Origin: Gemmatimonadetes bacterium 2013_60CM_65_52
GTDB lineage: Bacteria > Gemmatimonadota > Gemmatimonadetes > Gemmatimonadales > Gemmatimonadaceae
DNA length: 64,000 nt
Reading direction: 5' to 3'
Assembly: GCA_002215645.1 (NCBI GenBank)
Contig: NGFI01000006.1
Span: 1-64,000, forward strand
The position numbers and the translations under genes were made by a program. Below the pieces are notes generated by a model. It was not told where the DNA came from, searched no databases, and was given only the letters and a program-made list of their open reading frames with translations. Shown here in pieces: positions 1-64,000 of the stretch (positions within the stretch are counted from its first letter, which is position 1; the number at the start of each line of letters is the position of its first letter).

Positions 1-1239
1 GACGTCGCTCTTTTCCAGTTCGTCGCACGCCTCGTTGAGATCGTGCGGCAAGTCGTCGATACGCAGACGGCGCTTTTCGCGGTGGCTCATCTCCCAGATG
101 TTCTCGTTCACCGGCTCGCGGAAGTCCGCCTCCGTGCGGATGCCATCCAGCCCGGCAGCCAGCATCACCGCGAGTGCGAGATATGGATTCGCCGCCGGAT
201 CAGGCACGCGATGCTCGACACGAGTGCCGAGCCCCCGACGCTCCGGAATGCGCAGCATGGGCGAGCGGTTGCGCATGCTCCACGCGACGTTCACCGGCGC
301 CTCGTAGCCGGGCACGAGCCGCTTGTATGAATTGACCAAGGGATTGGTGATCGCGCATGAGCCGCGCGCGTGCCGCAACAAACCGCCGATGTAGTGCAGC
401 GCGGCGCTGCTGAGCTCCCACTGCGCATTCTTGTCCCAGAATGCGTTGTGCTTTCCCTTGAACAGCGACTGGTGCGTGTGCATGCCACTGCCGTTCTGCC
501 CGAAGATGGGCTTGGGCATGAACGAAGCGGTCAGGCCGAACCGCTGCGCCACGACTTTCACCACGAAGCGGAAAGTCGCGATGTTGTCGGCGGTCGTCAG
601 CGCATCCGCATACCGAAAGTCGATCTCGTGCTGTCCGTGCGCGACCTCGTGGTGCGCGGCCTCCACCTCGAAGCCCATGAGCTCGAGATCCTGCACGATG
701 GCGCGGCGCGCTTCCTCGCCAAGATCCACGGGCGCGAGATCGAAGTAGCCGCCGATGTCATGGGTTTGCGTCGTGTTCTCGCCGTTCAGGCCGCGCTTGA
801 ACATGAAGAACTCGGCTTCCATCCCCGCGTTCATCGTGTAGCCCATCCGCGCCGCGTCCGCGATGACGCGCTTCAGGGCGCCACGCGGATCGCCCGGAAA
901 GGGTTCGCCGTTCGGGAGATTGATGTCGCAGATCATCCGGGCGACACGCTGCTCCGGATCGCCCCAGGGAAAGATCCGGAACGTCGTGAGGTCAGGAGCG
1001 AGGAGCATGTCGCTCTCCTCGATGCGGACGAATCCCTCGATGCTCGATCCGTCGAACATGATGTCGCCGGCCAGCGCCTTCTCGAACTGCGACGACGGAA
1101 TCTCCACGTTCTTGTTCACGCCGACGATGTCCGTGAACTGTAGCCGCAGGAAACGGACGTTGAACGAGCGCGTGAGCGCCAGCACGTCCTTGGCGGTGGC
1201 GTCCTTGAGCTCCGGTAGCAGTGCGCGGGTTTCAGTCAC
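1..1239 (-). CDS. glnA: Glutamine synthetase type I (C-terminus cut by window edge)
   Basis: ATP-dependent amidation of glutamate to glutamine, the main entry of ammonium into metabolism; the enzyme is a cytosolic dodecamer. The 413 codons visible carry GSI hallmarks: MFDGSSIEGF near residue 60, the metal/glutamate-binding stretch around NAGMEAEFFMF, NGSGMHTHQSL in the middle, and NRSPMLRIPERR towards the end. GSI-alpha enzymes are about 440 residues, so roughly 30 C-terminal residues lie outside the window. The start is a GTG at 1239-1237. No in-frame ATG or clear ribosome site lies upstream, but a TATCAT hexamer ends six bases before the GTG, so the mRNA may be leaderless. The C-terminal adenylylation region is not visible. 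Confidence 0.95.
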   Translation of the reverse strand, partial: MTETRALLPELKDATAKDVLALTRSFNVRFLRLQFTDIVGVNKNVEIPSSQFEKALAGDIMFDGSSIEGFVRIEESDMLLAPDLTTFRIFPWGDPEQRVARMICDINLPNGEPFPGDPRGALKRVIADAARMGYTMNAGMEAEFFMFKRGLNGENTTQTHDIGGYFDLAPVDLGEEARRAIVQDLELMGFEVEAAHHEVAHGQHEIDFRYADALTTADNIATFRFVVKVVAQRFGLTASFMPKPIFGQNGSGMHTHQSLFKGKHNAFWDKNAQWELSSAALHYIGGLLRHARGSCAITNPLVNSYKRLVPGYEAPVNVAWSMRNRSPMLRIPERRGLGTRVEHRVPDPAANPYLALAVMLAAGLDGIRTEADFREPVNENIWEMSHREKRRLRIDDLPHDLNEACDELEKSDV

Positions 1240-1347
1240 GGTGCAATGATAACAGCGTAATCGGAGGCCCGGACAGCTGTACCGCTCGCGAGGTTGCGAT
1301 TCACCGTTTTGCGGTTCGCCATTTGTTCCTCGATTACCTTTCGCGCG

Positions 1348-2136
1348 ATGTCGTCCCCACCAGCTCCAGCGACCTGTCCCCGCTGCGGTGCCGCGGCCTC
1401 CGGACGCTTCTGCGCCGCGTGCGGCGCGGCGCTCGAGGGTGCCTCCTGCCCCGCCTGCGCAGCGCCGCTCACAGCGGGGGCGCGCTTCTGCCATCGCTGC
1501 GGAGCACCGGCAGGCGCCCGCGCCGCTCCGGATCGCGGTCTTGCCGTTGCGCTCCCGTGGGCCGTCGCCGGAATCGCCCTCGTAGCCCTCATCTCACTCG
1601 TCGTCGGCCAGCGGTTCGGCTCTCGAGTCAATCCCGCCAGCGAGACCGCGCAAGCGCCGGGCGTGTCGCCCTCCGTGGGTGGCATGCCGCGGGCGCCGGA
1701 CATCAGCCAGATGACGCCGGCGCAACGTGCCGAGCGACTGTTCGATCGCATCATGGCTGAGAGCCAGGCGGGCAACGTGGAGAACGTACGAACGTTTATG
1801 CCAATGGCCATCGCCGCGTACGAGATGCTCGCGCCACTCGACCTCGACCAGCGATATGACCTCGGCCGCATCGGAGAGGTGGGCGGTGACACCACACTGG
1901 CCCGCGCGCAAGCCGACACGATTCTGCGGGAGCGTCCCACGCATCTGCTCGGGCTCATACTGGCCGCCAAGGTTGCCCGCCTCGAGGGCGATGCAGCCCG
2001 CGCTCGGGCGTTCGACGCGCGGCTCATCGCCGCCGAAACGACCGAGCGCGCCGCGGGACTCGGCGAATATCTCCTGCACAAGCCCGACATTGACGCTGCG
2101 ATTTCCGCTGCCCGTTCCCCCTCGAAGCCGAAGTGA
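1348..2136 (+). CDS. Double zinc-ribbon membrane protein with helical C-terminal domain
   Basis: A 262-residue protein of unassigned function. The N-terminus has two zinc-ribbon units (CPRCG...FCAACG and CPAC...FCHRCG, residues about 9-55). One hydrophobic segment follows (VALPWAVAGIALVALISLVV, about 68-90), then a proline-rich linker and an alpha-helical, TPR-like C-terminal region. It is probably a single-pass membrane protein with a cytosolic zinc-ribbon, an architecture common in uncharacterised proteins of this type of bacterium. The start was placed at the ATG directly before the first ribbon; an upstream in-frame ATG at 1294 gives an unconvincing extension. The stop overlaps the next gene by one base, so the two are likely co-transcribed. 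Confidence 0.8.
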   Translation: MSSPPAPATCPRCGAAASGRFCAACGAALEGASCPACAAPLTAGARFCHRCGAPAGARAAPDRGLAVALPWAVAGIALVALISLVVGQRFGSRVNPASETAQAPGVSPSVGGMPRAPDISQMTPAQRAERLFDRIMAESQAGNVENVRTFMPMAIAAYEMLAPLDLDQRYDLGRIGEVGGDTTLARAQADTILRERPTHLLGLILAAKVARLEGDAARARAFDARLIAAETTERAAGLGEYLLHKPDIDAAISAARSPSKPK

Positions 2137-2969
2137 TGACCACCATTCACGTCGCCCACAGCCCCGATTCCGACGACGCGTTCATGTTCTATGCGCTCGC
2201 CGCAGGGAAGATCGATACGGAAGGACTCACCTACGTCCACGAGCTACAGGACATCGAGACGCTCAATCAGTGCGCCATGCGTGGAGAGCTCGAGGTTACG
2301 GCGGTCTCGATTCACGCCTTCGCGTATCTCAGCGATCGCTACGCATTGCTCCCACACGGCGCGTCCATGGGCGATCGCTATGGACCGCGGCTCGTCGCGC
2401 GTGAGGCAACCGGTCGCAACGCGGTGAGGGGCAAGCGAATTGCCATTCCGGGGCCGCTCACCAGTGCATACCTCGCCCTTCGCCTGTACGAGCCGGATTT
2501 TCAGCCCGTGTTCACGCCGTTCGATCAGATCGAGGATGCCGTCGTGAACGGCGATGTCGACATGGGACTCCTCATTCATGAGGGCCAGTTGACGTTCGCG
2601 GATCGTGGTCTGCACCTGGTGGCGGACATGGGCGAGTGGTGGTTTCAGGAGACGGGCCTTCCGCTGCCGCTGGGTGGGAACGTCGTCAGAAAGGACCTGG
2701 ACATAGATATTAGGCGGAAGATTTCGCGCCATTTACGCGCCAGTATAGCGTATGGATTGCAACATCGCGAAGGAGCGCTCGACCACGCTATGCAATACGC
2801 GAGAGGCCTCGATCGCTCGAAGGCCGATGCATTCGTCGGCATGTACGTGAACGACTGGACGCTGGCCTATGGTCCGCGCGGGCGTGAAGCGGTTCGCCTG
2901 TTTCTCGGCCGCGGCGTCTCCGGAGGTCTCATCACCAAACCCGTGTCGGTCGAGTTCGCGGACGACTGA
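2136..2969 (+). CDS. mqnD: MqnA/MqnD-family menaquinone biosynthesis protein, probably 1,4-dihydroxy-6-naphthoate synthase
   Basis: Member of the periplasmic-binding-protein-like fold family that acts in the futalosine route to menaquinone. MqnD releases 1,4-dihydroxy-6-naphthoate from cyclic de-hypoxanthine futalosine. The N-terminal motif HSPDSDDAFMFYAL resembles the SPCPNDTF motif of MqnD; further family-like segments are VSIHAFAYL, GKRIAIPGPLTSAYLAL and DMGLLIHEGQLTF. The length of 277 residues fits the family. The start could be GTG 2133 or ATG 2136; the ATG gives a one-base overlap with the preceding stop. The MqnA (chorismate dehydratase) alternative is less likely because of the SPDSDD motif. 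No other mqn genes are in the window. Confidence 0.75.
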   Translation: MTTIHVAHSPDSDDAFMFYALAAGKIDTEGLTYVHELQDIETLNQCAMRGELEVTAVSIHAFAYLSDRYALLPHGASMGDRYGPRLVAREATGRNAVRGKRIAIPGPLTSAYLALRLYEPDFQPVFTPFDQIEDAVVNGDVDMGLLIHEGQLTFADRGLHLVADMGEWWFQETGLPLPLGGNVVRKDLDIDIRRKISRHLRASIAYGLQHREGALDHAMQYARGLDRSKADAFVGMYVNDWTLAYGPRGREAVRLFLGRGVSGGLITKPVSVEFADD

Positions 2970-3032
2970 CCTTCAGCCTTTTGCCGCCGTGAGTCGATAC
3001 TGGGAAGTGGCAACCCAATCACGGTCGGATGC

Positions 3033-4160
3033 ATGTTAGTGTCGGATCCCGTTTCTCCCGTTCACCAATCCATCGTGGCACGCGCCAGCAACCGCTCCAG
3101 CGGTGAGGTCAAACCCTACCGGGTCCTGGTCGTCGACGACGAGGACTCCGTCCGTGTGTCCATCGCGCGCTTTCTGAAGTCCCGCGGATACGAAGCGGTC
3201 ACGGAAGACTCGGGAGCAGCCGCGCTTGCCCGACTGAGCCACGAGCATTTCGACATCATGCTCTGCGACATCCGGATGCCGTCGCTTTCCGGGCTCGACG
3301 TGTTGTCGCACGCGCTGCGGCTCGACAGCGAGCTCGCCGTGCTGATGCTTACGGCCGTCAACGAGGCGGCTACGGCCACGGAGGCCCTGTCGCTCGGCGC
3401 GATGGATTACCTCGTGAAGCCGGTCGAACTGGCGGTCCTGGAGCGTGCCGTGGATCGCGCGGCGCACCGACGCCAGTTGGAGATCGAGCGGCGCAACGTC
3501 GAGCGAATGATCCGCGAGGAGGTCGCCCAGCGCACGGAGGAGCTGGAGCGCGAGAAGCGTGCGCTCCATGAGCTGATGATCGGAGTCGCCGAGGCGCTCA
3601 TCAACGCCATGGAGGCGAAGGATGTCTATCTCCTCGGTCACGCCCAGCGCGTCGCGGAGCTGGCAGCCTCCGTCGCCGAGGAGCTCGGCCTGGACGCCGA
3701 CGTCGTGGAAGACGTGCGCCTCGCCGGCCGGTTGCACGACGTCGGCAAGATCGGCATTCGCGAGGAAGTCCTGAACAAGCCCGGCTCGCTCACGGTCGAT
3801 GAGTTCGACCATGTCAAGGAGCACGTGAACGTCGGAATGGAAATCCTCGCGCCGCTGAAGCACATTCCCGCCGTGCTCGAGTACGTTCGCGATCACCACG
3901 AGCACTACGACGGCAGTGGCTATCCTCGCGGCCTCGAGGGCGAGCAGATCACGATTGGCGGCCGCATCCTCGCGGCCTGCGACGCGTATGACGCGCTCAC
4001 GTCGCGGCGAGCGTTTCGTGACGCGCTCGACGCGCGCGAGACGATCCTGCGGCTCGAGGATAGCGTCGGCGCCCTGCTTGATCCCGATGTGTTCGCGGCG
4101 CTCAAGCGCGTGGTGCTCCGCCGTAAGACCCTCACGTTCATCGACGAGCGTTTCGCCTAG
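3033..4160 (+). CDS. Response regulator with HD-GYP c-di-GMP phosphodiesterase domain
   Basis: A receiver domain (residues about 28-150) has acidic pair D35/D36, phospho-acceptor D79 in LCDIRMP, T107 and K129 in LVKP, all canonical. A coiled-coil linker (about 150-190) leads to an HD-GYP domain (about 190-370) with HDVGKIGI and HHEHYDGSGYP followed by GLEGEQI. HD-GYP proteins hydrolyse cyclic di-GMP to pGpG or GMP, so phosphorylation probably controls c-di-GMP breakdown. No histidine kinase is adjacent, so its partner is elsewhere. It is a cytosolic protein of 375 residues and stands alone between mqnD and the efflux operon. Confidence 0.92.
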   Translation: MLVSDPVSPVHQSIVARASNRSSGEVKPYRVLVVDDEDSVRVSIARFLKSRGYEAVTEDSGAAALARLSHEHFDIMLCDIRMPSLSGLDVLSHALRLDSELAVLMLTAVNEAATATEALSLGAMDYLVKPVELAVLERAVDRAAHRRQLEIERRNVERMIREEVAQRTEELEREKRALHELMIGVAEALINAMEAKDVYLLGHAQRVAELAASVAEELGLDADVVEDVRLAGRLHDVGKIGIREEVLNKPGSLTVDEFDHVKEHVNVGMEILAPLKHIPAVLEYVRDHHEHYDGSGYPRGLEGEQITIGGRILAACDAYDALTSRRAFRDALDARETILRLEDSVGALLDPDVFAALKRVVLRRKTLTFIDERFA

Positions 4161-4170
4161 CGCGTGGCAA

Positions 4171-4196
4171 CGCTTCCCCCCTCGGAAGCGTATATT
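4171..4196 (+). promoter_or_regulatory. Palindrome plus -10 hexamer before the RND efflux operon
   Basis: A perfect 7-bp inverted repeat CGCTTCC-N6-GGAAGCG (4171-4190) is followed at once by TATATT (4191-4196), which ends five bases before the ATG at 4202. The arrangement fits a repressor operator touching the -10 of a leaderless efflux operon promoter. No good -35 is visible at the expected distance. The hairpin could instead act as a weak terminator for the HD-GYP gene, whose stop is at 4160. Confidence 0.45.
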
Positions 4197-4201
4197 TCGC
4201 G

Positions 4202-5650
4202 ATGCTCCGTTCTCACAATTGTTCGCGGCTGTGGCGGCCCATTGCCATGGTCGCGATTGCAACTTGTCCCGCGCTCGCCCAGTCCGGCGGGGCTTCCGCG
4301 GCACCTGATACGCTGCGCCTGTCGCTCGGCGATGCCGTGTCGATCGCCCTTCGCCAGAGCGACGAAATCGGCATTGCCGCGGCACAGACGGAAATCGCGG
4401 ACGCCTCGTATGGCGTCGCGCGCGCGAGCGTCCTGCCTCAACTGCGCCTCAATACGTCGTACACGCACGTGTACGAGAGCGCCCGCGGCCAGGCCGTCGG
4501 CTCCGTCTTCAACCAGCCGAATACGTACGCGGCCAGCCTGAACCTCTCGCAGACGCTCTTTCAGGGCGGTCGCCTCGTTTCCGGCATGCGGGCCGCCGCG
4601 GACGTTCGTGAGGCCACGCGGTCCGACGAAGTCGAGCTGCGTGCACAGATCACCGTGCAAGTGCAGCGCGCGTATCTCCAGGCGCTGTATACGCAGCGCA
4701 TCGCGGATCTCCAGGAGAGAAACGTCGCGCTGTCCGCGAGTCGTGTGACGCAGGTCGAGCAGTTCGAGCGCGCCGGGCGCGCGGCGCGGTACGACGTGCT
4801 CCGCGCTCGCGTCCAGCACGCGAACCTGGAGCCGCTGGCGATTCAGTCGCGCAGCGACCACGAGCTCGCGGTGCTCGATCTCCGGCGCATCCTCAACATC
4901 CCGGTCGAACAGCCGTTCGCGCTGCTCACCCGGATCGATTCTGCCACGGTCGCGGCCGTCGTCGCGGCCATGTCGGACACTGTCACGAGGGGCCAGCGCG
5001 CGCTTCTTCGCTCCGCCGAGTTGAACGCGGATTTCCGTCGCCTCGGCATCGCTGTGGCGAAGGCGGACTACTATCCCACGCTCTCGGTATTTCTCCAGTC
5101 CGGCTATCAGGCATATCCTCCGGCGGGTTTCGGTTTTCCCAGCTCCCTGGGTCTTCAAACGGCAGAAGCGTGCCCGTCGGGAAGCGCCGCGGGCCGACTC
5201 TGTCAGAACGGCGGCTGGTTCTCGGATCGGCAGGCCGGCGTCACCATCAGCATGCCCGTTTTCGACGGCCTGCGCGTGAAGTCGAGCGTCGACCTCGCCG
5301 AAGCGCAGGCGCGCCTTGCTGACCTGCAACTGCGTCAAACGCGCGAGGCCGTGTCCATCGACGTTGCACGAGCGCGGGCGGAGCTTCGGCGCGCGATGGC
5401 TGTTTCGGCCGCGAGACATCAGAATTCGCAGGAGGCCGAGGAGGCCTTTCGACTCGCCGACCTGCGCTTTGCGCGCGGCCTGAGCACGCAGCTCGAGGTG
5501 ACCGACGCGCAGCTCGCGCTGCTCACCGCGCAGAGCACCGAGGCGCGTGCGACGTACGATCTCTTTCTCGCCGTGGCCGATCTCGCGCGCGCGCTGGGCA
5601 GACCCATCCCGATCCCTTCCGCCGCGGCGGCGCCGTCGCCCTCGAGATAG
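4202..5650 (+). CDS. TolC-family outer-membrane efflux channel
   Basis: Outer-membrane/periplasmic tunnel that completes the tripartite pump encoded by the next two genes. The 482-residue protein opens with a signal peptide (hydrophobic PIAMVAIATCPALAQ, probable cleavage after the ALA). Two TolC-like repeats follow, rich in long helices with phrases such as LSLGDAVSIALRQSDEIG, SLNLSQTLFQGG and VSMPVFDGL-type strand starts. Length and layout match outer-membrane efflux proteins. The gene for the adaptor starts four bases after this stop. No Shine-Dalgarno sequence precedes the ATG; a TATATT hexamer lies five bases upstream. Confidence 0.93.
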   Translation: MLRSHNCSRLWRPIAMVAIATCPALAQSGGASAAPDTLRLSLGDAVSIALRQSDEIGIAAAQTEIADASYGVARASVLPQLRLNTSYTHVYESARGQAVGSVFNQPNTYAASLNLSQTLFQGGRLVSGMRAAADVREATRSDEVELRAQITVQVQRAYLQALYTQRIADLQERNVALSASRVTQVEQFERAGRAARYDVLRARVQHANLEPLAIQSRSDHELAVLDLRRILNIPVEQPFALLTRIDSATVAAVVAAMSDTVTRGQRALLRSAELNADFRRLGIAVAKADYYPTLSVFLQSGYQAYPPAGFGFPSSLGLQTAEACPSGSAAGRLCQNGGWFSDRQAGVTISMPVFDGLRVKSSVDLAEAQARLADLQLRQTREAVSIDVARARAELRRAMAVSAARHQNSQEAEEAFRLADLRFARGLSTQLEVTDAQLALLTAQSTEARATYDLFLAVADLARALGRPIPIPSAAAAPSPSR

Positions 5651-5653
5651 CAC

Positions 5654-6871
5654 ATGTCCCACTGTTCGGTGTCTGGCGCAACTCGTGTCCTGATGACGTT
5701 CGCCGCCGCGGCGGTCGTCACCGCGTGCAGTAGAGACGCAAACGGATCTCCACCCGCAGGCAAGACTGACGCGGGCACTCGGTCAGACGGACAGAGCGTG
5801 TCGCCGAGCGGAGCGACGCGCTCCGCCACAGCCGGTGTGCGTGCAACGCCGTCGATCACGCTGGCGTCGTCCGATATCGCCGTGATCGCGCCGACCACCA
5901 TCGAAGACGGCGTGGCCCTCACCGGCGACCTGCGTCCCATCGAAACCATCGACGTGCGTGCACGGATCGAGGGTGACCTCACCGCGGTACTCTTTCGCGA
6001 GGGGCAGCAGGTGTCTGCGGGTCAGGTGCTCGCGCGCTTCGAGGCGAGCGAGCAGGAAAGTGCGCAGAAGAGCGCTGAGGCCGATCGCACGGCCGCCAGC
6101 GCGGATCTCGCGAACGCTCAGTGGACGTACGAGCAGGATGCGTCGCTCTACAAGGCGGGCGCCATCGCACAGCGCGATTTCAAGAACGCCGAGCAGGCGG
6201 TCGCTGCCGCGCGTGCACGCCTCGCTGCCGCCGACGCACGGTTGCGCGCCACGTCGAATCAGTCGAGGGACACCCGTGTGATTGCGCCTGCCTCGGGCGT
6301 CATCAACAAACGTCTCGTGGAAAATGGCGAGCACGTGGCGAAAGGCGCCCCGCTCTTCTCGATCGTACGCAACGGCACGCTCGAGCTGGCGGCAGCAATT
6401 CCCGCACGGCAGGCAAGTGCCTTGCGCGGTGGGCAGATCGTGCATTTTTCCGCCGACGCACAGCGCTTCGACGGAACGGTGGCCCGCGTGAGCCCGACGG
6501 TCGATCCGGCCACGCGCTCCGTGACCGTGTACGTGGACGTGCCGAATCCTGGTGGCACCATTCGCGGAGGCACGTTCGCCACGGGCCGTGTGATCAGCAG
6601 GACGCTCACGGACGTTCTCGCTGTGCCCACCGCGGCACTGCGGCAAGCCGTGGACAACGGCAGGCCGTTCGTCTATCGCATCGATGGCAAGTCGGTGAGC
6701 GTCGCTCCCGTGCAGCTCGGCGCAGTGGACGAGCGGCAGGGTGTGGCGCAGGTGACGGATGGGCTGCAGGCCGGAGACCGGGTCATCGTCGGCAACGTCG
6801 GCACGCTCGGTCGTGGGATGCAGGTCATCATTGCCGGCGAGGAACGGAGCGCCGGCAGCCGCAAGCACTGA
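5654..6871 (+). CDS. RND efflux periplasmic adaptor (membrane fusion protein), lipoprotein
   Basis: Joins the inner-membrane pump to the outer-membrane channel. The N-terminus is a lipoprotein signal ending VVTAC (Cys about residue 25), so it is probably lipid-anchored. Order of domains: membrane-proximal strand (VALTGDLRPIETIDVRARIEG), lipoyl half-motif with LFREGQQVSAGQVLARFE, alpha-helical hairpin (about 130-190), second lipoyl half (VIAPASGVINKRLVENGEHV), beta-barrel (AIPARQASALRGGQIV) and C-terminal domain (VGAVDERQGVAQV-type, ending GDRVIVGNVGTLGRGMQV). Its 405 residues are normal for the HlyD/AcrA class. It lies in one operon between the channel and pump genes. Confidence 0.93.
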   Translation: MSHCSVSGATRVLMTFAAAAVVTACSRDANGSPPAGKTDAGTRSDGQSVSPSGATRSATAGVRATPSITLASSDIAVIAPTTIEDGVALTGDLRPIETIDVRARIEGDLTAVLFREGQQVSAGQVLARFEASEQESAQKSAEADRTAASADLANAQWTYEQDASLYKAGAIAQRDFKNAEQAVAAARARLAAADARLRATSNQSRDTRVIAPASGVINKRLVENGEHVAKGAPLFSIVRNGTLELAAAIPARQASALRGGQIVHFSADAQRFDGTVARVSPTVDPATRSVTVYVDVPNPGGTIRGGTFATGRVISRTLTDVLAVPTAALRQAVDNGRPFVYRIDGKSVSVAPVQLGAVDERQGVAQVTDGLQAGDRVIVGNVGTLGRGMQVIIAGEERSAGSRKH

Positions 6872-6912
6872 CGGCGCGAGCTCCGGCCAGCGCATTGAAC
6901 GGACGGTAGGCC

Positions 6913-9900
6913 ATGTTCCTTTCGGACATCTCCATCAAACGACCCGTGTTCGCCACCATGATGATGGTGGCGCTCGTGGTACTCGGCGTCGTGAGCTACA
7001 AGCGTCTGGCGATCGACGAATATCCGGACATCACGTATCCGATCGTCATCGTTCAGGTCTCGTATCCTGGCGCGTCGCCCGAAGTGATGATGCGCGACGT
7101 CTCGAAGCCGATCGAGGAGGCGCTCAACACCGTTCAGGGCATCAAGGAGATCGGATCGACGTCGCTCGAGGGCATCACGATCGTTCGGCTGATGTTCAAT
7201 CTCGGCGTGGAGGTCAGCGTCGCGCAGCAGGACGTGCAGGCGAAGGTCGCTCGCATTCGACGTACGTTGCCACAGGACATCGAGGAGCCGGTCGTCCAGC
7301 ACTTCGATCCCAACGACGCGCCGATCATGGCCATCGCGCTGAAGTCGCGGGAGCGCTCCATCCGCGAGATCACGGATCTCGCCATCGAGGTCGTACAGCC
7401 GCGCATCGAGGCCATCGAGGGCGTCGGCGGTCTCAACATCGTCGGCGGCAACAAGCGTCAGATACGCGTGCAGGTGGATCCGGCGGCGTTGCGCGCCTAT
7501 GGACTATCGCCGGCCCAGTTGACGGCGGCCCTCGGGCGTGAGAATCAAGAGGTTCCCGCAGGCCGTATCGAACGTGGTGCGACGGAGCGTCTCGTTCGCG
7601 TCACCGGCCGCATCGTCGATCCTCGCGCGTTCGCCGAAATCCCGGTTGCGGTTCGCGGCACGACGCCCGTTCGCATTGGCGACGTCGCGACCGTCGTGGA
7701 TGGCGCTGAGAACCGGCGCACGGCGGCAGAAATCACGGATTCGACGGGCTCGGCGGAGTCGGTCTCGCTCGAGGTGCTCAAGGTTTCCGGATCGAACACC
7801 GTGCTCGTAGCCGACAACGTGAAAGGGGCCGTGCAGGAGCTCGTGCGCCAGCTTCCGCGCGACATCGAGATGCGCATCATCAGAGACGACTCGCGGCGCA
7901 TCCGCGAGTCGCTCGCCGACGTGGAGCTCACGATCCTCCTCGGTGCCCTGCTCACCGTCGCGATCATCTACCTCTTCCTCAACTCGTGGCGCTCCACGGT
8001 CATCACGGGCCTCACGCTCCCGGTCTCGATCATCAGCGCGTTCTTCATCATGTGGGTGTTCAATTTCACCGTGAACACCATGACGCTGCTGGCGCTCTCT
8101 CTCGCCATCGGCCTGCTCATCGACGACGCCATCGTCGTCCGGGAGAACATCGTCCGGCATCTGGAAATGGGAAAGTCGCACTCGGCCGCCGCGCGTGAGG
8201 GCACGAGTGAGATCGGGCTCGCCGTCATGTCCACGAGCTTCGCGGTCATCGCGGTCTTCATCCCGGTGGCGTTCATGGGCGGCATCATCGGGAAGATTTT
8301 CTTCCAGTTCGGCGTGACTGTGGCGTTCGCCGTGCTCGTATCGCTCTTCGTCAGCTTCACGCTCGACCCCATGCTGTCCAGTGTGTGGGCAGATCCGGAG
8401 GTCGAGCACAGCGTCAATGACGGTGGGGCGCACCAGCGTGAGCAGCGCGCGCACGCAAATCCCATTCGGCGGGCGGCCTTCGCGTTCAACGACCTCTTCG
8501 AGCGCATCGCCAATCGCTATCCGTCGTGGCTGCGGTGGGCACTCGGGCACCGGGTCGTCGTGTTGTCGATCGCCGCGGTGACGATCGTGACCAGCTTCCT
8601 CATTCTTCCCACGCTCGGGTTCACGTGGATGCCGGACGTCAACGGTGATGAGTTCACCGTGTCGTTCCGCGTTCCGCCGGGCTCGCGCCTCGAGTACACG
8701 CTCGCCCGCGGCCGCGAGATTGCCGCATTCCTGAAGCGTCAGCCGGAGACCGACTTCACCTACCTCTCGGTCGGCGGCGGATTTCGCGGCACCCCGAATC
8801 AGGGGAGCGTCTATGTGGCGCTCAGACATGGCCGCACGAGGACGCTGGCCGCAATTCAGAACGACCTTCGCGGCAAGCTGCGAGAGATTCCCGGCGTGAA
8901 GCCGTCCATCACAGGCCCCGCGTCCATCTTCAGCCGCGGATTTCCGCCCATCGTCGTCAACGTGCAGGGGCCGGAGGCATCACGCCTCAAAATCGCGGCT
9001 GAGCGCGTGCTTCAGGCAATGAAATCGGTCGACGGCGTGGCCGAGCCAAACTCGAGCGAGGACGGTGACATTCCGCAGCTCGACGTGCGCGTCGATCGGC
9101 AGCAGGCCTGGCGCGCCGGACTTGGGGTCGGCAGCGTCGCGGCAACCCTCCAGCCTCTGTTCTCGGGGCAACGAGCCACGACCTGGGAGGATCCGCAAGG
9201 ATTCGCGCACGACGTCGTGGTGGTGTTCCCGGACTCGCTGCGCAATTCCGCCGAGGACGTGGCACAGTTGCCCGTCGCCAGCTCCGTGAGCGATCCGTCC
9301 AACGGCCTTCCCTCCATGGTTTCGCTATCGCAGGTAGCGGAAGTCCGTGCGGGCGTCGGCCCGCAGCAGATCGAGCGGCGCCAGCTCGAGCAGCAGGTGC
9401 AGATTCGGGCCGGTGTCCTGCCCGGATTTGCGATGGGTAACGTGGCCAATGGGGTCCAGCAGGCCATCGACAACGTGGGTCTGCCGCCAGGCTACCACTT
9501 CGTGTTCACGGGCGACGTCCAGAACCTCGAGGAAACCAAGGGCTACGTTCTGAGCGCCCTCGGTCTCGCGGTCATCTTCATCTATCTCATCCTTGCGTCG
9601 CTGTTCGGATCGTTCTTGCAGCCTCTCGCCATCATGCTGGCGCTTCCCCTGAGCTTCATCGGAGTGGTCCTCGCACTGCTGATCACACGGGGCAACATCA
9701 ACGTGATGACGATGATCGGCATCATCATGCTGATGGGGCTCGTCACGAAGAACGGCATCCTGCTGGTGGACTTCACCAATCAGTTGCGCATCGAGGGCCA
9801 TTCGCGTTCCGAGGCGCTGCTGGGCGCCGGACGCATCCGTTTACGCCCCATCGTGATGACTACGTTCTCCATGATCTTCGGCATGATCCCACTGGCCCTC

Positions 9901-10107
9901 GCACTCGGTGCGGGCGCCGAGGTGCGGGCGCCGATGGCGCGGGCGGTCATCGGTGGCCTCATCACCTCCACACTGCTCACGTTGTTCGTGGTTCCGGTGA
10001 TGTACACGTTCCTGGATGACCTCGGACGGTGGGTCAGCTCCAGGCTCGTGTCGGCGGCCGCGCACGACTCGGACACCATCCTGCCCCAGCCAGCGGCGGG
10101 GGATTGA
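6913..10107 (+). CDS. RND multidrug efflux permease, AcrB/HAE1-type
   Basis: Proton-driven inner-membrane exporter of 1064 residues, the size typical of HAE-1 pumps. It opens with MFLSDISIKRPVFATMMMVALVVLG, the usual first transmembrane helix. Seen after that: periplasmic porter domain 1, a transmembrane block with LALSLAIGLLIDDAIVVRENI (the conserved acidic pair in helix 4 for proton relay), a loop after LDPMLSSVWADPEVE, porter domain 2 with a second first-helix-like segment (VVVLSIAAVTIVTSFLILP), and the last block with MTMIGIIMLMGLVTKNGILLVDF. Substrates cannot be told from sequence. The gene follows the adaptor by 41 bases. Confidence 0.95.
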   Translation: MFLSDISIKRPVFATMMMVALVVLGVVSYKRLAIDEYPDITYPIVIVQVSYPGASPEVMMRDVSKPIEEALNTVQGIKEIGSTSLEGITIVRLMFNLGVEVSVAQQDVQAKVARIRRTLPQDIEEPVVQHFDPNDAPIMAIALKSRERSIREITDLAIEVVQPRIEAIEGVGGLNIVGGNKRQIRVQVDPAALRAYGLSPAQLTAALGRENQEVPAGRIERGATERLVRVTGRIVDPRAFAEIPVAVRGTTPVRIGDVATVVDGAENRRTAAEITDSTGSAESVSLEVLKVSGSNTVLVADNVKGAVQELVRQLPRDIEMRIIRDDSRRIRESLADVELTILLGALLTVAIIYLFLNSWRSTVITGLTLPVSIISAFFIMWVFNFTVNTMTLLALSLAIGLLIDDAIVVRENIVRHLEMGKSHSAAAREGTSEIGLAVMSTSFAVIAVFIPVAFMGGIIGKIFFQFGVTVAFAVLVSLFVSFTLDPMLSSVWADPEVEHSVNDGGAHQREQRAHANPIRRAAFAFNDLFERIANRYPSWLRWALGHRVVVLSIAAVTIVTSFLILPTLGFTWMPDVNGDEFTVSFRVPPGSRLEYTLARGREIAAFLKRQPETDFTYLSVGGGFRGTPNQGSVYVALRHGRTRTLAAIQNDLRGKLREIPGVKPSITGPASIFSRGFPPIVVNVQGPEASRLKIAAERVLQAMKSVDGVAEPNSSEDGDIPQLDVRVDRQQAWRAGLGVGSVAATLQPLFSGQRATTWEDPQGFAHDVVVVFPDSLRNSAEDVAQLPVASSVSDPSNGLPSMVSLSQVAEVRAGVGPQQIERRQLEQQVQIRAGVLPGFAMGNVANGVQQAIDNVGLPPGYHFVFTGDVQNLEETKGYVLSALGLAVIFIYLILASLFGSFLQPLAIMLALPLSFIGVVLALLITRGNINVMTMIGIIMLMGLVTKNGILLVDFTNQLRIEGHSRSEALLGAGRIRLRPIVMTTFSMIFGMIPLALALGAGAEVRAPMARAVIGGLITSTLLTLFVVPVMYTFLDDLGRWVSSRLVSAAAHDSDTILPQPAAGD

Positions 10108-10139
10108 TCCGTCGCGAACGATTTGCGCACGGAGTCCGC

Positions 10140-10168
10140 TTGACGGATTCCGCGCGCCGCCGTACTAG
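10140..10168 (+). promoter_or_regulatory. Sigma-70-type promoter of the acidic/basic H1-like gene
   Basis: TTGACG (10140-10145), 17-base spacer, TACTAG (10163-10168). Transcription would start near 10175, leaving a leader of about 105 bases before the strong AGGAGG ribosome site at 10271-10276 and the ATG at 10282. Confidence 0.5.
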
Positions 10169-10281
10169 GGTGATTGTTGTCGGAGCGACGACGCGCCCGA
10201 GGAGGCACACGACGTGCAGCCGGGCCGCGGCGTCGGGTGCGAGTACCTGGTCCGACTGTCCTATCTCCAGAGGAGGCCGTA

Positions 10282-11019
10282 ATGCCGCGCGGTGACGAGG
10301 TGAACGAGGAGCTCCGCTTTTCAGATCGCGACGACGACGTCGATGATCTCGGTTACGGCGGTGGTGGTGGTGGATCCTCGTCCTACGACGATGAAGATGA
10401 GGAGGACGGCGGCTGGGCAACCCACAAGGATGACAGCGACGACCTTTGGGACAGCACCGACGACTCGGATGACGAGGAGGAGGAAGGGGTCAGCACGCCG
10501 CTGATCGAGGGCGACGAAGAAGAGGAGGAGAGTCCGCTCGTCGTCGCGCGCGCACCGAAGTCCGGCGGCGCGGGCCGGCCTATTTCGACCGTAGTCACGG
10601 CCGGCGCCGAGGGCACACCCAGCAAGCCGGTTACGGCCTCGAAGCACCCAGCTGCGAAGGAGCCCGGGAAGCACACGCCGGCGAAGCGCGGTTCGGTGCT
10701 CGCTGGTGCACCCGCGACCAAGCCGGTGCCGGCAGCGAAGGCGGCAGCAAAGAAAGCCCCTGCGAAAAAGGCACCCGCGGCAAAGAAGCCTCCTTCAAAG
10801 AAGCTGTCCGTGAAGCAGGCGCCGGAGAAAAGGGCGGCGGGAAAGAAGAAACCGGTGAAAAAGGCACCGCCGCCAAAGAAGGCCGCAAAGAAGGCGTCTG
10901 CGAAAAAAGGGACGCCAAAAAAGGGTGCGGCAAAGAAGGGATCGGCCAAAAAGAGCACCCCTCGAAAGGCTCCGGGCCGGAAGGGGAGTGCGAAGAAGGC
11001 CGCGAAACGCCGCCGCTAG
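10282..11019 (+). CDS. Charge-split protein: acidic N-terminal half, lysine/alanine/proline-rich H1-like C-terminal half
   Basis: A 245-residue protein of low complexity. Residues about 1-85 are strongly acidic (runs of D and E, for example DDEEEEGV and GDEEEEE) with a glycine run. Residues about 110-245 consist of AKKAPAKKA-, KKGAAKKGS- and PRKAPGRKG-type repeats like the tail of eukaryotic histone H1, AlgP or chlamydial Hc proteins. Such tails bind DNA or RNA without sequence specificity; the acidic half could mask or tune this. The start is set by AGGAGG five bases upstream of the ATG. A strong terminator follows. The function is inferred from composition only. Confidence 0.8.
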   Translation: MPRGDEVNEELRFSDRDDDVDDLGYGGGGGGSSSYDDEDEEDGGWATHKDDSDDLWDSTDDSDDEEEEGVSTPLIEGDEEEEESPLVVARAPKSGGAGRPISTVVTAGAEGTPSKPVTASKHPAAKEPGKHTPAKRGSVLAGAPATKPVPAAKAAAKKAPAKKAPAAKKPPSKKLSVKQAPEKRAAGKKKPVKKAPPPKKAAKKASAKKGTPKKGAAKKGSAKKSTPRKAPGRKGSAKKAAKRRR

Positions 11020-11038
11020 CGGTGGCACGGGCGGTGAT

Positions 11039-11077
11039 GACGGGGTGCGGTCTCAGGACCGCACCCCGTCTTTTCTT
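11039..11077 (+). terminator. Intrinsic terminator after the H1-like gene
   Basis: A perfect 14-bp stem (GACGGGGTGCGGTC, 11039-11052, with its complement at 11057-11070), TCAG loop, then TTTTCTT. It separates the H1-like gene from the histidine-kinase-like gene. Confidence 0.9.
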
Positions 11078-11110
11078 CCGTCTCCCGGCAGACGGGCGTA
11101 ATATCACGGG

Positions 11111-12178
11111 ATGAAGCCGCTCGAGCGCCGCGTGCTCGATGCCCTTCCGGCCACTGTCTTCGCGGTGGATCTGGATGGGCGAATCACTCTGCTGAACAGA
11201 TCTCCTTCGCGATTTGGTCAGCAAGACGGAGCGCCACCGCTTCCCGGCGGGGGCGCTGCCATCGGGGCTTCCATCTGGGAGACCATCGGCGACGCCGGTG
11301 TGAAGGACCAGGTGCGGCAGGCGCTGGCCACGTTGAGCGAAGGGCGTGCGCCAACTGCGAGCTGGGAATTCGATGTCGGTTCCGCGGGCGCGGGACGGAC
11401 GTTACTGGTGCAGGCCTCGGTCCTCGAGGACTCTCGGGCCCTTGTCGGATATGTCTTCGTGGTCTCGGACACGACCACTCGGCACAAGGAGTCCGACATG
11501 CCGGCGCGCCACGGGCACAAGCGGCGCTCGGAGGCCATCGGTGACGTATCCGCCGGCGTCGCACAAGAGCTGAGAAGTCCGCTCTTCGGCATCTCGTCCG
11601 CCGCACAGCTTCTGCGCTTCCGCGTGAAGGATGATCCAATCGTGGAAAAGAACGTCGGGCGGATTCTTCGGGAAGTCGAGCGATTGAACAGCGTCGTCGC
11701 GGCACTGTTGGAGTATGGGCGGCCGACACCGCTGCAACTGCAACCTGGCGATCCGGACGTCGTGTGGGACGGCGTGCTCGAGAAGCAGCGCGGAAGCATG
11801 GAGAGCCGCGTCTTGCACCTCGATCGCGCCCGCGCCGAGCCTCCGGTCTCCTGCAGCATCGACGCGCAGCAACTGGCCGAAGTGTTCCTGAACGTCCTGG
11901 GTAACGCGGTCGATGCCGCGCCCGAGGGCGGCAAGCTCTCGCTGAAATCGTCGCTCGCTCCCGACGGGACATGGCACTGTCGGCTGCACAACGATGGTCC
12001 AGCCATTCCCACCGACGTCCTTCCGCGGGTCTTCGAGCTGTTCTTCTCCACAAAGGGGGCGACGGGCATCGGCCTTTCACTCTCCAGAAGAATCGTGGAG
12101 GGGCACGGCGGCACGCTCTCGCTGGAGAGCACGCCGGCGCAGGGCACCGCGGCGACGATCGTACTTCCACCCGCGTGA
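11111..12178 (+). CDS. NtrB-like PAS histidine kinase homologue lacking the phospho-acceptor histidine
   Basis: A 355-residue cytosolic protein with an N-terminal PAS domain (about 5-120, LDALPATVFAVDLDGRITLL), a HisKA-like dimerisation helix (about 140-205) and an HATPase domain (about 240-355). The ATPase N-box (NVLGNAVDAAPEGG), a G1-like NDGPAIP, FELFFSTK and GIGLSLSRRIVEGHGG are present. The H-box that should read VAHELRNPL reads VAQELRSPL: residue 152 is glutamine (codon CAA at 11564-11566). It therefore cannot autophosphorylate in the normal way and may be a phosphatase or pseudokinase. A TAATAT hexamer ends six bases before the ATG. The stop overlaps the next gene (GTGA). Confidence 0.85.
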   Translation: MKPLERRVLDALPATVFAVDLDGRITLLNRSPSRFGQQDGAPPLPGGGAAIGASIWETIGDAGVKDQVRQALATLSEGRAPTASWEFDVGSAGAGRTLLVQASVLEDSRALVGYVFVVSDTTTRHKESDMPARHGHKRRSEAIGDVSAGVAQELRSPLFGISSAAQLLRFRVKDDPIVEKNVGRILREVERLNSVVAALLEYGRPTPLQLQPGDPDVVWDGVLEKQRGSMESRVLHLDRARAEPPVSCSIDAQQLAEVFLNVLGNAVDAAPEGGKLSLKSSLAPDGTWHCRLHNDGPAIPTDVLPRVFELFFSTKGATGIGLSLSRRIVEGHGGTLSLESTPAQGTAATIVLPPA

Positions 12179-13497
12179 CCTCCGCGTCGCACGCCGGGCC
12201 AGCGCTTGCGGTGCTCGTCGTGGATGACGACGAGATCGTGCGCAACGGCCTCGTGGCTTTCTTTGCGACTTTGGGCATGTTGGTGCGGTGCGCCGCCTCG
12301 GCGGATGAGGCGCGTGAAATTACTGCGCACGACGCACCAGACCTCGTCCTTCTCGACCTGCGTCTGCCTGGCGGCGGCGTCACTCTTCTCGAGGCACTCC
12401 GGGAAGATGATCCACAGGTCGGCGTCATCATGATGAGCGGACGCGCGGACGCGGTCTCGACCGCACAGGCGTTGCAACGCGGAGCGCTCGACGTCATCGA
12501 GAAACCTCTGGAGCTCGATGCGCTGCAGGCGAGCGTGATGCGCGTCGCCGAGGTGGTGAGGCTCCGGCGGGAGGTCGTCGTTCTTCGCGAGCATTATCAC
12601 ACAGATGACGGCGACGGCACCCTGTCTCCCTCGCTCGAGAAGCTCGTCGAGGTGGCGGCGCGCAACGACGACGTACCCGTGCTGATCGTCGGCGAGGCCG
12701 GAACCGGCAAGACGCTGCTCGCGAGGCACATTCATGATGCCTCGTCCCGCCGCGCCGAACTGTTCGTCCCGTTGTACGGCGACTTTCGCGGGTCTGATCT
12801 GCCCGAGCAGGGGTTATTCGGACGCGAACGGGGGACTGCGACCTCGGCGACGAGATCGCAGCGAGGACTCCTGGAGGTCGCGGCTCGCGGGACGGTGTTC
12901 ATCGCCGACGTGGATCGACTGCCCGCGGCTGTCCAGGCGAAGCTCCTCGACGTGCTCGAGAATGGCCGCTTCATGCGCGTGGGAGGGTCGGCGACGCTAC
13001 AGAGCGGGGCCCGCGTCATTGCCGCATCGCGAAGGCGCTCGAGCGACCCCGCCGGCTTTCGCTCCGATTTACATCTTCCCTTGCAGCTGTTGACGCTCTC
13101 CATCCCGCCGCTGCGGGAGCGTCGTTCAGATCTTCCTGGCCTCGTGCAAGGTCTTTTGCCCCGTTCGGCAAGGCTGGATCATGAAGCTGCCAGGGCAATC
13201 GACGAGTACTCGTGGCCAGGGAACGTGAGGGAACTGCGGGACGTTCTCTGGCGGGCCGCACTGCTCGCCGGCGGCCGGCCGATTTCCGTGCAGCACCTGC
13301 TGCTTCCGCGCGCCATGGGCGACCGGAAGTGGCGTGATGCGTTGAGCTTGGCCGATGCGGAGCGTCGCGCAATTACCCGAGCGATGCGGACCACACGGGG
13401 AAACAAGGTGCAGGCCGCCGAGCTGCTTGGTATCGCGCGGTCGACCCTGCAGGAGAAGCTGAGGAGAATAGAGCCGCCGGCGAACGATGAACGGTGA
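12175..13497 (+). CDS. NtrC-like response regulator with intact receiver but no GAFTGA motif
   Basis: A 440-residue three-domain protein. The receiver (about 10-125) is canonical: D17-D19, D61 in LLDLRLP, S88, K110. The AAA+ domain (about 150-370) keeps Walker A (GEAGTGKT, K179), LRERRSDLP and SWPGNVREL. However, the sigma-54-contacting GAFTGA loop is replaced by GTATSA (220-225), and Walker B reads FIADVD instead of the usual FLDEI. The C-terminal Fis-type helix-turn-helix (NKVQAAELLGIARSTLQEKL) is intact. It probably binds DNA but does not open sigma-54 holoenzyme. The GTG start overlaps the stop of the upstream kinase homologue, so the pair is translationally coupled. Confidence 0.85.
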   Translation: MTSASHAGPALAVLVVDDDEIVRNGLVAFFATLGMLVRCAASADEAREITAHDAPDLVLLDLRLPGGGVTLLEALREDDPQVGVIMMSGRADAVSTAQALQRGALDVIEKPLELDALQASVMRVAEVVRLRREVVVLREHYHTDDGDGTLSPSLEKLVEVAARNDDVPVLIVGEAGTGKTLLARHIHDASSRRAELFVPLYGDFRGSDLPEQGLFGRERGTATSATRSQRGLLEVAARGTVFIADVDRLPAAVQAKLLDVLENGRFMRVGGSATLQSGARVIAASRRRSSDPAGFRSDLHLPLQLLTLSIPPLRERRSDLPGLVQGLLPRSARLDHEAARAIDEYSWPGNVRELRDVLWRAALLAGGRPISVQHLLLPRAMGDRKWRDALSLADAERRAITRAMRTTRGNKVQAAELLGIARSTLQEKLRRIEPPANDER

Positions 13498-13692
13498 ATG
13501 GTCGTGGCTCCGATGTCGCAAAACCTTGTCCAGTATAGTATTACAGCTGCACGATGGCCGGTTTTCGGACAGTGGCTGTGGGTAGGGCATGACCGATTGT
13601 CGTCCACTGTTCGCGTATTGGCCTCTTTCCACTCGCTGCTCACCGTTCACCGTTTCCCCGCGTTTCCCAGGCTCCTGTTATCTTCCGCCGCT

Positions 13693-14250
13693 ATGCCGGA
13701 ACTGAACCCGTCCCCCGTTGCGCTGCTTCGCGCGCATTCGCGCCACGCGCCGTGGAACGCGCGCGGCCTCGCGGCGCACGTCACCGCGCTCGTGGACGCC
13801 GCCGGCATCCGGCCGACCAATGCCTCCGCGCGGTCGGCGCCCAGTGCGCGGTCCGTTCGATTTTATGTCGCCAGCGGACTGCTCGACCGCCCCGAGGGCG
13901 CGGGAACCGCCGCGACGTACAACTATCGGCACCTCCTTCAACTGCTCGCGATCAAGCTCCGCCAGCGTGAGGGAGCGACGCTGGATACGATCAAGACCGA
14001 GATGAAGGACGTGACGGGAGACGCCCTCGAACGGCGCGTCGCATCGTCACTGGCGCCCGCCCTGGGCGCCCACGCCGACCTTGCCGTGCAGAATTCCGAT
14101 GACGATCGCCCCGCGAGCTGGCGGCGATTCCCCGTGGCAGACGGCATCGAGCTGCACGTTCGCGACGGTGCGCCGGCTGCGCGCGAGGAAGCGCTCATCG
14201 CAATGCGCGAGGCGGTTCGTGCCGCGTTGGGCCGCGCCGACATTCGCTGA
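13693..14250 (+). CDS. MerR-family-like transcriptional regulator
   Basis: A 185-residue protein. A winged-helix region (about 15-105) has the MerR pattern SVRFYVASGLLDRPEG...YNYRHLLQLLAIKLRQREGATLDTI. It differs from textbook MerR by an N-terminal extension and a spacer before the recognition turn. The C-terminal 80 residues would form the effector/dimer part; no cysteine-based metal site is seen. The ATG at 13693 was chosen because MPELNPSP starts a plausible protein and an extended -10 (TGTTATCTT) ends eight bases upstream. The 195 bases between this gene and the NtrC-like gene hold no other recognised feature except a TATAGT hexamer at 13534. Confidence 0.72.
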   Translation: MPELNPSPVALLRAHSRHAPWNARGLAAHVTALVDAAGIRPTNASARSAPSARSVRFYVASGLLDRPEGAGTAATYNYRHLLQLLAIKLRQREGATLDTIKTEMKDVTGDALERRVASSLAPALGAHADLAVQNSDDDRPASWRRFPVADGIELHVRDGAPAAREEALIAMREAVRAALGRADIR

Positions 14251-14262
14251 CACAACGAATCG

Positions 14263-15597
14263 TCACAGCAGTCGCGATAGCAGCGACGCGCCTCGTTCCA
14301 TCAGACGGTCCGTCCATGGACGCTTCCGAAACTCGTGCAGGAGGATCTCGGTGGAGCGGGACAGGTCGTCCATGAAGATTCCGTTCATCTGCGCGCCGAG
14401 CGTCGAGTCGAGGAAGACCAGGTTGGATTCGTTGTTGAATGCGAGTGAGCGGTTGTCGAAATTCATCGATCCGATCGTCCCCCACACGCCGTCCACGATG
14501 AACGTCTTCGCGTGCATCATGGCGGGCTGGTACTCGAAGACGCGGATGCCGCCTTCAAGTAGCTGCTCGTAGCGGGAGCGCCCCGCCCACCACGCGGTCT
14601 TCACATCGGTCCCCCTGTTCACCGTGAGCAGCCGCACGTCCACGCCGCGCCGGCGCGCATCGAGCAGCAGTCGCCGGAAGTCGTCATCCGGGACGAAGTA
14701 GGAGTTGGTGACGTAGAGGCTCTTGCGGGCGCTCGCGATGGAAAGCGCGTTGAATCGTTCGGCCGGCGTGCTACCCGTCGTCGGCGACGGAAAGAAGACT
14801 CCCGCGCTCACGTTGCCTGGTCGCGACGTGAAGGCGGCCGGCGGAAAGAAGGTCTTGCCCGCGAGCAGCTCGCCCACGCATTCCGCCCACGCCGCGCCGA
14901 AGGCCGCCTGCAGCTCCATGACGGCCGGCCCCTCAAAGCGCACGTTGCTGTCTCGCCATTGATCCTTGTGGCGGCCGTCGCCGAGCCAGTAGTCGGCGAG
15001 GCCGAATCCGCCGGTGTAGCCGACGGCACCGTCCACGACGACGACACGCACGTGCGAACGATCGCTGGCATTGTGCAGCGAGTACCAATGCAGTTGTCGC
15101 AGAAGACCGACCTCGACGCCGGCTGCCCGCAAGCTGTCGGCCCACCGCGCCGTCAGATTCTGAGAGCCGAATGAGTCGAGTACGAGCAGAACGCGCACAC
15201 CAGCTCGCGCCCGCTCGGCGAGGATGCTCGCCATGGTGTCGGCGACCGCGCCGGGCTGCGAATAGTACATCTGCACCGTAATGGTGCTCCTGGCCGCTCG
15301 CAGGTCCGACCACAGCGTTGCGTAGACCGTCCCGTTGTTGAGCATTTCGACGGCGTTGCCGGCGGAGACGTGCAGGCCGGTGTACAGCTCGAGCGTGCGG
15401 ACGAATTGGGAATCCGAAACGGCGGGCGGTGCCTCGTGATGGCCCACAGTGCGGACGGCGCGGAACGGTGTGCCGCGAGTCAACGTCTGGATTCCGACGA
15501 GCGCCAAGGCGATGACGACGAGAAGGCCGAACAGGGCGCTGACGCGCTTTACTCGCAGCATTTTTCGCATTTGAAACCCCGCCGTCACATACTTCAT
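14263..15597 (-). CDS. Phospholipase D-family protein (cardiolipin-synthase-like), membrane-anchored
   Basis: A 444-residue protein with an N-terminal membrane anchor (ALFGLLVVIALALVGIQTL) and two PLD repeats. The second HKD motif is canonical (MMHAKTFIVDG...GSMNFDNRS). The first reads SHVRVVVVDG...GGFGLADY, with arginine where HxKx4D has lysine. Family members swap phosphatidyl groups (cardiolipin synthesis) or cleave phosphodiesters. Start options are ATG 15597 (used here) or ATG 15570 (MRKMLRVKR), which has a GGGG-containing ribosome site; the latter is equally plausible. It is divergent from the SDR gene. Confidence 0.85.
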   Translation of the reverse strand: MKYVTAGFQMRKMLRVKRVSALFGLLVVIALALVGIQTLTRGTPFRAVRTVGHHEAPPAVSDSQFVRTLELYTGLHVSAGNAVEMLNNGTVYATLWSDLRAARSTITVQMYYSQPGAVADTMASILAERARAGVRVLLVLDSFGSQNLTARWADSLRAAGVEVGLLRQLHWYSLHNASDRSHVRVVVVDGAVGYTGGFGLADYWLGDGRHKDQWRDSNVRFEGPAVMELQAAFGAAWAECVGELLAGKTFFPPAAFTSRPGNVSAGVFFPSPTTGSTPAERFNALSIASARKSLYVTNSYFVPDDDFRRLLLDARRRGVDVRLLTVNRGTDVKTAWWAGRSRYEQLLEGGIRVFEYQPAMMHAKTFIVDGVWGTIGSMNFDNRSLAFNNESNLVFLDSTLGAQMNGIFMDDLSRSTEILLHEFRKRPWTDRLMERGASLLSRLL

Positions 15598-15650
15598 GCC
15601 AGCAGGCGAGACTGGTTCAACGGTGTCCGGTTTCGACGCAGGGGCCGAGT

Positions 15651-16373
15651 GTGCGAGGGGACGTGGATTTCTCCGGACGAAGCGTGGTGGTGACCGGCGT
15701 GGGCCGTGCGGGGCAAGTGGGCGAGGCAGTCGCCACATCGTTCGCCGAGCGTGGCGCTCGCGTCTTTCTCGTCGGACGCGATGAGCGGGAGGTGAATGCT
15801 CGCACCGAGCAACTCCTCGCCGCCGGAAGGCGTGCCGCGGCGCTCGTTGCTGATCTCGCGGATGAGCGCGCGGTTGCTACGCTGGCCGAACGCGTGCGCG
15901 ACGCGACTGGCGGCCGCGTCCACGCCCTCGTTCATCTTGCGGGTGGATTCGCCTCCAGCGGCGCGGTTGCGGAGAGCGACGCATCCATCTGGAGCACGCA
16001 ATTCTCCATCAATGCGACGACGGCGTACCTCTCCGCGCGCGCGTTTCTCCCGCTCGTCCGCGCCACGAAGGGCGCGATCGTGTTCTTTGCGTCCGAGGCA
16101 GTGCTGCCAGGTGGGCGTGTGTCCGGCGTCTCCGCCTACGCGGCGGCGAAGAGCGCGGTCGTATCACTCATGCAGTCGATTGCGCAGGAGGAAGGCCCTC
16201 GCGGCGTGCGCTCGAATGCCATAGCACCCACGAGCATCAGAACCGCGGCGAACCTTGAATCCATGGGCTCGGACGTGGCCTACGTGTCGCGCGAGGACGT
16301 GGCGAGCCTCGTGATGTGGCTGTGCTCCGACGATGCGCGCGCAGTGAACGGCCAGCTCATCCGCGCGCGCTGA
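15651..16373 (+). CDS. Short-chain dehydrogenase/reductase
   Basis: A 240-residue NAD(P)-dependent oxidoreductase of Rossmann fold. Seen: the glycine-rich start VVVTGVGRAGQVGEAVA, NATTAYLSA in the middle, FFASEAV, the catalytic YAAAK and the C-terminal dinucleotide-fold residues ending DDARAVNGQLIRAR. The glycine motif is slightly atypical for classical SDRs. The substrate is unknown; FabG-like roles cannot be excluded. The GTG start at 15651 is preceded by AGGGG at a fair distance. The next gene begins six bases after the stop. Confidence 0.85.
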   Translation: MRGDVDFSGRSVVVTGVGRAGQVGEAVATSFAERGARVFLVGRDEREVNARTEQLLAAGRRAAALVADLADERAVATLAERVRDATGGRVHALVHLAGGFASSGAVAESDASIWSTQFSINATTAYLSARAFLPLVRATKGAIVFFASEAVLPGGRVSGVSAYAAAKSAVVSLMQSIAQEEGPRGVRSNAIAPTSIRTAANLESMGSDVAYVSREDVASLVMWLCSDDARAVNGQLIRAR

Positions 16374-16379
16374 ATCGCG

Positions 16380-17234
16380 ATGGTGGCGCCTGCTCCGGCG
16401 CGGCGAAGGTCCGTGCAGCGTGCCATTCGACTCGACAGGTCACTCGAGGCGCTGCCGTTCTTTCGGCTGAGCGATTCGGCCGAGGAGGACGTCATCGATT
16501 TTGGCGACGACGAGGGGCATCGCTGGCGTGTGATTCCGTCGCCGGACGACCGGGTTCCCGGAACGTTCGATCAGGATGTCTATGTGGAGTTGATGCGCCG
16601 GTTCACCGAGTCAGGCGAGCCCGACGACGGCGCCATCACGTTCACGCTGCATGCGTTTCTTCGGGCCATCGGACGACGCGTGGACGGACGGTCCTACGAG
16701 CAGCTTCGCGGAGCGCTCAATCGACTCGAGCACACCACGCTCGAGTCGCAGGGGATGTATGACTCGCGCAAGAGCGGACGTGCGGATGTTCGCTTCTCGG
16801 TGCTGTCCTCGGTGGCAGTCGAGCGGCGGCGACTGATCAGTCGCGAGCAGCTCCAGTTGTTCGACACCATCAAGCTCGGCGAGCCCGGCGTCGCGCGCGT
16901 CGTGCTCTCCGCCGTCGTGCGGGACAACCTGGCCGCGAATCACGTGGTGACCATCTCGGCCGGTACCTATTGGTCGCTGGCGTCCCCGGTCGCTCGGCGT
17001 TTGTACCGGTTGGTCGAGGTGGCGCGCGCGGAGGAGCGGCTCACTTGGCGCGTCATGCTCGAGCGGCTGGCGGAGCAGCTCCCGCTGGCCCAACGCTATC
17101 CCTCTCATCTTCAGCGCGTCCTCGGTCCTGCACATGAGATGCTGATCCAGTCGGGTATATTGCGGAATGCGGCTTTCCGCCAGCAGCAGCGCCGGTGGCT
17201 CGTGGACTATGTGCTCGGCTCGCGACCATCGTGA
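16380..17234 (+). CDS. RPA-type replication initiator protein homologue
   Basis: A 284-residue protein resembling the replication initiator protein A (RPA/RepA) group known from plasmids and from Deinococcus-Thermus-like chromosomes. Supporting segments: LEALPFFRLSD near the N-terminus, FDQDVYVELMRRF, ITFTLHAFLRAIGRRVDGRSYEQLRGALNRLEHTTLES, SPVARRLYRLVEVAR, and a late LPLAQRYPSHLQRVLGPAHE. These fit tandem winged-helix DNA-binding folds. No iterons, partition genes or other plasmid functions lie nearby, so it may have been recruited as a chromosomal DNA-binding factor. The identification rests on pattern memory, not a search. Confidence 0.7.
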   Translation: MVAPAPARRRSVQRAIRLDRSLEALPFFRLSDSAEEDVIDFGDDEGHRWRVIPSPDDRVPGTFDQDVYVELMRRFTESGEPDDGAITFTLHAFLRAIGRRVDGRSYEQLRGALNRLEHTTLESQGMYDSRKSGRADVRFSVLSSVAVERRRLISREQLQLFDTIKLGEPGVARVVLSAVVRDNLAANHVVTISAGTYWSLASPVARRLYRLVEVARAEERLTWRVMLERLAEQLPLAQRYPSHLQRVLGPAHEMLIQSGILRNAAFRQQQRRWLVDYVLGSRPS

Positions 17235-17255
17235 CGCGATGGGAGGGATGGCATC

Positions 17256-17447
17256 ATGACCACGAAGCTCGTACGGCCCATTCGCCGGGAGATCGAGATT
17301 GACGGTGATGCATTCACGGTCTTGCTCACACAGACCGGGATTCGTCTCACGCGGAAGCGGTTTCGACAGGGCCGCACACTGAGTTGGCGCTCGCTTCGGG
17401 AGCTCAGTGAGAGGGCCACGCTGGGAAACGACGTCAAGAACGCCTAG
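17256..17447 (+). CDS. Small conserved-looking protein of unknown function
   Basis: A 63-residue basic protein (MTTKLVRPIRREIEIDGDAF...) predicted as a short beta/alpha fold: strands around REIEIDGDAFTVLLTQTGIRLTRK, then a helix LSWRSLRELSERA. A strong GGGAGGG ribosome site eight bases before the ATG supports real translation. It lies 21 bases after the RPA-like gene and may be its companion. Confidence 0.65.
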   Translation: MTTKLVRPIRREIEIDGDAFTVLLTQTGIRLTRKRFRQGRTLSWRSLRELSERATLGNDVKNA

Positions 17448-17520
17448 CTGCAGTCCGGAACCCGCGGTCCTGGCACGGCGTATTCATTGAGTAGAATCTC
17501 TCTTCTTTAGCAGACTCATC

Positions 17521-19146
17521 ATGCGTCGTCCTCGGATTGCCCTTGTCGCCCTCGCGCTGCTGCCCATCGCGGCCGGTGGATTCGTTCTCCAGAGCAGCGT
17601 GTCCGCCGACGGCCCGCGCGTGCTCGAGCAGGTGCTGAGCCTGGTATCCCAGCGGTTCGTGGATACCGTGAGCGCTGCGGCGCTTTACGAGAAGGCCGCG
17701 CGTGGTTTGGTGAAAGAGCTCAATGATCCGTACAGCGAGCTCTTCTCTCCCAAGGAGCTCGCGTCCTTCTCGCAGCAGACCAACGGCAAATACGCCGGCA
17801 TCGGGATGCAGATCGAGGACCAGCAGGGATCGATCACGATCAGCAAGGTCTTTCCGCATACGCCGGCGGAAGCAGCCGGCGTCCGTGAGGGTGACCGGAT
17901 TCTCTATGTGGACTCGCTGTCTACGCGCGGATGGAAGACGCAGCAGGTCTCCGACTATCTGATCGGGAAGGAAGGAACCAAGGTTACCGTGAAGTTCGGA
18001 CGGCCGGGTGTAGCGGAGCCCATCGCGATCAACTTCACGCGGCAGATCATTCATATTCCGGCCGTTCCCTACGCCATCGTGCTCGACAACCATGTCGGCT
18101 ACGTACCGGTCCAGCGGTTCAACGAGACGGCGTCGGAGGAAGTGCAGGCCGCCATTGCGCGTCTCGCGAAGGAGGGTGTGCACGGGGTGATTCTCGACAT
18201 GCGCGGGAATCCCGGGGGCATTCTCGATCAGAGCATCACCATGTCGAATCTGTTTCTGCGTTCCGGTCAGGAGATCGTGAGTGTCCGCTCGCGGTCGGCC
18301 GATGCGCAGAGCTTCGGGACGCGCGGCAACCCGGCGTTTCCATCACTCCCCGTATCGGTCCTGACCGACGAGTACACCGCGTCCGCCAGCGAGATCGTGG
18401 CGGGCGCACTTCAGGATCACGATCGCGCGCTTGTGGTGGGAATGACGACGTTCGGCAAGGGTCTCGTCCAAACGCTCTTTCCGCTCGATGGCGGCTACGC
18501 GCTCAAGATCACGACGGCCAAGTGGTTCACGCCGAGTGGCCGGAGCATTCAGCGCGAGCGCAAGTTCGTGAATGGGCGCTTCGTGGAGGAGACGCCGGAT
18601 TCGTTGGAGACCGAGGCGAAGAAGAAGGCACGGCCTGCCTATCGATCTGACGCCGGTCGCATCGTGTACGGCGGTGGCGGCATTGCGCCGGACGTTCTGG
18701 TTCGTGACGACACGCTGACGACGGCGGAGCAGACCTTCGCGAAGGCGATCGCGCCGAAGTCGCAGGACGTGTACGTGGTCCTCGCGGACTATGCGCTCGA
18801 GCTCTCCCGGTCGGTGCCGCGGGACTTCCATCCGCAGCCGCAATGGCGCGACGAATTGTATCGCCGACTGACGGCCAAGGGTGTGACCGTGGACCGGGCG
18901 CAGTACGACGCCGCGTCGCGCTATGTGGACCGGCTGCTCGAGCAGCGAGTGGCGCGTCTGGCGGGTGGCGATTCGACAGCCAAGCGTCGTGATCTGGCCT
19001 TCGACGCACAGCTTCGGAAAGCGCTGGAGCTGATGCAGAAGGGCAACACCCAGAAGGATCTCTTCACGCTCGCGGCGGCCGAGACGAGACCCGGCGACGC
19101 GAAGGCCTTGCCGAAGAACCAGACCGCGGAGAAGCGCGTTCCCTGA
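17521..19146 (+). CDS. Carboxy-terminal processing protease (S41 family) with PDZ domain
   Basis: A serine protease of 541 residues acting in the periplasm on C-termini of exported proteins. It has a signal peptide (RIALVALALLPIAAGGFVLQ), an N-terminal helical part and a PDZ domain (about 95-180, YAGIGMQIEDQQGSITI...AAGVREGDRIL). The S41 core includes ILDMRGNPGGILDQ, the catalytic serine in YTASASEIVAGAL and the lysine in TTFGKGLVQT. The C-terminal extension is longer than in minimal CtpA, closer to Prc/CtpB-like forms. A weak hairpin follows the gene. Confidence 0.93.
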   Translation: MRRPRIALVALALLPIAAGGFVLQSSVSADGPRVLEQVLSLVSQRFVDTVSAAALYEKAARGLVKELNDPYSELFSPKELASFSQQTNGKYAGIGMQIEDQQGSITISKVFPHTPAEAAGVREGDRILYVDSLSTRGWKTQQVSDYLIGKEGTKVTVKFGRPGVAEPIAINFTRQIIHIPAVPYAIVLDNHVGYVPVQRFNETASEEVQAAIARLAKEGVHGVILDMRGNPGGILDQSITMSNLFLRSGQEIVSVRSRSADAQSFGTRGNPAFPSLPVSVLTDEYTASASEIVAGALQDHDRALVVGMTTFGKGLVQTLFPLDGGYALKITTAKWFTPSGRSIQRERKFVNGRFVEETPDSLETEAKKKARPAYRSDAGRIVYGGGGIAPDVLVRDDTLTTAEQTFAKAIAPKSQDVYVVLADYALELSRSVPRDFHPQPQWRDELYRRLTAKGVTVDRAQYDAASRYVDRLLEQRVARLAGGDSTAKRRDLAFDAQLRKALELMQKGNTQKDLFTLAAAETRPGDAKALPKNQTAEKRVP

Positions 19147-19174
19147 GCGACACGGACTGATCGTATTGTGCGGC

Positions 19175-19200
19175 GGGCGTCCCCGAGCGGGGCGCCCGTT
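19175..19200 (+). terminator. Weak intrinsic terminator after the Ctp protease gene
   Basis: GGGCGTCCCC (19175-19184), GAGC loop, GGGGCGCCC (19189-19197), one bulged T, followed by only GTTCGT. The poor T-run makes it uncertain. Confidence 0.4.
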
Positions 19201-19214
19201 CGTACATTCCGGCC

Positions 19215-20264
19215 ATGCGCCCGAAAGTCTCTCCCGTTCTGCTGGCGTGGGTCACCGCCGCTGCGTGTCTGCACACGGGATCCGCCGGAACCATCGTGCG
19301 CGATCCGGGCCCTGGAGAGCAGCATCTCCGCAACGTGCGGCAACTGACCAACAGTGGCGCGAACGCCGAGGCGTACTTCAGCGCAGATGGGCGCCGCATC
19401 GTGTTTCAGAGTGCGCGTGACGGCCGCGCATGCGATCAGCAATACGTGATGAACGTGGACGGCACCGACATCCATCGTATCTCCACCGGTACCGGAAAGA
19501 CCACGTGCGGCTTCTTCTACGCGAACGACGAACGCGTGTTCTTCGGCTCCTCGCACGCGGAGCAGACCGCCTGCCCGGAGAAGCCGGACGCGTCGAAGGG
19601 CTATGTGTGGCGTCTCGATCCCTACGACATCTACACTGCCCGCCCGGATGGATCAGATCTTCGGCGGCTCACGAACTACGGCGTGTATACCGCCGAAGGT
19701 GTGGTCTCGCCGGATGGAAAGACGATCGTCTTCACGTCACTCAAGGACGGGGATCTCGACATCTACGCGATGAATGTGGACGGCGGCAACGTGCATCGGC
19801 TGACGTCGACTCCCGGGTACGATGGTGGTCCGTGGTGGTCGCCGGATGGAACGAAAATCGTCTATCGCGCGTGGCATCCCGTGGACACCGCACTCGTCAG
19901 CTATCGAGAGCTTCTGTCGCAGCGGCTCGTGCGTCCCAATCGCATGGAGCTGTGGATGATGAACGCTGACGGAAGCGACCAGCATCAGATCACGCACCTG
20001 GGCGGAGCCAACTTCGGGCCTTCGTGGACGCACGACGGGCGCCGCATCATCTTCTCGTCGAACTATCGGCATCCCCGCACCGGCAATTTCAATCTCTTTC
20101 TGATCAACTCCGACGGTACCGGACTCGAGCAAGTGACGACGAGCGCGGGATTCGACGGTTTTCCGATGTTCAGCCCCGATGGTACGACACTCATCTGGGC
20201 GTCGAATCGGCATGACGCGAAGCCGGGCGAAACGAATCTGTTTCTCGCCGACTGGGCACCCTAG
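19215..20264 (+). CDS. Exported TolB-like beta-propeller protein
   Basis: A 349-residue protein with an N-terminal export signal ending AAACLHTGSAG, possibly a lipoprotein (Cys about residue 19). At least five PD40-type repeats follow (FSADGRRIVFQS, VSPDGKTIVFTS, WSPDGTKIVYRA, WTHDGRRIIFSS, FSPDGTTLIWAS), each followed by a DIY/NLF-type strand and DGS/DGT turns. They form a six-bladed propeller like the C-terminal domain of TolB. It probably acts as a periplasmic binding or scaffold protein; no catalytic residues are recognised. A TACATT hexamer ends six bases before the ATG, with no Shine-Dalgarno sequence. Confidence 0.85.
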   Translation: MRPKVSPVLLAWVTAAACLHTGSAGTIVRDPGPGEQHLRNVRQLTNSGANAEAYFSADGRRIVFQSARDGRACDQQYVMNVDGTDIHRISTGTGKTTCGFFYANDERVFFGSSHAEQTACPEKPDASKGYVWRLDPYDIYTARPDGSDLRRLTNYGVYTAEGVVSPDGKTIVFTSLKDGDLDIYAMNVDGGNVHRLTSTPGYDGGPWWSPDGTKIVYRAWHPVDTALVSYRELLSQRLVRPNRMELWMMNADGSDQHQITHLGGANFGPSWTHDGRRIIFSSNYRHPRTGNFNLFLINSDGTGLEQVTTSAGFDGFPMFSPDGTTLIWASNRHDAKPGETNLFLADWAP

Positions 20265-20332
20265 TCGGGTTGCTTTCTGCCGCAAAGTGCTTTACCATTC
20301 TGGCAGTAGGCTCGATTCACAGGGAGACCCGA

Positions 20333-20626
20333 ATGTCGCTGCCCAGACTGCTCAAGCACCCGAGCGGATTCCTTCCGCTGGCCATGTCGCTCGTCGCGCT
20401 CGCCACGGTCGCGCTTCACGTCGCGCGGTTCGGGTCCGCACCCGAGCCCGATGAAGGCGCCGCTGCTCACATCTGGCAGTTGCTCATGGTGGCGCAGATG
20501 CCCGTCATCATCTTCTTTGCCATCAAGTGGATTCCGCAGGCTCCACGGGAGGCGCTACCGATACTCGCTCTGCAAATTGCAGGGATCCTCGCCGCCATGG
20601 CGCCTGTGTTCTTTCTTGGGCTCTGA
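20333..20626 (+). CDS. Small three-helix membrane protein
   Basis: A 97-residue protein with three hydrophobic helices (FLPLAMSLVALATVALHVA, WQLLMVAQMPVIIFFAI, LPILALQIAGILAAMAPVFF). The start is placed at ATG 20333, which follows AGGGAGA by seven bases; an upstream ATG at 20270 lacks support. No family is recognised. It is one base from the YdjC-like gene, so the two are co-transcribed. Confidence 0.75.
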   Translation: MSLPRLLKHPSGFLPLAMSLVALATVALHVARFGSAPEPDEGAAAHIWQLLMVAQMPVIIFFAIKWIPQAPREALPILALQIAGILAAMAPVFFLGL

Positions 20627-20627
20627 C

Positions 20628-21524
20628 ATGCTCACTCGCTCTCGCGTTACCGCGGCGCTTTTCCTCCTCGCCGTTTCGAGCGCGCCCGCGCCACTCCTTG
20701 CGCAGCGGCCGGCCGCACCTGAGATCCTCCTTCGCCTCGACGACGTGGGCATGAATCACTCGGTCAACTCAGCCATCGCGCGCGTGGCGGAGTCGGGGAT
20801 TCCGTTCTCCGCTTCGGTGATGTTCGCGTGTCCGTGGTACCAGGAGGCCGTGGAGATTCTTCGGAAGCATCCACAGGTCGCCGTTGGAGTGCACCTCACC
20901 TTGAACTCCGAGTGGCGCAACTATCGGTGGGGACCCGTGCTCGGAAAGGCGGGAGTGCCAACGCTCGTTGACAGCGTGGGATATTTCCTCCCCTCGACAA
21001 CCGAGTTCCTCGCGCGGAAATACGACATCGGCGACGTCGAGCGCGAGTTGAGTGCCCAGATGGATCGGGCAATGGCGTCGGGGCTGCCTATCTCGTACGT
21101 CGACTACCATATGGGTACGGCTGTCGCGACGCCCGAGCTCCGCGCGGTCGTTGAACGGCTGGCGAAAAAGTATCGCGTCGGAATCTCGCGCTACCTCGGT
21201 GAATCGTACCACACCATGTTCGACACCGCGATCGACGAGAAGAAACCGGCATTTCTGGCATTACTGGGAAGCGCCGACACCACGCGAGCCAACCTCATCG
21301 TGGTGCACGCCGCTATGCGCACCCCGGAAATGGATGTGCTCTTCGACCGTAACAACGCGGCGCAGAACAGCGCCGAAGGAGTTCCCCTGGTAGCGCGCCA
21401 CCGGCAGAGCGAGCTGGAGATGCTTCTCTCGCCGGAGTTCGCCGAGCGAGTGCGGTCCGGAAAGGTCAGGCTGATTACGTATCAGCAGCTCATTGCCCGT
21501 GCTGCACGTGTTCCGGCGACGTGA
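20628..21524 (+). CDS. Secreted YdjC/ChbG-family carbohydrate deacetylase
   Basis: A 298-residue protein with a signal peptide (ALFLLAVSSAPAPLLAQ) and the YdjC/ChbG fold. Metal and catalytic segments are RLDDVGMNHSVNSAI, VGVHLTLNSEW and YVDYHMGT. ChbG removes an acetyl group from chitooligosaccharides; related enzymes act on other N-acetyl sugars. The signal peptide places this one outside the cytoplasm, unlike E. coli ChbG. The stop-start spacing to the preceding membrane protein is one base. Confidence 0.85.
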   Translation: MLTRSRVTAALFLLAVSSAPAPLLAQRPAAPEILLRLDDVGMNHSVNSAIARVAESGIPFSASVMFACPWYQEAVEILRKHPQVAVGVHLTLNSEWRNYRWGPVLGKAGVPTLVDSVGYFLPSTTEFLARKYDIGDVERELSAQMDRAMASGLPISYVDYHMGTAVATPELRAVVERLAKKYRVGISRYLGESYHTMFDTAIDEKKPAFLALLGSADTTRANLIVVHAAMRTPEMDVLFDRNNAAQNSAEGVPLVARHRQSELEMLLSPEFAERVRSGKVRLITYQQLIARAARVPAT

Positions 21525-21538
21525 CGTCGAAATAATTG

Positions 21539-22063
21539 ATGGCTGACGCACCACCAAGCTATCTGATCCGACAGTTCGAAACGGCATGGAAGCTCACCAG
21601 CTACCATCTCGACGGACTTGCGACTGAAGAGTGTCTATGGCGCCCGGCGCGCGCCGGACTTCACGTACAGCAACGGTCTGACGCAACGTGGCACGCCGAC
21701 TGGCCAACGCACGAGGGCTACGACATAGGCCCGCCGAGCATCGCGTGGCTCACGTGGCATATCTGTTTCTGGTGGTCGATGGCGCTCGACCACTCCTTCG
21801 GGAGTGGAACGCGCGCGCGCGAAGACGTACCGTGGCCCGGTAACGCCAGCGACGTACGCAAAGAGATCGATCGGCTCAAGACCGCGTGGCAAGCCGCACT
21901 CGATGGTATAGCCGACGACGACTTACGATCGACAGACCGAACGCGATGGCCCTTCAAGGATCGTCCGTTCGGCGATGTCGTCGCCTGGGTCAATGTCGAG
22001 CTCACGAAAAATGCCGCGGAAATCGGCTACGCGCGTTTTCTCTATGCGGTGAGCACGCGCTGA
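21539..22063 (+). CDS. DinB-fold protein
   Basis: A 174-residue four-helix-bundle protein of the DinB/YfiT superfamily. Conserved-looking parts are LIRQFETAWKLTSYHLDGL, a central WLTWHICFWWSMALDHSFG, and a late WVNVELTKNAAEIGYARFL. Members use a histidine triad for metal and act as thiol-dependent transferases or are of unknown role. A TTG three bases... upstream (21536) could also start translation; ATG 21539 is preferred. It ends shortly before the convergent thrC. Confidence 0.8.
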   Translation: MADAPPSYLIRQFETAWKLTSYHLDGLATEECLWRPARAGLHVQQRSDATWHADWPTHEGYDIGPPSIAWLTWHICFWWSMALDHSFGSGTRAREDVPWPGNASDVRKEIDRLKTAWQAALDGIADDDLRSTDRTRWPFKDRPFGDVVAWVNVELTKNAAEIGYARFLYAVSTR

Positions 22064-22088
22064 TGTCGCACAGGATGCGCTCGTGAGA

Positions 22089-23357
22089 TCAGCGCTCAAG
22101 GTCTCGGGCGACGAGGTGGAGCGCGGCTTCCGCTGAAAGAGCGGGAGTCGCGTCGTCCGGTGTGTCGCCAGCGTCTGGGTCCTTGAGCACGTGTCCCGTG
22201 AGCACGGCGACGAAACGTTCGCTTCCATCCACTTCGCCGGAACGCATCAGCTTTCGCACTCCAGCCACACTCGCGGCGCTCGCGGGCTCGCAGCCGACGC
22301 CGCAGCGGTCGATCACCCGCTTCGCCTCGAGAATCTCTTCATCGCTGACCGCGACGACAGTGCCGTTCGTATCGCGAATGGCTCGGACGGCACGATCCCA
22401 TGACGCCGGGTTCCCGATCCGAATTGCCGTTGCGCGCGTTTCCGCTTGCACGTGCACGCGTCGTGAGAAGTGCTCCGCGAAGCCCTGCGCGAAGGGCGAT
22501 GCGCCCTGCGCCTGCACGGCGAGAAGGCGGGGAATGCGATCGATGAGCCCGAGTGCGTGCGCCTCGACAAGCGCCTTTCCGAATGCGGACGTGTTCCCCA
22601 GGTTGCCAGCCGGCAGGGCGATCACGTCGGGGGTGTTCCAGTCGAGCTGCTGTAGCAGCTCGAACACGATGGTCTTCTGTCCCTCGATGCGAAACGGATT
22701 GAGCGAGTTGACGAGATAGACGCCGAGTCGCGCGCTCACGTCGCGGGCAACTCGCAGGCATTCGTCGAAGTCCCCCTTCACTCGGATCATCCGCGCGCCA
22801 TATGCCAGGGTCTGGGCGAGCTTGCCACGCGACACCTGCCCCTCCGGCACGAACACATACGCGGGAATTCCGGCCTGCGCTGCGTAGGCGCTCAGCGAAG
22901 ACGACGTGTTTCCCGTCGAAGCGCAGGCGACGGCACGCGCACCGACGCGAAGTGCCTGGGTGATGGCGACGGTCATCCCGCGATCCTTGAACGACCCGGT
23001 CGGATTGTGCCCCTCGTGCTTGAGGAGCAACTCTTCGACGCCAGCGTAGTTCGCCACGGCGCTGCGTGAGAGCAGCGGCGTGTTGCCCTCCGGATGGGTT
23101 ACGATCTCTTCGTCGGTTGCCTGAAGCACGAGCTCGCGAAACCGCCACACTCCGGATCGCATCGACGTTGGCGCTCCAGTAGGCGCTTGTCGTCTCGCCT
23201 CGAAGCGCGCGCGGAGTTCATCGGCACTCGGGAGCGCTGTGTGCTCGACGCTCAGCAGGCCTCCACAGCTCGCACAGATGGATGCGGCCGTGCGATCGTC
23301 TTCCGTGCGCCCGCATGCGTCGCAGTGGACCAGTGTGGTGGATGATGCGATGCTCAT
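22089..23357 (-). CDS. thrC: Threonine synthase
   Basis: PLP enzyme converting O-phosphohomoserine to threonine, the last step of the pathway. The 422-residue protein starts with a zinc-ribbon-like segment (CDACGRTEDD...CASCGG). The catalytic core follows, with PLP lysine in HNPTGSFKDRGM, ACASTGNTSSSLSAYAA (phosphate cradle), LPAGNLGNTSAFGKAL and GCEPASAASVAG. The form belongs to the shorter plant/archaeal-like class. Its ATG overlaps the thrB stop (ATGA), so translation is coupled. Confidence 0.95.
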   Translation of the reverse strand: MSIASSTTLVHCDACGRTEDDRTAASICASCGGLLSVEHTALPSADELRARFEARRQAPTGAPTSMRSGVWRFRELVLQATDEEIVTHPEGNTPLLSRSAVANYAGVEELLLKHEGHNPTGSFKDRGMTVAITQALRVGARAVACASTGNTSSSLSAYAAQAGIPAYVFVPEGQVSRGKLAQTLAYGARMIRVKGDFDECLRVARDVSARLGVYLVNSLNPFRIEGQKTIVFELLQQLDWNTPDVIALPAGNLGNTSAFGKALVEAHALGLIDRIPRLLAVQAQGASPFAQGFAEHFSRRVHVQAETRATAIRIGNPASWDRAVRAIRDTNGTVVAVSDEEILEAKRVIDRCGVGCEPASAASVAGVRKLMRSGEVDGSERFVAVLTGHVLKDPDAGDTPDDATPALSAEAALHLVARDLER

Positions 23358-24316
23358 GACGTCTCGACGATTGTTCCGTGGCGATCGATGGTCGTAATGG
23401 TCGTGACGCATGGCAGCGGCACTCGCGCGTACGCCTCCTTCATCGCCGCGGCAATCGCTTCCGCCCGTACGTGGTCGTCCGTCACCGCGAAGGAAGTGGG
23501 ACCTGCTCCCGAAATGGAAGCGCCGAGCGCGCCCGCCTCCAACGCGGCGCGCTTCGCTTCGGCGAATCCCGGCAGGAGATGGAGCCGGGCTGGTTCCGCG
23601 ATGCGATCGTCGATCGCCCGGCCGAAGAGCTCGACGTCGTTCGTGTAGCATGCCGCAACGACGGCGGCCACCTGCGCAAGTTGGTGCGTGACGATTGAAA
23701 GGTCGACCGAGCGCGGAAGTGCACGGCGGGCCACCGATGTCGAAAGCCGCTGCGACGGATGCGCGAGGACGAAGATGAGCTTGTCGGGAACGGGCAATCG
23801 AACGACGTCGATTGGCGTCACCGACTTCACGAGCACGATACCACCCAGCAACTGAGGAGCGATGTTGTCGAGGTGTCGGCCGGCCACCTTTGCCTCCGCA
23901 ACGAGACAGCATTCCAGAAGCCGTGCGGCGTCGAGTACGCTGCCGAGCAGCGCGTTGACCGCCGAGGCGCCGGCGACCGCCGAGGCGGCGCTTCCACCTT
24001 GTCCGCCAGACAGTGGCAACCCCTTGCGCACGCTCAGCGCGACGCCGGCCGCTACCATGTGCACTCCCATCCGTGTTGCCGCATCGAGAACTGCATTCGC
24101 CGCGATTGCGGACGTGTGCCGTTCGGCGTTCACCGGCAGCTCTGTGTGCCCAGGATCGCGGACTGTGACGCCCTTTGCGTCGCTCCACTCCGCCACGACT
24201 TCGTCGCGCGCGCCGCTCAGTGCGCAGCCCAACACATCGAGTCCGGGGCCGAGGTTGCCGATGCTGCCTGGTGCGGTTGCGCGCGCCGACGACGCAGTGG
24301 AATCGACGCGAGTCAC
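23354..24316 (-). CDS. thrB: Homoserine kinase (GHMP family)
   Basis: Phosphorylates homoserine with ATP. The 320-residue GHMP kinase shows the N-terminal ATAPGSIGNLGPGLDVLG, the glycine-rich GLPLSGGQGGSAASAVAGA (P-loop-like motif 2; classical PxxxGLGSSAA is altered to LSGGQGGSAAS), and the C-terminal ALGASISGAGPTSFAV. The GTG start overlaps the thrA stop (GTGA) and its stop overlaps thrC. Confidence 0.94.
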   Translation of the reverse strand: MTRVDSTASSARATAPGSIGNLGPGLDVLGCALSGARDEVVAEWSDAKGVTVRDPGHTELPVNAERHTSAIAANAVLDAATRMGVHMVAAGVALSVRKGLPLSGGQGGSAASAVAGASAVNALLGSVLDAARLLECCLVAEAKVAGRHLDNIAPQLLGGIVLVKSVTPIDVVRLPVPDKLIFVLAHPSQRLSTSVARRALPRSVDLSIVTHQLAQVAAVVAACYTNDVELFGRAIDDRIAEPARLHLLPGFAEAKRAALEAGALGASISGAGPTSFAVTDDHVRAEAIAAAMKEAYARVPLPCVTTITTIDRHGTIVETS

Positions 24317-26841
24317 TGTGTCGTCAGCCGAAGGACGTCGCCAAGCACGCCCGCTGCCGTCACCTCGACGCCCGCGCCCGGTCCGGAGACGACGAGGGGC
24401 CTGTCGCGATACCGTGCAGTCGAAAAGATGAAGAGGTTGTCCGTCCCATCGAGCGCCGCGAGCGGATGGCCGCTCGGCACGCTTGCGAGCCCGACGCGGA
24501 CGCCGCCCCGCGTTGCTCGAGCGCGATACCGAAGGACTTCTCCGCGCGCGCGCGCGGCACTCGTCCGCGCCTCCCACACGTCGTCCATCTGCGCGAGCGA
24601 CGCCATGAACTCGTCGGCACTCCCCGTCTGAAGTGACTCGGGCACCAGGGACTCGAGCTCGACGTCCGCCAACTCACCACTATATCCGATCAACCGAGCA
24701 AGGATGAGCCCTTTACGCGCGACATCGAGTCCGCTGAGATCGTCGCGCGGATCTGGCTCCGTATATCCCCTGCGTCGCGCCTCGCGCACCGCATCCGAGA
24801 AGCGACGTCCGCGCCCCATCTCGCTGAAAAGAAACCCCATCGTGCCGGATGGTGAGCACTCCACGCTGTCGATTCTGTCACCCGACGCATGAAGCTGCTG
24901 AAGCGTGTCGATCACCGGCAATCCGGCGCCGACCGTGGCCTCGTGCAGAATGCGGCGACCGCGCGTCCGTGCCTCGTGCATGATCCGCTTCACGTCGGGG
25001 TGAGGCGCGGTGAGCGGTACCTTGTTCGCAAGAACCAGATCGGCTCCGTGTTTGAGGGCGAGCTCCAGTGCCGCGCCAGTGTTCCCGCTTGCGACATCCA
25101 CGACGATTGGCTTCGCGAGTGCATGAGACATCATAAGCGCCATCGCATCCTCGGCGGTTCCCTTCCGGCCACCGGGAAGCCCGCTCAACTGGCCACCATG
25201 ATTCTTGTGGACGATGAGTCCCGCGAGGCTCCGCGGCGTGATGCCACGCGGGCTGAAGATGTAGCCGGTGTGATCGATTACGCCGACGATGCGCGCCGTG
25301 GTACGCTCGTGCTGGCGGAGCGCTAGCAGTTGCGAGATCATCCCGCGCGCCACGCGACCCGCACCCAGTAGAATGAGATCGACGTGCTGAACGCGGCGGG
25401 CAGACCGGCCGCCGCCGATCTTGCCGAGGTGAAATGCGGTGTGGACGGCAACCATCGCCGCGGCAGCGTCGTGTTCGTTCACCACGAACGAGATGTTCCG
25501 CTCGGAGCTGCCCTGCGCGATGGCCGCGACGCTCACGTCAGCGTGCGCGACCGCTTCGAATATGCGTGCCGCGACACCCGGTGTGCGTGCCATGCCGGAG
25601 CCGACGACTGCGATCGTCGTCATCGACGTTTGTGCGATGATCTCCTCCACTTCGCCGCGCGCGAGCTCTGACGCGAATTCCGCTCGCAGCATGTCGGACA
25701 CCTGGGCAGCACGATCCGCGGGGACCGTGAAGCAGATGGACTGCTCCGAGGACGCCTGCGAGATCAGTGAGACCGACACGCGTTCCGCCGCCAGAGCGCC
25801 GAAGATTCGCGCCGCGATGCCCGGGACGCCGAGCATCCCCGTGCCGTTGACGGAGAGCATCGCCTGACGCGCAATACCGGAGATGGCTCGTACCGGCGCG
25901 CCACGTGCCGGCCGGCCGACCACGATTCGGGTTCCCGCCGCAGCGGGATTCGCGAATGGACGAATCCTGAGCACCGTTCCTGGCGTGAGCGGTAGAAGGG
26001 TGCGCGGATGGAGTACCTTCGCGCCGTAGTACGCCAACTCCGAGGCCTCGCGGGCATCGAGCACCGGAACCACGCGCGCGTCCGCAACGATCCGCGGATC
26101 GGCTGTCATGCAGCCGGGAACATCCTTCCACAGGATCACTTCCTTCGCGTCGAGCGCATGCGCGAGCACTGTCGCAGTAAGGTCCGATCCGCCTCGCCCC
26201 ATCGTCGTCGTGGAACCGTCGTCCGCCCGCCCGATGAACCCGGGCACCACCGTCATGTGCTGTTGCTGCAGGAGTGGAGCGAGCAGTGCACATACGGCGT
26301 CCGTTGACCGCCGGAGATCAGGACTGGCGTCCCCATGCCGATCATCGGTGATCACAACCGCCGCTCCATCGACGACCAATGCGCTCAACCCGTGCGCTTC
26401 GAGTGCCGCGGACACGATGTGCGACGCCATCCGCTCGCCGGACGCAAGCGCTGAATCACGCAGCGCATCGCCCTGCGTGCTCTCATTCGCGAGCATCGTC
26501 AGCGTCGCGTGCAGCTCGGCCGCGATCGTCTCGATTGCGTCGCCCGGTGAGGAGCGACTACTCGGCGCGGCGGCGCCGATCACCTCGGCCGCGACCGTGA
26601 GGTGCCGCTCCCGCAACTCTGTGGCAACGTCGAGCGCCCCATTCACGTCGCCATCGGCCGCAAGGCCGATGGCATCGAGAAGTGCGTCTGTTACTCCCTG
26701 AAGCGCCGAGCACACAATGACGCGCGCGTGCGTTGCGCGCTCCGTATGCAGCAAGCGCGCCACGGCGGCAATGGCGCGCGCGTCCGCGAGTGCCGCACCG
26801 CCGAACTTGTGTACGACGATGTCACGTTTCGCCGGCGGCAT
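24313..26841 (-). CDS. thrA: Bifunctional aspartokinase / homoserine dehydrogenase
   Basis: Catalyses the first and third steps from aspartate to threonine and methionine. Residues about 1-290 are aspartokinase (VHKFGGAALADARAI, GRGGSDLTATVLAHAL, VILWKDVPGCMTADPR). About 310-460 hold two ACT domains (LSVNGTGMLGVPGIAARIF and AVVGSGMARTPGVAARIFEA) that usually bind threonine. The rest is homoserine dehydrogenase (VDLILLGAGRVARGM, VDVASGNTGAALELAL, ANKVPLTAPHPDVKRIM, ECSPSGTMGF, DLSGLDVARKGLILAR). Its 842 residues match the fused ThrA/MetL type, and ThrA order with thrB and thrC indicates threonine control. Usual KFGGTS is KFGGAA here. Confidence 0.95.
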   Translation of the reverse strand: MPPAKRDIVVHKFGGAALADARAIAAVARLLHTERATHARVIVCSALQGVTDALLDAIGLAADGDVNGALDVATELRERHLTVAAEVIGAAAPSSRSSPGDAIETIAAELHATLTMLANESTQGDALRDSALASGERMASHIVSAALEAHGLSALVVDGAAVVITDDRHGDASPDLRRSTDAVCALLAPLLQQQHMTVVPGFIGRADDGSTTTMGRGGSDLTATVLAHALDAKEVILWKDVPGCMTADPRIVADARVVPVLDAREASELAYYGAKVLHPRTLLPLTPGTVLRIRPFANPAAAGTRIVVGRPARGAPVRAISGIARQAMLSVNGTGMLGVPGIAARIFGALAAERVSVSLISQASSEQSICFTVPADRAAQVSDMLRAEFASELARGEVEEIIAQTSMTTIAVVGSGMARTPGVAARIFEAVAHADVSVAAIAQGSSERNISFVVNEHDAAAAMVAVHTAFHLGKIGGGRSARRVQHVDLILLGAGRVARGMISQLLALRQHERTTARIVGVIDHTGYIFSPRGITPRSLAGLIVHKNHGGQLSGLPGGRKGTAEDAMALMMSHALAKPIVVDVASGNTGAALELALKHGADLVLANKVPLTAPHPDVKRIMHEARTRGRRILHEATVGAGLPVIDTLQQLHASGDRIDSVECSPSGTMGFLFSEMGRGRRFSDAVREARRRGYTEPDPRDDLSGLDVARKGLILARLIGYSGELADVELESLVPESLQTGSADEFMASLAQMDDVWEARTSAARARGEVLRYRARATRGGVRVGLASVPSGHPLAALDGTDNLFIFSTARYRDRPLVVSGPGAGVEVTAAGVLGDVLRLTTQ

Positions 26842-26868
26842 CGCTGTCGAGGAGATTGGGGATTCCCG

Positions 26869-27864
26869 TCACCATGCGTGGGTTTCGCCGAATTTTGCGA
26901 TCCAGAGCCGCGCAGGATCCAGCCCGCGCTCCTTCCATCGCAACCTCGCACGCCGCGGCGGTTCGTCCATCGGCTCGTCGGTCAGACGGAATGTTCCCCA
27001 ATGAATCCCGAGCATGAGCGGTATCGGAACGTCCGGATGTGGCGACACGACGTCCTCGAAAGCCTGAACGGCCTCATTGGGATCCACGTGCACCACGTGC
27101 ATGAACCAGCGTGGTTCGTAGGCTCCGATCGGCATCATCACGAAGTCGAATGGGCCGCACTGCGCGCCGACGTCGGCAAACTCCGGATGATACGCGGAGT
27201 CCCCCGCAAAATAGACGCGGCGCGCGCCACGCTCGAGCGCGTAACCCCCCCAGAGCGTCTTGTTCCGGTCACCCATCCGCCGCGCGCTGAAGTGTCGCGC
27301 GGGGGTGCCGGTGATGCGAGTTCCCTTCACGTCCACCGAATCCCACCAATCCAACTCCACGACGTTGCGAGCGCCCCAGCCGCGAAGGTATGCGCCCAGG
27401 CGAAGTGGTGTTACCCAGGTCGCGTCGGGATGCGCGCGAGCGATTCGTTTTACGGCCGGCTTGTCGAGATGATCGTAGTGGTTGTGCGACAGCAGGATCA
27501 TGTCCAGCGGCGGCAACGCGTCGAGCGATATCGCTGGATCCATCACGCGCCTCGGCCCCATCCATTGAACAGGAAACGCGCGTTCACTGAATACCGGATC
27601 CGTGATGATGTTCAGGCCATCCATCTGAAGCAGGATCGTCGAGTGACCAATCCACGTCGCGGTGTGTACGCCCGTGCCGACCCTCGGCTGGACGACGTCG
27701 GGAATCGCCCTCGGAAACGATCCGCGCGGTGGCGTGGGATCGCGTTCCTCTCGCCGTCGGTCGCGCGCCCACCGCAGCACGTCGCGCCAATCGTGCGGTG
27801 CGCTGTCGGGCCAGGGGTTTCTGAACGTGCCGTCTGCAGCGTGGTGAGGCTTGCTCGCGCTCAT
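26869..27864 (-). CDS. Metallo-beta-lactamase-fold hydrolase (UlaG/NAPE-PLD-like)
   Basis: A 331-residue cytosolic hydrolase. Metal-binding motifs are SHNHYDHLD (HxHxDH), a histidine in TPARHFSARR, the aspartate in YFAGDSAYH, and a late IHWGTFRLTDEP. Family members include UlaG lactonases and N-acyl-phosphatidylethanolamine phospholipase D-like enzymes; the HSTILLQMDGLNIITDPVF opening is typical. It lies nine bases after the aldo/keto reductase gene and 27 before thrA, so it may share their transcript. The substrate is unknown. Confidence 0.88.
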   Translation of the reverse strand: MSASKPHHAADGTFRNPWPDSAPHDWRDVLRWARDRRREERDPTPPRGSFPRAIPDVVQPRVGTGVHTATWIGHSTILLQMDGLNIITDPVFSERAFPVQWMGPRRVMDPAISLDALPPLDMILLSHNHYDHLDKPAVKRIARAHPDATWVTPLRLGAYLRGWGARNVVELDWWDSVDVKGTRITGTPARHFSARRMGDRNKTLWGGYALERGARRVYFAGDSAYHPEFADVGAQCGPFDFVMMPIGAYEPRWFMHVVHVDPNEAVQAFEDVVSPHPDVPIPLMLGIHWGTFRLTDEPMDEPPRRARLRWKERGLDPARLWIAKFGETHAW

Positions 27865-27873
27865 TTATGAATG

Positions 27874-29031
27874 CTACGCCATCACCTGGCGCCACGCGGC
27901 GACGTTCTCGCGCACGTGCTCGGTACGACGCATTCCTGTGAGCACCGTCGAAACCGCCGGCAGCGAGGCCGCAAACCGAAGTGACCGCTGCGCGTCGGTC
28001 GTGCAGGTCGGAAACAGTTCCCGCACCTCGTCCGGCAGGTCTGCTACCAACCGACCTTGCATCAACGGAGCGCTGACGACCACCCCGAGTCCGAGCGCTT
28101 CGGCCGCCTCGAAGAGGGGAACCAGCTTTCCCCCGAGCCGCTGTGTCGGGTTGCGCGCGGCCTCGGGCATCCCGAGACCAAACGGGAGTTGGACGACGCG
28201 GAAGTGGTTCCCCGGCCCTCCGATGTCGCGCGCGAGCGCAACCAGATCGGACAGGCTGAGGTGTTGCCTGTTGTCCGGCGGGACGCGAAGCCCGAGCCAG
28301 GTCGCGCAGCCGTAGCCTCCAATCGATCCCGACGTCGCGCGTTCCTCGAGCAACTCGAAGGCCGTGCGCAACCTGGCGCGAAACGTGGCTTGATCGACCG
28401 CAAGAAGCTGTTCTTCCGGATTGTGGAGATAGTAGAGATCGATGCAGTCGAGCCCCAGGTTCTCCATGCTGCGCTCGAGCTGCATCATCAGGAAGCGGGG
28501 ATGAATCGAGTGGCCGCCGCGGGCCAGATCGTTCGACGTAATGACGCCCGGCACGAAGAGCGTCTCTTCCAGAAACGTTTCGTACGCTTCTCGGCTCGTC
28601 GGCGGCTCGCCATCGAGAGCGACATATCCGCCTTTGGAGCAGACAAGCACTTCGTCACGTCGAATCTCGCCGGCACTGAACGCCTCGTTGAGAGCGCTTC
28701 CCACCGCACGCTCCGAGCGCTGACAGCGATAGTTGATCGCTGTGTCGATGACGTTGATGCCCGAACCGAGTGCCTCCCGAATGCTCTTCCGGTAGCGATC
28801 GTCTTCGGCGTCGGTGCATTCGCCGAGGTACGTCCCCAGGCCCAGCGCACTCGCGGTGAGCGCGCGCGGCACAGTACGGTAGAAATCCGCCGGGTGCCGC
28901 ACGTTTCGTGTGGCAAGTCGTAGCGTTCCATCCGTAGTTCCACGAGGGAACTTCAGCGCTCCCGACGTTCGTGGCGGAGTGAGCTTCTCGCCGTCGCCCG
29001 CCGGAGAGGAGTGGGTGGTACCAGTTGGCAT
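27874..29031 (-). CDS. Aldo/keto reductase
   Basis: NADPH-dependent reductase of (beta/alpha)8 fold, 385 residues. Catalytic tetrad candidates are D and Y in DTAINYRCQRSERAVG, K in VLVCSKGGYV and H in YYLHNPEEQL. The length exceeds the usual 310-340 because of a 35-residue N-terminal extension and insertions, typical of the sub-family with FLEETL and RTEHVRENVAA phrases. The first gene of a minus-strand run leading to thrABC; the functional link to threonine is not evident. Confidence 0.88.
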   Translation of the reverse strand: MPTGTTHSSPAGDGEKLTPPRTSGALKFPRGTTDGTLRLATRNVRHPADFYRTVPRALTASALGLGTYLGECTDAEDDRYRKSIREALGSGINVIDTAINYRCQRSERAVGSALNEAFSAGEIRRDEVLVCSKGGYVALDGEPPTSREAYETFLEETLFVPGVITSNDLARGGHSIHPRFLMMQLERSMENLGLDCIDLYYLHNPEEQLLAVDQATFRARLRTAFELLEERATSGSIGGYGCATWLGLRVPPDNRQHLSLSDLVALARDIGGPGNHFRVVQLPFGLGMPEAARNPTQRLGGKLVPLFEAAEALGLGVVVSAPLMQGRLVADLPDEVRELFPTCTTDAQRSLRFAASLPAVSTVLTGMRRTEHVRENVAAWRQVMA

Positions 29032-29214
29032 TGCATCGTCACGCTACCCGGCGTGCCCGTCATCAGCAAGGGCAGCTGGCGGACGCGCCCCTTTGGCGTC
29101 CTCCGCTTGAGCCCGTCCGACGCGGCCCGCTAGATTGCGCGGCGCCTCGGAGTTGCGTCAGCTCATGCTGCCGTGAGGGCGGTTTCAGTCATTTGAGAAA
29201 CGGGAGCGTTGCAA

Positions 29215-30012
29215 ATGCCAGGTTTTGGCGCCTGGGGTGAACGTTGGTGGATGCCGGTCCTTTTCGTTGCGATCGCCGGCCATCTCACGAACGTGTGCGT
29301 CACCCTCTTCCTGCACCGCGCGCAGACGCATCGCGGCGTTCGGCTGCATGCGTTCGCAGCGACGCCGATGCGTCTGTGGCTGTGGCTGACCACGGCCATC
29401 GTGACCAAGGAATGGGTTGCCTGCCACCGGAAGCACCATGCGTTTGCCGATCGCGAGGGAGATCCACACAGTCCGGTACTCGAGGGGCTACGCGAGATCA
29501 TCCTCAAGGGTGCCTTCTATTATCGGCAGGCCGTTCGGCAGCCCGGGATTCTCGAGAAGTACGGCAAGGGTACCCCGAACGACTGGCTCGAACGTCATCT
29601 GTTGACGCCGCTGAACTGGATTGGCGTGCTCGTGATGCTCGGCATCGACATCTATCTGTTCGGACTGTTCGTGGGCCCCGCCGTCTGGGCCGCGCAGATG
29701 ATCTGGATCCCGCTCTGGGCCGCTGGCGTCATCAATGGCATCGGCCATGCGCTCGGCTATCGCAACTTCGAGGTAAAGGACGAGAGCAGAAACATCTCGC
29801 CCATCGCCATCTGGCTCGGCGGAGAGGAATTGCACAACAACCACCATGCCGATCCGCGCAGCGCGAAGTTCAAGGCGCGCTGGTTCGAGATCGACATCGG
29901 GTGGATCTACATCCGCGCGCTGAAGCTGGTCGGGCTGGCACGCATTGAGTACGCGCGCAACTACGGCCCGCCGCGCCATCACGACGATCTCGCCGTCGAC
30001 GCGGCGGCCTGA
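29215..30012 (+). CDS. Acyl-CoA/acyl-lipid fatty acid desaturase
   Basis: Membrane di-iron enzyme that inserts a double bond into acyl chains (delta-9-type fold). Three histidine boxes are visible: HRAQTH, HRKHH and ELHNNHH, with hydrophobic helices between them (LFVAIAGHLTNVCVTLFL, LNWIGVLVMLGIDIYLFGLF). The length is 265 residues, on the short side for the class. ATG 29215 is favoured over an upstream TTG because GGGAG lies eight bases before it. It is divergent from the aldo/keto reductase. Confidence 0.92.
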   Translation: MPGFGAWGERWWMPVLFVAIAGHLTNVCVTLFLHRAQTHRGVRLHAFAATPMRLWLWLTTAIVTKEWVACHRKHHAFADREGDPHSPVLEGLREIILKGAFYYRQAVRQPGILEKYGKGTPNDWLERHLLTPLNWIGVLVMLGIDIYLFGLFVGPAVWAAQMIWIPLWAAGVINGIGHALGYRNFEVKDESRNISPIAIWLGGEELHNNHHADPRSAKFKARWFEIDIGWIYIRALKLVGLARIEYARNYGPPRHHDDLAVDAAA

Positions 30013-30128
30013 GGCACCCAGAGCGTGCGCTCAATCCGGCGGTCGAACAGGCCGCCGGCCCGGTGGGACGGTCCTGCCGCTTGCATATAGATTCCTTGGT
30101 GACGCTCCACTGCGAGGACCGAGGAATC

Positions 30129-30410
30129 ATGCCCGCCACCGTCACCTGCTCCCGCTGCGGCCAGACCCGCACCGGTTTCGAGCGACCGCCATTTCCCGGC
30201 GCCATCGGCGCGCGCATCGTGAGCGAGATCTGTACGGAGTGTTGGGCACTCTGGCTCAAACAGCAGACCATGCTCATCAACCATTACGGTCTCAACGTGA
30301 TGGATCCGCAGGCCCGCAGCTTCCTCACGAAGAACATGGAGGCCTTTCTCTTCAAGAAAGGGAACGAGGAAGAGGTCGACACGACGAAGCAGGGCACGAT
30401 CGCGTGGTGA
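30129..30410 (+). CDS. YggX-like oxidative-damage protection protein with two CxxC pairs
   Basis: A 93-residue protein aligning to YggX over its whole length: the family phrase WxxWxxxQTMLINxxxLNxxxPxxRxFL appears as WALWLKQQTMLINHYGLN followed by DPQARSFL, then MEAFLF. YggX protects Fe-S clusters and may traffic iron(II). Unlike E. coli YggX, this version has two cysteine pairs (CSRCG at about 7-11 and CTECW at about 36-40), enough for a zinc or iron-sulfur site. A GAGGAA ribosome site precedes the ATG. The stop overlaps the GH3 gene (GTGA). Confidence 0.85.
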   Translation: MPATVTCSRCGQTRTGFERPPFPGAIGARIVSEICTECWALWLKQQTMLINHYGLNVMDPQARSFLTKNMEAFLFKKGNEEEVDTTKQGTIAW

Positions 30411-32287
30411 GGGCCCGGGCGCATTCGCTGCGGCTTGCGGTGGCCGGCGTGTTCCTCACGGCGTGTGCGACCGGCGGCGCGGCGACACGCTCCGGCCCGG
30501 AAGACGATGCGGTGTGGGCCGACTCGGTACTCGGCACGCTCTCGCTTCGCGACAAGGCGGCCCAGATGGTGTGGCCGTGGGTCCTCGGCGACTACACCGC
30601 GGTGGACAACCCGGCGTGGACACGCATCGAGCGCCTGGTCCGCGAACAGAAGCTCGGTGGCGCCATTCTGTCGGTGGGCGGGCCAATCGACATCGCCGTC
30701 AAGATCAATGCGCTGCAGCGTGCCGCGGCCGTGCCGCTGCTCATCGGCGCCGATCTCGAAACGGGCGCGGCATTCCGTGCTCGCGGTGGTTACTTCATAC
30801 CGAACGCCATCGACCTCGGCGGCGCAACCGCGTTTCCGTCAGCGATGGGAATCGGAGCCACGCGCGACACCGCCATCGCCTACGAGATGGGACGGGTCAC
30901 GGCGCTCGAAGGACGCGCGCTCGGCATTCACATGGCGTTCGCGCCCGTGCTCGACGTCAACAACAATCCGCGCAATCCCGTCATCAGCGCGCGGTCGTTC
31001 GGGGAGGATCCGCACCTCGTGGCACGGCTCGGGCGGGCATTCATTCGCGGCCTCCAGGAGAATGGGATGCTTGCAACCGCCAAACATTTTCCCGGACACG
31101 GGGACACCGAGCAGAACTCGCACCTGGAGCTTGCAAGCGTCGACGCGTCGCGCGCCCGGCTCGACAGCGTGGAGTTGTATCCGTTTCGGGAGGCAGTTCG
31201 GGCTGGCGTACGGGCCGTAATGACCTTTCATGGTTACCTGCCCGCGCTCGACACCACGCACACTGCCGCCACGCTGAGCTCCAAGGTCATGACCGACCTT
31301 CTGCGGGACCAGATGGGATTCCGCGGAATTCTGGTCACCGATGCCCTCGACATGAACGGAGTGCTTGGCACGTCGACGATGGCCGAGGTCACGCAGCGTG
31401 CCGTGCTTGCGGGCAATGATGTGCTGCTCATGCCCTCGGACATCCCGACGGCAATCGACGCCGTCGCCGCCGGCGTGCGCACTGGCAGGTTCCCTGAATC
31501 GCGTATCGATGCGTCGGTGCGGAAGCTTCTGGTAGCGAAGCATCAGATGGGACTCGACCGCCAGCGCCTCGTGTCGGTCGAAGCCGTCCGGGACGTGGTC
31601 GCGGATTCGGCCAACCTCGCGCCGGCCCGCCTCGCCGCCGAGCGTGCGATCACGCTGGTGCGGGATTCGTTGAATCTCGTGCCATTGGGGCGAATGGCTC
31701 GCGCAAGCCGCGTCGTCAGTCTCACCGTGGCGCCGCGTTCGGACCTCAGTGCCGGCACGGCCTTCAATGCCGAGTTGCAGCGGACGTTTCCGCAGTTGTG
31801 GACGCAGGTGCTGACCCCGGAGATCCTCGTGGAGACGACGGCGGGCGCCGCGTCCGGCGGTACCGGCGCCTACGTAGCAAGCCCGACGCCGCGGATTCTC
31901 CCAGCCGCGGTGGACAACGCGCTGCGCGCCGCGGAGGGTGCCGACGTCGTCATCGTCTCATCGTACTTCGGCGCGAGCTCCAGCACCGCAACCATGGCTG
32001 CGACCGGCGGCCTTCCCGAGCTGATGGACGGTTTACGGCAACGCAACCGGCACGTAGTCCTCGTTTCTTTCGCGAATCCGTATCTCGCGCAGGATCTGCC
32101 GCCCGCTGCGGTATTCCTGGAGGCGTGGAGCGGTTCTCCGCTCTCACAGCGTGCGGCCGCGCGCGCGCTGCTCGGCATTGCCCCGATTACGGGCCAGCTT
32201 CCCATCAGCATCCCGTCAGTCGCGGCCTTTGGCGCCGGACTGCGCCGGGACGTGCTTACCGCGCCGTCGTCGCAGCGGACACCGTGA
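30407..32287 (+). CDS. Glycoside hydrolase family 3 lipoprotein (beta-N-acetylhexosaminidase-like)
   Basis: A 626-residue exported enzyme. The start region carries a lipobox (AVAGVFLTAC). The GH3 core has LIGADLETGAA, the NagZ-type KHFPGHGDTEQNSH (histidine/aspartate acid-base dyad), MTFHGYLPALD and the nucleophile aspartate in VTDALDMNGV. A second alpha/beta domain follows (about 430-626). NagZ-type enzymes remove N-acetylglucosamine from muropeptides; secreted two-domain relatives act on outside glycans. The GTG at 30407 overlaps the stop of the yggX-like gene. Confidence 0.9.
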   Translation: MRARAHSLRLAVAGVFLTACATGGAATRSGPEDDAVWADSVLGTLSLRDKAAQMVWPWVLGDYTAVDNPAWTRIERLVREQKLGGAILSVGGPIDIAVKINALQRAAAVPLLIGADLETGAAFRARGGYFIPNAIDLGGATAFPSAMGIGATRDTAIAYEMGRVTALEGRALGIHMAFAPVLDVNNNPRNPVISARSFGEDPHLVARLGRAFIRGLQENGMLATAKHFPGHGDTEQNSHLELASVDASRARLDSVELYPFREAVRAGVRAVMTFHGYLPALDTTHTAATLSSKVMTDLLRDQMGFRGILVTDALDMNGVLGTSTMAEVTQRAVLAGNDVLLMPSDIPTAIDAVAAGVRTGRFPESRIDASVRKLLVAKHQMGLDRQRLVSVEAVRDVVADSANLAPARLAAERAITLVRDSLNLVPLGRMARASRVVSLTVAPRSDLSAGTAFNAELQRTFPQLWTQVLTPEILVETTAGAASGGTGAYVASPTPRILPAAVDNALRAAEGADVVIVSSYFGASSSTATMAATGGLPELMDGLRQRNRHVVLVSFANPYLAQDLPPAAVFLEAWSGSPLSQRAAARALLGIAPITGQLPISIPSVAAFGAGLRRDVLTAPSSQRTP

Positions 32288-32321
32288 CGCAGCGACGCGT
32301 GTGCCGTCACGTTTCTTTCGG

Positions 32322-32350
32322 TTGACGTCACGCGCCGATTCGCGTATATC
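32322..32350 (+). promoter_or_regulatory. Sigma-70-type promoter upstream of the NrtR-like gene
   Basis: TTGACG (32322-32327), 17-base spacer, TATATC (32345-32350). It would start transcription near 32357, leaving a leader of about 105 bases. Confidence 0.55.
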
Positions 32351-32425
32351 ACGCAGGCGCGGCGAGTCGCGGTGAATTAGAAACATCTCGTTACCATATG
32401 ACGACGCCCTCGCGCCAACACGCTC

Positions 32426-32456
32426 TTGACTTTGGTGACGAATTGTTACTAATTCG
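32426..32456 (+). promoter_or_regulatory. Second promoter with overlapping palindrome, NrtR-like gene
   Basis: TTGACT (32426-32431), 16-base spacer, ACTAAT (32448-32453), nine bases from the ATG. The palindrome CGAATT-N6-AATTCG (32439-32456) covers the -10, as expected for an autorepressor site. The start would be leaderless or nearly so. Confidence 0.45.
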
Positions 32457-32462
32457 CGCCAC

Positions 32463-33158
32463 ATGCGTGACCGACCACTCGCCCTGACGAAGCCAGCCGC
32501 CCGCCGCACCGCCCTCGCGGTGGACGTGGTGGTCCTCTCACCAAGGAGCGACACGCTCGCCGTGCTGTTGTCGCGCGCCGGGGGCGCTGCCAGAGAACGG
32601 TGGTCGCTCCCGTGGGACACGCCGCGACCCGGCGAAGGACTCGAGGACGCGGCCGCGCGTGTTGCGACGACCGTGCTTGGAGTCACTCCGGTGTTCTTCG
32701 AGCAGATCGGCGCGCTCGCCGACGCGCGGCGGCACCCCGGTGACGCCGACGTGTCGATCGGCATCGCCGCACTCGTTCCCTCGGACGTACACGGCGGGAC
32801 GCGTGATGCGGAGTGGTTTCCGCTCGACGATCTGCCCGCGCTCCCGCCTCGACATCGCACGGTGGTCGATCGCGCGGCGTCGGTCGTACGGCAGCGCGTG
32901 GATCAATCCCCACTCGCGTTTCGACTGCTGCCCTCCACGTTCACGCTCAGCCACCTCCAGTCTGTGTACGAGTTGCTGCTCGGCCGGCGGTTGCACAAGG
33001 CCAGTTTCCGTCGCGCGCTGCAGGCGAGTTATCTAGTGGAGCCCACCGACGAGTGGCGCGGTGAAGGGCGCGGCCGTCCGGCGCAGCTCTTTCGCTATGC
33101 GCCGCGCAAGCGGCGCGGCGTCCGGCGTGGTGTGCGCTTCGATCTTTTCATGGACTGA
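32463..33158 (+). CDS. NrtR-like regulator: Nudix-fold sensor domain plus winged helix
   Basis: A 231-residue protein. Residues about 15-145 form a Nudix fold (LAVDVVVLSPRSDTLAVLL, WSLPWDTPRPGEGLEDAA). The catalytic box REUxEExGU is degraded to RVATTVLGV, so hydrolysis is unlikely. Residues about 150-231 resemble the winged helix of NrtR (FTLSHLQSVYELLLGR, FRRALQASYLVEP). NrtR proteins repress NAD-salvage genes and are released by ADP-ribose; here the target genes are not adjacent. The palindrome over its own promoter suggests autoregulation. Confidence 0.85.
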   Translation: MRDRPLALTKPAARRTALAVDVVVLSPRSDTLAVLLSRAGGAARERWSLPWDTPRPGEGLEDAAARVATTVLGVTPVFFEQIGALADARRHPGDADVSIGIAALVPSDVHGGTRDAEWFPLDDLPALPPRHRTVVDRAASVVRQRVDQSPLAFRLLPSTFTLSHLQSVYELLLGRRLHKASFRRALQASYLVEPTDEWRGEGRGRPAQLFRYAPRKRRGVRRGVRFDLFMD

Positions 33159-33285
33159 ACGACGTCGTCCGAAAACATACAGACGTTGTCGTGCCATCCC
33201 GAATGTCTCCCGAACCTCAGGAGTTGCCTCTTGCTGTTGGCATATTAGTCGCAATATGTTCTTTAGGTACAAACTCGGGACGTCG

Positions 33286-33591
33286 ATGCTCGATTATCTG
33301 GACGGGCTGTGCGCGGCGTTGCTGGCGCGGAACGGAACCGAGATCCGGCGCCTGTTGCGGCATCCGCTCGCGCGGGCGCTTCCGCGTCGCGTGCGCGAGG
33401 AGGGATACGCCATCGCACGTGCCGGCCCGGAAAGTCTGCGCGCTCCCGTCCAGACCCTGCACTTCTACCATCAGACCTTGCATCTCCTCGGCGCACGTCC
33501 CGCGGCACGCACCGAGGCGGCGCCGGCCACCGACCGTGCGATGCCCGAAAACGGTCAGCTCGAGATTCCGCTGCGCGCTGCCGGCGGCTGA
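33286..33591 (+). CDS. Small helical protein of unknown function
   Basis: A 101-residue protein (MLDYLDGLCAALLARNGTEIRRLLRH...), mostly helical, with a proline/alanine-rich linker near the end. ATG 33286 is preferred over ATG 33256: a promoter-like TTGCTG-N18-TATGTT (33231-33260) overlaps the earlier ATG, and CGGGA lies before the later one. No family is recognised. It ends tail-to-tail with, and overlaps by 37 bases, the minus-strand gene ending at 33555. Confidence 0.6.
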   Translation: MLDYLDGLCAALLARNGTEIRRLLRHPLARALPRRVREEGYAIARAGPESLRAPVQTLHFYHQTLHLLGARPAARTEAAPATDRAMPENGQLEIPLRAAGG

Positions 33592-33923
33592 GACGCGTCT
33601 CCGGTGCTCGTCGCACGCTGCTCGAGCAGCAGCCTCGCGATGGCGGCGTTGTCTCGCGCAATCCGGAAGAGCTCCGACGTCACATGATTGGCGTCGCCCT
33701 CGAGCTCCTCGAGCACGATCGGACGATCCGCGTCGCTTCGCGCACGCGCCCGCCGCTCGATCACCACGCGGCCACTCAGTCGCTCGGTCGTGACGTCGGT
33801 CGGATTGCTCACCAGCAATTCGACGCGAACCGATCCGCCGCCGGGCATCCGCCGCGAATACAGCGACTCTCGTGACACGTTAGCTTCGCCGCCTGGAGCG
33901 GCGTTGACGACTCGCTCCGACAC
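33555..33923 (-). CDS. Small protein of unknown function downstream of the LigD polymerase gene
   Basis: A 122-residue frame with protein-like composition: a beta-rich first half (VRVELLVSNPTDVTTERLSGRVVIERR) and a helical second half (SELFRIARDNAAIARLLLEQ). The GTG at 33923 is preceded by GGAGGAG at six bases, inside the end of the LigD-like gene, suggesting coupling by a 44-base overlap. No family is recognised, and a spurious frame cannot be excluded. Confidence 0.5.
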   Translation of the reverse strand: MSERVVNAAPGGEANVSRESLYSRRMPGGGSVRVELLVSNPTDVTTERLSGRVVIERRARARSDADRPIVLEELEGDANHVTSELFRIARDNAAIARLLLEQRATSTGDASQPPAARSGISS

Positions 33924-35004
33924 CAGCTGCTCCTCCGGCCGTAATCCGTCTCGACGCGCGCGGTGCTTTCGCGACGGCCGGCGCGCCGTCCAGCACATGC
34001 TCGAGCGCTTTGATTGCTCTTTCAACAGCGCTCATCGAGGGGCGATGCGCAAGGGCCTCACCCCACACGTCTCCCATCTGCACGACTCGCGCCGGCACGG
34101 TGCCCACCGTGTACGCCTCGATTCGGAGCCGCGCGGTCAGCTCGCGCGGCAGAACCGGCGTCGAGACGGATGCGAGGGGGCGCGGACGCACGCTGTAGAC
34201 GCTCGCCGCACTCTTCCCACGTGCGTTCTGCATCGCGTCCACATAGATCGTCCCGTTCGGACGCGCCCGGATCGAGCGTTCCACCGTGGCGCTCTCGCGA
34301 TGGCGTCCCGCGATCACCCGCGCCATCAGCGTGGCCAACGTGGCCGATATGTCGTACGAGGTTCGTGCCGGCAGCGGTATGACCACATGCATCCCCCTGG
34401 CGCCCGACGTCTTGATCGCCACCGGAAGCCTGCAGTTGTCGGCCAGCTGTACGACGGCTTTCGTCAGGCGCACGACCTCCGCGAAGTCGACATCATCACC
34501 CGGATCGAGATCGATGACGCAGCGATCGGCGTGATCGACGTCCGTGACCCGCGACAGCCAAGGATGCACTTCAATGGCGCCCAGCTGCACGGTGTACAGC
34601 AGCGTCGGGAGATCTCCGCCGATGAGTCGAGACTTGGCGCCCACCGACTCCGCCCTGACTCCGGCCGGTACATGCTCGCCGGCATTCTGTTGAAAGAAGA
34701 GCGGTCCCCCGACCCCATTTGGAAAGCGCTTCAATATCAGCGGCCGGTCTCGCACGTGCGCCTCCAGCACCGGCCACACGTGGGTGTAGTAGCGCATCAG
34801 CCCGCCCTTCGTGATACCGGCGTCCGGGAAGAAGACCTTCCCCAGACTCGACACGTGAAGCGAGCCAGCCGCGCCGAAGTCCAGATCGCCCTCGCCGCCG
34901 TCAGCCTCGATTGCATACAGCTGAGACTTCACATCGCGCGAACGCCCCAGCGCTCGACTGGGGCGTTGCTGTTTCCCGCCGGCGGACGACGTACGCCGCG
35001 GCAT
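33880..35004 (-). CDS. Stand-alone LigD-type polymerase/primase domain protein
   Basis: A 374-residue protein corresponding to the polymerase domain of bacterial non-homologous end-joining ligase D. Seen: GKVFFPDAGITKGGLMRYY near residue 55, RDRPLILKRFPNGV, FFQQNAGEHVP, the metal-binding VIDLDPGDDVDF, IKTSGARGMHVVIPL and the late PNGTIYVDAMQNARGKSAAS. No ATP-dependent ligase or nuclease domain is attached, and no ku gene is in the window. It ends in a basic tail. It lies 17 bases after a cold-shock gene on the same strand. Confidence 0.9.
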   Translation of the reverse strand: MPRRTSSAGGKQQRPSRALGRSRDVKSQLYAIEADGGEGDLDFGAAGSLHVSSLGKVFFPDAGITKGGLMRYYTHVWPVLEAHVRDRPLILKRFPNGVGGPLFFQQNAGEHVPAGVRAESVGAKSRLIGGDLPTLLYTVQLGAIEVHPWLSRVTDVDHADRCVIDLDPGDDVDFAEVVRLTKAVVQLADNCRLPVAIKTSGARGMHVVIPLPARTSYDISATLATLMARVIAGRHRESATVERSIRARPNGTIYVDAMQNARGKSAASVYSVRPRPLASVSTPVLPRELTARLRIEAYTVGTVPARVVQMGDVWGEALAHRPSMSAVERAIKALEHVLDGAPAVAKAPRASRRITAGGAAGVGASRQRRSRRRS

Positions 35005-35021
35005 GAACGACGTTATCGCAG

Positions 35022-35231
35022 CTAGCCCAGCTTGGTGACGTCGGCCGCTTGCGGCCCCTTCTGTCCCTGCACGATCTCGAATTCCACCTTGTCACCCTCG
35101 GCAAGCGACTTGAACCCGTTTCCCTGGATGGCGCTGAAGTGCACGAAGACGTCCGGGCCGCCTTCTCGCGAAATGAAGCCAAATCCTTTCGCGTCGTTGA
35201 ACCACTTCACCGTGCCGTTGATGCGAGCCAT
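35022..35231 (-). CDS. Cold-shock domain protein (CspA family), copy 1
   Basis: A 69-residue single-stranded nucleic-acid binder and RNA chaperone. RNP-1 (KGFGFIS) and RNP-2 (DVFVHFSAI) are present, with the family phrases [12 protein letters not shown] and GPQAADV. The GAGG site and ATG are clear. The 294 bases upstream are gene-free and could hold a long 5' leader as in other csp genes; no convincing promoter was found there. Confidence 0.95.
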
Positions 35232-35469
35232 GAACCGTACCTCGAACCAGAGCCTTGGAGCCTGATCCCGCGCTTGGACGTCGCCGCTTGGCGATGGCGA
35301 AGTCCATGCGCGTGACCGCTGTTATGCCCCGTCGCGCCGACCAATCGGCTCTCGGGGCGGGACGTATGCGTGGATCGGGCAAGTTTTGTGCACGCGGCAG
35401 CTGACGCGCTTCGGTCCGTTGCTACCGGCGTCAGCCTTGGGAGACCGCACAATGCCCCCCAAACGCGAC

Positions 35470-35493
35470 GCGGGGCCGATTTCTCGGCCCCGC
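35470..35493 (-). terminator. Hairpin downstream of the zinc-ribbon gene
   Basis: A perfect 10-bp stem GCGGGGCCGA/TCGGCCCCGC with a four-base loop, 33 bases past the stop at 35526. The T-run is poor (GTCGCGTTTGG on the minus strand), so termination strength is uncertain. Confidence 0.5.
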
Positions 35494-35525
35494 GCCCACA
35501 GTGAACGTTCCCTTCGCCAGTGAGA

Positions 35526-35735
35526 CTACGCGGCGCCCGCGATATACCGCGCGAGACGTCCGCACTCACGACACTGCAGCGTGACCTGCGAGCGCGGCGG
35601 CGGCGGAAAGTCGTCGGGCGTCCGCTCGATCTGTCCCGAGCAGGATGGACAGCTCAGCGGGGAGCCGTTCCGATCGTTCGCGATGAGGTGGAGCGCTTGC
35701 ACTGGGTTATACGTAGCCGGTCGCGGCTTGCGCAT
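35526..35735 (-). CDS. Small zinc-ribbon protein
   Basis: A 69-residue protein with one CPSC...CREC zinc ribbon (residues about 29-58) after a short basic N-terminus (MRKPRPATYNP). GGAGGGCCA directly before the ATG is a good ribosome site. The function is unknown. Confidence 0.75.
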   Translation of the reverse strand: MRKPRPATYNPVQALHLIANDRNGSPLSCPSCSGQIERTPDDFPPPPRSQVTLQCRECGRLARYIAGAA

Positions 35736-36179
35736 TGGCCCTCCAAAATGATTTCGCACACACCCGGGTGAATTCGGGCTCCGGGTAGCCCTTGAAGAAT
35801 AGTAACCTTCAAATGCCCTAAAGCACAGTGGGGCATTGTCTTGCGGCCCAAAATCGACCATCTGCCCACTTGACGCCATTCTGCGGACGTCCGTGGCCCG
35901 TGCCGCTGTGCCACCTGCACCGTCTCGAGCCCTCCCGTGCTCGACCGCCAACCATCCGCGGACGCCTGGGACGCGAGTCCACAAGCGTTATACCGCCATG
36001 AAGTCGCCGGGTTCCCAAAAGGCCGTTCGGAGCGGTTAACTCGCGCAATTTCCGTCGTGCGGCCTGTTTGCCCGTTGGCCCGGGCTGCGACACATCGTCG
36101 CAGGTCTCGCAAGCGCGATACTTGCCAGCGTGCTGGGCATGTTCCCCGGAGCATACCCAGCCACAGAGGAGATGCAGCG
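35736..36179. other. Gene-free stretch with one palindrome
   Basis: This 444-base divergent spacer between the zinc-ribbon gene and the lysine-rich gene has no convincing reading frame. It holds a palindrome TTGAAG-N9-CTTCAA at 35792-35812, about 60 bases upstream of the zinc-ribbon start, with a TATTCT hexamer on the minus strand inside it. Elsewhere nothing was recognised. Confidence 0.5.
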
Positions 36180-36566
36180 ATGGCCATGAAGAAGAAGGCT
36201 CGCTCCACCAGGAGCAGCGGGCGAAAGGCAGCAGCCAAGCGCTCCGGAGGAAAGGTGGGCTCAGCCGCCCGGCGAAAGGCGGCCGCAGGGGCAAGGGGCG
36301 CAGGGAGGAAAGGAGCCGGCGCGAGGCGCTCGTCGTCGAAGGCGACAGCGAAACGCGGTGCCAAACGGACGGGGGCGAAGAAATCAGCGAAGCGCGCGCC
36401 GAAAAAGACTGCGACCCGCGCAGCGCGTCAGCGATCGATGTCCATCGTCGACCGCGTGAAGCGAGTGGCTTCGGGAGTCGTCGAGCAAGCCCAGTCCGCC
36501 GTAACCCACGGCGTTGACGCCGCCCGGGAGCTCGGCGAGAACATCGTTGAGCGCGTGACGACTTGA
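36180..36566 (+). CDS. Lysine/arginine/alanine-rich histone-like protein with helical C-terminus
   Basis: A 128-residue very basic protein. Residues 1-85 are low-complexity (KKKARSTRSSGRKAAAKRS, TAKRGAKRTGAKKSAKRAPKK). Residues about 86-128 form an amphipathic helix (SIVDRVKRVASGVVEQAQSAV...ELGENIVERV) that could mediate self-association. It resembles H1-like/AlgP-type nucleoid proteins in composition only. GAGGAG at 36168 supports ATG 36180; a second ATG follows at 36186. Confidence 0.75.
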   Translation: MAMKKKARSTRSSGRKAAAKRSGGKVGSAARRKAAAGARGAGRKGAGARRSSSKATAKRGAKRTGAKKSAKRAPKKTATRAARQRSMSIVDRVKRVASGVVEQAQSAVTHGVDAARELGENIVERVTT

Positions 36567-36594
36567 CCCATGTCCTTCGTCGCTGCGCCGGCGC

Positions 36595-37467
36595 TCAGCT
36601 GGCGTGGCGGCGGAGGAACTGCACCACGAGCGTCGCGACCTGATCCTTGCAGTAGTCCACTGTGATGACGTGGCCGCAGCCGGACACCCAGTGGCTCTCG
36701 ACCGGCCGCCGAAACCCGGCAAGTGCCTTGAGAGCACGGTCGGCGGGAATGCGGTTGTCCTGCCTGGAGTTGATCACCAGCGTCGGCTGCGTAATGAAAG
36801 GCAAAGCCGCGTATCCCGCATCTGCGGTCTCCACGAGCGCCTGGACGGCCCCGGGCGAGAACGTGCCGTAGGCGCGACTCTCCAACGATGCGGCGCTGTC
36901 GTGTACCGACGACTCACCCCTGCCGCCCAGATAGGGAGTGACTGCACCCCACAGCCAACGAAATCGGGCCGCCAGCCGAATGCTGGTCGGCGGGACGAGA
37001 TACGGTGCAAGGAGCACGAGCGCACTCACTTCGGCATGTTCCCTGGCGAGACGGACCGCGATCGCGCCGCCCATGGAAAGACCCACGATTGCGGCGCCTC
37101 GCGACTGTGACTGAAGCAGCGTCAGCGCCGATTCCGCCGAGTCGTAATACTCCGCCGACGTCGTTTGGGCGAAGGCTCTCGGAGACCTTCCATGCCCGGG
37201 AAGAAGCGGCGCATGAACCGTATAGCCCTCGTCGGCGAGTCGTCGTGCAAGCTCCCGAAATGATTGCGGCGAATCGCCCGAGCCGTGGAGCAGGAGAACG
37301 CCGATGCCGTTCGTTCCCGGGAGCGTGAACGATTCTGCACCGAGCGCCACCCCATCAGCGCCAAATTCATATCGGGCCGAATATTCTGCGTCCGTCTCGC
37401 GCGCGATGCGTGCCCGATTGGCGATGAGTCCTGCTGTCGCCAAGCCGACTATCCATGGAATGGTCAC
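36595..37467 (-). CDS. Alpha/beta hydrolase, monoacylglycerol lipase/carboxylesterase-like
   Basis: A 290-residue serine hydrolase. An N-terminal hydrophobic segment (IPWIVGLATAGLIANRA) suggests a membrane anchor or signal. The core has VLLLHGSGDSPQSF (oxyanion HG), GHGRSPRAF, the nucleophile elbow GLSMGG, an aspartate in NSRQDNRIPAD and the histidine in SGCGHVITVD. The pattern matches Est30-type carboxylesterases. The start is GTG 37467, because no ATG lies in frame before the fold. It follows the MoeB-like gene by 16 bases. Confidence 0.87.
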   Translation of the reverse strand: MTIPWIVGLATAGLIANRARIARETDAEYSARYEFGADGVALGAESFTLPGTNGIGVLLLHGSGDSPQSFRELARRLADEGYTVHAPLLPGHGRSPRAFAQTTSAEYYDSAESALTLLQSQSRGAAIVGLSMGGAIAVRLAREHAEVSALVLLAPYLVPPTSIRLAARFRWLWGAVTPYLGGRGESSVHDSAASLESRAYGTFSPGAVQALVETADAGYAALPFITQPTLVINSRQDNRIPADRALKALAGFRRPVESHWVSGCGHVITVDYCKDQVATLVVQFLRRHAS

Positions 37468-37483
37468 CGTGTATCTGGGCCGG

Positions 37484-38692
37484 TCAGTATCGGCGTAGCG
37501 TCGGGTCGATCTCGACCGACCAACGATCGATGCCGCCCACGAGATTGCGCACGCGATTGAAGCCCTGATCGCGCAGCCACGCTGTCGCCGCCGCGCTCCG
37601 CATGCCGTGATGGCAGTAGGCCACGATCTCGGTATCGCGAGCAAGCGAGTGTACTGCCTGCGGCAGCGCGCTCAGTGGAACGAGCCGCGCCTGTGGGAGC
37701 CGGGCGATCGCCCACTCGTATGGCTCGCGGACGTCGAGGACGGTGATGGGCTCGCCCTGACGGAGTCGCGCCGCAAGCCGATTCGGCGTGATCTCGTCAT
37801 CACTGAGCGCTTCGTCCGCGTCCGTCTCGTTCGGTCGCTGGGTCTTGGTATCCTCACCGCAGAATGCCTCGTAGTCCTGTAGCGTCGCAATCTCGCGCGT
37901 GCCACACGCGGGGCAGCCCGCATCCCGTGCAACCTCGATTGTCCGGAAGCGCATGTGAAGAGCGTCCACCAACAAGAGCTTGCCGATCAACGGTTCACCG
38001 ATACCGACGATCAGCTTGATGGCCTCGGTGGCCTGCATTGCTCCGATCATTCCCGGTAGCACGCCGAATACGCCCGCCTCGGCGCAGTTGGGCGCGAGCT
38101 CGGGGGGCGGCGGCTCCGGAAAGAGGCAGCGGTAACAGGGACCATCCGGGGCACTGAGCACGGAAAGCTGCCCGTCGAATCGTGAGACGCTTCCCTGCAC
38201 GTTCGTCTTTCCGAGGAGCACGCATGCGTCGTTCACCAGATAGCGTGTCGGAAAGTTGTCCGACCCATCGAGGACCAGATCGAATCGACGGATGATCTCC
38301 AGGGCATTCGCGCTCGAGAGGCGTACCTGAATCGGCTCGACGTCGATCAGTGGATTGAGATCACGTAGGCGGTCATACGCTGATTGTGTCTTCGGCAGCC
38401 CGACGTCGCGCGTCCCGTGGAGGACCTGGCGCTGAAGGTTGCTGATGTCGACTGCGTCCGCGTCGACGATGCCCAGACGACCAACGCCGGCGGCGGCGAG
38501 ATAGAGTGCCGCGGGGGAGCCAAGCCCTCCTGCGCCGATGAGAAGGACGCGCGCCGCTTTCAGCCGCCGCTGCCCTGGCTCGCCGATGCCCGGCAGGATC
38601 AGATGACGGTGATAGCGCTGGAGCTCGTCGGCGGTCAGATCCGGTTCGTTCTCGAACACCATGATGTGAGGTGGCGGAAACGAAGAATACAT
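37484..38692 (-). CDS. MoeB/ThiF-type adenylyltransferase with C-terminal rhodanese domain
   Basis: A 402-residue E1-like enzyme (MoeZ layout). It adenylates the C-terminal glycine of a small sulfur carrier such as MoaD or ThiS; the rhodanese domain then supplies sulfur. Seen: ATP-binding VLLIGAGGLGSPAALYLAAAGVG, VDADAVDISNLQRQVLHG, the zinc cysteines CYRC and CPAC, and the rhodanese active-site cysteine in IVAYCHHGMRS. ATG 38662 (MVFENEPD) is an alternative start. Pathway (molybdenum cofactor, thiamine or cysteine) cannot be decided. Confidence 0.92.
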   Translation of the reverse strand: MYSSFPPPHIMVFENEPDLTADELQRYHRHLILPGIGEPGQRRLKAARVLLIGAGGLGSPAALYLAAAGVGRLGIVDADAVDISNLQRQVLHGTRDVGLPKTQSAYDRLRDLNPLIDVEPIQVRLSSANALEIIRRFDLVLDGSDNFPTRYLVNDACVLLGKTNVQGSVSRFDGQLSVLSAPDGPCYRCLFPEPPPPELAPNCAEAGVFGVLPGMIGAMQATEAIKLIVGIGEPLIGKLLLVDALHMRFRTIEVARDAGCPACGTREIATLQDYEAFCGEDTKTQRPNETDADEALSDDEITPNRLAARLRQGEPITVLDVREPYEWAIARLPQARLVPLSALPQAVHSLARDTEIVAYCHHGMRSAAATAWLRDQGFNRVRNLVGGIDRWSVEIDPTLRRY

Positions 38693-38765
38693 GCTTCGAC
38701 GTCATCGCGACGGCGAGTCACCGACCGCCTGCACACCGAGATCCGAACGCGATCGCGCTGGAAGT

Positions 38766-39509
38766 CTACTGAATTGCCGCCGTGACCGTTGTTGTGTCGC
38801 CGAGGACGAGCGGTGCGACTTCTACCACCCCGGTGAGACGTTCGAAGAGCCGCGCCGTCGGCGCCACATAGAGCGTGCTGCCGACGCGCTCCACCAGCCC
38901 CTCACCGGTGAGCCGGCCGAGCACGAGTGAAACGGATTCGCGTGTGGCTCCGACGAGCTCGCACAGCAATCGGTATTGTGCGCTGGAGAGCTCGATGCGG
39001 CCGTCCGGATGCAGGAAGCTCGCGTGCGAAGCCATACGCTGGAGCGCGGACACAAGCCGCTGCTCCACAGACAGTGTCGTCAGCTCGCGAAGCCTGTCGA
39101 GCAGAGACGTGCGCTCTGCCATGACCTGCCCGATGAGGGCGAGTGCCTGTTGTGGGCGTTCTCGCACGAAGGCACGCAGGTTGGACGTGCTGACAAAGAT
39201 TGTCTCCGTTACTTCGTCTGCACGCGCATCGGTCGCATACAGCGCGTTTGGAGACAATCCTTCTGCCCCAAACGTTTCACCGGGCGTGGCGACCCACGGG
39301 ACGAATCCTCGGCCCGCACGCACGCGGCTGCGCAGGACGACGCAGCCGCGGAGGACGACAAAAACACCGTCGGCCGAAGTTCCCCGCTCGTAGATCTGGA
39401 AGCCCGCGGGCCAGGACGCGCGCGCGGCGTACTCCGCAATCTCGAGCAGATCCTCCTCCGTCAGGCGCTGGCCCGCAAACTCACCGCGTTCATGCCTGTG
39501 CTGCCGCAA
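38766..39509 (-). CDS. Crp/Fnr-family transcriptional regulator
   Basis: A 247-residue regulator. A cyclic-nucleotide-binding-type beta-roll (about 25-130, AGFQIYERGTSADGVFVVLRG) is joined by a long helix (ERTSLLDRLREL) to a Crp-type winged helix (about 170-235) with LSSAQYRLLCELVGATRESVSLVLGRLTGEGLVE. The RESV recognition helix is typical of the family. No FNR-type cysteine cluster is seen. The TTG at 39509 is the best start, preceded by GGAGTGAGCC. Targets are unknown. Confidence 0.88.
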   Translation of the reverse strand: MRQHRHERGEFAGQRLTEEDLLEIAEYAARASWPAGFQIYERGTSADGVFVVLRGCVVLRSRVRAGRGFVPWVATPGETFGAEGLSPNALYATDARADEVTETIFVSTSNLRAFVRERPQQALALIGQVMAERTSLLDRLRELTTLSVEQRLVSALQRMASHASFLHPDGRIELSSAQYRLLCELVGATRESVSLVLGRLTGEGLVERVGSTLYVAPTARLFERLTGVVEVAPLVLGDTTTVTAAIQ

Positions 39510-39598
39510 GGCTCACTCCTCATGTGCTCCCTACGGGCCACGCAATACATGGGCCCCGGGCAGCGCGCGGGCTCAGCGGTATCGCCAGTCCCTGAGCG

Positions 39599-41755
39599 CT
39601 AAGGGATGTCGAGCGCGCGCCGTGCCGCAGCTATCGCACGAGTAGCTGCGTCGAATCGCTGTGCCAAATCGGCAAGCTCGCTGCTTGCAAGTCGCTCGTC
39701 CGCCGCGCGCACCGCTTCATTCACGGACGGAAACACCATGTTTGCGTATCCATTGTCCTGATCGGCGACGTAAATGAGGTTGCGATACCAGGGACGGGTG
39801 CGAAGTCCCGCCGGTCGAATCAGCGCTCGTTCGACCTGAAGTAGCGCCGCATTCGTGGCTTGACGACGTTGACGTGATGGGCTGCCCGCTGCCAGCGCCG
39901 CATCGCGCGCCGCATTGAACGCGCGCGCTTCCTGTTCCATACCGGAGATGGCGCTGCGGAGTGCCGTCGTGGTCACCGCGCTCCATGACTTCGCGCCCAA
40001 TGCGCGATCGAGCGCTGGAACATATCCCTGCATCGTGCGCGCGAACTCCGCATAGTCGTATGGCAGAATGTCGGAGTTCGCGATGCGAAGCACCATGGCC
40101 GCACCAATGCGCGCCGCTGCGGCATGATACGCGAAGGTGGAATCGCCAAACCTGGACATCCACGTAAAGTCGTCGTACTGCGAGTGATACACACCACCGG
40201 CGCCGCCGAAACCCCATTCGGCAATGGGAATGCCGAGGTGGTTGTAGAATCCTGCGAAGTCCGATCCGCCTCCCGGATCTCCCATCGCCGGGCTCGCCGT
40301 GTCGGCCACGGACGACGCACGTTGCCACTCCGCATACACGCTTCCCTTTCCGCTAGGATCCGGAACGGCTTTCGCGACGTCCCGGAGCACGGGCCGTAGC
40401 GACGGCGATCCTCCTGCGTTGAAGCGAATGCCTTGCGCGGCCACGTCCTGATTGAGGTACGCCACGCCACCCCGCGACAGGCGAAGTGAATCGTCCTCCA
40501 CGAATTCCGTGGAGCCCATGAGCCCCCACTCCTCGGCATCCCATGTGGCGAATACGATCGTCCGCTTCGGTCGATGTCCGGCCTTCACGGCGTCGGCCAC
40601 TGCACGCGCCGCCTCAAGCACACTGACGCTCCCACTCACATTGTCGGCTGTACCGGGACCCCAACCGTCGCGGTGGCCGCCGATCATCACGATTTCGTCC
40701 GGATACTCGCTGCCACGCACGACGCCGAACGTGTCGTAGATCGGCTTGACACCGTGCGTCGCGCGATCGTCGGTGACGGCAACACGTGCACGAACGACAC
40801 CGGGACCGATGTGATATCGGAACGGCAGCCCGCCCTGCCATGACTGAGGCACCTCCTTTCCACGCAACGGCCCAAGCAGTTCACTCGCATTGCCGTAGGA
40901 GATGGGCACGACGGGAATGTGCGGAATCTGCATCTGGGCAATTGGTATCCGAGGCGCGCCCGATTTGCTCGGATACCCGGGCGTCGCCGGATCGCCCGCG
41001 CCGTTGTACACACTTCCACGTTGCACACCGTCGCGATTCCGCATTGGCCCGTCGGGGTACACGTCGCCACGTACGTATCCGTCGTCCTGCGGATCGCTGT
41101 AGATGAGCAGCGCGATGGCGCCGTGCTTCTCTGCCTCGCGGGCCTTGATACCTCGAAACGATCGTCCGTAGCGGGCGACCGCGACCCTTCCCTTTAGCGA
41201 TACTCCGAGCGAGTCGAGCTGCACATAGTCTTCGATGAGTCCATAGTTGACGTATACGACGTCGCCGCTGACGTCGCCGACACCGCTATGGCCATTGACG
41301 GTGAGGTATTGCGGTCCACTCGAGGTCGGATCGCCTGTGACCGGCGGCTCCGCGAGCGCCAGCTTCTTCGGCGTCGGCACCACGCGCCATACCGCCACTG
41401 ACGTCGCATGCGGAATGAACACGTCGTACTGCCGAACGTCCGTCTCCAACCCCATCGCCTTCATCTGCGCAATGACGTAGTCACGCGTGCGTTGCTGCGC
41501 CGGTGTTCCAGCGACGTGCGTTTCCTTCGACAGCTCACGCGAGTGAGCGCGCGCCCGTGCGGCATCGGGTCTCGCGATGGCCTCTGCTTCGAGAACACGC
41601 TCGGCCGCAGACCCTGCCGGCGAGTAGCCAGGAAGGGGCTGCTGCGCCATGGCGGTGATTGGACTCCACGCGAGGGCAAGTATCGCCGGCACTCGAAACA
41701 GAACGCGAGCTGTCGTTGTCATGGTACGCATGAATGGGTTGATGACGTGAGACAT
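39599..41755 (-). CDS. Exported M28 peptidase, glutamate carboxypeptidase II-like
   Basis: A 718-residue zinc peptidase with signal peptide (PAILALAWSPITAMAQQ). Order: N-terminal part, PA insert domain (about 120-300, VVYVNYGLIEDYVQLD...GRVAVARYG), M28 catalytic domain with GGHRDGWGPGTADNVSG, WDAEEWGLMGSTEF and a final histidine region YHSQYDDFTW, then a TFR-like dimerisation domain. The human homologue removes C-terminal glutamate from peptides. ATG 41755 lies directly after the upstream stop; ATG 41731 is an alternative. It is the last gene of a three-gene set. Confidence 0.92.
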   Translation of the reverse strand: MSHVINPFMRTMTTTARVLFRVPAILALAWSPITAMAQQPLPGYSPAGSAAERVLEAEAIARPDAARARAHSRELSKETHVAGTPAQQRTRDYVIAQMKAMGLETDVRQYDVFIPHATSVAVWRVVPTPKKLALAEPPVTGDPTSSGPQYLTVNGHSGVGDVSGDVVYVNYGLIEDYVQLDSLGVSLKGRVAVARYGRSFRGIKAREAEKHGAIALLIYSDPQDDGYVRGDVYPDGPMRNRDGVQRGSVYNGAGDPATPGYPSKSGAPRIPIAQMQIPHIPVVPISYGNASELLGPLRGKEVPQSWQGGLPFRYHIGPGVVRARVAVTDDRATHGVKPIYDTFGVVRGSEYPDEIVMIGGHRDGWGPGTADNVSGSVSVLEAARAVADAVKAGHRPKRTIVFATWDAEEWGLMGSTEFVEDDSLRLSRGGVAYLNQDVAAQGIRFNAGGSPSLRPVLRDVAKAVPDPSGKGSVYAEWQRASSVADTASPAMGDPGGGSDFAGFYNHLGIPIAEWGFGGAGGVYHSQYDDFTWMSRFGDSTFAYHAAAARIGAAMVLRIANSDILPYDYAEFARTMQGYVPALDRALGAKSWSAVTTTALRSAISGMEQEARAFNAARDAALAAGSPSRQRRQATNAALLQVERALIRPAGLRTRPWYRNLIYVADQDNGYANMVFPSVNEAVRAADERLASSELADLAQRFDAATRAIAAARRALDIP

Positions 41756-42367
41756 TCAGTCGAAGTCGCGCATGGCCGCGGCAATGGCCGTCCGCAGGCG
41801 GCGCTCCCGATCCGGACCTTCGCGCACGCTGCTCGCGAGGACATCGAGTAGACGGAGCATTTCATCTTCGATGAATTGCTCGCGCTCACGCACGCCCAGT
41901 GCGTCGAGAGAGCGCTCGGCAAGCGAGCGCAAACGGGCGAGGGTTTCTTGATCGAAGGCGCGGAGCTGCCCGCGGCTCGGAGCTGCTTCCATTGGTGGCC
42001 GATCGCGCCGTCGGCGCCCGGCCTCGAGCAGCGCGGACATCGGCGCGAGTGCGATCACGAAGGAGCCGGGCGTGTGTTCGGAAAATGAAACGATGACGTT
42101 CTTTCGGCGCAGCTCGTGAAATACGCGAACACACGCGTCCTTGACCACGGGTACGCCGTCGTCGCTGTTGTTTCCTCGTCCGGTGACGACGAGGACTTCC
42201 TTGGCATCCGCTACTTGTTGCTGTCGGAGCCAGTTGCGCACACGATGAGATGCGTCGGCCGCCGTGGGCAGAGCGCTCCGGATATTCAGCGTGCGGGAGG
42301 GACCGAAGCGCACCTCGTCGAACGCCTGATGCAGACCCTTGAGCCCTCGCTCCGGACGCTCGCCCAT
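41756..42367 (-). CDS. Smr-domain protein
   Basis: A 203-residue protein with a Smr (MutS2 C-terminal-type) nuclease-like domain at about 20-115: VRNWLRQQQVADAKEVLVVTGRGNNSDDGVPVVKDAC. A charged, helical C-terminal tail follows. Smr domains nick DNA or RNA. ATG 42367 lies four bases after the preceding stop, and its own stop touches the next ATG; the three genes are therefore translated as one unit. Confidence 0.85.
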   Translation of the reverse strand: MGERPERGLKGLHQAFDEVRFGPSRTLNIRSALPTAADASHRVRNWLRQQQVADAKEVLVVTGRGNNSDDGVPVVKDACVRVFHELRRKNVIVSFSEHTPGSFVIALAPMSALLEAGRRRRDRPPMEAAPSRGQLRAFDQETLARLRSLAERSLDALGVREREQFIEDEMLRLLDVLASSVREGPDRERRLRTAIAAAMRDFD

Positions 42368-42371
42368 CCGT

Positions 42372-43991
42372 CTATTGTCGGTTTTCCGGACGGAGTGCCC
42401 GCTCGAGGACGTGGCCGTCGAGGTGCTCGGTTGCCGTGACGCCGGCGACGCGCGCCAGCGTCGGTGCCATGTCCACGACCAGAGCACGCTCCGCGTAGCG
42501 GCCCGCGATGAACCACGGGCCATAGAAGATCACTGGCACACGCGCGTCGGCATCATACGGTGTGCCGTGCTCCGCGATCTTGGCGTCCGCCGGATATCCA
42601 CCCTCGACGGGAGTGAAGACCACTTCAACCGGTGAATCCGGTGGAATCATGTGCACCCACCGACGCGTGATCGCGTCGTGAATGGTATCCCTGGCGGCCA
42701 GATCGCGAACACGATCCACACGGTCGATCCCCGGTGCACGACGAAGCGCGGCGATGAAGCGCGCAAGGATGGGATCCGGACTCACCCCTGCCTCGGCAAA
42801 GCGTCGGCGATCGACGTAAACGAGTGGTCCATCGAGCACAATAGCGGTCGTATCGAGGCCGGCCGCGCGCATTTGGGACTGCAGTGCGTGGACAGCTGGC
42901 CGGACGTCGTAGCGGATTGGCGCGTTTCTGTGTGCGCGCCGCGCGGCAAGCTCGGGAAAGCTCGTCACGCCGTGATCTGCCGTGAGCGCAAAGACGATGG
43001 CGCTCGAATCGCGCAGCTTGTACAGCGAATCGATGAACGCGCCAAGCGACCGATCCAGACGGAGAATGTGGTCGTGGATCTCGCGTGACTCCGGGCCGTA
43101 GCGATGGCCGATGTAATCCGTTGCAGACAGAGAGATGGCAAGGACGTCCGTTGCGGAGCCGGCACCGAGCCGGAGTGCGTTGACCCCCTCGAGTGCCGCG
43201 TCGAGCGTGAGTTCATCCATCCACGGCGTGAATGGGAGATCGAGAGCGGCGCGGACCGTGTCGGAGGACAGTACGTGCGGAAAGACGAAGTCCGCGCCCT
43301 CGTGCTCCATTGGCTCCGAATCCGGCTCGGCGTATTGATTCGCTGGTAGCAGCAGATTCCACTCTCCGCCGGCGTGTCGCTGCGCAAAACGCCGCGAGTT
43401 CACTCGGCGGATCCATTCCGGCAGCGTGTCCCCGTAATATCGGCTGGTCGTGAATTCGCCGTTCGACGTGGCGTACCAGAACACACTCTGTTTTGCACGG
43501 CCCATCGGGAGAATGGCTCCACGATCCTTACGCGAAATGGACAGTCCGCGCGAGCGCTGGTCGCGCGTGCGCAGCCAGTCCATCAGCACCGAGCCACGGA
43601 AGCGGTACGGAGATGCGGGCAGGTCGCGCGACGTCAGCAGCGGCGCCTGGGGATCCTCCACTCCCGCCGTATTGCGAAGAATTCCTGTCGACCGCGGAAA
43701 GCGCCCGGACATGACGACGGAGTGACCCGGTGCCGTCTCGGTCACGGCGTGGTCGTGATATGCATTCGTGAACACCGCGCCATGCTGCGCAAGCCGGGCC
43801 AACCCTCCGCTCAGCTGCGTGCTCCATTGATCCACGTACTCGGCGCGCATCTGATCGACCGTGAGAAAGACGATCAGCGTCGGACGCGTTGGTGGATGGA
43901 CGGCCTGTGCGCCAGCCGTGCCGCCAATGACCGCGAGGGCGGCTGCGAACGTGGAACTACGCAGGAAACGGTATCTGATCGGGAGATGCAT
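42372..43991 (-). CDS. Exported alkaline phosphatase-superfamily enzyme (PafA-like)
   Basis: A 539-residue phosphomonoesterase/phosphodiesterase. A signal peptide (SSTFAAALAVIGGTAGAQA) precedes the core with metal ligands and nucleophile: D in FLTVDQMR, threonine nucleophile in VTETAPGHSVVMSG, SATDYIGHRYGPES, LTADHGV and a late histidine in EHGTPYDADARVP. The threonine nucleophile and spacing fit calcium-independent PafA-type periplasmic phosphatases, which release phosphate from organic esters. The first gene of the operon with the Smr and M28 genes. Confidence 0.9.
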   Translation of the reverse strand: MHLPIRYRFLRSSTFAAALAVIGGTAGAQAVHPPTRPTLIVFLTVDQMRAEYVDQWSTQLSGGLARLAQHGAVFTNAYHDHAVTETAPGHSVVMSGRFPRSTGILRNTAGVEDPQAPLLTSRDLPASPYRFRGSVLMDWLRTRDQRSRGLSISRKDRGAILPMGRAKQSVFWYATSNGEFTTSRYYGDTLPEWIRRVNSRRFAQRHAGGEWNLLLPANQYAEPDSEPMEHEGADFVFPHVLSSDTVRAALDLPFTPWMDELTLDAALEGVNALRLGAGSATDVLAISLSATDYIGHRYGPESREIHDHILRLDRSLGAFIDSLYKLRDSSAIVFALTADHGVTSFPELAARRAHRNAPIRYDVRPAVHALQSQMRAAGLDTTAIVLDGPLVYVDRRRFAEAGVSPDPILARFIAALRRAPGIDRVDRVRDLAARDTIHDAITRRWVHMIPPDSPVEVVFTPVEGGYPADAKIAEHGTPYDADARVPVIFYGPWFIAGRYAERALVVDMAPTLARVAGVTATEHLDGHVLERALRPENRQ

Positions 43992-44066
43992 CGCTCGTGT
44001 TCATCGGAAGCGGAGAGCCGAAAATCTACATCGACGTCGGCGCTCCGGCTGCGTGCGTCAGCGACT

Positions 44067-45299
44067 CTACAGAATCGTTTCCAGTATGTGGAGTCCCTGC
44101 GTCAGATCCTCCCGCGTGGCGATGAGCGGGGGCAGTATGCGCACCGTGTGCTCGCCGGCCGAGCAGACCAGCAGGCCGTGTCCCAGCGCATCAGCCACGA
44201 TCTGGGACGCAGTATTGATGACGTCCACACCCCAGATGAACCCCATGCCGCGCACCTGCCGGATGCGACCGGTCCGCTCCGCGAGCGCATTCAGCTGCGC
44301 GCCGAACCACGCGCCCGTGTCACGCACGTGTGCCAGCAGCGCGGGATCCGAGAGACGATCCAGCACATGGAGAGCGACGGACGCCACGAACGGTCCACCG
44401 CCAAATGTCGTCCCGTGATCGCCAGACTTGATCGTGGATGCGATCTCGTCGGTCAGGAGAATGGCTCCCATTGGCAGACCACCCGCTATTGGCTTCGCCA
44501 ACGTCAGCATGTCCGGAACGACGCCGGTCTGCTCGTAGGCGAAGAGCGTTCCCGTGCGTCCCAGGCCGCACTGAATTTCGTCAAAGATGAGCGCGATGCT
44601 GCGCTCGAGCGTGATGGCGCGCAGCTCCCGTAACAGGCCGGAATCCATCACGCGTACGCCGCCCTCCCCCTGCACCGGCTCGACGATGAGCGCGGCGGCG
44701 GTATCCTCGCTCAGCGCGGCATCGAGCTCGGTGAGATCGCGCTCGAAGATCGACACGCCCGCGGCGAGCGGGCGGAATGGCAACCGATACGCCGGTCGAT
44801 CGGTCGCCGCGAGTGTGGCGAACAGCCGCCCGTGGAACGCCCCGCGCAGCGCCAGAATCTCGTGCTTTGCTTCGCCGCGCGTGCGCGCCCAGCGCCGCGC
44901 AAACTTGAACGCGCCTTCATTTGCTTCCGCGCCCGAGTTGCAGAAGAACACCTTGTCCGCGAACGAGCGCGACACCAGTGCGGCCGCAAGCCGCTCGCCC
45001 GGAGACGTGTTGAAGAGATTCGATGTATGCACCAGCCCGTCCGATGCCGCGTGCAGCGCGGCCTTGAGACCCGGGTCATCGTATCCGAGCGCATTCACCG
45101 CGATACCGCTCACGAAGTCGAGATACGCCTTGCCCTCGGGATCGAACAGGCGAACGCCGCTGCCACGCACGAATTCGACCGGAGCTCGCTTGTATGTGCC
45201 AAGAATGGGACTCTCGAGCGCGGCATCGACCGCGCCTGCGGACGACGCCTCGTTCCGGGGAGAGGATGCTCCGGTGGACTTCAATGCTGATGCAGTCAT
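44067..45299 (-). CDS. argD: Acetylornithine aminotransferase
   Basis: PLP class III transaminase forming N-acetylornithine. Seen: YLDFVSGIAVNALGYDDPGL, FFCNSGAEANEGAFKFARR, FHGRLFATLAAT, FDEIQCGLGRTG, the PLP lysine in LTLAKPIAGGLPMGA and TTFGGGPFVASVAL. The 410-residue length is normal. The ATG overlaps the argB stop (ATGA). It may also serve succinyl-diaminopimelate metabolism, as in many bacteria. Confidence 0.95.
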   Translation of the reverse strand: MTASALKSTGASSPRNEASSAGAVDAALESPILGTYKRAPVEFVRGSGVRLFDPEGKAYLDFVSGIAVNALGYDDPGLKAALHAASDGLVHTSNLFNTSPGERLAAALVSRSFADKVFFCNSGAEANEGAFKFARRWARTRGEAKHEILALRGAFHGRLFATLAATDRPAYRLPFRPLAAGVSIFERDLTELDAALSEDTAAALIVEPVQGEGGVRVMDSGLLRELRAITLERSIALIFDEIQCGLGRTGTLFAYEQTGVVPDMLTLAKPIAGGLPMGAILLTDEIASTIKSGDHGTTFGGGPFVASVALHVLDRLSDPALLAHVRDTGAWFGAQLNALAERTGRIRQVRGMGFIWGVDVINTASQIVADALGHGLLVCSAGEHTVRILPPLIATREDLTQGLHILETIL

Positions 45300-46063
45300 G
45301 CGCAAACACTCCCGGCTCGTGTCAGTATGGTGCCGCGGTCGAGCTGCTCGATGGCCGCGATATCCGAAATGCGAACGCGTTCGACACCTCCCTCGAGGGC
45401 GACGCGCGCCGCGCGCAGCTTGGCGCGCATGCCGCCCTGTGCAATGCCGTCGTCGACGAGGCGCAGCGCATCGTCCGGCGAGAGCGCAGCGGCGGGGACG
45501 CCGTCTATGAGCACGCCTTCGACATCGGAGACCAGCAACAACTCTTCGGCTTGCAGCGCAACGGCGATGGCGGCCGCGGCATCGTCCCCATTCACGTTGA
45601 GCGTGGCGGCATCGCCACCTTCCGTTGACCGGCTGACGGGCGACAACACCGGCACCAATCCGCCTGCGAGCAGGTGCTCGATGACCGCCACGTTCACGTC
45701 TGCCGGCACGCCGACGAAGCCGTAGACGTCGCGCTCGAGCGGCGTCGCCGACAACAGAGCGGCGTCTTCACCGGAAAGGCCGATCGCCGGCACACCGACG
45801 CCAACGAGCGCACTCACCAGCCGCTTGTTCGCCGATCCCGAGAGCGCCATGCGAATGATCTCGAGGTCCTGCACCGTGGTGACCCGACGCCCTTCCCGAA
45901 ATACCGCGGCCGAGCCAAAGAGTTGTTGCAGGCTCGACACCTCGTCGCCACCGCCATGCACGACCACGAGCGAGCCCGCTGCCGAACGGTGCGCCGCGGC
46001 GAGCGCCGGTGCGAGATCCGGATCCGCCTGTGGCCGTCCTCCCACCTTGATGACGCGGGTCAT
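45296..46063 (-). CDS. argB: N-acetylglutamate kinase
   Basis: Amino-acid-kinase fold enzyme that phosphorylates N-acetylglutamate. Family segments are VIKVGGRPQADPDL (phosphate-binding start), VVVHGGGDEVS, GEDAALLSATPLE, GLVPVLSPVS, NVNGDDAAAAIAVAL, LLLVSDVEGVLIDG and QGGMRAKLRAAR. Its 255 residues match the short bacterial type. The ATG overlaps the argC stop (ATGA). It lacks a clear arginine-sensing N-terminal helix, so feedback may be weak (inference). Confidence 0.94.
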   Translation of the reverse strand: MTRVIKVGGRPQADPDLAPALAAAHRSAAGSLVVVHGGGDEVSSLQQLFGSAAVFREGRRVTTVQDLEIIRMALSGSANKRLVSALVGVGVPAIGLSGEDAALLSATPLERDVYGFVGVPADVNVAVIEHLLAGGLVPVLSPVSRSTEGGDAATLNVNGDDAAAAIAVALQAEELLLVSDVEGVLIDGVPAAALSPDDALRLVDDGIAQGGMRAKLRAARVALEGGVERVRISDIAAIEQLDRGTILTRAGSVCA

Positions 46064-47028
46064 GTCGGCAGGCCCTCGCACTCGTCCAGGCCGAACATGA
46101 TGTTGGCATTCTGGATGGCCTGCCCCGCAGCGCCTTTCACGAGATTGTCGAGCGCCGAGGTGATGAGCAGCATCGGCGAGCGTGTTCCCTGCAGGGTGGT
46201 TGCCGTCATGCGAACGACATTTCGCCGGTGCACGTCCTTCAGCGCCGGTTGCTCGCTGATCACTTCGACGAACGGCTCGTGTTCGTAGGCCGCACGCAGC
46301 GGCGCGATCGGGTCTGAAAGCTCCTTCACGATCGGAACCGTGATGCTCGCGAGGATGCCCCGCGCCATGGGCAGCAGGTGCGGCGTGAACACGAGGTCGG
46401 CGTCACCCAGACCATGTAGCGTCGCCACCATTTCCTTCATGTGCCGATGCGTGTTGCCCACGCCGTAGGCGCGATAGTCGTCCGCGACTTCGGCAAAGAG
46501 CAGCTCGCGCTTGGGCGAATTCCCCGCTCCGCTCACTCCACTGGCGGCGTTCGCGATGATCGTTGCGCCAGGAGGAATGAGGTTCTGGCGAAAGAGCGGC
46601 ACGAGGGGAAGCAAAATCGACGTCGGGTAGCAGCCCGGATTGGCCACGACCTGGGCTGAGCGCACGGCGTTCCGCGTCTCCGCGCCGAGCTCCGGCATAC
46701 CATATGGAATGTGTTCGGACACTCCGCTGCCAGGCCGCAGATCATTGGAGAGATCGACGACGCGGGCACCCGCCTCACGGGCCAGTTGCACCCAAGGCTG
46801 TGCGGCACCGTGTGGAAGCGCGCAGAAGACGAGACGCACGGAGTCGAGCGGTGCGTCCTCCGTAGCCACGTACGTCACGGCGGCGGAACCAAAGCGCACG
46901 GTCTGCCCGCGCTGCTCGTTCGCGGTAGCGAACGAGAGCGAGAACGACGGATGGCGCAGGAGGAGGCCACAAAGCTCGCGCCCAGCGTAGCCGCTGGCGC
47001 CGAGCACGCCCACTTGAATTCGGTTCAC
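46060..47028 (-). CDS. argC: N-acetyl-gamma-glutamyl-phosphate reductase
   Basis: NADPH-dependent reductase, third step of arginine synthesis. Seen: VGVLGASGYAGRELCGLLLRHP, the catalytic cysteine in VVANPGCYPTSILLPL, GVSGAGNSPKRELLF and the histidine in FTPHLLPMARGI. The GTG at 47028 is chosen: it gives MNRIQVGVLGASGYAG, like other ArgC N-termini, and lies seven bases after a -10-like TATGCA. The ATG at 47040 would fall inside that promoter element. The first gene of argCBD; divergent from argR. Confidence 0.93.
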   Translation of the reverse strand: MNRIQVGVLGASGYAGRELCGLLLRHPSFSLSFATANEQRGQTVRFGSAAVTYVATEDAPLDSVRLVFCALPHGAAQPWVQLAREAGARVVDLSNDLRPGSGVSEHIPYGMPELGAETRNAVRSAQVVANPGCYPTSILLPLVPLFRQNLIPPGATIIANAASGVSGAGNSPKRELLFAEVADDYRAYGVGNTHRHMKEMVATLHGLGDADLVFTPHLLPMARGILASITVPIVKELSDPIAPLRAAYEHEPFVEVISEQPALKDVHRRNVVRMTATTLQGTRSPMLLITSALDNLVKGAAGQAIQNANIMFGLDECEGLPT

Positions 47029-47035
47029 ACTCGAA

Positions 47036-47049
47036 TGCATAATAATGCA
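47036..47049. promoter_or_regulatory. ArgR-box-like palindrome between argC and argR
   Basis: TGCAT-AATA-ATGCA is a perfect 5-bp inverted repeat with a four-base AT spacer, the same geometry as the ARG box (TGAAT-N4-ATTCA). It overlaps the -10 of the argC promoter, where bound ArgR-arginine would block transcription. Confidence 0.7.
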
Positions 47050-47064
47050 GACGGCGCGCGTCAA
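47041..47064 (-). promoter_or_regulatory. argC promoter
   Basis: On the minus strand TTGACG (47064-47059), a 17-base spacer, then TATGCA reaching into the ARG-box-like palindrome. Transcription would begin at or next to the argC GTG at 47028, predicting a leaderless argCBD message. Confidence 0.55.
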
Positions 47065-47123
47065 CCCTTTTTGGCCGTCGCTGTCCCCTGCGGCGTCTCG
47101 CCGTCGGACTCCCGGGAGGGGTG

Positions 47124-47585
47124 ATGACCAGGAAACAGGTGCGGCAGGCAGCGGTTCGGGATCTCGTCGAATCAAACGTCGTTGGCAGCCAGGAGGACCT
47201 CAGACAGCTCCTCTCGGCGCGCGGCATTGCCGTCACGCAGGCCACGCTGTCTCGGGATCTTCGCGACCTGGGGCTGGCCAGAGTGTCCACCGATCAGGGC
47301 GGCCGATATGTGGTGCCTGAGGCGCTTGCCAATGATGAGGACAAGCCGTTCCTTGGCAATCTCTTACCCCAGCTCTTTTCGAAGATTGACGGCGTTGGGG
47401 AGCTCATCGTGCTGCATACGGTGCGCAGCGGCGCACAGCCGATCGCCGAAGCAATCGATCAGGAAGAGTTTCCCGAAGTGCTCGGAACGATTGCGGGCGA
47501 CGACACGATTCTCATTGTCACGCGATCCGCTGAGGCACGCGCCACGCTCACATCCCGGCTGTTGGCCCTGGTCGGCGTGCACTGA
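47124..47585 (+). CDS. argR: Arginine repressor
   Basis: A hexameric regulator that binds ARG boxes with arginine as co-repressor. The 153-residue protein has an N-terminal winged helix (SQEDLRQLLSARGIAVTQATLSRDLRDLG, read in parts) and a C-terminal hexamerisation/arginine-binding domain with GTIAGDDTILIVTRS, whose aspartate pair contacts arginine. GGGAGGGG precedes the ATG at 47124; a GTG three bases earlier is possible. It lies divergent to argCBD and upstream of argGH. Confidence 0.95.
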   Translation: MTRKQVRQAAVRDLVESNVVGSQEDLRQLLSARGIAVTQATLSRDLRDLGLARVSTDQGGRYVVPEALANDEDKPFLGNLLPQLFSKIDGVGELIVLHTVRSGAQPIAEAIDQEEFPEVLGTIAGDDTILIVTRSAEARATLTSRLLALVGVH

Positions 47586-47605
47586 GCCGAGAGCTCGCGG
47601 AAGGG

Positions 47606-47634
47606 TTGACGCCGGCGCCTCGACTGTGTAAATA
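47606..47634 (+). promoter_or_regulatory. argG promoter
   Basis: TTGACG (47606-47611), 17-base spacer, TAAATA (47629-47634). It lies in the 86-base gap after argR, so argGH has its own promoter. A Shine-Dalgarno sequence ACGGAG precedes the argG ATG. Confidence 0.7.
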
Positions 47635-47651
47635 TGCATGAGTTCTGCATA
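47633..47651 (+). promoter_or_regulatory. ArgR-box-like palindrome at the argG promoter
   Basis: TATGCA-N7-TGCATA covers the end of the -10 and the expected start point. Its TGCAT halves match those of the argC box, but the spacing is wider; TGCATAATATTT (47646-47657) resembles the left part of the argC box more closely. Confidence 0.6.
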
Positions 47652-47671
47652 ATATTTCCCACGGAGTACGC

Positions 47672-48922
<1,251 letters not shown>

Positions 48923-48945
48923 CACCGCAGTCCGCGGAGACATCC

Positions 48946-50382
48946 ATGACGGTTGCCGAAGACACCCCCGCTGCGAAGTCACACAAGCTCTGGGGTGGGC
49001 GCTTCGGCGCGGGCCCTGCGGCCGCGTTCGACGCGCTCAACAATTCCATCGGTGTCGACTTCCGCCTCTGGCCCTACGACATCCGACTCTCGAAGGCCTG
49101 GGCCCTGGCGCTCTGGGGCGCCAACGTACTCACGCTCGACGAGAGCAAGGCAATTGAGCGCGGCCTCGATGCCGTTGGCGAGCGTCTCGCTGGTGGTGAG
49201 CAGCCACTTCCCTCGGACGAGGATGTGCACACGCTCATCGACCGCCTTCTTCATACGGAGGTCGGTGACGTTGCCTCGAAGCTGCACACAGGACGCAGCC
49301 GCAACGATCAGGTTGCGACGGCGACGCGGCTCTGGACCATGGAAGCGTGTCAGCGACTCGATGCCGCGGTGCGAGGACTACAGCAAGCGATGGTCGATCA
49401 GGCAACGGCACTCGAATCGGTGTTGATGCCGTCCTACACCCATATGCAGCGAGCCATTCCGATATCGGCCGCACACTGGATGCTTTCGCATTTCTGGCCA
49501 CTCGAGCGCGACCGCACGCGTCTCCGCGCCGCGCAGCACTCGGCCGCGGTGCTTCCCCTCGGATCGGGAGCGGTCGCTGGCTGCGCGTACCCGATCTCAC
49601 GCGTCCTTCTTCAGGGCACGCTGGGATTCGATGCGCTTTCTCCGAATTCCGTGGATGCCGTCTCCGATCGCGATTTCCTCGCGGAGACGCTGTTTGCGTC
49701 GACCATGATCGCCACGCATCTGTCGCGCCTGGCCGAAGATCTCATCATCTATGGATCGAGTGAGTTCGGATTCGTCCAGTTCGGCGAGCAGTACACGAGC
49801 GGCTCCAGCATGATGCCGCAGAAACGGAATCCGGATGCGCTCGAGCTGGCGCGTGGATCGGCCGCACGCACCCTGGGCGATCTCACGGCCCTGCTCGTCA
49901 CGCTCAAGGGCCTTCCCACCAGCTACAACAAGGATCTGCAGGACGACAAGCGCAGTCTTTTTGATGCCGTCGATCTGCTGCTGCTCGTCCTTCCTGCCGT
50001 GGCGGGCGCACTGGCAGAATGCGTCTTCCGCCCTGCTCGCATGCGCGAGGCGTTGTCGAGCGCAATGATGGCGACGGATCTCGCCGACTATCTGGTACGA
50101 CGCGGATCGACGTTTCGCGAAGCCCACGGCGCGGTGGGAATGCTGATCCGGGAGAGCGAAATCACCGGCGTCGACCTTCAAGCACTACCCATGGTGTCGT
50201 TCCGCGCGGCCAACGCCCGATTCGCCGATGACGTCATCGATGCGCTGAGTGCCGCACAATCCGTGCGTCATCGAGAGGTGGAGGGCGGCACCGGACCGGA
50301 CGCGGTACACGCTCAGCTCGACGCCGCGCGTGGCGCCCTTCTTCCACCACCGACTCTCCGCTCGACAAACGCGGTCGTGTGA
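48946..50382 (+). CDS. argH: Argininosuccinate lyase
   Basis: Splits argininosuccinate to arginine and fumarate. The 478-residue protein of the fumarase/aspartase fold shows KLWGGRFGAGPAAAFDALN, HTGRSRNDQVATATRLW, the family signature GSSMMPQKRNPDALELARG and LPTSYNKDLQDDKRSLFD. It ends in a normal C-terminal domain. A strong terminator follows. Confidence 0.96.
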   Translation: MTVAEDTPAAKSHKLWGGRFGAGPAAAFDALNNSIGVDFRLWPYDIRLSKAWALALWGANVLTLDESKAIERGLDAVGERLAGGEQPLPSDEDVHTLIDRLLHTEVGDVASKLHTGRSRNDQVATATRLWTMEACQRLDAAVRGLQQAMVDQATALESVLMPSYTHMQRAIPISAAHWMLSHFWPLERDRTRLRAAQHSAAVLPLGSGAVAGCAYPISRVLLQGTLGFDALSPNSVDAVSDRDFLAETLFASTMIATHLSRLAEDLIIYGSSEFGFVQFGEQYTSGSSMMPQKRNPDALELARGSAARTLGDLTALLVTLKGLPTSYNKDLQDDKRSLFDAVDLLLLVLPAVAGALAECVFRPARMREALSSAMMATDLADYLVRRGSTFREAHGAVGMLIRESEITGVDLQALPMVSFRAANARFADDVIDALSAAQSVRHREVEGGTGPDAVHAQLDAARGALLPPPTLRSTNAVV

Positions 50383-50388
50383 GAAAGA

Positions 50389-50427
50389 GCAGCGCGGACT
50401 CTTAGAGGAGTCTGCGCTGCCCCTTTT
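50389..50427 (+). terminator. Intrinsic terminator after argGH
   Basis: A 13-bp stem (GCAGCGCGGACTC with GAGTCTGCGCTGC, one G-U pair), six-base loop, then CCCTTTT. The remaining bases to 50612 hold no recognised feature. Confidence 0.85.
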
Positions 50428-50612
50428 CGGCACGCACGCCTGGCGGGCCGCACTCACGACGACGATCGGGCACCGCCCGGACGGCACCGCGACCGTGTCG
50501 CGAATCTCCTGCACGGTGTCACGTACCACGACCGTGATCGCCGTGCAATCATGTGCGTTGCAAGAAACGCACGCAATGTCCGGATGGCGCGGCTCCGTTC
50601 GCGACGTGCCGG

Positions 50613-51101
50613 CTACGAATGCGCTGCGAACACGGACGTGACGCCTGCGGTGGTGAACGCAATCACGTTGTAACGGTCGCGTCGACCGGCGCCTTCCATT
50701 CCCGGTGAACCCGCTGGCATTCCAGGGACGGCGAGCCCAAACACCTGCCGGCGCGATGTCGTGAGCGCGCGCTTGATGTCAGATGCGGGGACGTGCCCCT
50801 CGAGGAGCATTGAACCGACGATCGCCGTATGGCACGACCGTAACGCGACCGGAATGCCCATCGTGTTCTTCACGTCGTCCATGTCGGAGCGGTCGTGTGT
50901 CACCGGTGCGAATCCGTTCGACGCAAGGTGAGCAACCCATTTCGTGCAGCATTGGCACGCCGGGTCCTTGTACACCGTGATCGGGATGGGCGCCGCACGA
51001 CGCCATCCACCCGTCATCGACACGCCGGCGCCGAGGGCCACGAGGATGCCGAGCATCGTTCGCCGCGGAATCGGCCGGTCGTCGAGCATCACAGGTTCCA
51101 T
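50613..51101 (-). CDS. DUF411-family exported metal-binding protein
   Basis: A 162-residue protein of the DUF411 family often found with copper resistance genes. It has an N-terminal twin-arginine-like/hydrophobic signal (PRRTMLGILVALGAGVSMTGG), the motif YKDPACQCCTKWVAHL (CxCC-type cysteines), RSCHTA and LLEGHVPASDI, then a tail with GLAVPGMPAGSPGME. It probably binds copper or another soft metal in the periplasm. No copper-exporting ATPase is near. Confidence 0.9.
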   Translation of the reverse strand: MEPVMLDDRPIPRRTMLGILVALGAGVSMTGGWRRAAPIPITVYKDPACQCCTKWVAHLASNGFAPVTHDRSDMDDVKNTMGIPVALRSCHTAIVGSMLLEGHVPASDIKRALTTSRRQVFGLAVPGMPAGSPGMEGAGRRDRYNVIAFTTAGVTSVFAAHS

Positions 51102-51124
51102 CGGCGGCTCTTCGTCACCAGGCC

Positions 51125-52828
51125 TCAGCCATCCAGGCGCACAACAGGAATTCCAATTGGCGTTGCCCTGATCTTGCTGCGGCGTATCCGCTTCTTTTGC
51201 GCATACAGCTCCGCATCGGCGCGCTCCATGGCGTCTCGCAGCGGAAGGGCCGGATCGAGCGGACTCGCCCCGACACTGGCGGTCACGGCATAGGGCAATC
51301 CCGCCGGAGCATATTGCGAGATTGCCGCGTCGAGGCGCGCACCGATCGTCTGCGCCGCTTCCTGACTGCCCTCGACCATCATGGCGACGAACTCGTCGCC
51401 GCTCCAGCGCGCCACGATGTCCGTCTCCCGGAAAATGCTCTTGAGCGCGGCAGCGACGAGCTTCAGTGCCACGTCCCCTGCTGCGTGGCCGTGCCGATCA
51501 TTGATCTGTTTCAGCCCATCGAGATCGGCGAAGACCAGCACCGGCGTCCGGCCGTGGCGCCGTGCGCGCGCCAGCTCCTGCTCGGCAAAAAGTGTAAATG
51601 CGCGGCGATTCTGCAGCCCGGTGAGATCGTCGACCAGGGCGAGCGCATGGAGATCGCGCTCGTAGCGCAGCTGCGACGTGATGTCGCGAGCCAGCAGCAG
51701 CATGGCCGGCTGATCGTGGTATACGCATGCGCTCGACGTGATTTCCACGTCGATGACCGCGCCGGTCGCATTCACCATTCGGGCGCGCGCTCTGGGCATC
51801 GGCTCGACAGTGGGCTGCTCTGTGCTGTGATCCGCGAACACACCCACAGAGTCCGGGTGGGTGAAGTCCGAGAGAGACCTGCCCACGAGCTGGCCCTCCG
51901 AGGGCAGGCCGAGCAACTGCGATGCGGCGGGATTGGTGAACAGGATCTTCCCTTTCGCATAGACGATGACGGCGTCCGGAAGGAGTGCGAGCAGTTGCCG
52001 GTAGCGCGTTTCCGTTTCACGCAGCACGCGGAGCTGCCGCCTGGCGCTGATTCGCGCCATCAGGAGGATCGTCGCCAACAGCAGCGCGAGTGCGGATGCG
52101 CTCCAGATGATCCACCGGGCAATGCCGGTTGCCTCCTCGTCCACACGCAGATCGCGACCGTCGCGTGGAACGATCTGCCACACCATCGGGTCGTCGGTGT
52201 TGTCCTGGTATGCCGTCACCACGCCGGTGACCGTCAGGCTCTCGGACTTCGCGGCGTGTGCGAGATCGACGTGCGCACCATGATTTGCCGGCACCCACAC
52301 CGTGATCGTGCCGTGGCTGAGTGGTGCCGCTTCCCGCAGCCGAAGCCACTGCCCCCCCTCGCTGACTCCGGCCGCGGTAACACGCCCGTGCACGCGAACC
52401 AGCTCGCCGGAATGCTGCGCGATGACCGCCGGGTCCACCGGGATCTCAACGGCCGAGACGGTGCGTCTCGGCGCATTGATGACGGACACGGTTGTGGCGG
52501 CAAGCTCCACATTGCCACGGTAGGTCTTGATGGCTCCGGTCGCGATGACGCTGTCGCCTTCGCGCACATCGGCCTGCGGAGAGCGCGAAAAAAGTCGGAG
52601 GCCCCCTGTCCCGTCCTGAATCGCGATGTCGAAGACACCTGTCTGCAGCTTTCCCGAGCTCACGATGGCGCGCCCGCCGACCGTTACCTCTATGTCAGTG
52701 GCCCGCCGCGCAATGGCGTCGGCAACGGATCGGACCGGACGAACAGAGACGTCTTGAGCCGCAACGCGCGGCGTGCGGACGGACGGTGCGTTGAGGACAA
52801 CCAGCGCCAGCAGTGTCCAGCGGTCCAT
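51125..52828 (-). CDS. Periplasmic OB-fold sensor joined to PAS and GGDEF (diguanylate cyclase)
   Basis: A 567-residue inner-membrane protein. A signal sequence (WTLLALVVLNAPSVR) is followed by two periplasmic OB-fold-like units (about 25-130, with FDIAIQDGTGGLRLFSRS...GDSVIATGAIKTYRG; about 135-230, with GELVRVHGRVTAAGVSEGGQWLRL). One membrane helix (ARWIIWSASALALLLATILL), a PAS domain (about 275-390) and a GGDEF domain (about 400-560) follow. The active-site loop reads WSGDEF, an allowed SGDEF variant. Synthesises c-di-GMP if active. The I-site is not clear. Start ATG 52828 begins the signal peptide. Confidence 0.85.
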   Translation of the reverse strand: MDRWTLLALVVLNAPSVRTPRVAAQDVSVRPVRSVADAIARRATDIEVTVGGRAIVSSGKLQTGVFDIAIQDGTGGLRLFSRSPQADVREGDSVIATGAIKTYRGNVELAATTVSVINAPRRTVSAVEIPVDPAVIAQHSGELVRVHGRVTAAGVSEGGQWLRLREAAPLSHGTITVWVPANHGAHVDLAHAAKSESLTVTGVVTAYQDNTDDPMVWQIVPRDGRDLRVDEEATGIARWIIWSASALALLLATILLMARISARRQLRVLRETETRYRQLLALLPDAVIVYAKGKILFTNPAASQLLGLPSEGQLVGRSLSDFTHPDSVGVFADHSTEQPTVEPMPRARARMVNATGAVIDVEITSSACVYHDQPAMLLLARDITSQLRYERDLHALALVDDLTGLQNRRAFTLFAEQELARARRHGRTPVLVFADLDGLKQINDRHGHAAGDVALKLVAAALKSIFRETDIVARWSGDEFVAMMVEGSQEAAQTIGARLDAAISQYAPAGLPYAVTASVGASPLDPALPLRDAMERADAELYAQKKRIRRSKIRATPIGIPVVRLDG

Positions 52829-52913
52829 CAGCGGCGAGAGGGGGCATGGAGGAGTGAGGGGCGGGCACGGTGACTCGTGTCCCGCCCCATGACGGAAGGT
52901 AAGCATCGCGGCC

Positions 52914-53153
52914 TCATCCGTCGATGAGCCTGTCGTGCGGTGTGGACGCCGGACGCGTGCGGCATTGCACGCAGACAACGGGCGTTCCGAGATCGGTCAG
53001 CAACCGGCGCAGCCACGAACCGTGAAGATCGCGGTAGCAGAGAATTCTGCGGCACAGCGAACAGACGCCTCCCTTCAGCAGGTCAACGCGTCCGCCGCAC
53101 TGGTCGCAGTCCGTACTGATCTGCGAGCTACGAAAGAACTCGAACTTCGCCAT
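52914..53153 (-). CDS. Small multi-cysteine zinc protein
   Basis: A 79-residue protein with three CxxC-type pairs (CDQCGG, CSLCRRILC, CVQCR) interrupted by HGSWLRRLLTDLG. It probably binds two zinc ions. The start ATG 53153 (MAKFEFFRSSQ) is preferred over the longer frame. The function is unknown. Confidence 0.7.
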   Translation of the reverse strand: MAKFEFFRSSQISTDCDQCGGRVDLLKGGVCSLCRRILCYRDLHGSWLRRLLTDLGTPVVCVQCRTRPASTPHDRLIDG

Positions 53154-53210
53154 TCGGCGGTGAAGATATGGTCGCTCCGCGAGCCCATCCGCCATTCGTT
53201 CGCGAGCGAC

Positions 53211-53744
53211 TCAGAAGACGATGCCGAAGGTAATGGGAATGAACTGATAATTCGTGCCGTCGCTGCTGTTGCCGAGCATGATGTGATAGCGCGCCTCGAA
53301 GAACGTGGCCAGTCCGGTGAGCGGAAAACGCAGCCCGCCGCCTCCATTGATCCCGATGGCCGTTCGGCTCGATCCATACCCGGTTGCGTTGGTGCTTACG
53401 CTGCGATTGTAGACACCCAGTCCACCGATGAGATACGGCGCGTCGCTTTGCGGTCCGACGTTGAAGACAGCGTTCGCTGTACCGGTGATGATGCGGACAT
53501 CACCGCCGCCGCCCTTCAGACCAAGGCCGTTGTAGCCGCCTTCGAAGCGAAGGCCGACGGGAACGATTGGACCGCCGATGGCGAGACCAACCGCGACGTT
53601 GTACCCGAGATCGGCGATGTCACCAAGCGTGCCGACGGGGGCGTTGATACCTCCGGCGACGAGAAAGGACGACTGGGCGCGAAGGTGCTGCGGCGCGACG
53701 AACGATGCTACAAGGAGGCCTGCCATCACGAGCTGGCGATTCAT
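53211..53744 (-). CDS. Small outer-membrane beta-barrel protein
   Basis: A 177-residue protein with signal peptide (VMAGLLVASFVAPQHLRAQ) and alternating glycine-rich amphipathic strands (NVAVGLAIGGPIVPVGLRFEGGY, APYLIGGLGVYNRS, FEARYHIMLG), ending in FGIVF with the terminal phenylalanine expected for barrel assembly. It likely forms an eight-stranded OmpA/OmpX-like barrel. ACGGAGA precedes the ATG. Confidence 0.85.
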   Translation of the reverse strand: MNRQLVMAGLLVASFVAPQHLRAQSSFLVAGGINAPVGTLGDIADLGYNVAVGLAIGGPIVPVGLRFEGGYNGLGLKGGGGDVRIITGTANAVFNVGPQSDAPYLIGGLGVYNRSVSTNATGYGSSRTAIGINGGGGLRFPLTGLATFFEARYHIMLGNSSDGTNYQFIPITFGIVF

Positions 53745-53845
53745 GTCGTCTCCGTTGGAAAGGTGATGTGCCCGGAGTTGGCTTCGATATCTGTGCCAGA
53801 CGGGACTCAGCCTTGGTCCAGCAAGGGGCTGGCGAGGCAGCTGTA

Positions 53846-53909
53846 TTTCCTCAATACTTAGGAATAATTATTGCGCCCGTTCAACTATGATTTCCTAGTT
53901 TCTGAGGAA
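53846..53909 (+). promoter_or_regulatory. Two matching palindromes flanking a promoter (operator pair)
   Basis: Two copies of TTTCCT-N8-AGGAA lie at 53846-53864 and 53891-53909, 45 bp apart. They agree at most positions between the arms as well (pattern TTTCCTNNNTNCTNAGGAA). Between them is a strong -10, TATGAT (53886-53891). The second copy's AGGAA is also the Shine-Dalgarno sequence of the gene at 53917. The stretch is AT-rich compared with its surroundings. A repressor bound here would block both transcription and translation. Confidence 0.65.
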
Positions 53910-53916
53910 GTTAGTT

Positions 53917-54291
53917 ATGCCATCCTATAGCATTGCCATGACGGCACTTGCCATCAACGCCCCAGCAAAGTGGATCGACAATGCTGTGTCCCAGAATACG
54001 GCCGACGGCGTCATGTCCGTCAAGCGAGGCGTGCCCCGCAGGGTGAGCCGAGCTGGCCTCCTCCTCCTGGCACTCGCTCGGGAGCTTCACGTAGAGCTCG
54101 GACTCGGCGTCGCCGACGCTCTCGCCAAGGCCGCGAGCCTGCTCGAGGCCTATGAGAACAAGCTCCAACTCGGCCACCTGAGCGTTTCCGTCGATGTCGA
54201 GGCGCTTCAGCGCGACATCGGTCGACGCGCCGCCGACGCCCTCGAATCGGCACCCGTCCCGCGGCGGGGACGCCCACGGCGAGAAAAGTGA
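53917..54291 (+). CDS. Putative small DNA-binding protein
   Basis: A 124-residue helical protein. The middle, VKRGVPRRVSRAGLLLLALARELHVELGLGVADAL, looks like a helix-turn-helix with basic lead-in. The C-terminus is basic (VPRRGRPRREK). Its dual palindromes upstream make autoregulation likely. No family was assigned with certainty; a toxin-antitoxin-type antitoxin is one possibility, but no toxin gene is adjacent. Confidence 0.6.
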   Translation: MPSYSIAMTALAINAPAKWIDNAVSQNTADGVMSVKRGVPRRVSRAGLLLLALARELHVELGLGVADALAKAASLLEAYENKLQLGHLSVSVDVEALQRDIGRRAADALESAPVPRRGRPRREK

Positions 54292-54333
54292 ACGGGGCGG
54301 AGTGTCCTCGATGGACACCCCGCCCCCGTTTCC
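54291..54333. terminator. Bidirectional hairpin between convergent genes
   Basis: A long imperfect stem from AACGGGG (54291) to CCCCCGTTT (54333) with TCGA loop separates the DNA-binding protein gene (plus) and cold-shock copy 2 (minus). A short T-run exists on the plus strand. Confidence 0.65.
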
Positions 54334-54350
54334 CCAGCGAGACCGACGTC

Positions 54351-54557
54351 TCAGGCCTTCGAAACGTTCTCGGCCGCGGGTCCCTTGGCTCCCTGCACGA
54401 TGTCGAACTCCACTGCATCACCCTCGGCCAACGACTTGAAGCCGTTGCCCTGGATCGCACTGTAGTGCACGAAACAGTCCTTTTCCCCGTTGTCGGGGGT
54501 GATGAAGCCAAAGCCCTTCGCGTCGTTGAACCACTTCACTTTGCCTGTCGTACGCAT
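54351..54557 (-). CDS. Cold-shock domain protein (CspA family), copy 2
   Basis: A 68-residue protein with RNP-1 (KGFGFIT) and RNP-2 (DCFVHYSAI). It is about 70 percent identical by eye to copy 1 at 35022, including the segments [13 protein letters not shown] and [13 protein letters not shown], but carries a cysteine in RNP-2. ATG 54557 follows AGGAG. The 218 bases upstream are gene-free. Confidence 0.95.
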
Positions 54558-54775
54558 GTCCCACTCCTGAGGAAACTGATCGCCGGACGGCATGACGTCG
54601 CCGCGGCAGAACACTGTGGTCGCGGGCTCACCGATGTCCCGCCCTGAACCGCCACCCACCCTCGACGGGCCGATGGCAGCGGCTAACGTAGTGTCGCAGG
54701 AAAGTTCGGTCAATAGTTGAGGTCGTACCGTGCTCGGGCGCACGGTATCATTACCCCGCGCCCGGAGCCGATGCG

Positions 54776-55216
54776 TCAGGGCAGCGCCCTCACCCCGGTG
54801 ACGAAGTACTCGGTCTCCCCAAAGCACCTGGACGGAAGGCCGGGATGCTGCTCATACGTGATCGAGACACGGGAGCCCATGAGCCGGTTGAGCACCACGG
54901 CCACGCTGTCGTCACGGACGCTAAAGAGAAATTTCTCCTGCGCCGCGCCTGGCATGTTGACCTGGGCCAGCTCGCCTTCCCACGTCTTACAGAGCCAGCC
55001 CTTCTGCGAAAACTTCTGAATGAACCCTGCCCGGTTGCCCTTGGAATAGGACCAGTGCAGCGCCGCGGCACTCCAGGTCGCGAAGGCCAGCAAGGGAAAC
55101 ACGAAGACGATGGCGAACACCACGTAGGGCCACTTGCGACGACGCCTTGGCGTCTGCGTCGAGTGCGGTACCGATGTGTCGTGCGCCCGCTCTTGTTCGA
55201 TGCCGTCGTTATCCAT
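54776..55216 (-). CDS. Conserved small membrane protein of unknown function
   Basis: A 146-residue protein: charged N-terminus, one membrane helix ([20 protein letters not shown]), then an extracytoplasmic domain with [50 protein letters not shown] and [10 protein letters not shown]. Phrases such as [24 protein letters not shown] recur in proteins of unknown function in Bacteroidota and relatives (from memory). Divergent to ispG. Confidence 0.8.
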
Positions 55217-55326
55217 CCGTTCGCCCTCCGTTCGTGCAGCGTCTGAGGAATCAAAGTTATCGGCCGCTGTCTGTCCGCGCAGGATGCCTTTTCCTGGGTA
55301 GATTGCAGGACCCTCGCCGAGATCCC

Positions 55327-56559
55327 GTGTCCTTCGCTCCGCGCCGCAAGACCGTCACCGCCGTCGTCGGATCCGTACCCATCGGTTCGGAGCATCCAGT
55401 CGTCGTGCAGTCGATGACCAACACGGACACGGCCGATGCGCGCGCGACTGCGGAGCAGGTGACCGCGCTGGCCGCGGCCGGGTCGCAGCTCGTCCGCATT
55501 ACGGTGAACAACGAGGAGGCGGCCGCGGCCGTGCCGGAGATCGCCCAGCGGCTCGCCGATCTCGGCACGCAGGTGCCACTTGTCGGCGATTTCCACTATA
55601 ACGGGCACCTGTTGCTGGCGAAATATCCGGAGTCCGCAAGCGCGCTCGACAAGTACCGTATCAATCCCGGTAATGTGGGCAGCAAGCGCCGCGATGAGAA
55701 TTTTCGCACCATCGTCCGGCACGCCATCGAGTACGGCAAACCCGTGCGCATCGGCGTGAATTGGGGCTCGCTCGATCAGGATTTGCTGACCGAGATGATG
55801 GACGAGAACGCGCGCGCCGCGGCACCGCGTGACGCAAAGGACGTCTACATCGAAGCCATGCTCGCGTCCGCACTCCGCTCCGCTGAGCTCGCGGAGGATG
55901 TGGGGCTCGGGCACGACCGGATTCTCATTTCGGCAAAGGTGTCGCATGTGCCGGACCTCGTTGAGGTCTACGGCCGCCTCGCGGGGCGATGCGACTATCC
56001 GCTGCACCTCGGCCTCACCGAGGCGGGTTTGGGAATGAAAGGGCAGGTGGGCAGCGCTGCCGCGCTTTCCATTCTTCTCGCGCGCGGCATCGGCGATACC
56101 ATCCGCGTCTCGCTTACGCCGAAGCCGGGCGGCGATCGCGCAGACGAGGTGCTCGTCGCGCAGCAGATCCTGCAATCCCTTGGCCTTCGCAGCTTCGCGC
56201 CGCAGGTGACGGCATGCCCCGGATGCGGCCGCACCACCTCGACGTTCTTCCAGCAGATGGCTGAAGACATTCAGACGTATCTGCGGGAGCAGATGCCGGT
56301 GTGGCGCACCGCGCGCCCAGGCGTCGAGCACATGACCGTGGCGGTCATGGGTTGCGTGGTGAATGGTCCCGGCGAATCGAAGCACGCGAGCCTGGGGATC
56401 TCACTGCCAGGTACGTTCGAGGAGCCGAAGGCTCCAGTGTACATGGATGGGAAGCTGCTGACGACGCTGAAGGGCAACCGCATCGTCGAGGAGTTTCTCG
56501 TGATTCTCGAGGATTACGTGGCGCGCACGTATCCGGCGCGCGAGCTCACGGCGGTCTAG
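55327..56559 (+). CDS. ispG: 4-hydroxy-3-methylbut-2-en-1-yl diphosphate synthase
   Basis: [4Fe-4S] enzyme of the MEP isoprenoid pathway that reduces and opens MEcPP. The 410-residue protein has [52 protein letters not shown], and the cluster cysteines in TACPGCGRT and the late [14 protein letters not shown]. The start is GTG 55327; a longer frame upstream runs over the divergent gene and is not credible. Ferredoxin- or flavodoxin-dependent. Confidence 0.95.
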
Positions 56560-57161
56560 CGCCCGAACCGCTCCAACTGTTCGGCCACGTCGCGAAATTC
56601 GTCCATGATGGGCGCCTTGAATCCCACCTCGCGTAGACGGTCGTGAACGCGCCGATACCAGCGAACCGTCCCGAGGCGCCCCACCGCAAAGCGCGACCAC
56701 ACCGTATCCGGGTCCAGCGTTCGAGTGAGATCCGCGATGATGGATGAGCCGCTATGGATCTTGTCTGCCGCGCACACCCAGCGCGCAGGCTCGGACGCGG
56801 CCGCGAGGCGCGCCAGGTAGTCGTCCTTGCGCTCTTCGGCGGAAAGCTCGATGCCCTCCTCGTCCAGCTGGCGATGCGTGACGGCGAGAACCGTGTCGAG
56901 GACCTCGCTGCTGAACTTGTCCGCGATCCGCTGCTCGAGCATGTCGCGAGTAAAGCCATCTCGCACGCAGTCCTCGACGACATCGTGCAGAATTCCCGCG
57001 ATCACGGTGTCCTCGTCCTGATCGTAGCGCGTCAGGATGATGGCGACGTTTGCCGGATGCGTCAGATATGGAAGCCGAGTCCCCTTTCTGACCTGGCGGT
57101 CGTGATGCTTCGCGGCGAACGCGAGAGCATGATTGATTCGGTCTGAGTAGCCTCGAGTCAT
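56556..57161 (-). CDS. HD-domain hydrolase related to RelA/SpoT (p)ppGpp hydrolases
   Basis: A 201-residue protein with the SpoT-type HD fold: [38 protein letters not shown] (HD catalytic pair) and [13 protein letters not shown]. There is no synthetase domain, so it is like small alarmone hydrolases (MESH1-type), although nucleotide specificity is unproved. ATG 57161 (MTRGYSDRI) was chosen. It converges with ispG with a four-base overlap of stops. Confidence 0.85.
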
Positions 57162-57248
57162 CGCGTCAGATGAGACGGAGCGCACGAGCGTGCGGGGGGC
57201 GGAAAGATACTGTGACTGGCTGCGTGCCGCACGAGGCCGAAGGAGAAG

Positions 57249-57686
57249 TCAGCGCGAGATCTGTGCAGCGAGCAGCAGATCGAGTAACGCCAGACCGAGC
57301 CCCTGCATGATGACGGCGAGACCCGCTCCAACCAATCCCAGCCGGCGATCTAACCTCCATCCCATGACGGCCAAACAGGCACCCGCGACCACGTATCCTC
57401 CATCGAGACCGATCGTGAGCCATAACAGACGGTCCAGGCGTGTCGCACTTGCCAGGTCGCGCGGAGCAAGCCTGGCGAGGAGCGTCAGGGCGAGGATCAA
57501 CTCGAGAAGACCCCACGCGAAGCACTGCGCTCCAAAGTGCGTCAACAGGCGGGATGCCCGCCCGGTGACTCTCAGCCATGCAAGGAGTGCAGTCCCTGCG
57601 AGCATGCCCCCCAGGGCCCACAGGATGAGCCGCAGCAGAAAGATGCGCTCGGCGTCTTCCAGAGTATCTGCCCACATGTAGTGCAT
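57249..57686 (-). CDS. Four-helix inner-membrane protein of unknown function
   Basis: A 145-residue protein with four hydrophobic helices (LILWALGGMLAGTALLAWL, FAWGLLELILALTLLARL, GLDGGYVVAGACLAVMG, LVGAGLAVIMQGLGLALLDLL). The pattern matches a small family of unnamed membrane proteins (compare DUF6992-type). A TAGCGT hexamer ends six bases before the ATG. Confidence 0.75.
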   Translation of the reverse strand: MHYMWADTLEDAERIFLLRLILWALGGMLAGTALLAWLRVTGRASRLLTHFGAQCFAWGLLELILALTLLARLAPRDLASATRLDRLLWLTIGLDGGYVVAGACLAVMGWRLDRRLGLVGAGLAVIMQGLGLALLDLLLAAQISR

Positions 57687-57780
57687 GTGCCAACGCTAGC
57701 ATGGCTCGCGGACGAGTCACAGTGAGACGCTCTGTGTTCCCTCTGTCACGGCTGACACGCGGGACGTAGCGTTGAGCCCC

Positions 57781-58395
57781 ATGGCCCCCCCAACCGAGCG
57801 CAATCCGCTGTTTTTTTCCACGCCGGACGAGTTCCGCCGCTGGCTGGCGGCCAATCACGCGCGCGCGGATGAGCTCTGGGTCGGATTCTATCGGCGTGAC
57901 TCCGGCCGGCCTTCCATCACGTGGCCTGAGTCGGTGGATGAGGCGCTATGCGTCGGCTGGATCGACGGAATCCGGAAGTCGCACGACGCGGAGAGCTACA
58001 AGATTCGATTCACGCCGCGGCGAGCCAGAAGCATCTGGAGCCGCGTCAATCTCGAGAAGATTCGTGTCCTCACGGAGCAAGGGAGAATGGAGCCTTCCGG
58101 CATCGCCGCCTACGAGGCACACGATCCTGCGCGAACACAGAAATATTCGTTCGAGCGTGGGACGGTAGTGTTCGACGCCGAGTCGGAGAAGGCCTTTCGC
58201 CGCAACCGACGCGCGTGGGCGTACTTCTCTGCGCAGCCGCCCTACTATCGGCGTGTCGCGACGCACTTTGTCATGAGCGCCGCAAAACCCGAGACGCGGG
58301 CTCGTCGCCTTGCTACACTGATCGCGCATTCCGCGAAGCAAGAACGGTTGCCGCAGACGCAGAGCGCCAGTAAATCACCAAGGACGCAGAAATAG
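57781..58395 (+). CDS. YdeI/OmpD-associated family protein
   Basis: A 204-residue protein. Family landmarks: FFSTPDEFRRWLAANHARADELWVGFYRR, SVDEALCVGWIDGIRKSHDAESYKIRFTPR and SIWSRVNLEKIRVLTEQGRM, then a C-terminal PPYYRRVATHFVMSAAKPETRARRLATLI. Distantly related proteins have been linked to cationic peptide or bacteriocin resistance; activity is unknown. A TTG nine bases upstream is an alternative start. Confidence 0.88.
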   Translation: MAPPTERNPLFFSTPDEFRRWLAANHARADELWVGFYRRDSGRPSITWPESVDEALCVGWIDGIRKSHDAESYKIRFTPRRARSIWSRVNLEKIRVLTEQGRMEPSGIAAYEAHDPARTQKYSFERGTVVFDAESEKAFRRNRRAWAYFSAQPPYYRRVATHFVMSAAKPETRARRLATLIAHSAKQERLPQTQSASKSPRTQK

Positions 58396-58440
58396 CGTCT
58401 TCTGGCTCTAAACTGATGCTAAACTGACCCGAAGATGTCC

Positions 58441-60195
58441 CTATATCTCTGCTTCTGCCATGTCGCGCACGGGAGCGGCCGCCGGTCGAGATGGAGCAAC
58501 TGATGGATCGACGGCGTTCCAGATTACGATCCCTTTCGGGTTCGCTCCGGTATCGCGAATGGCGACCACGAGCTCGTAGAGGTCGGACAGATGGGTCTGG
58601 CCTGCGCGGGCACACACAATCACATCGGGAACGGGGAGCGAAAGCGGGAGCGCCTGACGCACCTGGTCCACCGAGCTGACGAGGACAACGGCGTCGTACC
58701 GTCGCGACAGACGCGCACCATCGCGTTGCAGCAGGCCCGCGAGGTCCTCAAATGATGCCGGCCGCGATCCGCTCGGAACGACGTCGATCGTGCGGTCGCG
58801 CCCGACACGGGCAGACTGCGTTATGTCCGGCCACTCGGCCGAACCGCGAGCGGCGGCGGAGATCCCCTCGCTGGGCCGCAAGTGGAGGACTGCCGCTACG
58901 GCGGATGCAGAAGAGTCCGTGTCGACAACGAGGGTCGCGCGTGCTTCGTCCGCGGCGATGGCGGCGAAGTTGACGGCCACGATTGCGCTCACGGAAGGAT
59001 GGTCGCCGGTGACGGTGAGCATCACCGAGCTCGATCCTGCTGTTGCCACGTTCAGATAGATCAGTTGATGCCCGTCGCCGCCTGAGTCCATGTACGGCGG
59101 TGCCGCACGATCGGCCGCGCGCCGGCGGCGCTCTGCCGTTGCCGCCATTGGGCGCACGATGCCCAGCACGCGCGCTCCGGTGACGTGCTCCACTTCGGCC
59201 GCATCCGCGACGCGCGGCCGACGCATCTCTGCAAAGAGCGCGGAGCCGAATCCAAGAACTGCACCGAAGACGAGCGCCGCGGCGAGAATGGCCGTGGGTG
59301 AAGCACCGACGGCGCTCAGCTCGCGCGCCCGCTCCTCTCGTGCATCGAGCTGTTGAAGCTCGGCACGCTCGCGGCTCAATCGCGACGCAACTCCTGCGGC
59401 GGCAACGATCGCGTCGTCGCGCAGTTTGAGCGTGGCCAACGTATCCGGCGGAGGCTTGGCGGCGACGGTCGCGGATATCGCGGACGGTGCAGGAGCGATC
59501 GCCGCCATCTCCTTTCTCAGCGCCGCACGGTGCGCCTCTGCGAACGCGGCAATGTTGCGACCCAGCTCATTCGCGCGCGCCGTCAACGCCACGAACACGG
59601 GATCGACGCCGCCCACGGCGCTGTAGCTGTCGCGCTCTCGCTCGATCTCCACCAGCGAATCGAGCATCTGCTTGACACGTGGATCTGCCTGCATCGGTGC
59701 GGACTGCGCCAGTGCGCGGTAGGAGCCGAGCAGGGGGGCATTGTCGGCGCGTTCGATGAGCTTGCCGAGCAGGTCGATCTGGCCGGCAAGGGCGTCGCGT
59801 TGTGTGCGAACCGTCGAGGAGAGCTGTGCACCACCGGGCCCCGTATCGGCGGCCGTTGCGGCTGCGGTTGCCGAGACGAGCCGTACGAGATCGACCCGAG
59901 TCCTGGCGAGCGTCGATTCCGCCGCCGCAACCTGCCGCTCCGCTTCCGTCATCGCGGCTACTGTCGACTCGGTGTCGGGGCGAGACGCAGACGGCGGCCG
60001 AAGGGCGGCCGCCGCCTTGCGCGCCTGTTGTGGCACGATGATGAGTGCCAGCAGTGACGTCATGAACGTGACGATGCTGACCGCGGTAATGAACGCGGGC
60101 CGTCGCAGAGCATTTCGTGCGCGCGCCGAGATCCACACAACTGGACCTTGACCAGACTGTTGAGCTCGCCGGCGGACGCGACGGTGCGGCGTCAT
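58441..60195 (-). CDS. Wzz-like chain-length protein with degenerate tyrosine-kinase domain
   Basis: A 584-residue inner-membrane protein. A first helix (AFITAVSIVTFMTSLLALIIV), a long periplasmic coiled coil (about 70-285) and a second helix (TAILAAALVFGAVLGFGSALF) match polysaccharide co-polymerases. The cytosolic part (about 370-584) has a BY-kinase-like fold, but Walker A reads TGDHPSVSAIVAV with no GK[ST]. TLVVDTDSS corresponds to Walker A-prime. No C-terminal tyrosine cluster is seen. It is likely structural rather than catalytic. No glycosyltransferase genes are near. Confidence 0.75.
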   Translation of the reverse strand: MTPHRRVRRRAQQSGQGPVVWISARARNALRRPAFITAVSIVTFMTSLLALIIVPQQARKAAAALRPPSASRPDTESTVAAMTEAERQVAAAESTLARTRVDLVRLVSATAAATAADTGPGGAQLSSTVRTQRDALAGQIDLLGKLIERADNAPLLGSYRALAQSAPMQADPRVKQMLDSLVEIERERDSYSAVGGVDPVFVALTARANELGRNIAAFAEAHRAALRKEMAAIAPAPSAISATVAAKPPPDTLATLKLRDDAIVAAAGVASRLSRERAELQQLDAREERARELSAVGASPTAILAAALVFGAVLGFGSALFAEMRRPRVADAAEVEHVTGARVLGIVRPMAATAERRRRAADRAAPPYMDSGGDGHQLIYLNVATAGSSSVMLTVTGDHPSVSAIVAVNFAAIAADEARATLVVDTDSSASAVAAVLHLRPSEGISAAARGSAEWPDITQSARVGRDRTIDVVPSGSRPASFEDLAGLLQRDGARLSRRYDAVVLVSSVDQVRQALPLSLPVPDVIVCARAGQTHLSDLYELVVAIRDTGANPKGIVIWNAVDPSVAPSRPAAAPVRDMAEAEI

Positions 60196-60344
60196 GCGCC
60201 GGCTACCATCAGCGACGACGGTGAGGTTCTGGGCGATCGTCTCACAGCACTTGGATCCGAAATGACGCCATCAACCTGGAATGTTCGCCTCAGACACGAT
60301 GCACGTCGTACACCAGCGCCGATCGCTTCGGAAGCACCCATGCA

Positions 60345-60381
60345 CGAACGGGGCGGATGCACAGTGCATCCGCCCCGTTCG
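60345..60381 (-). terminator. Perfect 17-bp hairpin after the plastocyanin-like gene
   Basis: CGAACGGGGCGGATGCA, three-base loop, exact complement (60345-60381), 23 bases past the stop at 60404. It lacks a T-run on the minus strand, so it could also protect the 3' end of the message. The rest of the spacer to 60196 shows nothing. Confidence 0.6.
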
Positions 60382-60403
60382 GATTTGTTCGACGCTCGCG
60401 GTG

Positions 60404-60928
60404 TTACTGCACCGTGATGGACCCTTTCATGTTCATTGCCGCGTGTGGCGTGCAGATGAAGTTGTACGTGCCTGCCGGCACCTTTGCGAACGAGACGACG
60501 TAGGGTTCGTTCGGCTGCATCAGCATCGGGCTGGCAAGCTCGCCCATCTTGGCGCCAGGCATGTTGGCATCGAGCTGTGCCTTCGCCGCCGCATCGGTGA
60601 CGTTCTGGAACGTGACGTTGTGTGGGCCGCCCGACACGTTGATGAACTTGACTGCATCGCCTGACTTTATGGTGAGCGAGGCCGGGTCGAACTTATAGCC
60701 GGACGCGTCGCCGATCATTTTGACTTCGTGCGTGGCACCCGTGGCCGGAGCCGCTGCCGCCGCGCTGGCCGCAGGCGTGGTGGCCGCAGGTGCCGGTGTC
60801 GCTGCCGGGGTGGTCGCACTCGGAGCGGCCGCGTTGGCCGCGGCGCTGTCCGTGGCGGCCTTTTTCTCGCCGCCACATGCGCCGAGGACCGCCGCGCTCG
60901 CCAGGAGCGCAATACCGTGGAACCGCAT
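60404..60928 (-). CDS. Plastocyanin-like copper lipoprotein
   Basis: A 174-residue lipoprotein (signal ending AAVLGAC) with an alanine/proline/threonine-rich tether (about 25-75) and a cupredoxin domain (about 78-174). Type 1 copper ligands are visible: histidine in GGPHNVTF, cysteine and histidine in FICTPHAAM, and a methionine in MNM. It probably carries electrons at the outer face of the cell membrane or to an oxidase. GGAGG precedes ATG 60928. Confidence 0.9.
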   Translation of the reverse strand: MRFHGIALLASAAVLGACGGEKKAATDSAAANAAAPSATTPAATPAPAATTPAASAAAAAPATGATHEVKMIGDASGYKFDPASLTIKSGDAVKFINVSGGPHNVTFQNVTDAAAKAQLDANMPGAKMGELASPMLMQPNEPYVVSFAKVPAGTYNFICTPHAAMNMKGSITVQ

Positions 60929-61076
60929 TTTCTCGTGCCTCCAGAACCGTGAACGTGAGTGACGCGCCAAACGGGGCTCCGCGGCGCATTGTGATTTTAT
61001 TCACAAGCGTTGCCCGGCGCAAATACAGGCTGGCCAAGCCGGATGGCCGCCGGCCGTTGCATGGCCTGCGCCGCTG

Positions 61077-61106
61077 TTGACCCGGCCGCCGGGTTCCCGT
61101 TAGGTT
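61077..61106 (+). promoter_or_regulatory. his operon promoter
   Basis: TTGACC (61077-61082), 18-base spacer, TAGGTT (61101-61106). The expected start point falls at or next to the A of the leader-peptide ATG at 61113, six bases past the -10. Confidence 0.6.
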
Positions 61107-61112
61107 CACTCC

Positions 61113-61190
61113 ATGTCTGGATTGCGCCACCGCCACCTGCACCATCACTACGGCCCGTCGGGTCGGGGCGACGCACGCGTGGACGAGTAG
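61113..61190 (+). CDS. hisL: his operon leader peptide
   Basis: A 25-codon frame reading MSGLRHRHLHHHYGPSGRGD and five more residues to TAG. Five of the seven codons 6-12 are histidine (CAC/CAT), the control region where a ribosome stalls when histidyl-tRNA is scarce. It lies directly before two alternative RNA structures and a terminator ahead of hisG. It is unlike proteobacterial leaders, which carry longer His runs, and no ribosome site precedes the ATG, so it is probably translated from the very 5' end. Confidence 0.85.
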   Translation: MSGLRHRHLHHHYGPSGRGDARVDE

Positions 61191-61256
61191 GCGAAAAGCT
61201 TTCCTCAGACACCTGCCGCACCTTCGGCCCGTCGTCCTGACGGGCCGTTTTGTTTT
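61162..61256 (+). promoter_or_regulatory. Transcription attenuator of the his operon
   Basis: Terminator: CGGCCCGTC (61225-61233), five-base loop, GACGGGCCG (61239-61247), then TTTTGTTTT (61248-61256). Antiterminator: GTCGGGGCGACG (61162-61173, within the leader-peptide frame) can pair over 12 bases (two G-U) with CGTCGTCCTGAC (61230-61241), which takes part of both terminator arms. A ribosome finishing the leader would cover the upstream arm and let the terminator form; one stalled at the His codons would leave it free. A copy of CGGCCCGTC at 61151-61159 could also pair with the right terminator arm. Confidence 0.85.
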
Positions 61257-61290
61257 CCACGCTCTCTTTCACGGTCGCGTTCACCGCCAC

Positions 61291-62154
61291 ATGCTTCGTA
61301 TCGCACTTCCCAACAAGGGTCGACTCTCCGAGGACGCCCGCGAGCTCTTCACGGACGCCGGGCTGGAGATTCGCGCCGCGGGCCCTCGCGCGTTGACGGC
61401 GTCGCTCGGCAGCGAATTTCAGGCGCTCTTCGTCCGCGCGCAGGACATTCCGGAGTTTGTGGCCGACGGAGCGGCGGATGCCGGTGTGACCGGATTCGAT
61501 TTGATCCGCGAGTCTGGTCGCGAGCTGGAGGAGTTGGCGGACCTCGAGTTCGGGCGATGTCGTCTCGCCGTGGCCGCACGCGAGGAGAGCGGCATGCGGA
61601 CGTTGGCAGACATGCCACCCGGAACCCGGATCGCTACGGTGTTTCCACGCATCACCAGGCAGTTCTTCGATCGCTGCGGGCTGCGGGTCGAGGTGGTTCC
61701 GGTATCGGGGGCAGCGGAGATCGCGCCACACATCGGGATCGCAGACGTCATCGTGGATCTCGTCTCGACCGGATCCACGTTGCGTGTGAACGGTCTGCTG
61801 GAGCTGACGACCGTGCTCGAATCGAGCAGCCGGCTCGTGACGACAGCAGCGGTGCGTGCCGATTCACGGAAGGCGAAGGCGCTCGAAGAGCTCGTCGGCG
61901 CGCTGGGAAGTGTCCTGGCTGCCCGCGGCAAGCGCTATGTGATGGCCAACGTCCCGCGCAACACGCTCGAGGCTGTGCGCCGCGTCGTTCCTGGTCTCAA
62001 TGGACCAACGGTCATCGACATCATGAACGGCGGCGATCATGTCGCCGTGCACGCGGTTGTGTCCGCGGCCACGATTTACCGGACGATCGCCGATCTCAAG
62101 GCGCTGGGGGCACAGGGAATTCTCGTCACCCGAATCGAGAGGCTGATGGCATGA
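61291..62154 (+). CDS. hisG: ATP phosphoribosyltransferase, long form
   Basis: First step of histidine synthesis, ATP plus PRPP. The 287-residue protein has LRIALPNKGRLSEDARELF, the pentose-phosphate-binding VDLVSTGSTLRVNGL and a C-terminal ACT-like regulatory domain (from about 210, with VPGLNGPTVIDI) that senses histidine. This long form needs no HisZ. Spacing from the attenuator is 34 bases and no clear ribosome site is seen. The stop overlaps hisD (ATGA). Confidence 0.95.
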   Translation: MLRIALPNKGRLSEDARELFTDAGLEIRAAGPRALTASLGSEFQALFVRAQDIPEFVADGAADAGVTGFDLIRESGRELEELADLEFGRCRLAVAAREESGMRTLADMPPGTRIATVFPRITRQFFDRCGLRVEVVPVSGAAEIAPHIGIADVIVDLVSTGSTLRVNGLLELTTVLESSSRLVTTAAVRADSRKAKALEELVGALGSVLAARGKRYVMANVPRNTLEAVRRVVPGLNGPTVIDIMNGGDHVAVHAVVSAATIYRTIADLKALGAQGILVTRIERLMA

Positions 62155-63476
62155 CCGCGCGCGCGAAGACGTCCGTACTCCGTACGTTCGGTGCCTGCGA
62201 GGAATTGTCGTCGATGCAGCGTCGTACGTTGTTCGAGCGAGGCACCTCGAACGACGCCGTCATTCGGGAGCGAACGCGGCAGATCCTCGGAAAGGTTCGG
62301 AGCGGTGGAGACGACGCGCTGCGCACGATGGCGCTTGCGTACGACGGCGTGACGTTGTCGTCGCTCGAGGTGCCGCGCAGCGAGTGCGATGCCGCTCTCG
62401 AGGGACTCGACACCGGACTGCGGCGGGTAATGGAGCGCAGTGCCGCCAACATTCGACGGGTTCATGAGGCGTTTCGGCCCGATCTCCAGGAGGTTGAGAC
62501 GGAGCCCGGGATCCTCGTGGGTCGGCGGCCTGACCCGTTAGGGCGCGTGGGGGTCTACGCGCCCGGAGGCCGTGCGTCCTATCCGAGCAGTGTGCTCATG
62601 GGCGCTATTCCCGCACGCGTGGCCGGTGTCGCGCAGGTGATCCTGTGCTCGCCACCACAACGGGAATCCGGCCGGCCGGCCGATGTCGTGCTCGCGGCGG
62701 CGGCGCTGGCGGAAGTGGATCGTGTGTTTTCGGTCGGCGGGGCGGGCGCCATCGGGGCGATGGCACATGGCACCACGACGATTCCGCGTGTCGATCGGAT
62801 CGTCGGACCTGGCAATGCGTATGTGGCTGAAGCAAAGATTCAGGTCTCGAGCATGGTGGGCATCGATTCGCCCGCTGGCCCCAGCGAGCTGCTCGTGCTC
62901 GCCGATGACTCGTCCAACGCAGACGTCATTGCTCGCGAGCTGTTGGCGCAGGCGGAGCACGACCCACTCGCTGCAGGGGTCGCCGTCACGTCCACTCGCG
63001 CTCATGCGCTCGAAATTCAGCAGGAAATAGAGCGACTTTTACCGCTGCAGCCTCGACGGGACATCAGCGGTGCCGCGCTCGAGGGCCGGGGAGCGGTGTT
63101 GTGGTCAGAGTCGCTGGATGCTCGCATCGAGTTCGCGAACATGTACGCTCCGGAACATCTCCTACTGCTGGGGGAGACGACGGACGTCGTACTCGCGCGG
63201 CTTCGCAATGCAGGCACGGTGTTCGTGGGCGAATTCGCATCGGTGGCCTTTGGCGACTACATGACCGGCGCCAATCACGTGCTCCCGACGGGCGGATTGG
63301 CGCGCGCGTATTCCGGGCTTTCGACGCTGGATTTCGTTCGCTGGACAACCTATCAACGAGTGACGCGGCGGGCAGCAGCGAGGATGTCGCTCGACGTCGC
63401 GGCCTTCGCAGAGGCGGAAGGCCTTGGCGGTCACGCTATGGCTGCGCGCGCATGGGCAGTGGAGAAGGTACCGTGA
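62151..63476 (+). CDS. hisD: Histidinol dehydrogenase
   Basis: Zinc enzyme oxidising histidinol to histidine in two NAD-dependent steps. The 441-residue protein shows VGVYAPGGRASYPSSVLMG, FSVGGAGAIGAMAHGT, VDRIVGPGNAYVAEAK, IDSPAGPSELLVLAD, AQAEHDPLA (catalytic Glu/His area) and DYMTGANHVLPTGGLAR. The ATG at 62151 overlaps hisG; its stop overlaps hisC. Confidence 0.96.
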   Translation: MTARAKTSVLRTFGACEELSSMQRRTLFERGTSNDAVIRERTRQILGKVRSGGDDALRTMALAYDGVTLSSLEVPRSECDAALEGLDTGLRRVMERSAANIRRVHEAFRPDLQEVETEPGILVGRRPDPLGRVGVYAPGGRASYPSSVLMGAIPARVAGVAQVILCSPPQRESGRPADVVLAAAALAEVDRVFSVGGAGAIGAMAHGTTTIPRVDRIVGPGNAYVAEAKIQVSSMVGIDSPAGPSELLVLADDSSNADVIARELLAQAEHDPLAAGVAVTSTRAHALEIQQEIERLLPLQPRRDISGAALEGRGAVLWSESLDARIEFANMYAPEHLLLLGETTDVVLARLRNAGTVFVGEFASVAFGDYMTGANHVLPTGGLARAYSGLSTLDFVRWTTYQRVTRRAAARMSLDVAAFAEAEGLGGHAMAARAWAVEKVP

Positions 63477-64000
63477 CCACGCGCGTCGAACTATCCGCAC
63501 TCGCGCGGCGCGGGATGGAATCGATTCCCGTGTATATCGGGGACGCCACGCCCTGCGCAGTGGACCTGAGTGACAACACGAACCTCTGGGGAGCGCCACC
63601 CGCTGTCTTGCGCGCCCTTCGTTCCGCGGATGTGTCCGTGGTGGCTCGCTACCCGGCGACATATGCCGGGTCACTGCGGGACGCGCTTCTCGAGCATGTC
63701 GGTCTTTCAGGTGCCGACGGCATCGATGTCGTGACAGGTTGTGGTTCCGACGACGTACTGGATTCGGCAATGCGGGCCTTTGCCCAGCCCGGCGAGTGCA
63801 TCGCGTTCTCGTCGCCCACGTTTTCGATGATTCCCACGTTTGCGCAGCTGAACGGACTCACGCCCACGCCTGTGCCCTTTGCACCAGGCTTCGAGCTGGA
63901 TGCAGAGCGTCTCGTGGACGTACGCGCCAAGCTCACTTACGTCTGCGCGCCCAACAATCCGACGGGAACACACGTGGCTCGTTCCGCGATCGATTATATC
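63473..64000 (+). CDS. hisC: Histidinol-phosphate aminotransferase (C-terminus beyond window)
   Basis: PLP aminotransferase of fold type I. The first 176 codons are in the window. Seen: LSDNTNLWGAPPAVLRAL, RYPATYAGSLRDALLEH, VVTGCGSDDVLDSAMRAF (usual GNGSDE here GCGSDD), SSPTFSMIPTFAQLNG and YVCAPNNPTGTHV. The PLP lysine is outside the window. GGAGAAGG precedes the GTG, which overlaps the hisD stop. Confidence 0.92.
   Translation, partial: MTTRVELSALARRGMESIPVYIGDATPCAVDLSDNTNLWGAPPAVLRALRSADVSVVARYPATYAGSLRDALLEHVGLSGADGIDVVTGCGSDDVLDSAMRAFAQPGECIAFSSPTFSMIPTFAQLNGLTPTPVPFAPGFELDAERLVDVRAKLTYVCAPNNPTGTHVARSAIDYI

Follow-up and report, generated by a model that had tools for sequence, protein, structure and literature searches.

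The C-terminal part of CarD from Myxococcus xanthus contains an acidic segment followed by a disordered basic one that carries RGRP repeats, and binds AT-rich DNA (PMC4374960). HMGA, H1 or the H1 tail can stand in for the HMGA-like region of CarD (PMC8156234), and the RGRP motif represents the AT-hook core (PMC4374960, PMC8156234). Acidic segments that pair with basic ones have also been described in eukaryotic proteins: the acidic domain of APLF grips histones via aromatic anchors (PMC9328677), in nucleoplasmin, basic stretches of the chain itself shield the acidic one (PMC5738438), and H1 and prothymosin alpha bind each other with very high affinity while both stay disordered (PMC7661507).

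The window, a 64,000-nucleotide stretch of DNA from a Gemmatimonadaceae bacterium, contains on the forward strand an ORF running from ATG at 10282 to TAG at 11019, which encodes a protein of 245 aa (25.3 kDa). By charge count, residues 1–84 comprise 37 D/E and four K/R (net charge −33), and residues 85–245 comprise 49 K/R and three D/E (net charge +46), including 40 K, as well as 37 A and 23 P. The charge-segregation statistic of the protein is 79; in 10,000 shuffles the mean was 19.4 (sd 5.9) and the maximum 47, with none reaching 79. Per residue, the protein scores 0.32 and its stop-to-stop frame 0.26; the latter value is the top one among 188 stop-to-stop frames of at least 150 aa in the 64-kb window, with a close runner-up at 0.24. 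The charge split reported for this ORF in the initial annotation is thus real, lying beyond all shuffles, but the description of one half as almost pure acid was overstated: D/E account for 44% of the acidic half, which also has a Gly-rich stretch and conserved aromatic residues. A longer protein beginning at an in-frame TTG (10174) was rejected because conservation begins at 10282. A chance or wrong-frame ORF was also discarded, the sequence being conserved across the family and under purifying selection. The features of the locus are listed in the table.

Features of the locus, with positions in the window
Feature	Position	Strand	Basis or remark
RND efflux pair, upstream	5654–10107 (pump 6913–10107)		only partly conserved at the family's loci
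Promoter-like TTGACG-N17-TACTAG, second hexamer weak	10140–10168	+	recurrence upstream of homologues
Leader dyad GCACACGACGTGCA	10205–10218	+	candidate operator or small RNA hairpin
Shine-Dalgarno AGGAGG	10271–10276	+	five bases 5′ of the ATG
Acidic-aromatic domain, predicted disordered, residues 1–84, net −33	10282–10533	+	charge, conservation, dN/dS
GRP, residues 98–100, putative degenerate remnant at the AT-hook position	10573–10581	+	63-homologue comparison
Basic K/A/P-rich H1-like tail, residues 101–245 and stop codon	10582–11019	+	composition, HC2 match, dN/dS
Intrinsic terminator-like hairpin, 14 pairs, then TTTTCTT	11039–11070	+	fold
PAS histidine kinase and sigma-54 response regulator, downstream	11111–13497		only partly conserved at the family's loci
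MerR-type regulator gene, constant neighbour	13693–14250	+	PF13411, 28.8 bits (cut-off 21.6)

The gene is present in most of the Gemmatimonadaceae genomes sampled. A profile of the acidic half, built from 30 sequences, matched 82 of 201 genomes in a sample of the order (82/98 within Gemmatimonadaceae, 0/103 outside the family) and 86 of 298 in a sample of the phylum (86/103 within, 0/195 outside); the two samples overlap, and the family split was read from the listing order, with family genomes first. The initial annotation had named presence in related genomes as a check, and the 82 of 98 family genomes bear it out. In the order sample, matches are single in all matching genomes but G175, which has a second one at a contig end. 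A search with the full-length protein gave matches in 31 of 60 relatives, with the window's own genome also showing in the table and some of the matches confined to the tail, and peptide patterns across species confirmed at least eight loci, all from Gemmatimonadetes or Gemmatimonadaceae. A phage or plasmid origin was dropped, since residues 1–95 matched no phage or plasmid sequence.

Twenty family genomes without a hit were examined, 17 taken from the profile searches and three (G016, G017 and G035) only from the full-length search; G023 was counted among the 20 though it has a weak profile match in the order sample. A MerR match is present in ten of them and absent from the other ten. Three of the ten with MerR (G023, G012 and G211) contain a charge-split frame resembling a diverged relative, located in G023 about 8.5 kb from MerR on the opposite strand, so 82/98 and 86/103 are lower bounds. 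The remaining seven genomes with MerR yielded no charge-split frame, and several of them have MerR near a contig end; true absence in the hit-less family genomes is only partly supported. Three contigs (L010, L024 and L093) stop at or within the repetitive tail. Assemblies seem to break here, and the presence counts are therefore probably too low. At L088 (8210–11131), the open frame continues into the downstream PAS kinase, probably owing to a frameshift in the repetitive tail.

For comparison of the sequences, 63 distinct homologues were drawn from 97 fetched loci, matches without a fetched locus being left out. Segment statistics employ 55 of the 63, the other eight being truncated, in a run-on frame or with a second acidic block. 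The part ahead of the charge minimum has 84.2 ± 4.1 aa with a net charge of −32.9 ± 2.7, and the tail past it has 169 ± 39 aa with a net charge of +42.7 ± 6.7. Within the genus of the window, residues 1–95 have a median dN/dS of 0.067 (45 pairs), and the part from residue 96 to the end one of 0.37 (defined for 33 of 36 pairs, the alignment of the tail being uncertain). Strong constraint thus falls on the acidic half and not on the tail; the initial annotation had counted a lack of conservation of this half as evidence against its proposal, and the result is the opposite. Among the 63 homologues, identity to the window residue is 0.97 at L55, W56 and D57, 0.92 at Y35, 0.89 at W45 and 0.78 at F13; at Y25 it is 0.83, with any aromatic residue found in 0.98. 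The mean identity is 0.88 for the five aromatic positions, against 0.64 for 36 D/E positions. Aromatics being conserved above acids, it is a sequence with aromatic anchors, and not acidity alone, that selection maintains. The suggestion that this half is an internal DNA mimic was a charge-only view, the best-kept residues being aromatics and the L-W-D motif. These residues suggest that binding is specific, whether in cis or in trans, and the acidic half probably does more than carry charge. Among 30 members, no Pfam match at E 0.01 was found in the acidic half, and the search for a solved relative of this domain gave a single, unconvincing match (E 0.88). In four homologues (L030, L089, L090 and L094), an extra acidic block lies between the AT-hook and the basic tail.

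The Pfam matches of the window protein, HC2 (PF07382) and Extensin-like, both lie in the tail. HC2 covers only residues 114–243, with 30.4 bits against a curated cut-off of 40, and two further models also score below their cut-offs (NF038053, 29.3 bits against 80; NF038052, 20.6 against 135). In six of nine members HC2 matches the tail at E 0.01 or better (best 1.2e-10; these are E values only, and a relative may pass the cut-off). The label 'H1-like' given to the protein in the initial annotation therefore suits the tail by composition and by the tail-confined HC2 match, but the score stays under the curated cut-off.

At residues 88–112, where the charge switches, 39 of the 63 homologues carry RGRP, PGRP, RGRKP or RGRRP, the last three being our own widening of the RGRP core; shuffled tails gave a mean of 0.46 and a maximum of 4, and the homologues are related, so these counts are not independent. 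When placement is tied to the charge minimum, the core is found in 34 of 63, against 0.28 expected. The strict core is absent from all ten members of the window's genus; GRP is retained in all except one that is truncated at a contig end.

AlphaFold2, run with an alignment of nine sequences, gave a mean pLDDT of 49.7 and a pTM of 0.14, with no helix of four or more residues. The protein is probably intrinsically disordered, in keeping with the absence of a predicted fold, though the alignment behind the model is shallow. No linker-histone globular winged-helix domain was found in the window protein by Pfam or predicted as a fold, and there was neither a Pfam match nor a predicted helix indicating a helical or phasin-type N-terminal domain as in AlgP and PhaF.

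As in CarD and HMGA, an acidic segment is joined to a basic segment predicted to be disordered. The order of acidic and then basic disordered parts resembles the described C-terminal region of CarD, and many homologues have an AT-hook core. Unlike CarD, the window protein has no CarD_CdnL_TRCF domain (PF02559), the polymerase-binding domain, by Pfam; the sole CarD/TRCF-domain match of the genome lies elsewhere, in a 1106-aa frame. The AT-hook repeats of CarD and HMGA were not found either: a pattern search gives one hook at most per homologue, whereas RGRP repeats are described for CarD, and the window protein lacks the strict core. By analogy, the family looks like CarD's HMGA-like module standing alone. 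HC2, NF038053, AlgP and PhaF share the K/A/P-rich basic tail; they differ in that an acidic-aromatic N-terminal domain is conserved here, and the HC2 and NF038053 scores are below cut-off. Eukaryotic HMGA and linker histone H1 would be comparable in disorder, HMGA also in its AT-hook and acidic region and H1 in its lysine-rich tail; here, however, the acidic part is N-terminal and Pfam finds no linker-histone globular domain. As described for APLF, the nucleoplasmin tail and prothymosin alpha, an acidic disordered segment pairs with a basic histone or stretch, with anchors in APLF; with these acidic histone chaperones the likeness is an analogy only, since acid and base share one bacterial chain here.

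The gene product is probably an uncharacterised DNA-organising protein, judging by its sequence; no paper on it was found among openly licensed PMC papers, which is not proof of absence from print. On balance, we lean towards a standalone, disordered HMGA/H1-like nucleoid architectural protein, the tail of which would bind DNA, while the acidic-aromatic domain would act in cis or on a partner. The likenesses to CarD, APLF, nucleoplasmin and H1/prothymosin alpha favour such a DNA-binding tail under acidic-aromatic control. The K/A/P tail, aided by the AT-hook where present, would contact DNA. The acidic-aromatic domain could bind a partner protein belonging to the transcription or the nucleoid machinery; alternatively, it could fold onto its own or neighbouring tails and release them reversibly, like a built-in chaperone, and such folding back would make DNA binding tunable. 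Reversible compaction of DNA and formation of condensates, put forward in the initial annotation, are plausible possibilities. Counting against the architectural reading are the genus without a strict AT-hook, the HC2 score below cut-off, a disorder prediction from nine sequences and the occurrence of K/A/P tails in granule proteins also. The genome contains one HU-family match, so the window protein is not necessarily its principal nucleoid protein; none of 36 genomes searched showed an archaeal-type histone fold (PF00808).

The neighbourhood was compared at 40 loci, 39 picked from the positives plus the window. A MerR-type gene is present in 39 of them, on the same strand within 5 kb in 38 and no more than 250 bases away in 17; the sole miss, L093, stops at a contig end. 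An RND pump of 60% identity or more is located upstream in 12 of the 40 loci and a window-like kinase downstream in 14. The MerR-type protein is 63–85% identical over the 39 family loci compared; its best PDB match is only at E 0.04 and the SoxR family is far below cut-off. It occurs in sister families too (19 of 24 genomes), where ten loci searched around MerR with the same threshold contained no charge-split frame; MerR is therefore older than the pairing. At 14 of 40 loci, terminator-like hairpins follow the gene on its 3′ side (at one, L088, measured from the run-on frame), and MerR may be as much as 4.8 kb distant, separated from it by other genes and by terminator-like hairpins. The hairpins and the long distances argue against a simple operon with MerR and weaken that interpretation.

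This constant neighbour is an argument for a transcription cofactor, in which the acidic-aromatic domain would bind MerR, a sigma factor or RNA polymerase, with the complex held on DNA by the tail. Such a protein would be analogous to CarD with a linear motif in place of the polymerase-binding domain, and CarD offers a precedent (PMC4374960, PMC8156234). A MerR match is also missing from 10 of the 20 hit-less genomes (Fisher p 2e-5 against 39/40, a test that sets loci against genomes and a difference that assembly gaps could cause). We nevertheless regard the cofactor as unlikely: the sister families have MerR without this gene, and synteny across intervening genes and terminator-like hairpins does not amount to contact.

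Still less likely is a granule organiser like AlgP or PhaF, the tail of which would tether to the nucleoid or bind polyphosphate while the conserved domain addresses a storage granule. Gemmatimonas aurantiaca is a polyphosphate accumulator, which favours this explanation. AlgP, with its K/P/A-rich H1-like tail, sits on polyphosphate granules and is required for their spacing; however, its N-terminal domain is predicted to be alpha-helical (PMC9239181), whereas the acidic half here has no predicted helix of four or more residues. Moreover, 39 of 63 homologues have the AT-hook core, which hints at DNA, and none of seven neighbours scanned with Pfam is a polyphosphate or PHA gene. An RNA-binding or stress polyampholyte that forms condensates or buffers desiccation or charge, without a specific function at DNA, seems the least probable of these alternatives. 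The disordered charge blocks would suit it, and lysine-rich tails bind many polyanions. However, the AT-hook core, a DNA minor-groove motif, stands at a fixed place in those 39 homologues, and there is no need for a generic polyampholyte to retain such anchors, aromatic and at a dN/dS of 0.07.

A bolder version of the architectural reading, rather doubtful as yet, is a self-chaperoned linker histone: one family would unite, in one disordered chain, an HMGA/H1-like tail that binds DNA with an acidic-aromatic domain resembling a histone chaperone. Each molecule would then bring its own release mechanism, and the protein could be the main chromatin regulator of Gemmatimonadaceae, where Lsr2 (0/31 genomes) and H-NS above cut-off (0/31, with one weak match outside the family) were not found in the genomes searched. 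Bacterial H1-like tails, being low-complexity and variable, say little about function. Here strong selection falls on the acidic half and its aromatic anchors, and point changes at W45 and W56 provide an experimental handle on the possible regulation of an H1/HMGA-like protein in a bacterium. A common, little-studied soil family thereby gains its own candidate chromatin protein, and it has culturable members, Gemmatimonas and Gemmatirosa.

Several signals around the gene recur among the 63 homologues. In most of them, the pattern A?GGAGG lies no further than 25 bases from the start. In 37, TTGAC-N-spacer-TA..R occurs at most 300 bases ahead of the gene (with shuffled upstream sequences, the mean was 0.82 and the maximum 4 of 50), at varying positions, so that not all need be the same element; a promoter consensus scan called no site reaching its threshold upstream of the gene, because the second hexamer is weak. 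For 29 homologues, the 160 bases ahead of the gene contain the dyad with up to two mismatches, where shuffles predict 0.2; its exact copy is unique in the genome and one-mismatch copies are at control level. It may be a putative operator or RNA hairpin; an Rfam search at 10050–11150 gave no match to a known RNA. Downstream of the gene, the fold of 11025–11085 has a z-score of −7.2.

Follow-up and report, generated by a model that had tools for sequence, protein, structure and literature searches.

The window, a stretch of 64,000 nucleotides from Gemmatimonadetes bacterium 2013_60CM_65_52, ends within a histidine biosynthesis operon. hisG and hisD are followed by a third gene that runs off the window; from its position and from reading its sequence it is probably hisC, the PF00155 match not being specific to hisC. 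A plastocyanin/azurin-type copper protein is encoded divergently from the operon (60404-60928, minus strand). The genes and the elements directly upstream of them are as follows.

61077-61082, plus strand: -35 box TTGACC (sequence reading)
61101-61106, plus strand: -10 box TAGGTT, ending 6 nt upstream of the leader ATG (sequence, relatives)
61113-61190, plus strand: leader peptide frame MSGLRHRHLHHHYGPSGRGDARVDE, predicted to be leaderless (sequence reading, counterparts in relatives)
61128-61148, plus strand: codons for HRHLHHH, putatively regulatory, five of the seven being His (sequence reading, chance level from shuffles)
61291-62154, plus strand: hisG, ATP phosphoribosyltransferase, long form (TIGR00070)
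62151-63476, plus strand: hisD, histidinol dehydrogenase (PF00815; start set by inspection)
63473-64000, plus strand: start of the probable hisC, running off the window (PF00155)

A first-pass annotation, made from the letters of the window, had described a 25-codon frame with five His codons in seven ahead of hisG. On rereading, we found this frame at 61113-61190, where 25 codons translate as MSGLRHRHLHHHYGPSGRGDARVDE before a stop codon and positions 61128-61148 read CAC CGC CAC CTG CAC CAT CAC. It is the single short frame in the 64-kb window (one stop, two possible starts) with at least five His within eight residues, and shuffled 64-kb sequences contain a mean of 0.05 such frames.

The promoter elements place the predicted 5′ end of the transcript close to the leader ATG. 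Of 97 non-redundant leaders with an ATG (Myxococcota excluded), 77 have a TANNNT motif that ends 5-11 nt upstream of it, and 11 of the 12 leaders displayed have a TTGAC-type hexamer 17-18 nt upstream of their -10 box. Transcription usually starts about 7 nt downstream of a -10 box, so the start is predicted at or within a few nucleotides of the ATG, in the window at 61113 or a few nucleotides away. A similar spacing, 7 ± 1 nt, was reported for his promoters of C. glutamicum (PMC3896937). An attenuator with a conventional 5′ UTR, started further upstream, would leave the attenuator itself intact and could account for the 20 of 97 leaders that have no TANNNT at 5-11 nt, the leader start being predicted rather than mapped. 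We consider this variant unlikely: over all leaders, the remainder of the 50 nt upstream of the ATG supplies only 7 further TANNNT hexamers, and a Shine-Dalgarno-like motif precedes the ATG in just 1 of 97. The position of the -10 box and the absent Shine-Dalgarno motifs instead predict a leader that is leaderless or nearly so, in agreement with its earlier description as "seemingly leaderless" and with TTGACC and TAGGTT in the window itself.

From the His codons onward, the window leader can form several pairings, some of them overlapping, whose arms were assigned mainly from an alignment of 81 leaders (A1).

61134-61140, plus strand: P1 5′ arm, within the His codons, partner 61175-61181 (alignment)
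61148-61156, plus strand: P2 5′ arm (S1), right after the His codons, partner 61160-61168 (alignment)
61150-61162, plus strand: arm of an additional helix whose partner is the terminator 3′ arm, 61236-61248 (energy, comparison over 81 leaders)
61157-61168, plus strand: S2, predicted antiterminator 5′ arm, within the leader frame (alignment, pairing)
61175-61181, plus strand: P1 3′ arm, immediately before the stop codon (alignment)
61222-61233, plus strand: S3, predicted antiterminator 3′ arm, overlapping the terminator 5′ arm (alignment, pairing)
61225-61256, plus strand: predicted intrinsic terminator, stem 61225-61234 with 61238-61247, then a T-run (sequence, alignment, energy)

The GC-rich terminator and T-run noted at first pass were both confirmed: positions 61225-61247 give a 10-pair stem with a 3-nt loop (-19.1 kcal/mol), followed by TTTTGTTTT. 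In the window, 10 of 11 S2:S3 pairs form (one mismatch), as do all 8 pairs of P2 and 4 of the 6 pairs of the family helix P1. As a single sequence, the whole leader has unremarkable fold stability (z -1.15, not significant); the fold from 61149 gives z -2.35.

A 12-base alternative pairing that disrupts the terminator had also been proposed, without its arms; the best fit to it is 61150-61162 with 61236-61248 (13 pairs, -30.6 kcal/mol). This pairing is real and does engage a terminator arm, but its counterparts in the 81 leaders reach a median of 9 of 13 pairs, which rules it out as the general antiterminator; the pairing conserved in that role is instead the one between 61157-61168 and 61222-61233. 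In the ribosome-masking model described below, the window's own leader shows no terminator at equilibrium when the ribosome is early on the His codons, so the 13-pair helix may assist antitermination in this particular leader.

We then asked where else the element occurs. HisG was matched in 29 of 41 genomes (the source genome and relatives), and nearly all of its close relatives for which enough upstream sequence was present have a His-rich frame of ~17-30 codons, then a terminator, before hisG. Among 80 named relatives, the leader is found in Gemmatimonadota, in Myxococcota (Myxococcus, Corallococcus, Pyxidicoccus, Archangium, Hyalangium, and Citreicoccus), and in four Ca. Eisenbacteria genomes; the loci that lack it mostly have short upstream sequence. 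Many of the Myxococcota leaders (L037-L065, L072, L101, L102) apparently begin with GTG. In a sample of the phylum, HisG was matched in 181 of 249 genomes, and we read 80 of the regions upstream of hisG. These regions carry the leader in families f1, f4, f8, and f9, in most of f5, and in part of f7 and f2; none was seen in f6, f10, or most f2 genomes. Several leader-less loci (L020-L022, L028) have coding sequence directly 5′ of hisG.

A covariance model of the leader (R1), whose training alignment included part of the leaders it matched, returned 73 matches at E<1e-7 over 200 genomes, 71 of them directly upstream of a listed HisG. The two others lie in G154, which has no listed HisG place, and in G115, where a second His leader (L191, G115:C210:21812-21942) sits directly before a hisC-type aminotransferase, ~9 kb from the hisG leader. 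Myxococcota and Eisenbacteria were sampled as single genomes, and six of the former and four of the latter gave exactly one match apiece, as did one Roseisolibacter genome; R1 should be usable for annotating the his leader element. In the HisG tree, a poorly resolved comb, the Myxococcota rows fall together in a single clade (100/100) amid Gemmatimonadota rows, which suggests that leader and hisG may have been transferred together between phyla; the resolution of the tree is too poor to give the transfer a direction. The same clade includes one record labelled Comamonas (L059, titled Comamonas sp. KCTC 72670); it falls within Myxococcus, has a Myxococcus-type leader, and is probably mislabelled.

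The first-pass annotation had proposed looking for the His codons and paired arms upstream of related hisG genes; both are kept, the arms with compensatory changes over the 81 leaders. RNAalifold on the free leader recovered two helices, P1 between the His codons and the segment leading up to the stop codon, and P2 immediately downstream of the His codons; when the His region was removed, it recovered the antiterminator S2:S3. For P1, P2, and the terminator together, 88.8% of cells are paired, compared with 35-45% when the arms are slid, and for the antiterminator the figures are 86.6% and 35-51%. In shuffles that ignore relatedness, applied to a structure derived from the same 81-leader alignment, the first set has 95 cells changed on both sides versus 30.9 after shuffling, and the antiterminator a covariation of 0.164 versus 0.133; in neither case did any of 500 shuffles score as high. 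Both-side changes occur at all 6 pairs of P1 and at 5 of 8 pairs of P2. As examples of compensation, GGCGGGCC pairs with GGCCCGCC in L014, the commonest form being GACGGGYC with GGCCCGTC, and GACAGGTC pairs with GGCCTGTC in L130. A test with swapped arms (mean z -1.9; z below -2 in 43% of leaders) often found a leader's own arms no better than foreign ones; this test is weak and uninformative because S3 is nearly invariant and GC-rich. Structure that overlaps a coding frame could also stem in part from codon constraints.

The placement of S2 follows the His codons. In most leaders it starts 4-11 nt past the final His codon of the core, and in 87% of 113 leaders the distance is 2-12 nt. In the sister leaders L095 and L096, a one-base deletion after the His codons converts the peptide GPTGRGEVARVRMTA to GPRAAARSHVSG and S2 is kept; S2 occurs in other reading frames also in L010, L036, and L012. 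Judged from these alignments, what is maintained after the His codons is the RNA arm rather than the peptide. These frame shifts (L095/L096, L010, L036) bear on a second explanation, in which the His-rich frame encodes an unrelated small protein, such as a metal-binding peptide, and the terminator ends transcription prematurely and constitutively, with no coupling between the two. His-rich peptides can bind metal, and the divergent neighbour does encode a copper protein. We nevertheless regard an uncoupled terminator and peptide as very improbable: not only does the frame shift while the arm stays, but P1 and the antiterminator covary, and versions of the element with codons for other amino acids precede genes of the matching pathways.

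A different sensor could in principle be at work: a T-box, a riboswitch, or a protein-binding leader would then regulate the operon and the His codons would be secondary. Leaders of all these kinds share a terminator and alternative structures. No Rfam family reached its gathering threshold in the window. Models for RF00514 (His_leader) and T-boxes had no match in the window at threshold or in 12 related loci at E<=1, where only unrelated sub-threshold matches appeared, none of them a sensor of these kinds. The arms are moreover placed relative to the His codons, and we give this explanation the least credence of all, slightly below that of the uncoupled terminator and peptide.

By sequence model, then, the window leader lies outside RF00514. 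It shares with the his attenuator of E. coli and Salmonella (hisL, RF00514) a His-codon leader, alternative hairpins, and a terminator before the first his gene, and differs from it in having no Rfam match, in its predicted leaderlessness, in sequence, and in the phyla that carry it. Unlike the seven consecutive His codons of hisL (PMC3896937), the His run here is usually interrupted by Ala, Val, or other codons. Candidate his attenuators in Firmicutes (the B. cereus group, Peptostreptococcaceae and Lutispora, and Erysipelotrichales), as given in an extract of PMC9413887, likewise have three to five His codons, an attenuator, an antiterminator, and a terminator, and also lie outside RF00514. 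They belong to another phylum, the extract does not mention leaderlessness, and the likeness noted is one of layout. Leaderless leader peptides are known from Streptomyces lividans (PMC8079986) and from S. meliloti trpL (PMC7298713), where transcripts likewise start at the leader ATG and attenuation is ribosome-mediated. Those leaders have Leu, Trp, Ile, Thr, and Met codons and belong to other phyla, the S. lividans list contains no His leader, and their starts were mapped experimentally, whereas the start here is predicted only. Our literature search of open-access papers found no published his attenuator for Gemmatimonadota or Myxococcota.

We modelled ribosome masking in 88 leaders with equilibrium partition functions, computing how likely the antiterminator is in transcripts that do not yet include S4; the assumed footprint reaches from the first P-site base 14 nt in the 5′ direction and 16 nt in the 3′ direction. 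While the A site is still 8 to 3 codons short of the end of the His core, this probability is 0.95-0.97; once it has moved 2 to 8 codons past the core, the value falls to 0.00-0.08. It climbs back to about 0.35 with the ribosome at or near the stop codon and is 0.44 without a ribosome; hence, the off state is imperfectly explained. S2 is probably blocked by the ribosome itself, and P1 and P2 may hold it afterwards. In full-length equilibrium folds, the terminator usually dominates (0.84-0.88) even when the ribosome covers the His codons, so the mechanism would require the antiterminator to form first.

The conserved His frame, the terminator, and the compensatory arms support what the first reading had proposed, and we hold with high confidence that the element controls the hisGDC operon by ribosome-mediated transcription attenuation, presumably in response to histidine. 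Transcription would begin at or next to the leader ATG, and, as the promoter position suggests, the ribosome would probably load at the transcript 5′ end with no Shine-Dalgarno site. When histidine is scarce, the ribosome would stall on the His codons and occupy the 5′ arm of P1, leaving S2 (61157-61168) exposed to pair with S3 (61222-61233) once S3 is made; S2:S3 would block the terminator, and hisGDC would be transcribed. When histidine is plentiful, the ribosome would advance over S2 itself, and after its departure S2 could be kept in P1/P2. With S2 unavailable, S3 would pair with S4 and transcription would end. Ribosome timing, termination, and the histidine response in this scheme are modelled on the E. 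coli his paradigm. Such an attenuator would extend translation-timed control of histidine synthesis, on strong comparative support, to Gemmatimonadota, myxobacteria, and Ca. Eisenbacteria; it suggests that attenuation of this kind is workable on mRNAs that start at the start codon and would imply transcription-translation coupling in little-studied bacteria.

Weaker R1 matches, some of them chance, include Tyr-codon leaders before phenylalanine 4-monooxygenase genes and, ahead of ilvD, a possible site that lacks a clear leader frame. Two further matches, leaders of the same layout, lie in the source genome, outside the window: a Phe/Tyr leader, MSPRPAFFTYFFSYGYRTPGRGWRRARD, before a DAHP synthase (L204, G000:C3:394043-394188) and a Leu/Ile leader before leuA (L203, G000:C10:57458-57590). 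No Trp-rich leader was seen before the single trpE match of that genome, and a trp attenuator there was dropped as a candidate. Searching 59 family genomes for the terminator pattern GGCCCGTG..CACGGGCC, we found 14 terminators, 13 of them preceded by a Tyr- or Phe-rich frame. The readable genes after them are DAHP synthase, phenylalanine hydroxylase, and tyrA-like genes, tyrA being assigned by reading and not by a model. Under a strict filter that misses some cases, 14 of the 30 DAHP synthases surveyed and 5 of the 27 phenylalanine hydroxylases have a Tyr/Phe leader and a terminator upstream. One leaderless scaffold may serve several amino acids in Gemmatimonadota, with His, Tyr, Phe/Tyr, or Leu/Ile codons swapped in before a shared antiterminator arm (often coding TGRG) and terminator, as a multi-pathway regulon in which phenylalanine hydroxylase and tyrA would be under the control of Tyr codons; to us, the chances for and against this broader proposal are evenly balanced. 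The Tyr, Phe, and Leu versions offer a way to ask how attenuators switch specificity. For a Tyr-rich leader before phenylalanine 4-monooxygenase, our literature search found no published case. This arrangement, with a terminator, is seen at L193, L194, L195, L197, L207, L217, L220, and L263, and at L216 a Tyr-rich leader and terminator precede a tyrA-like gene.
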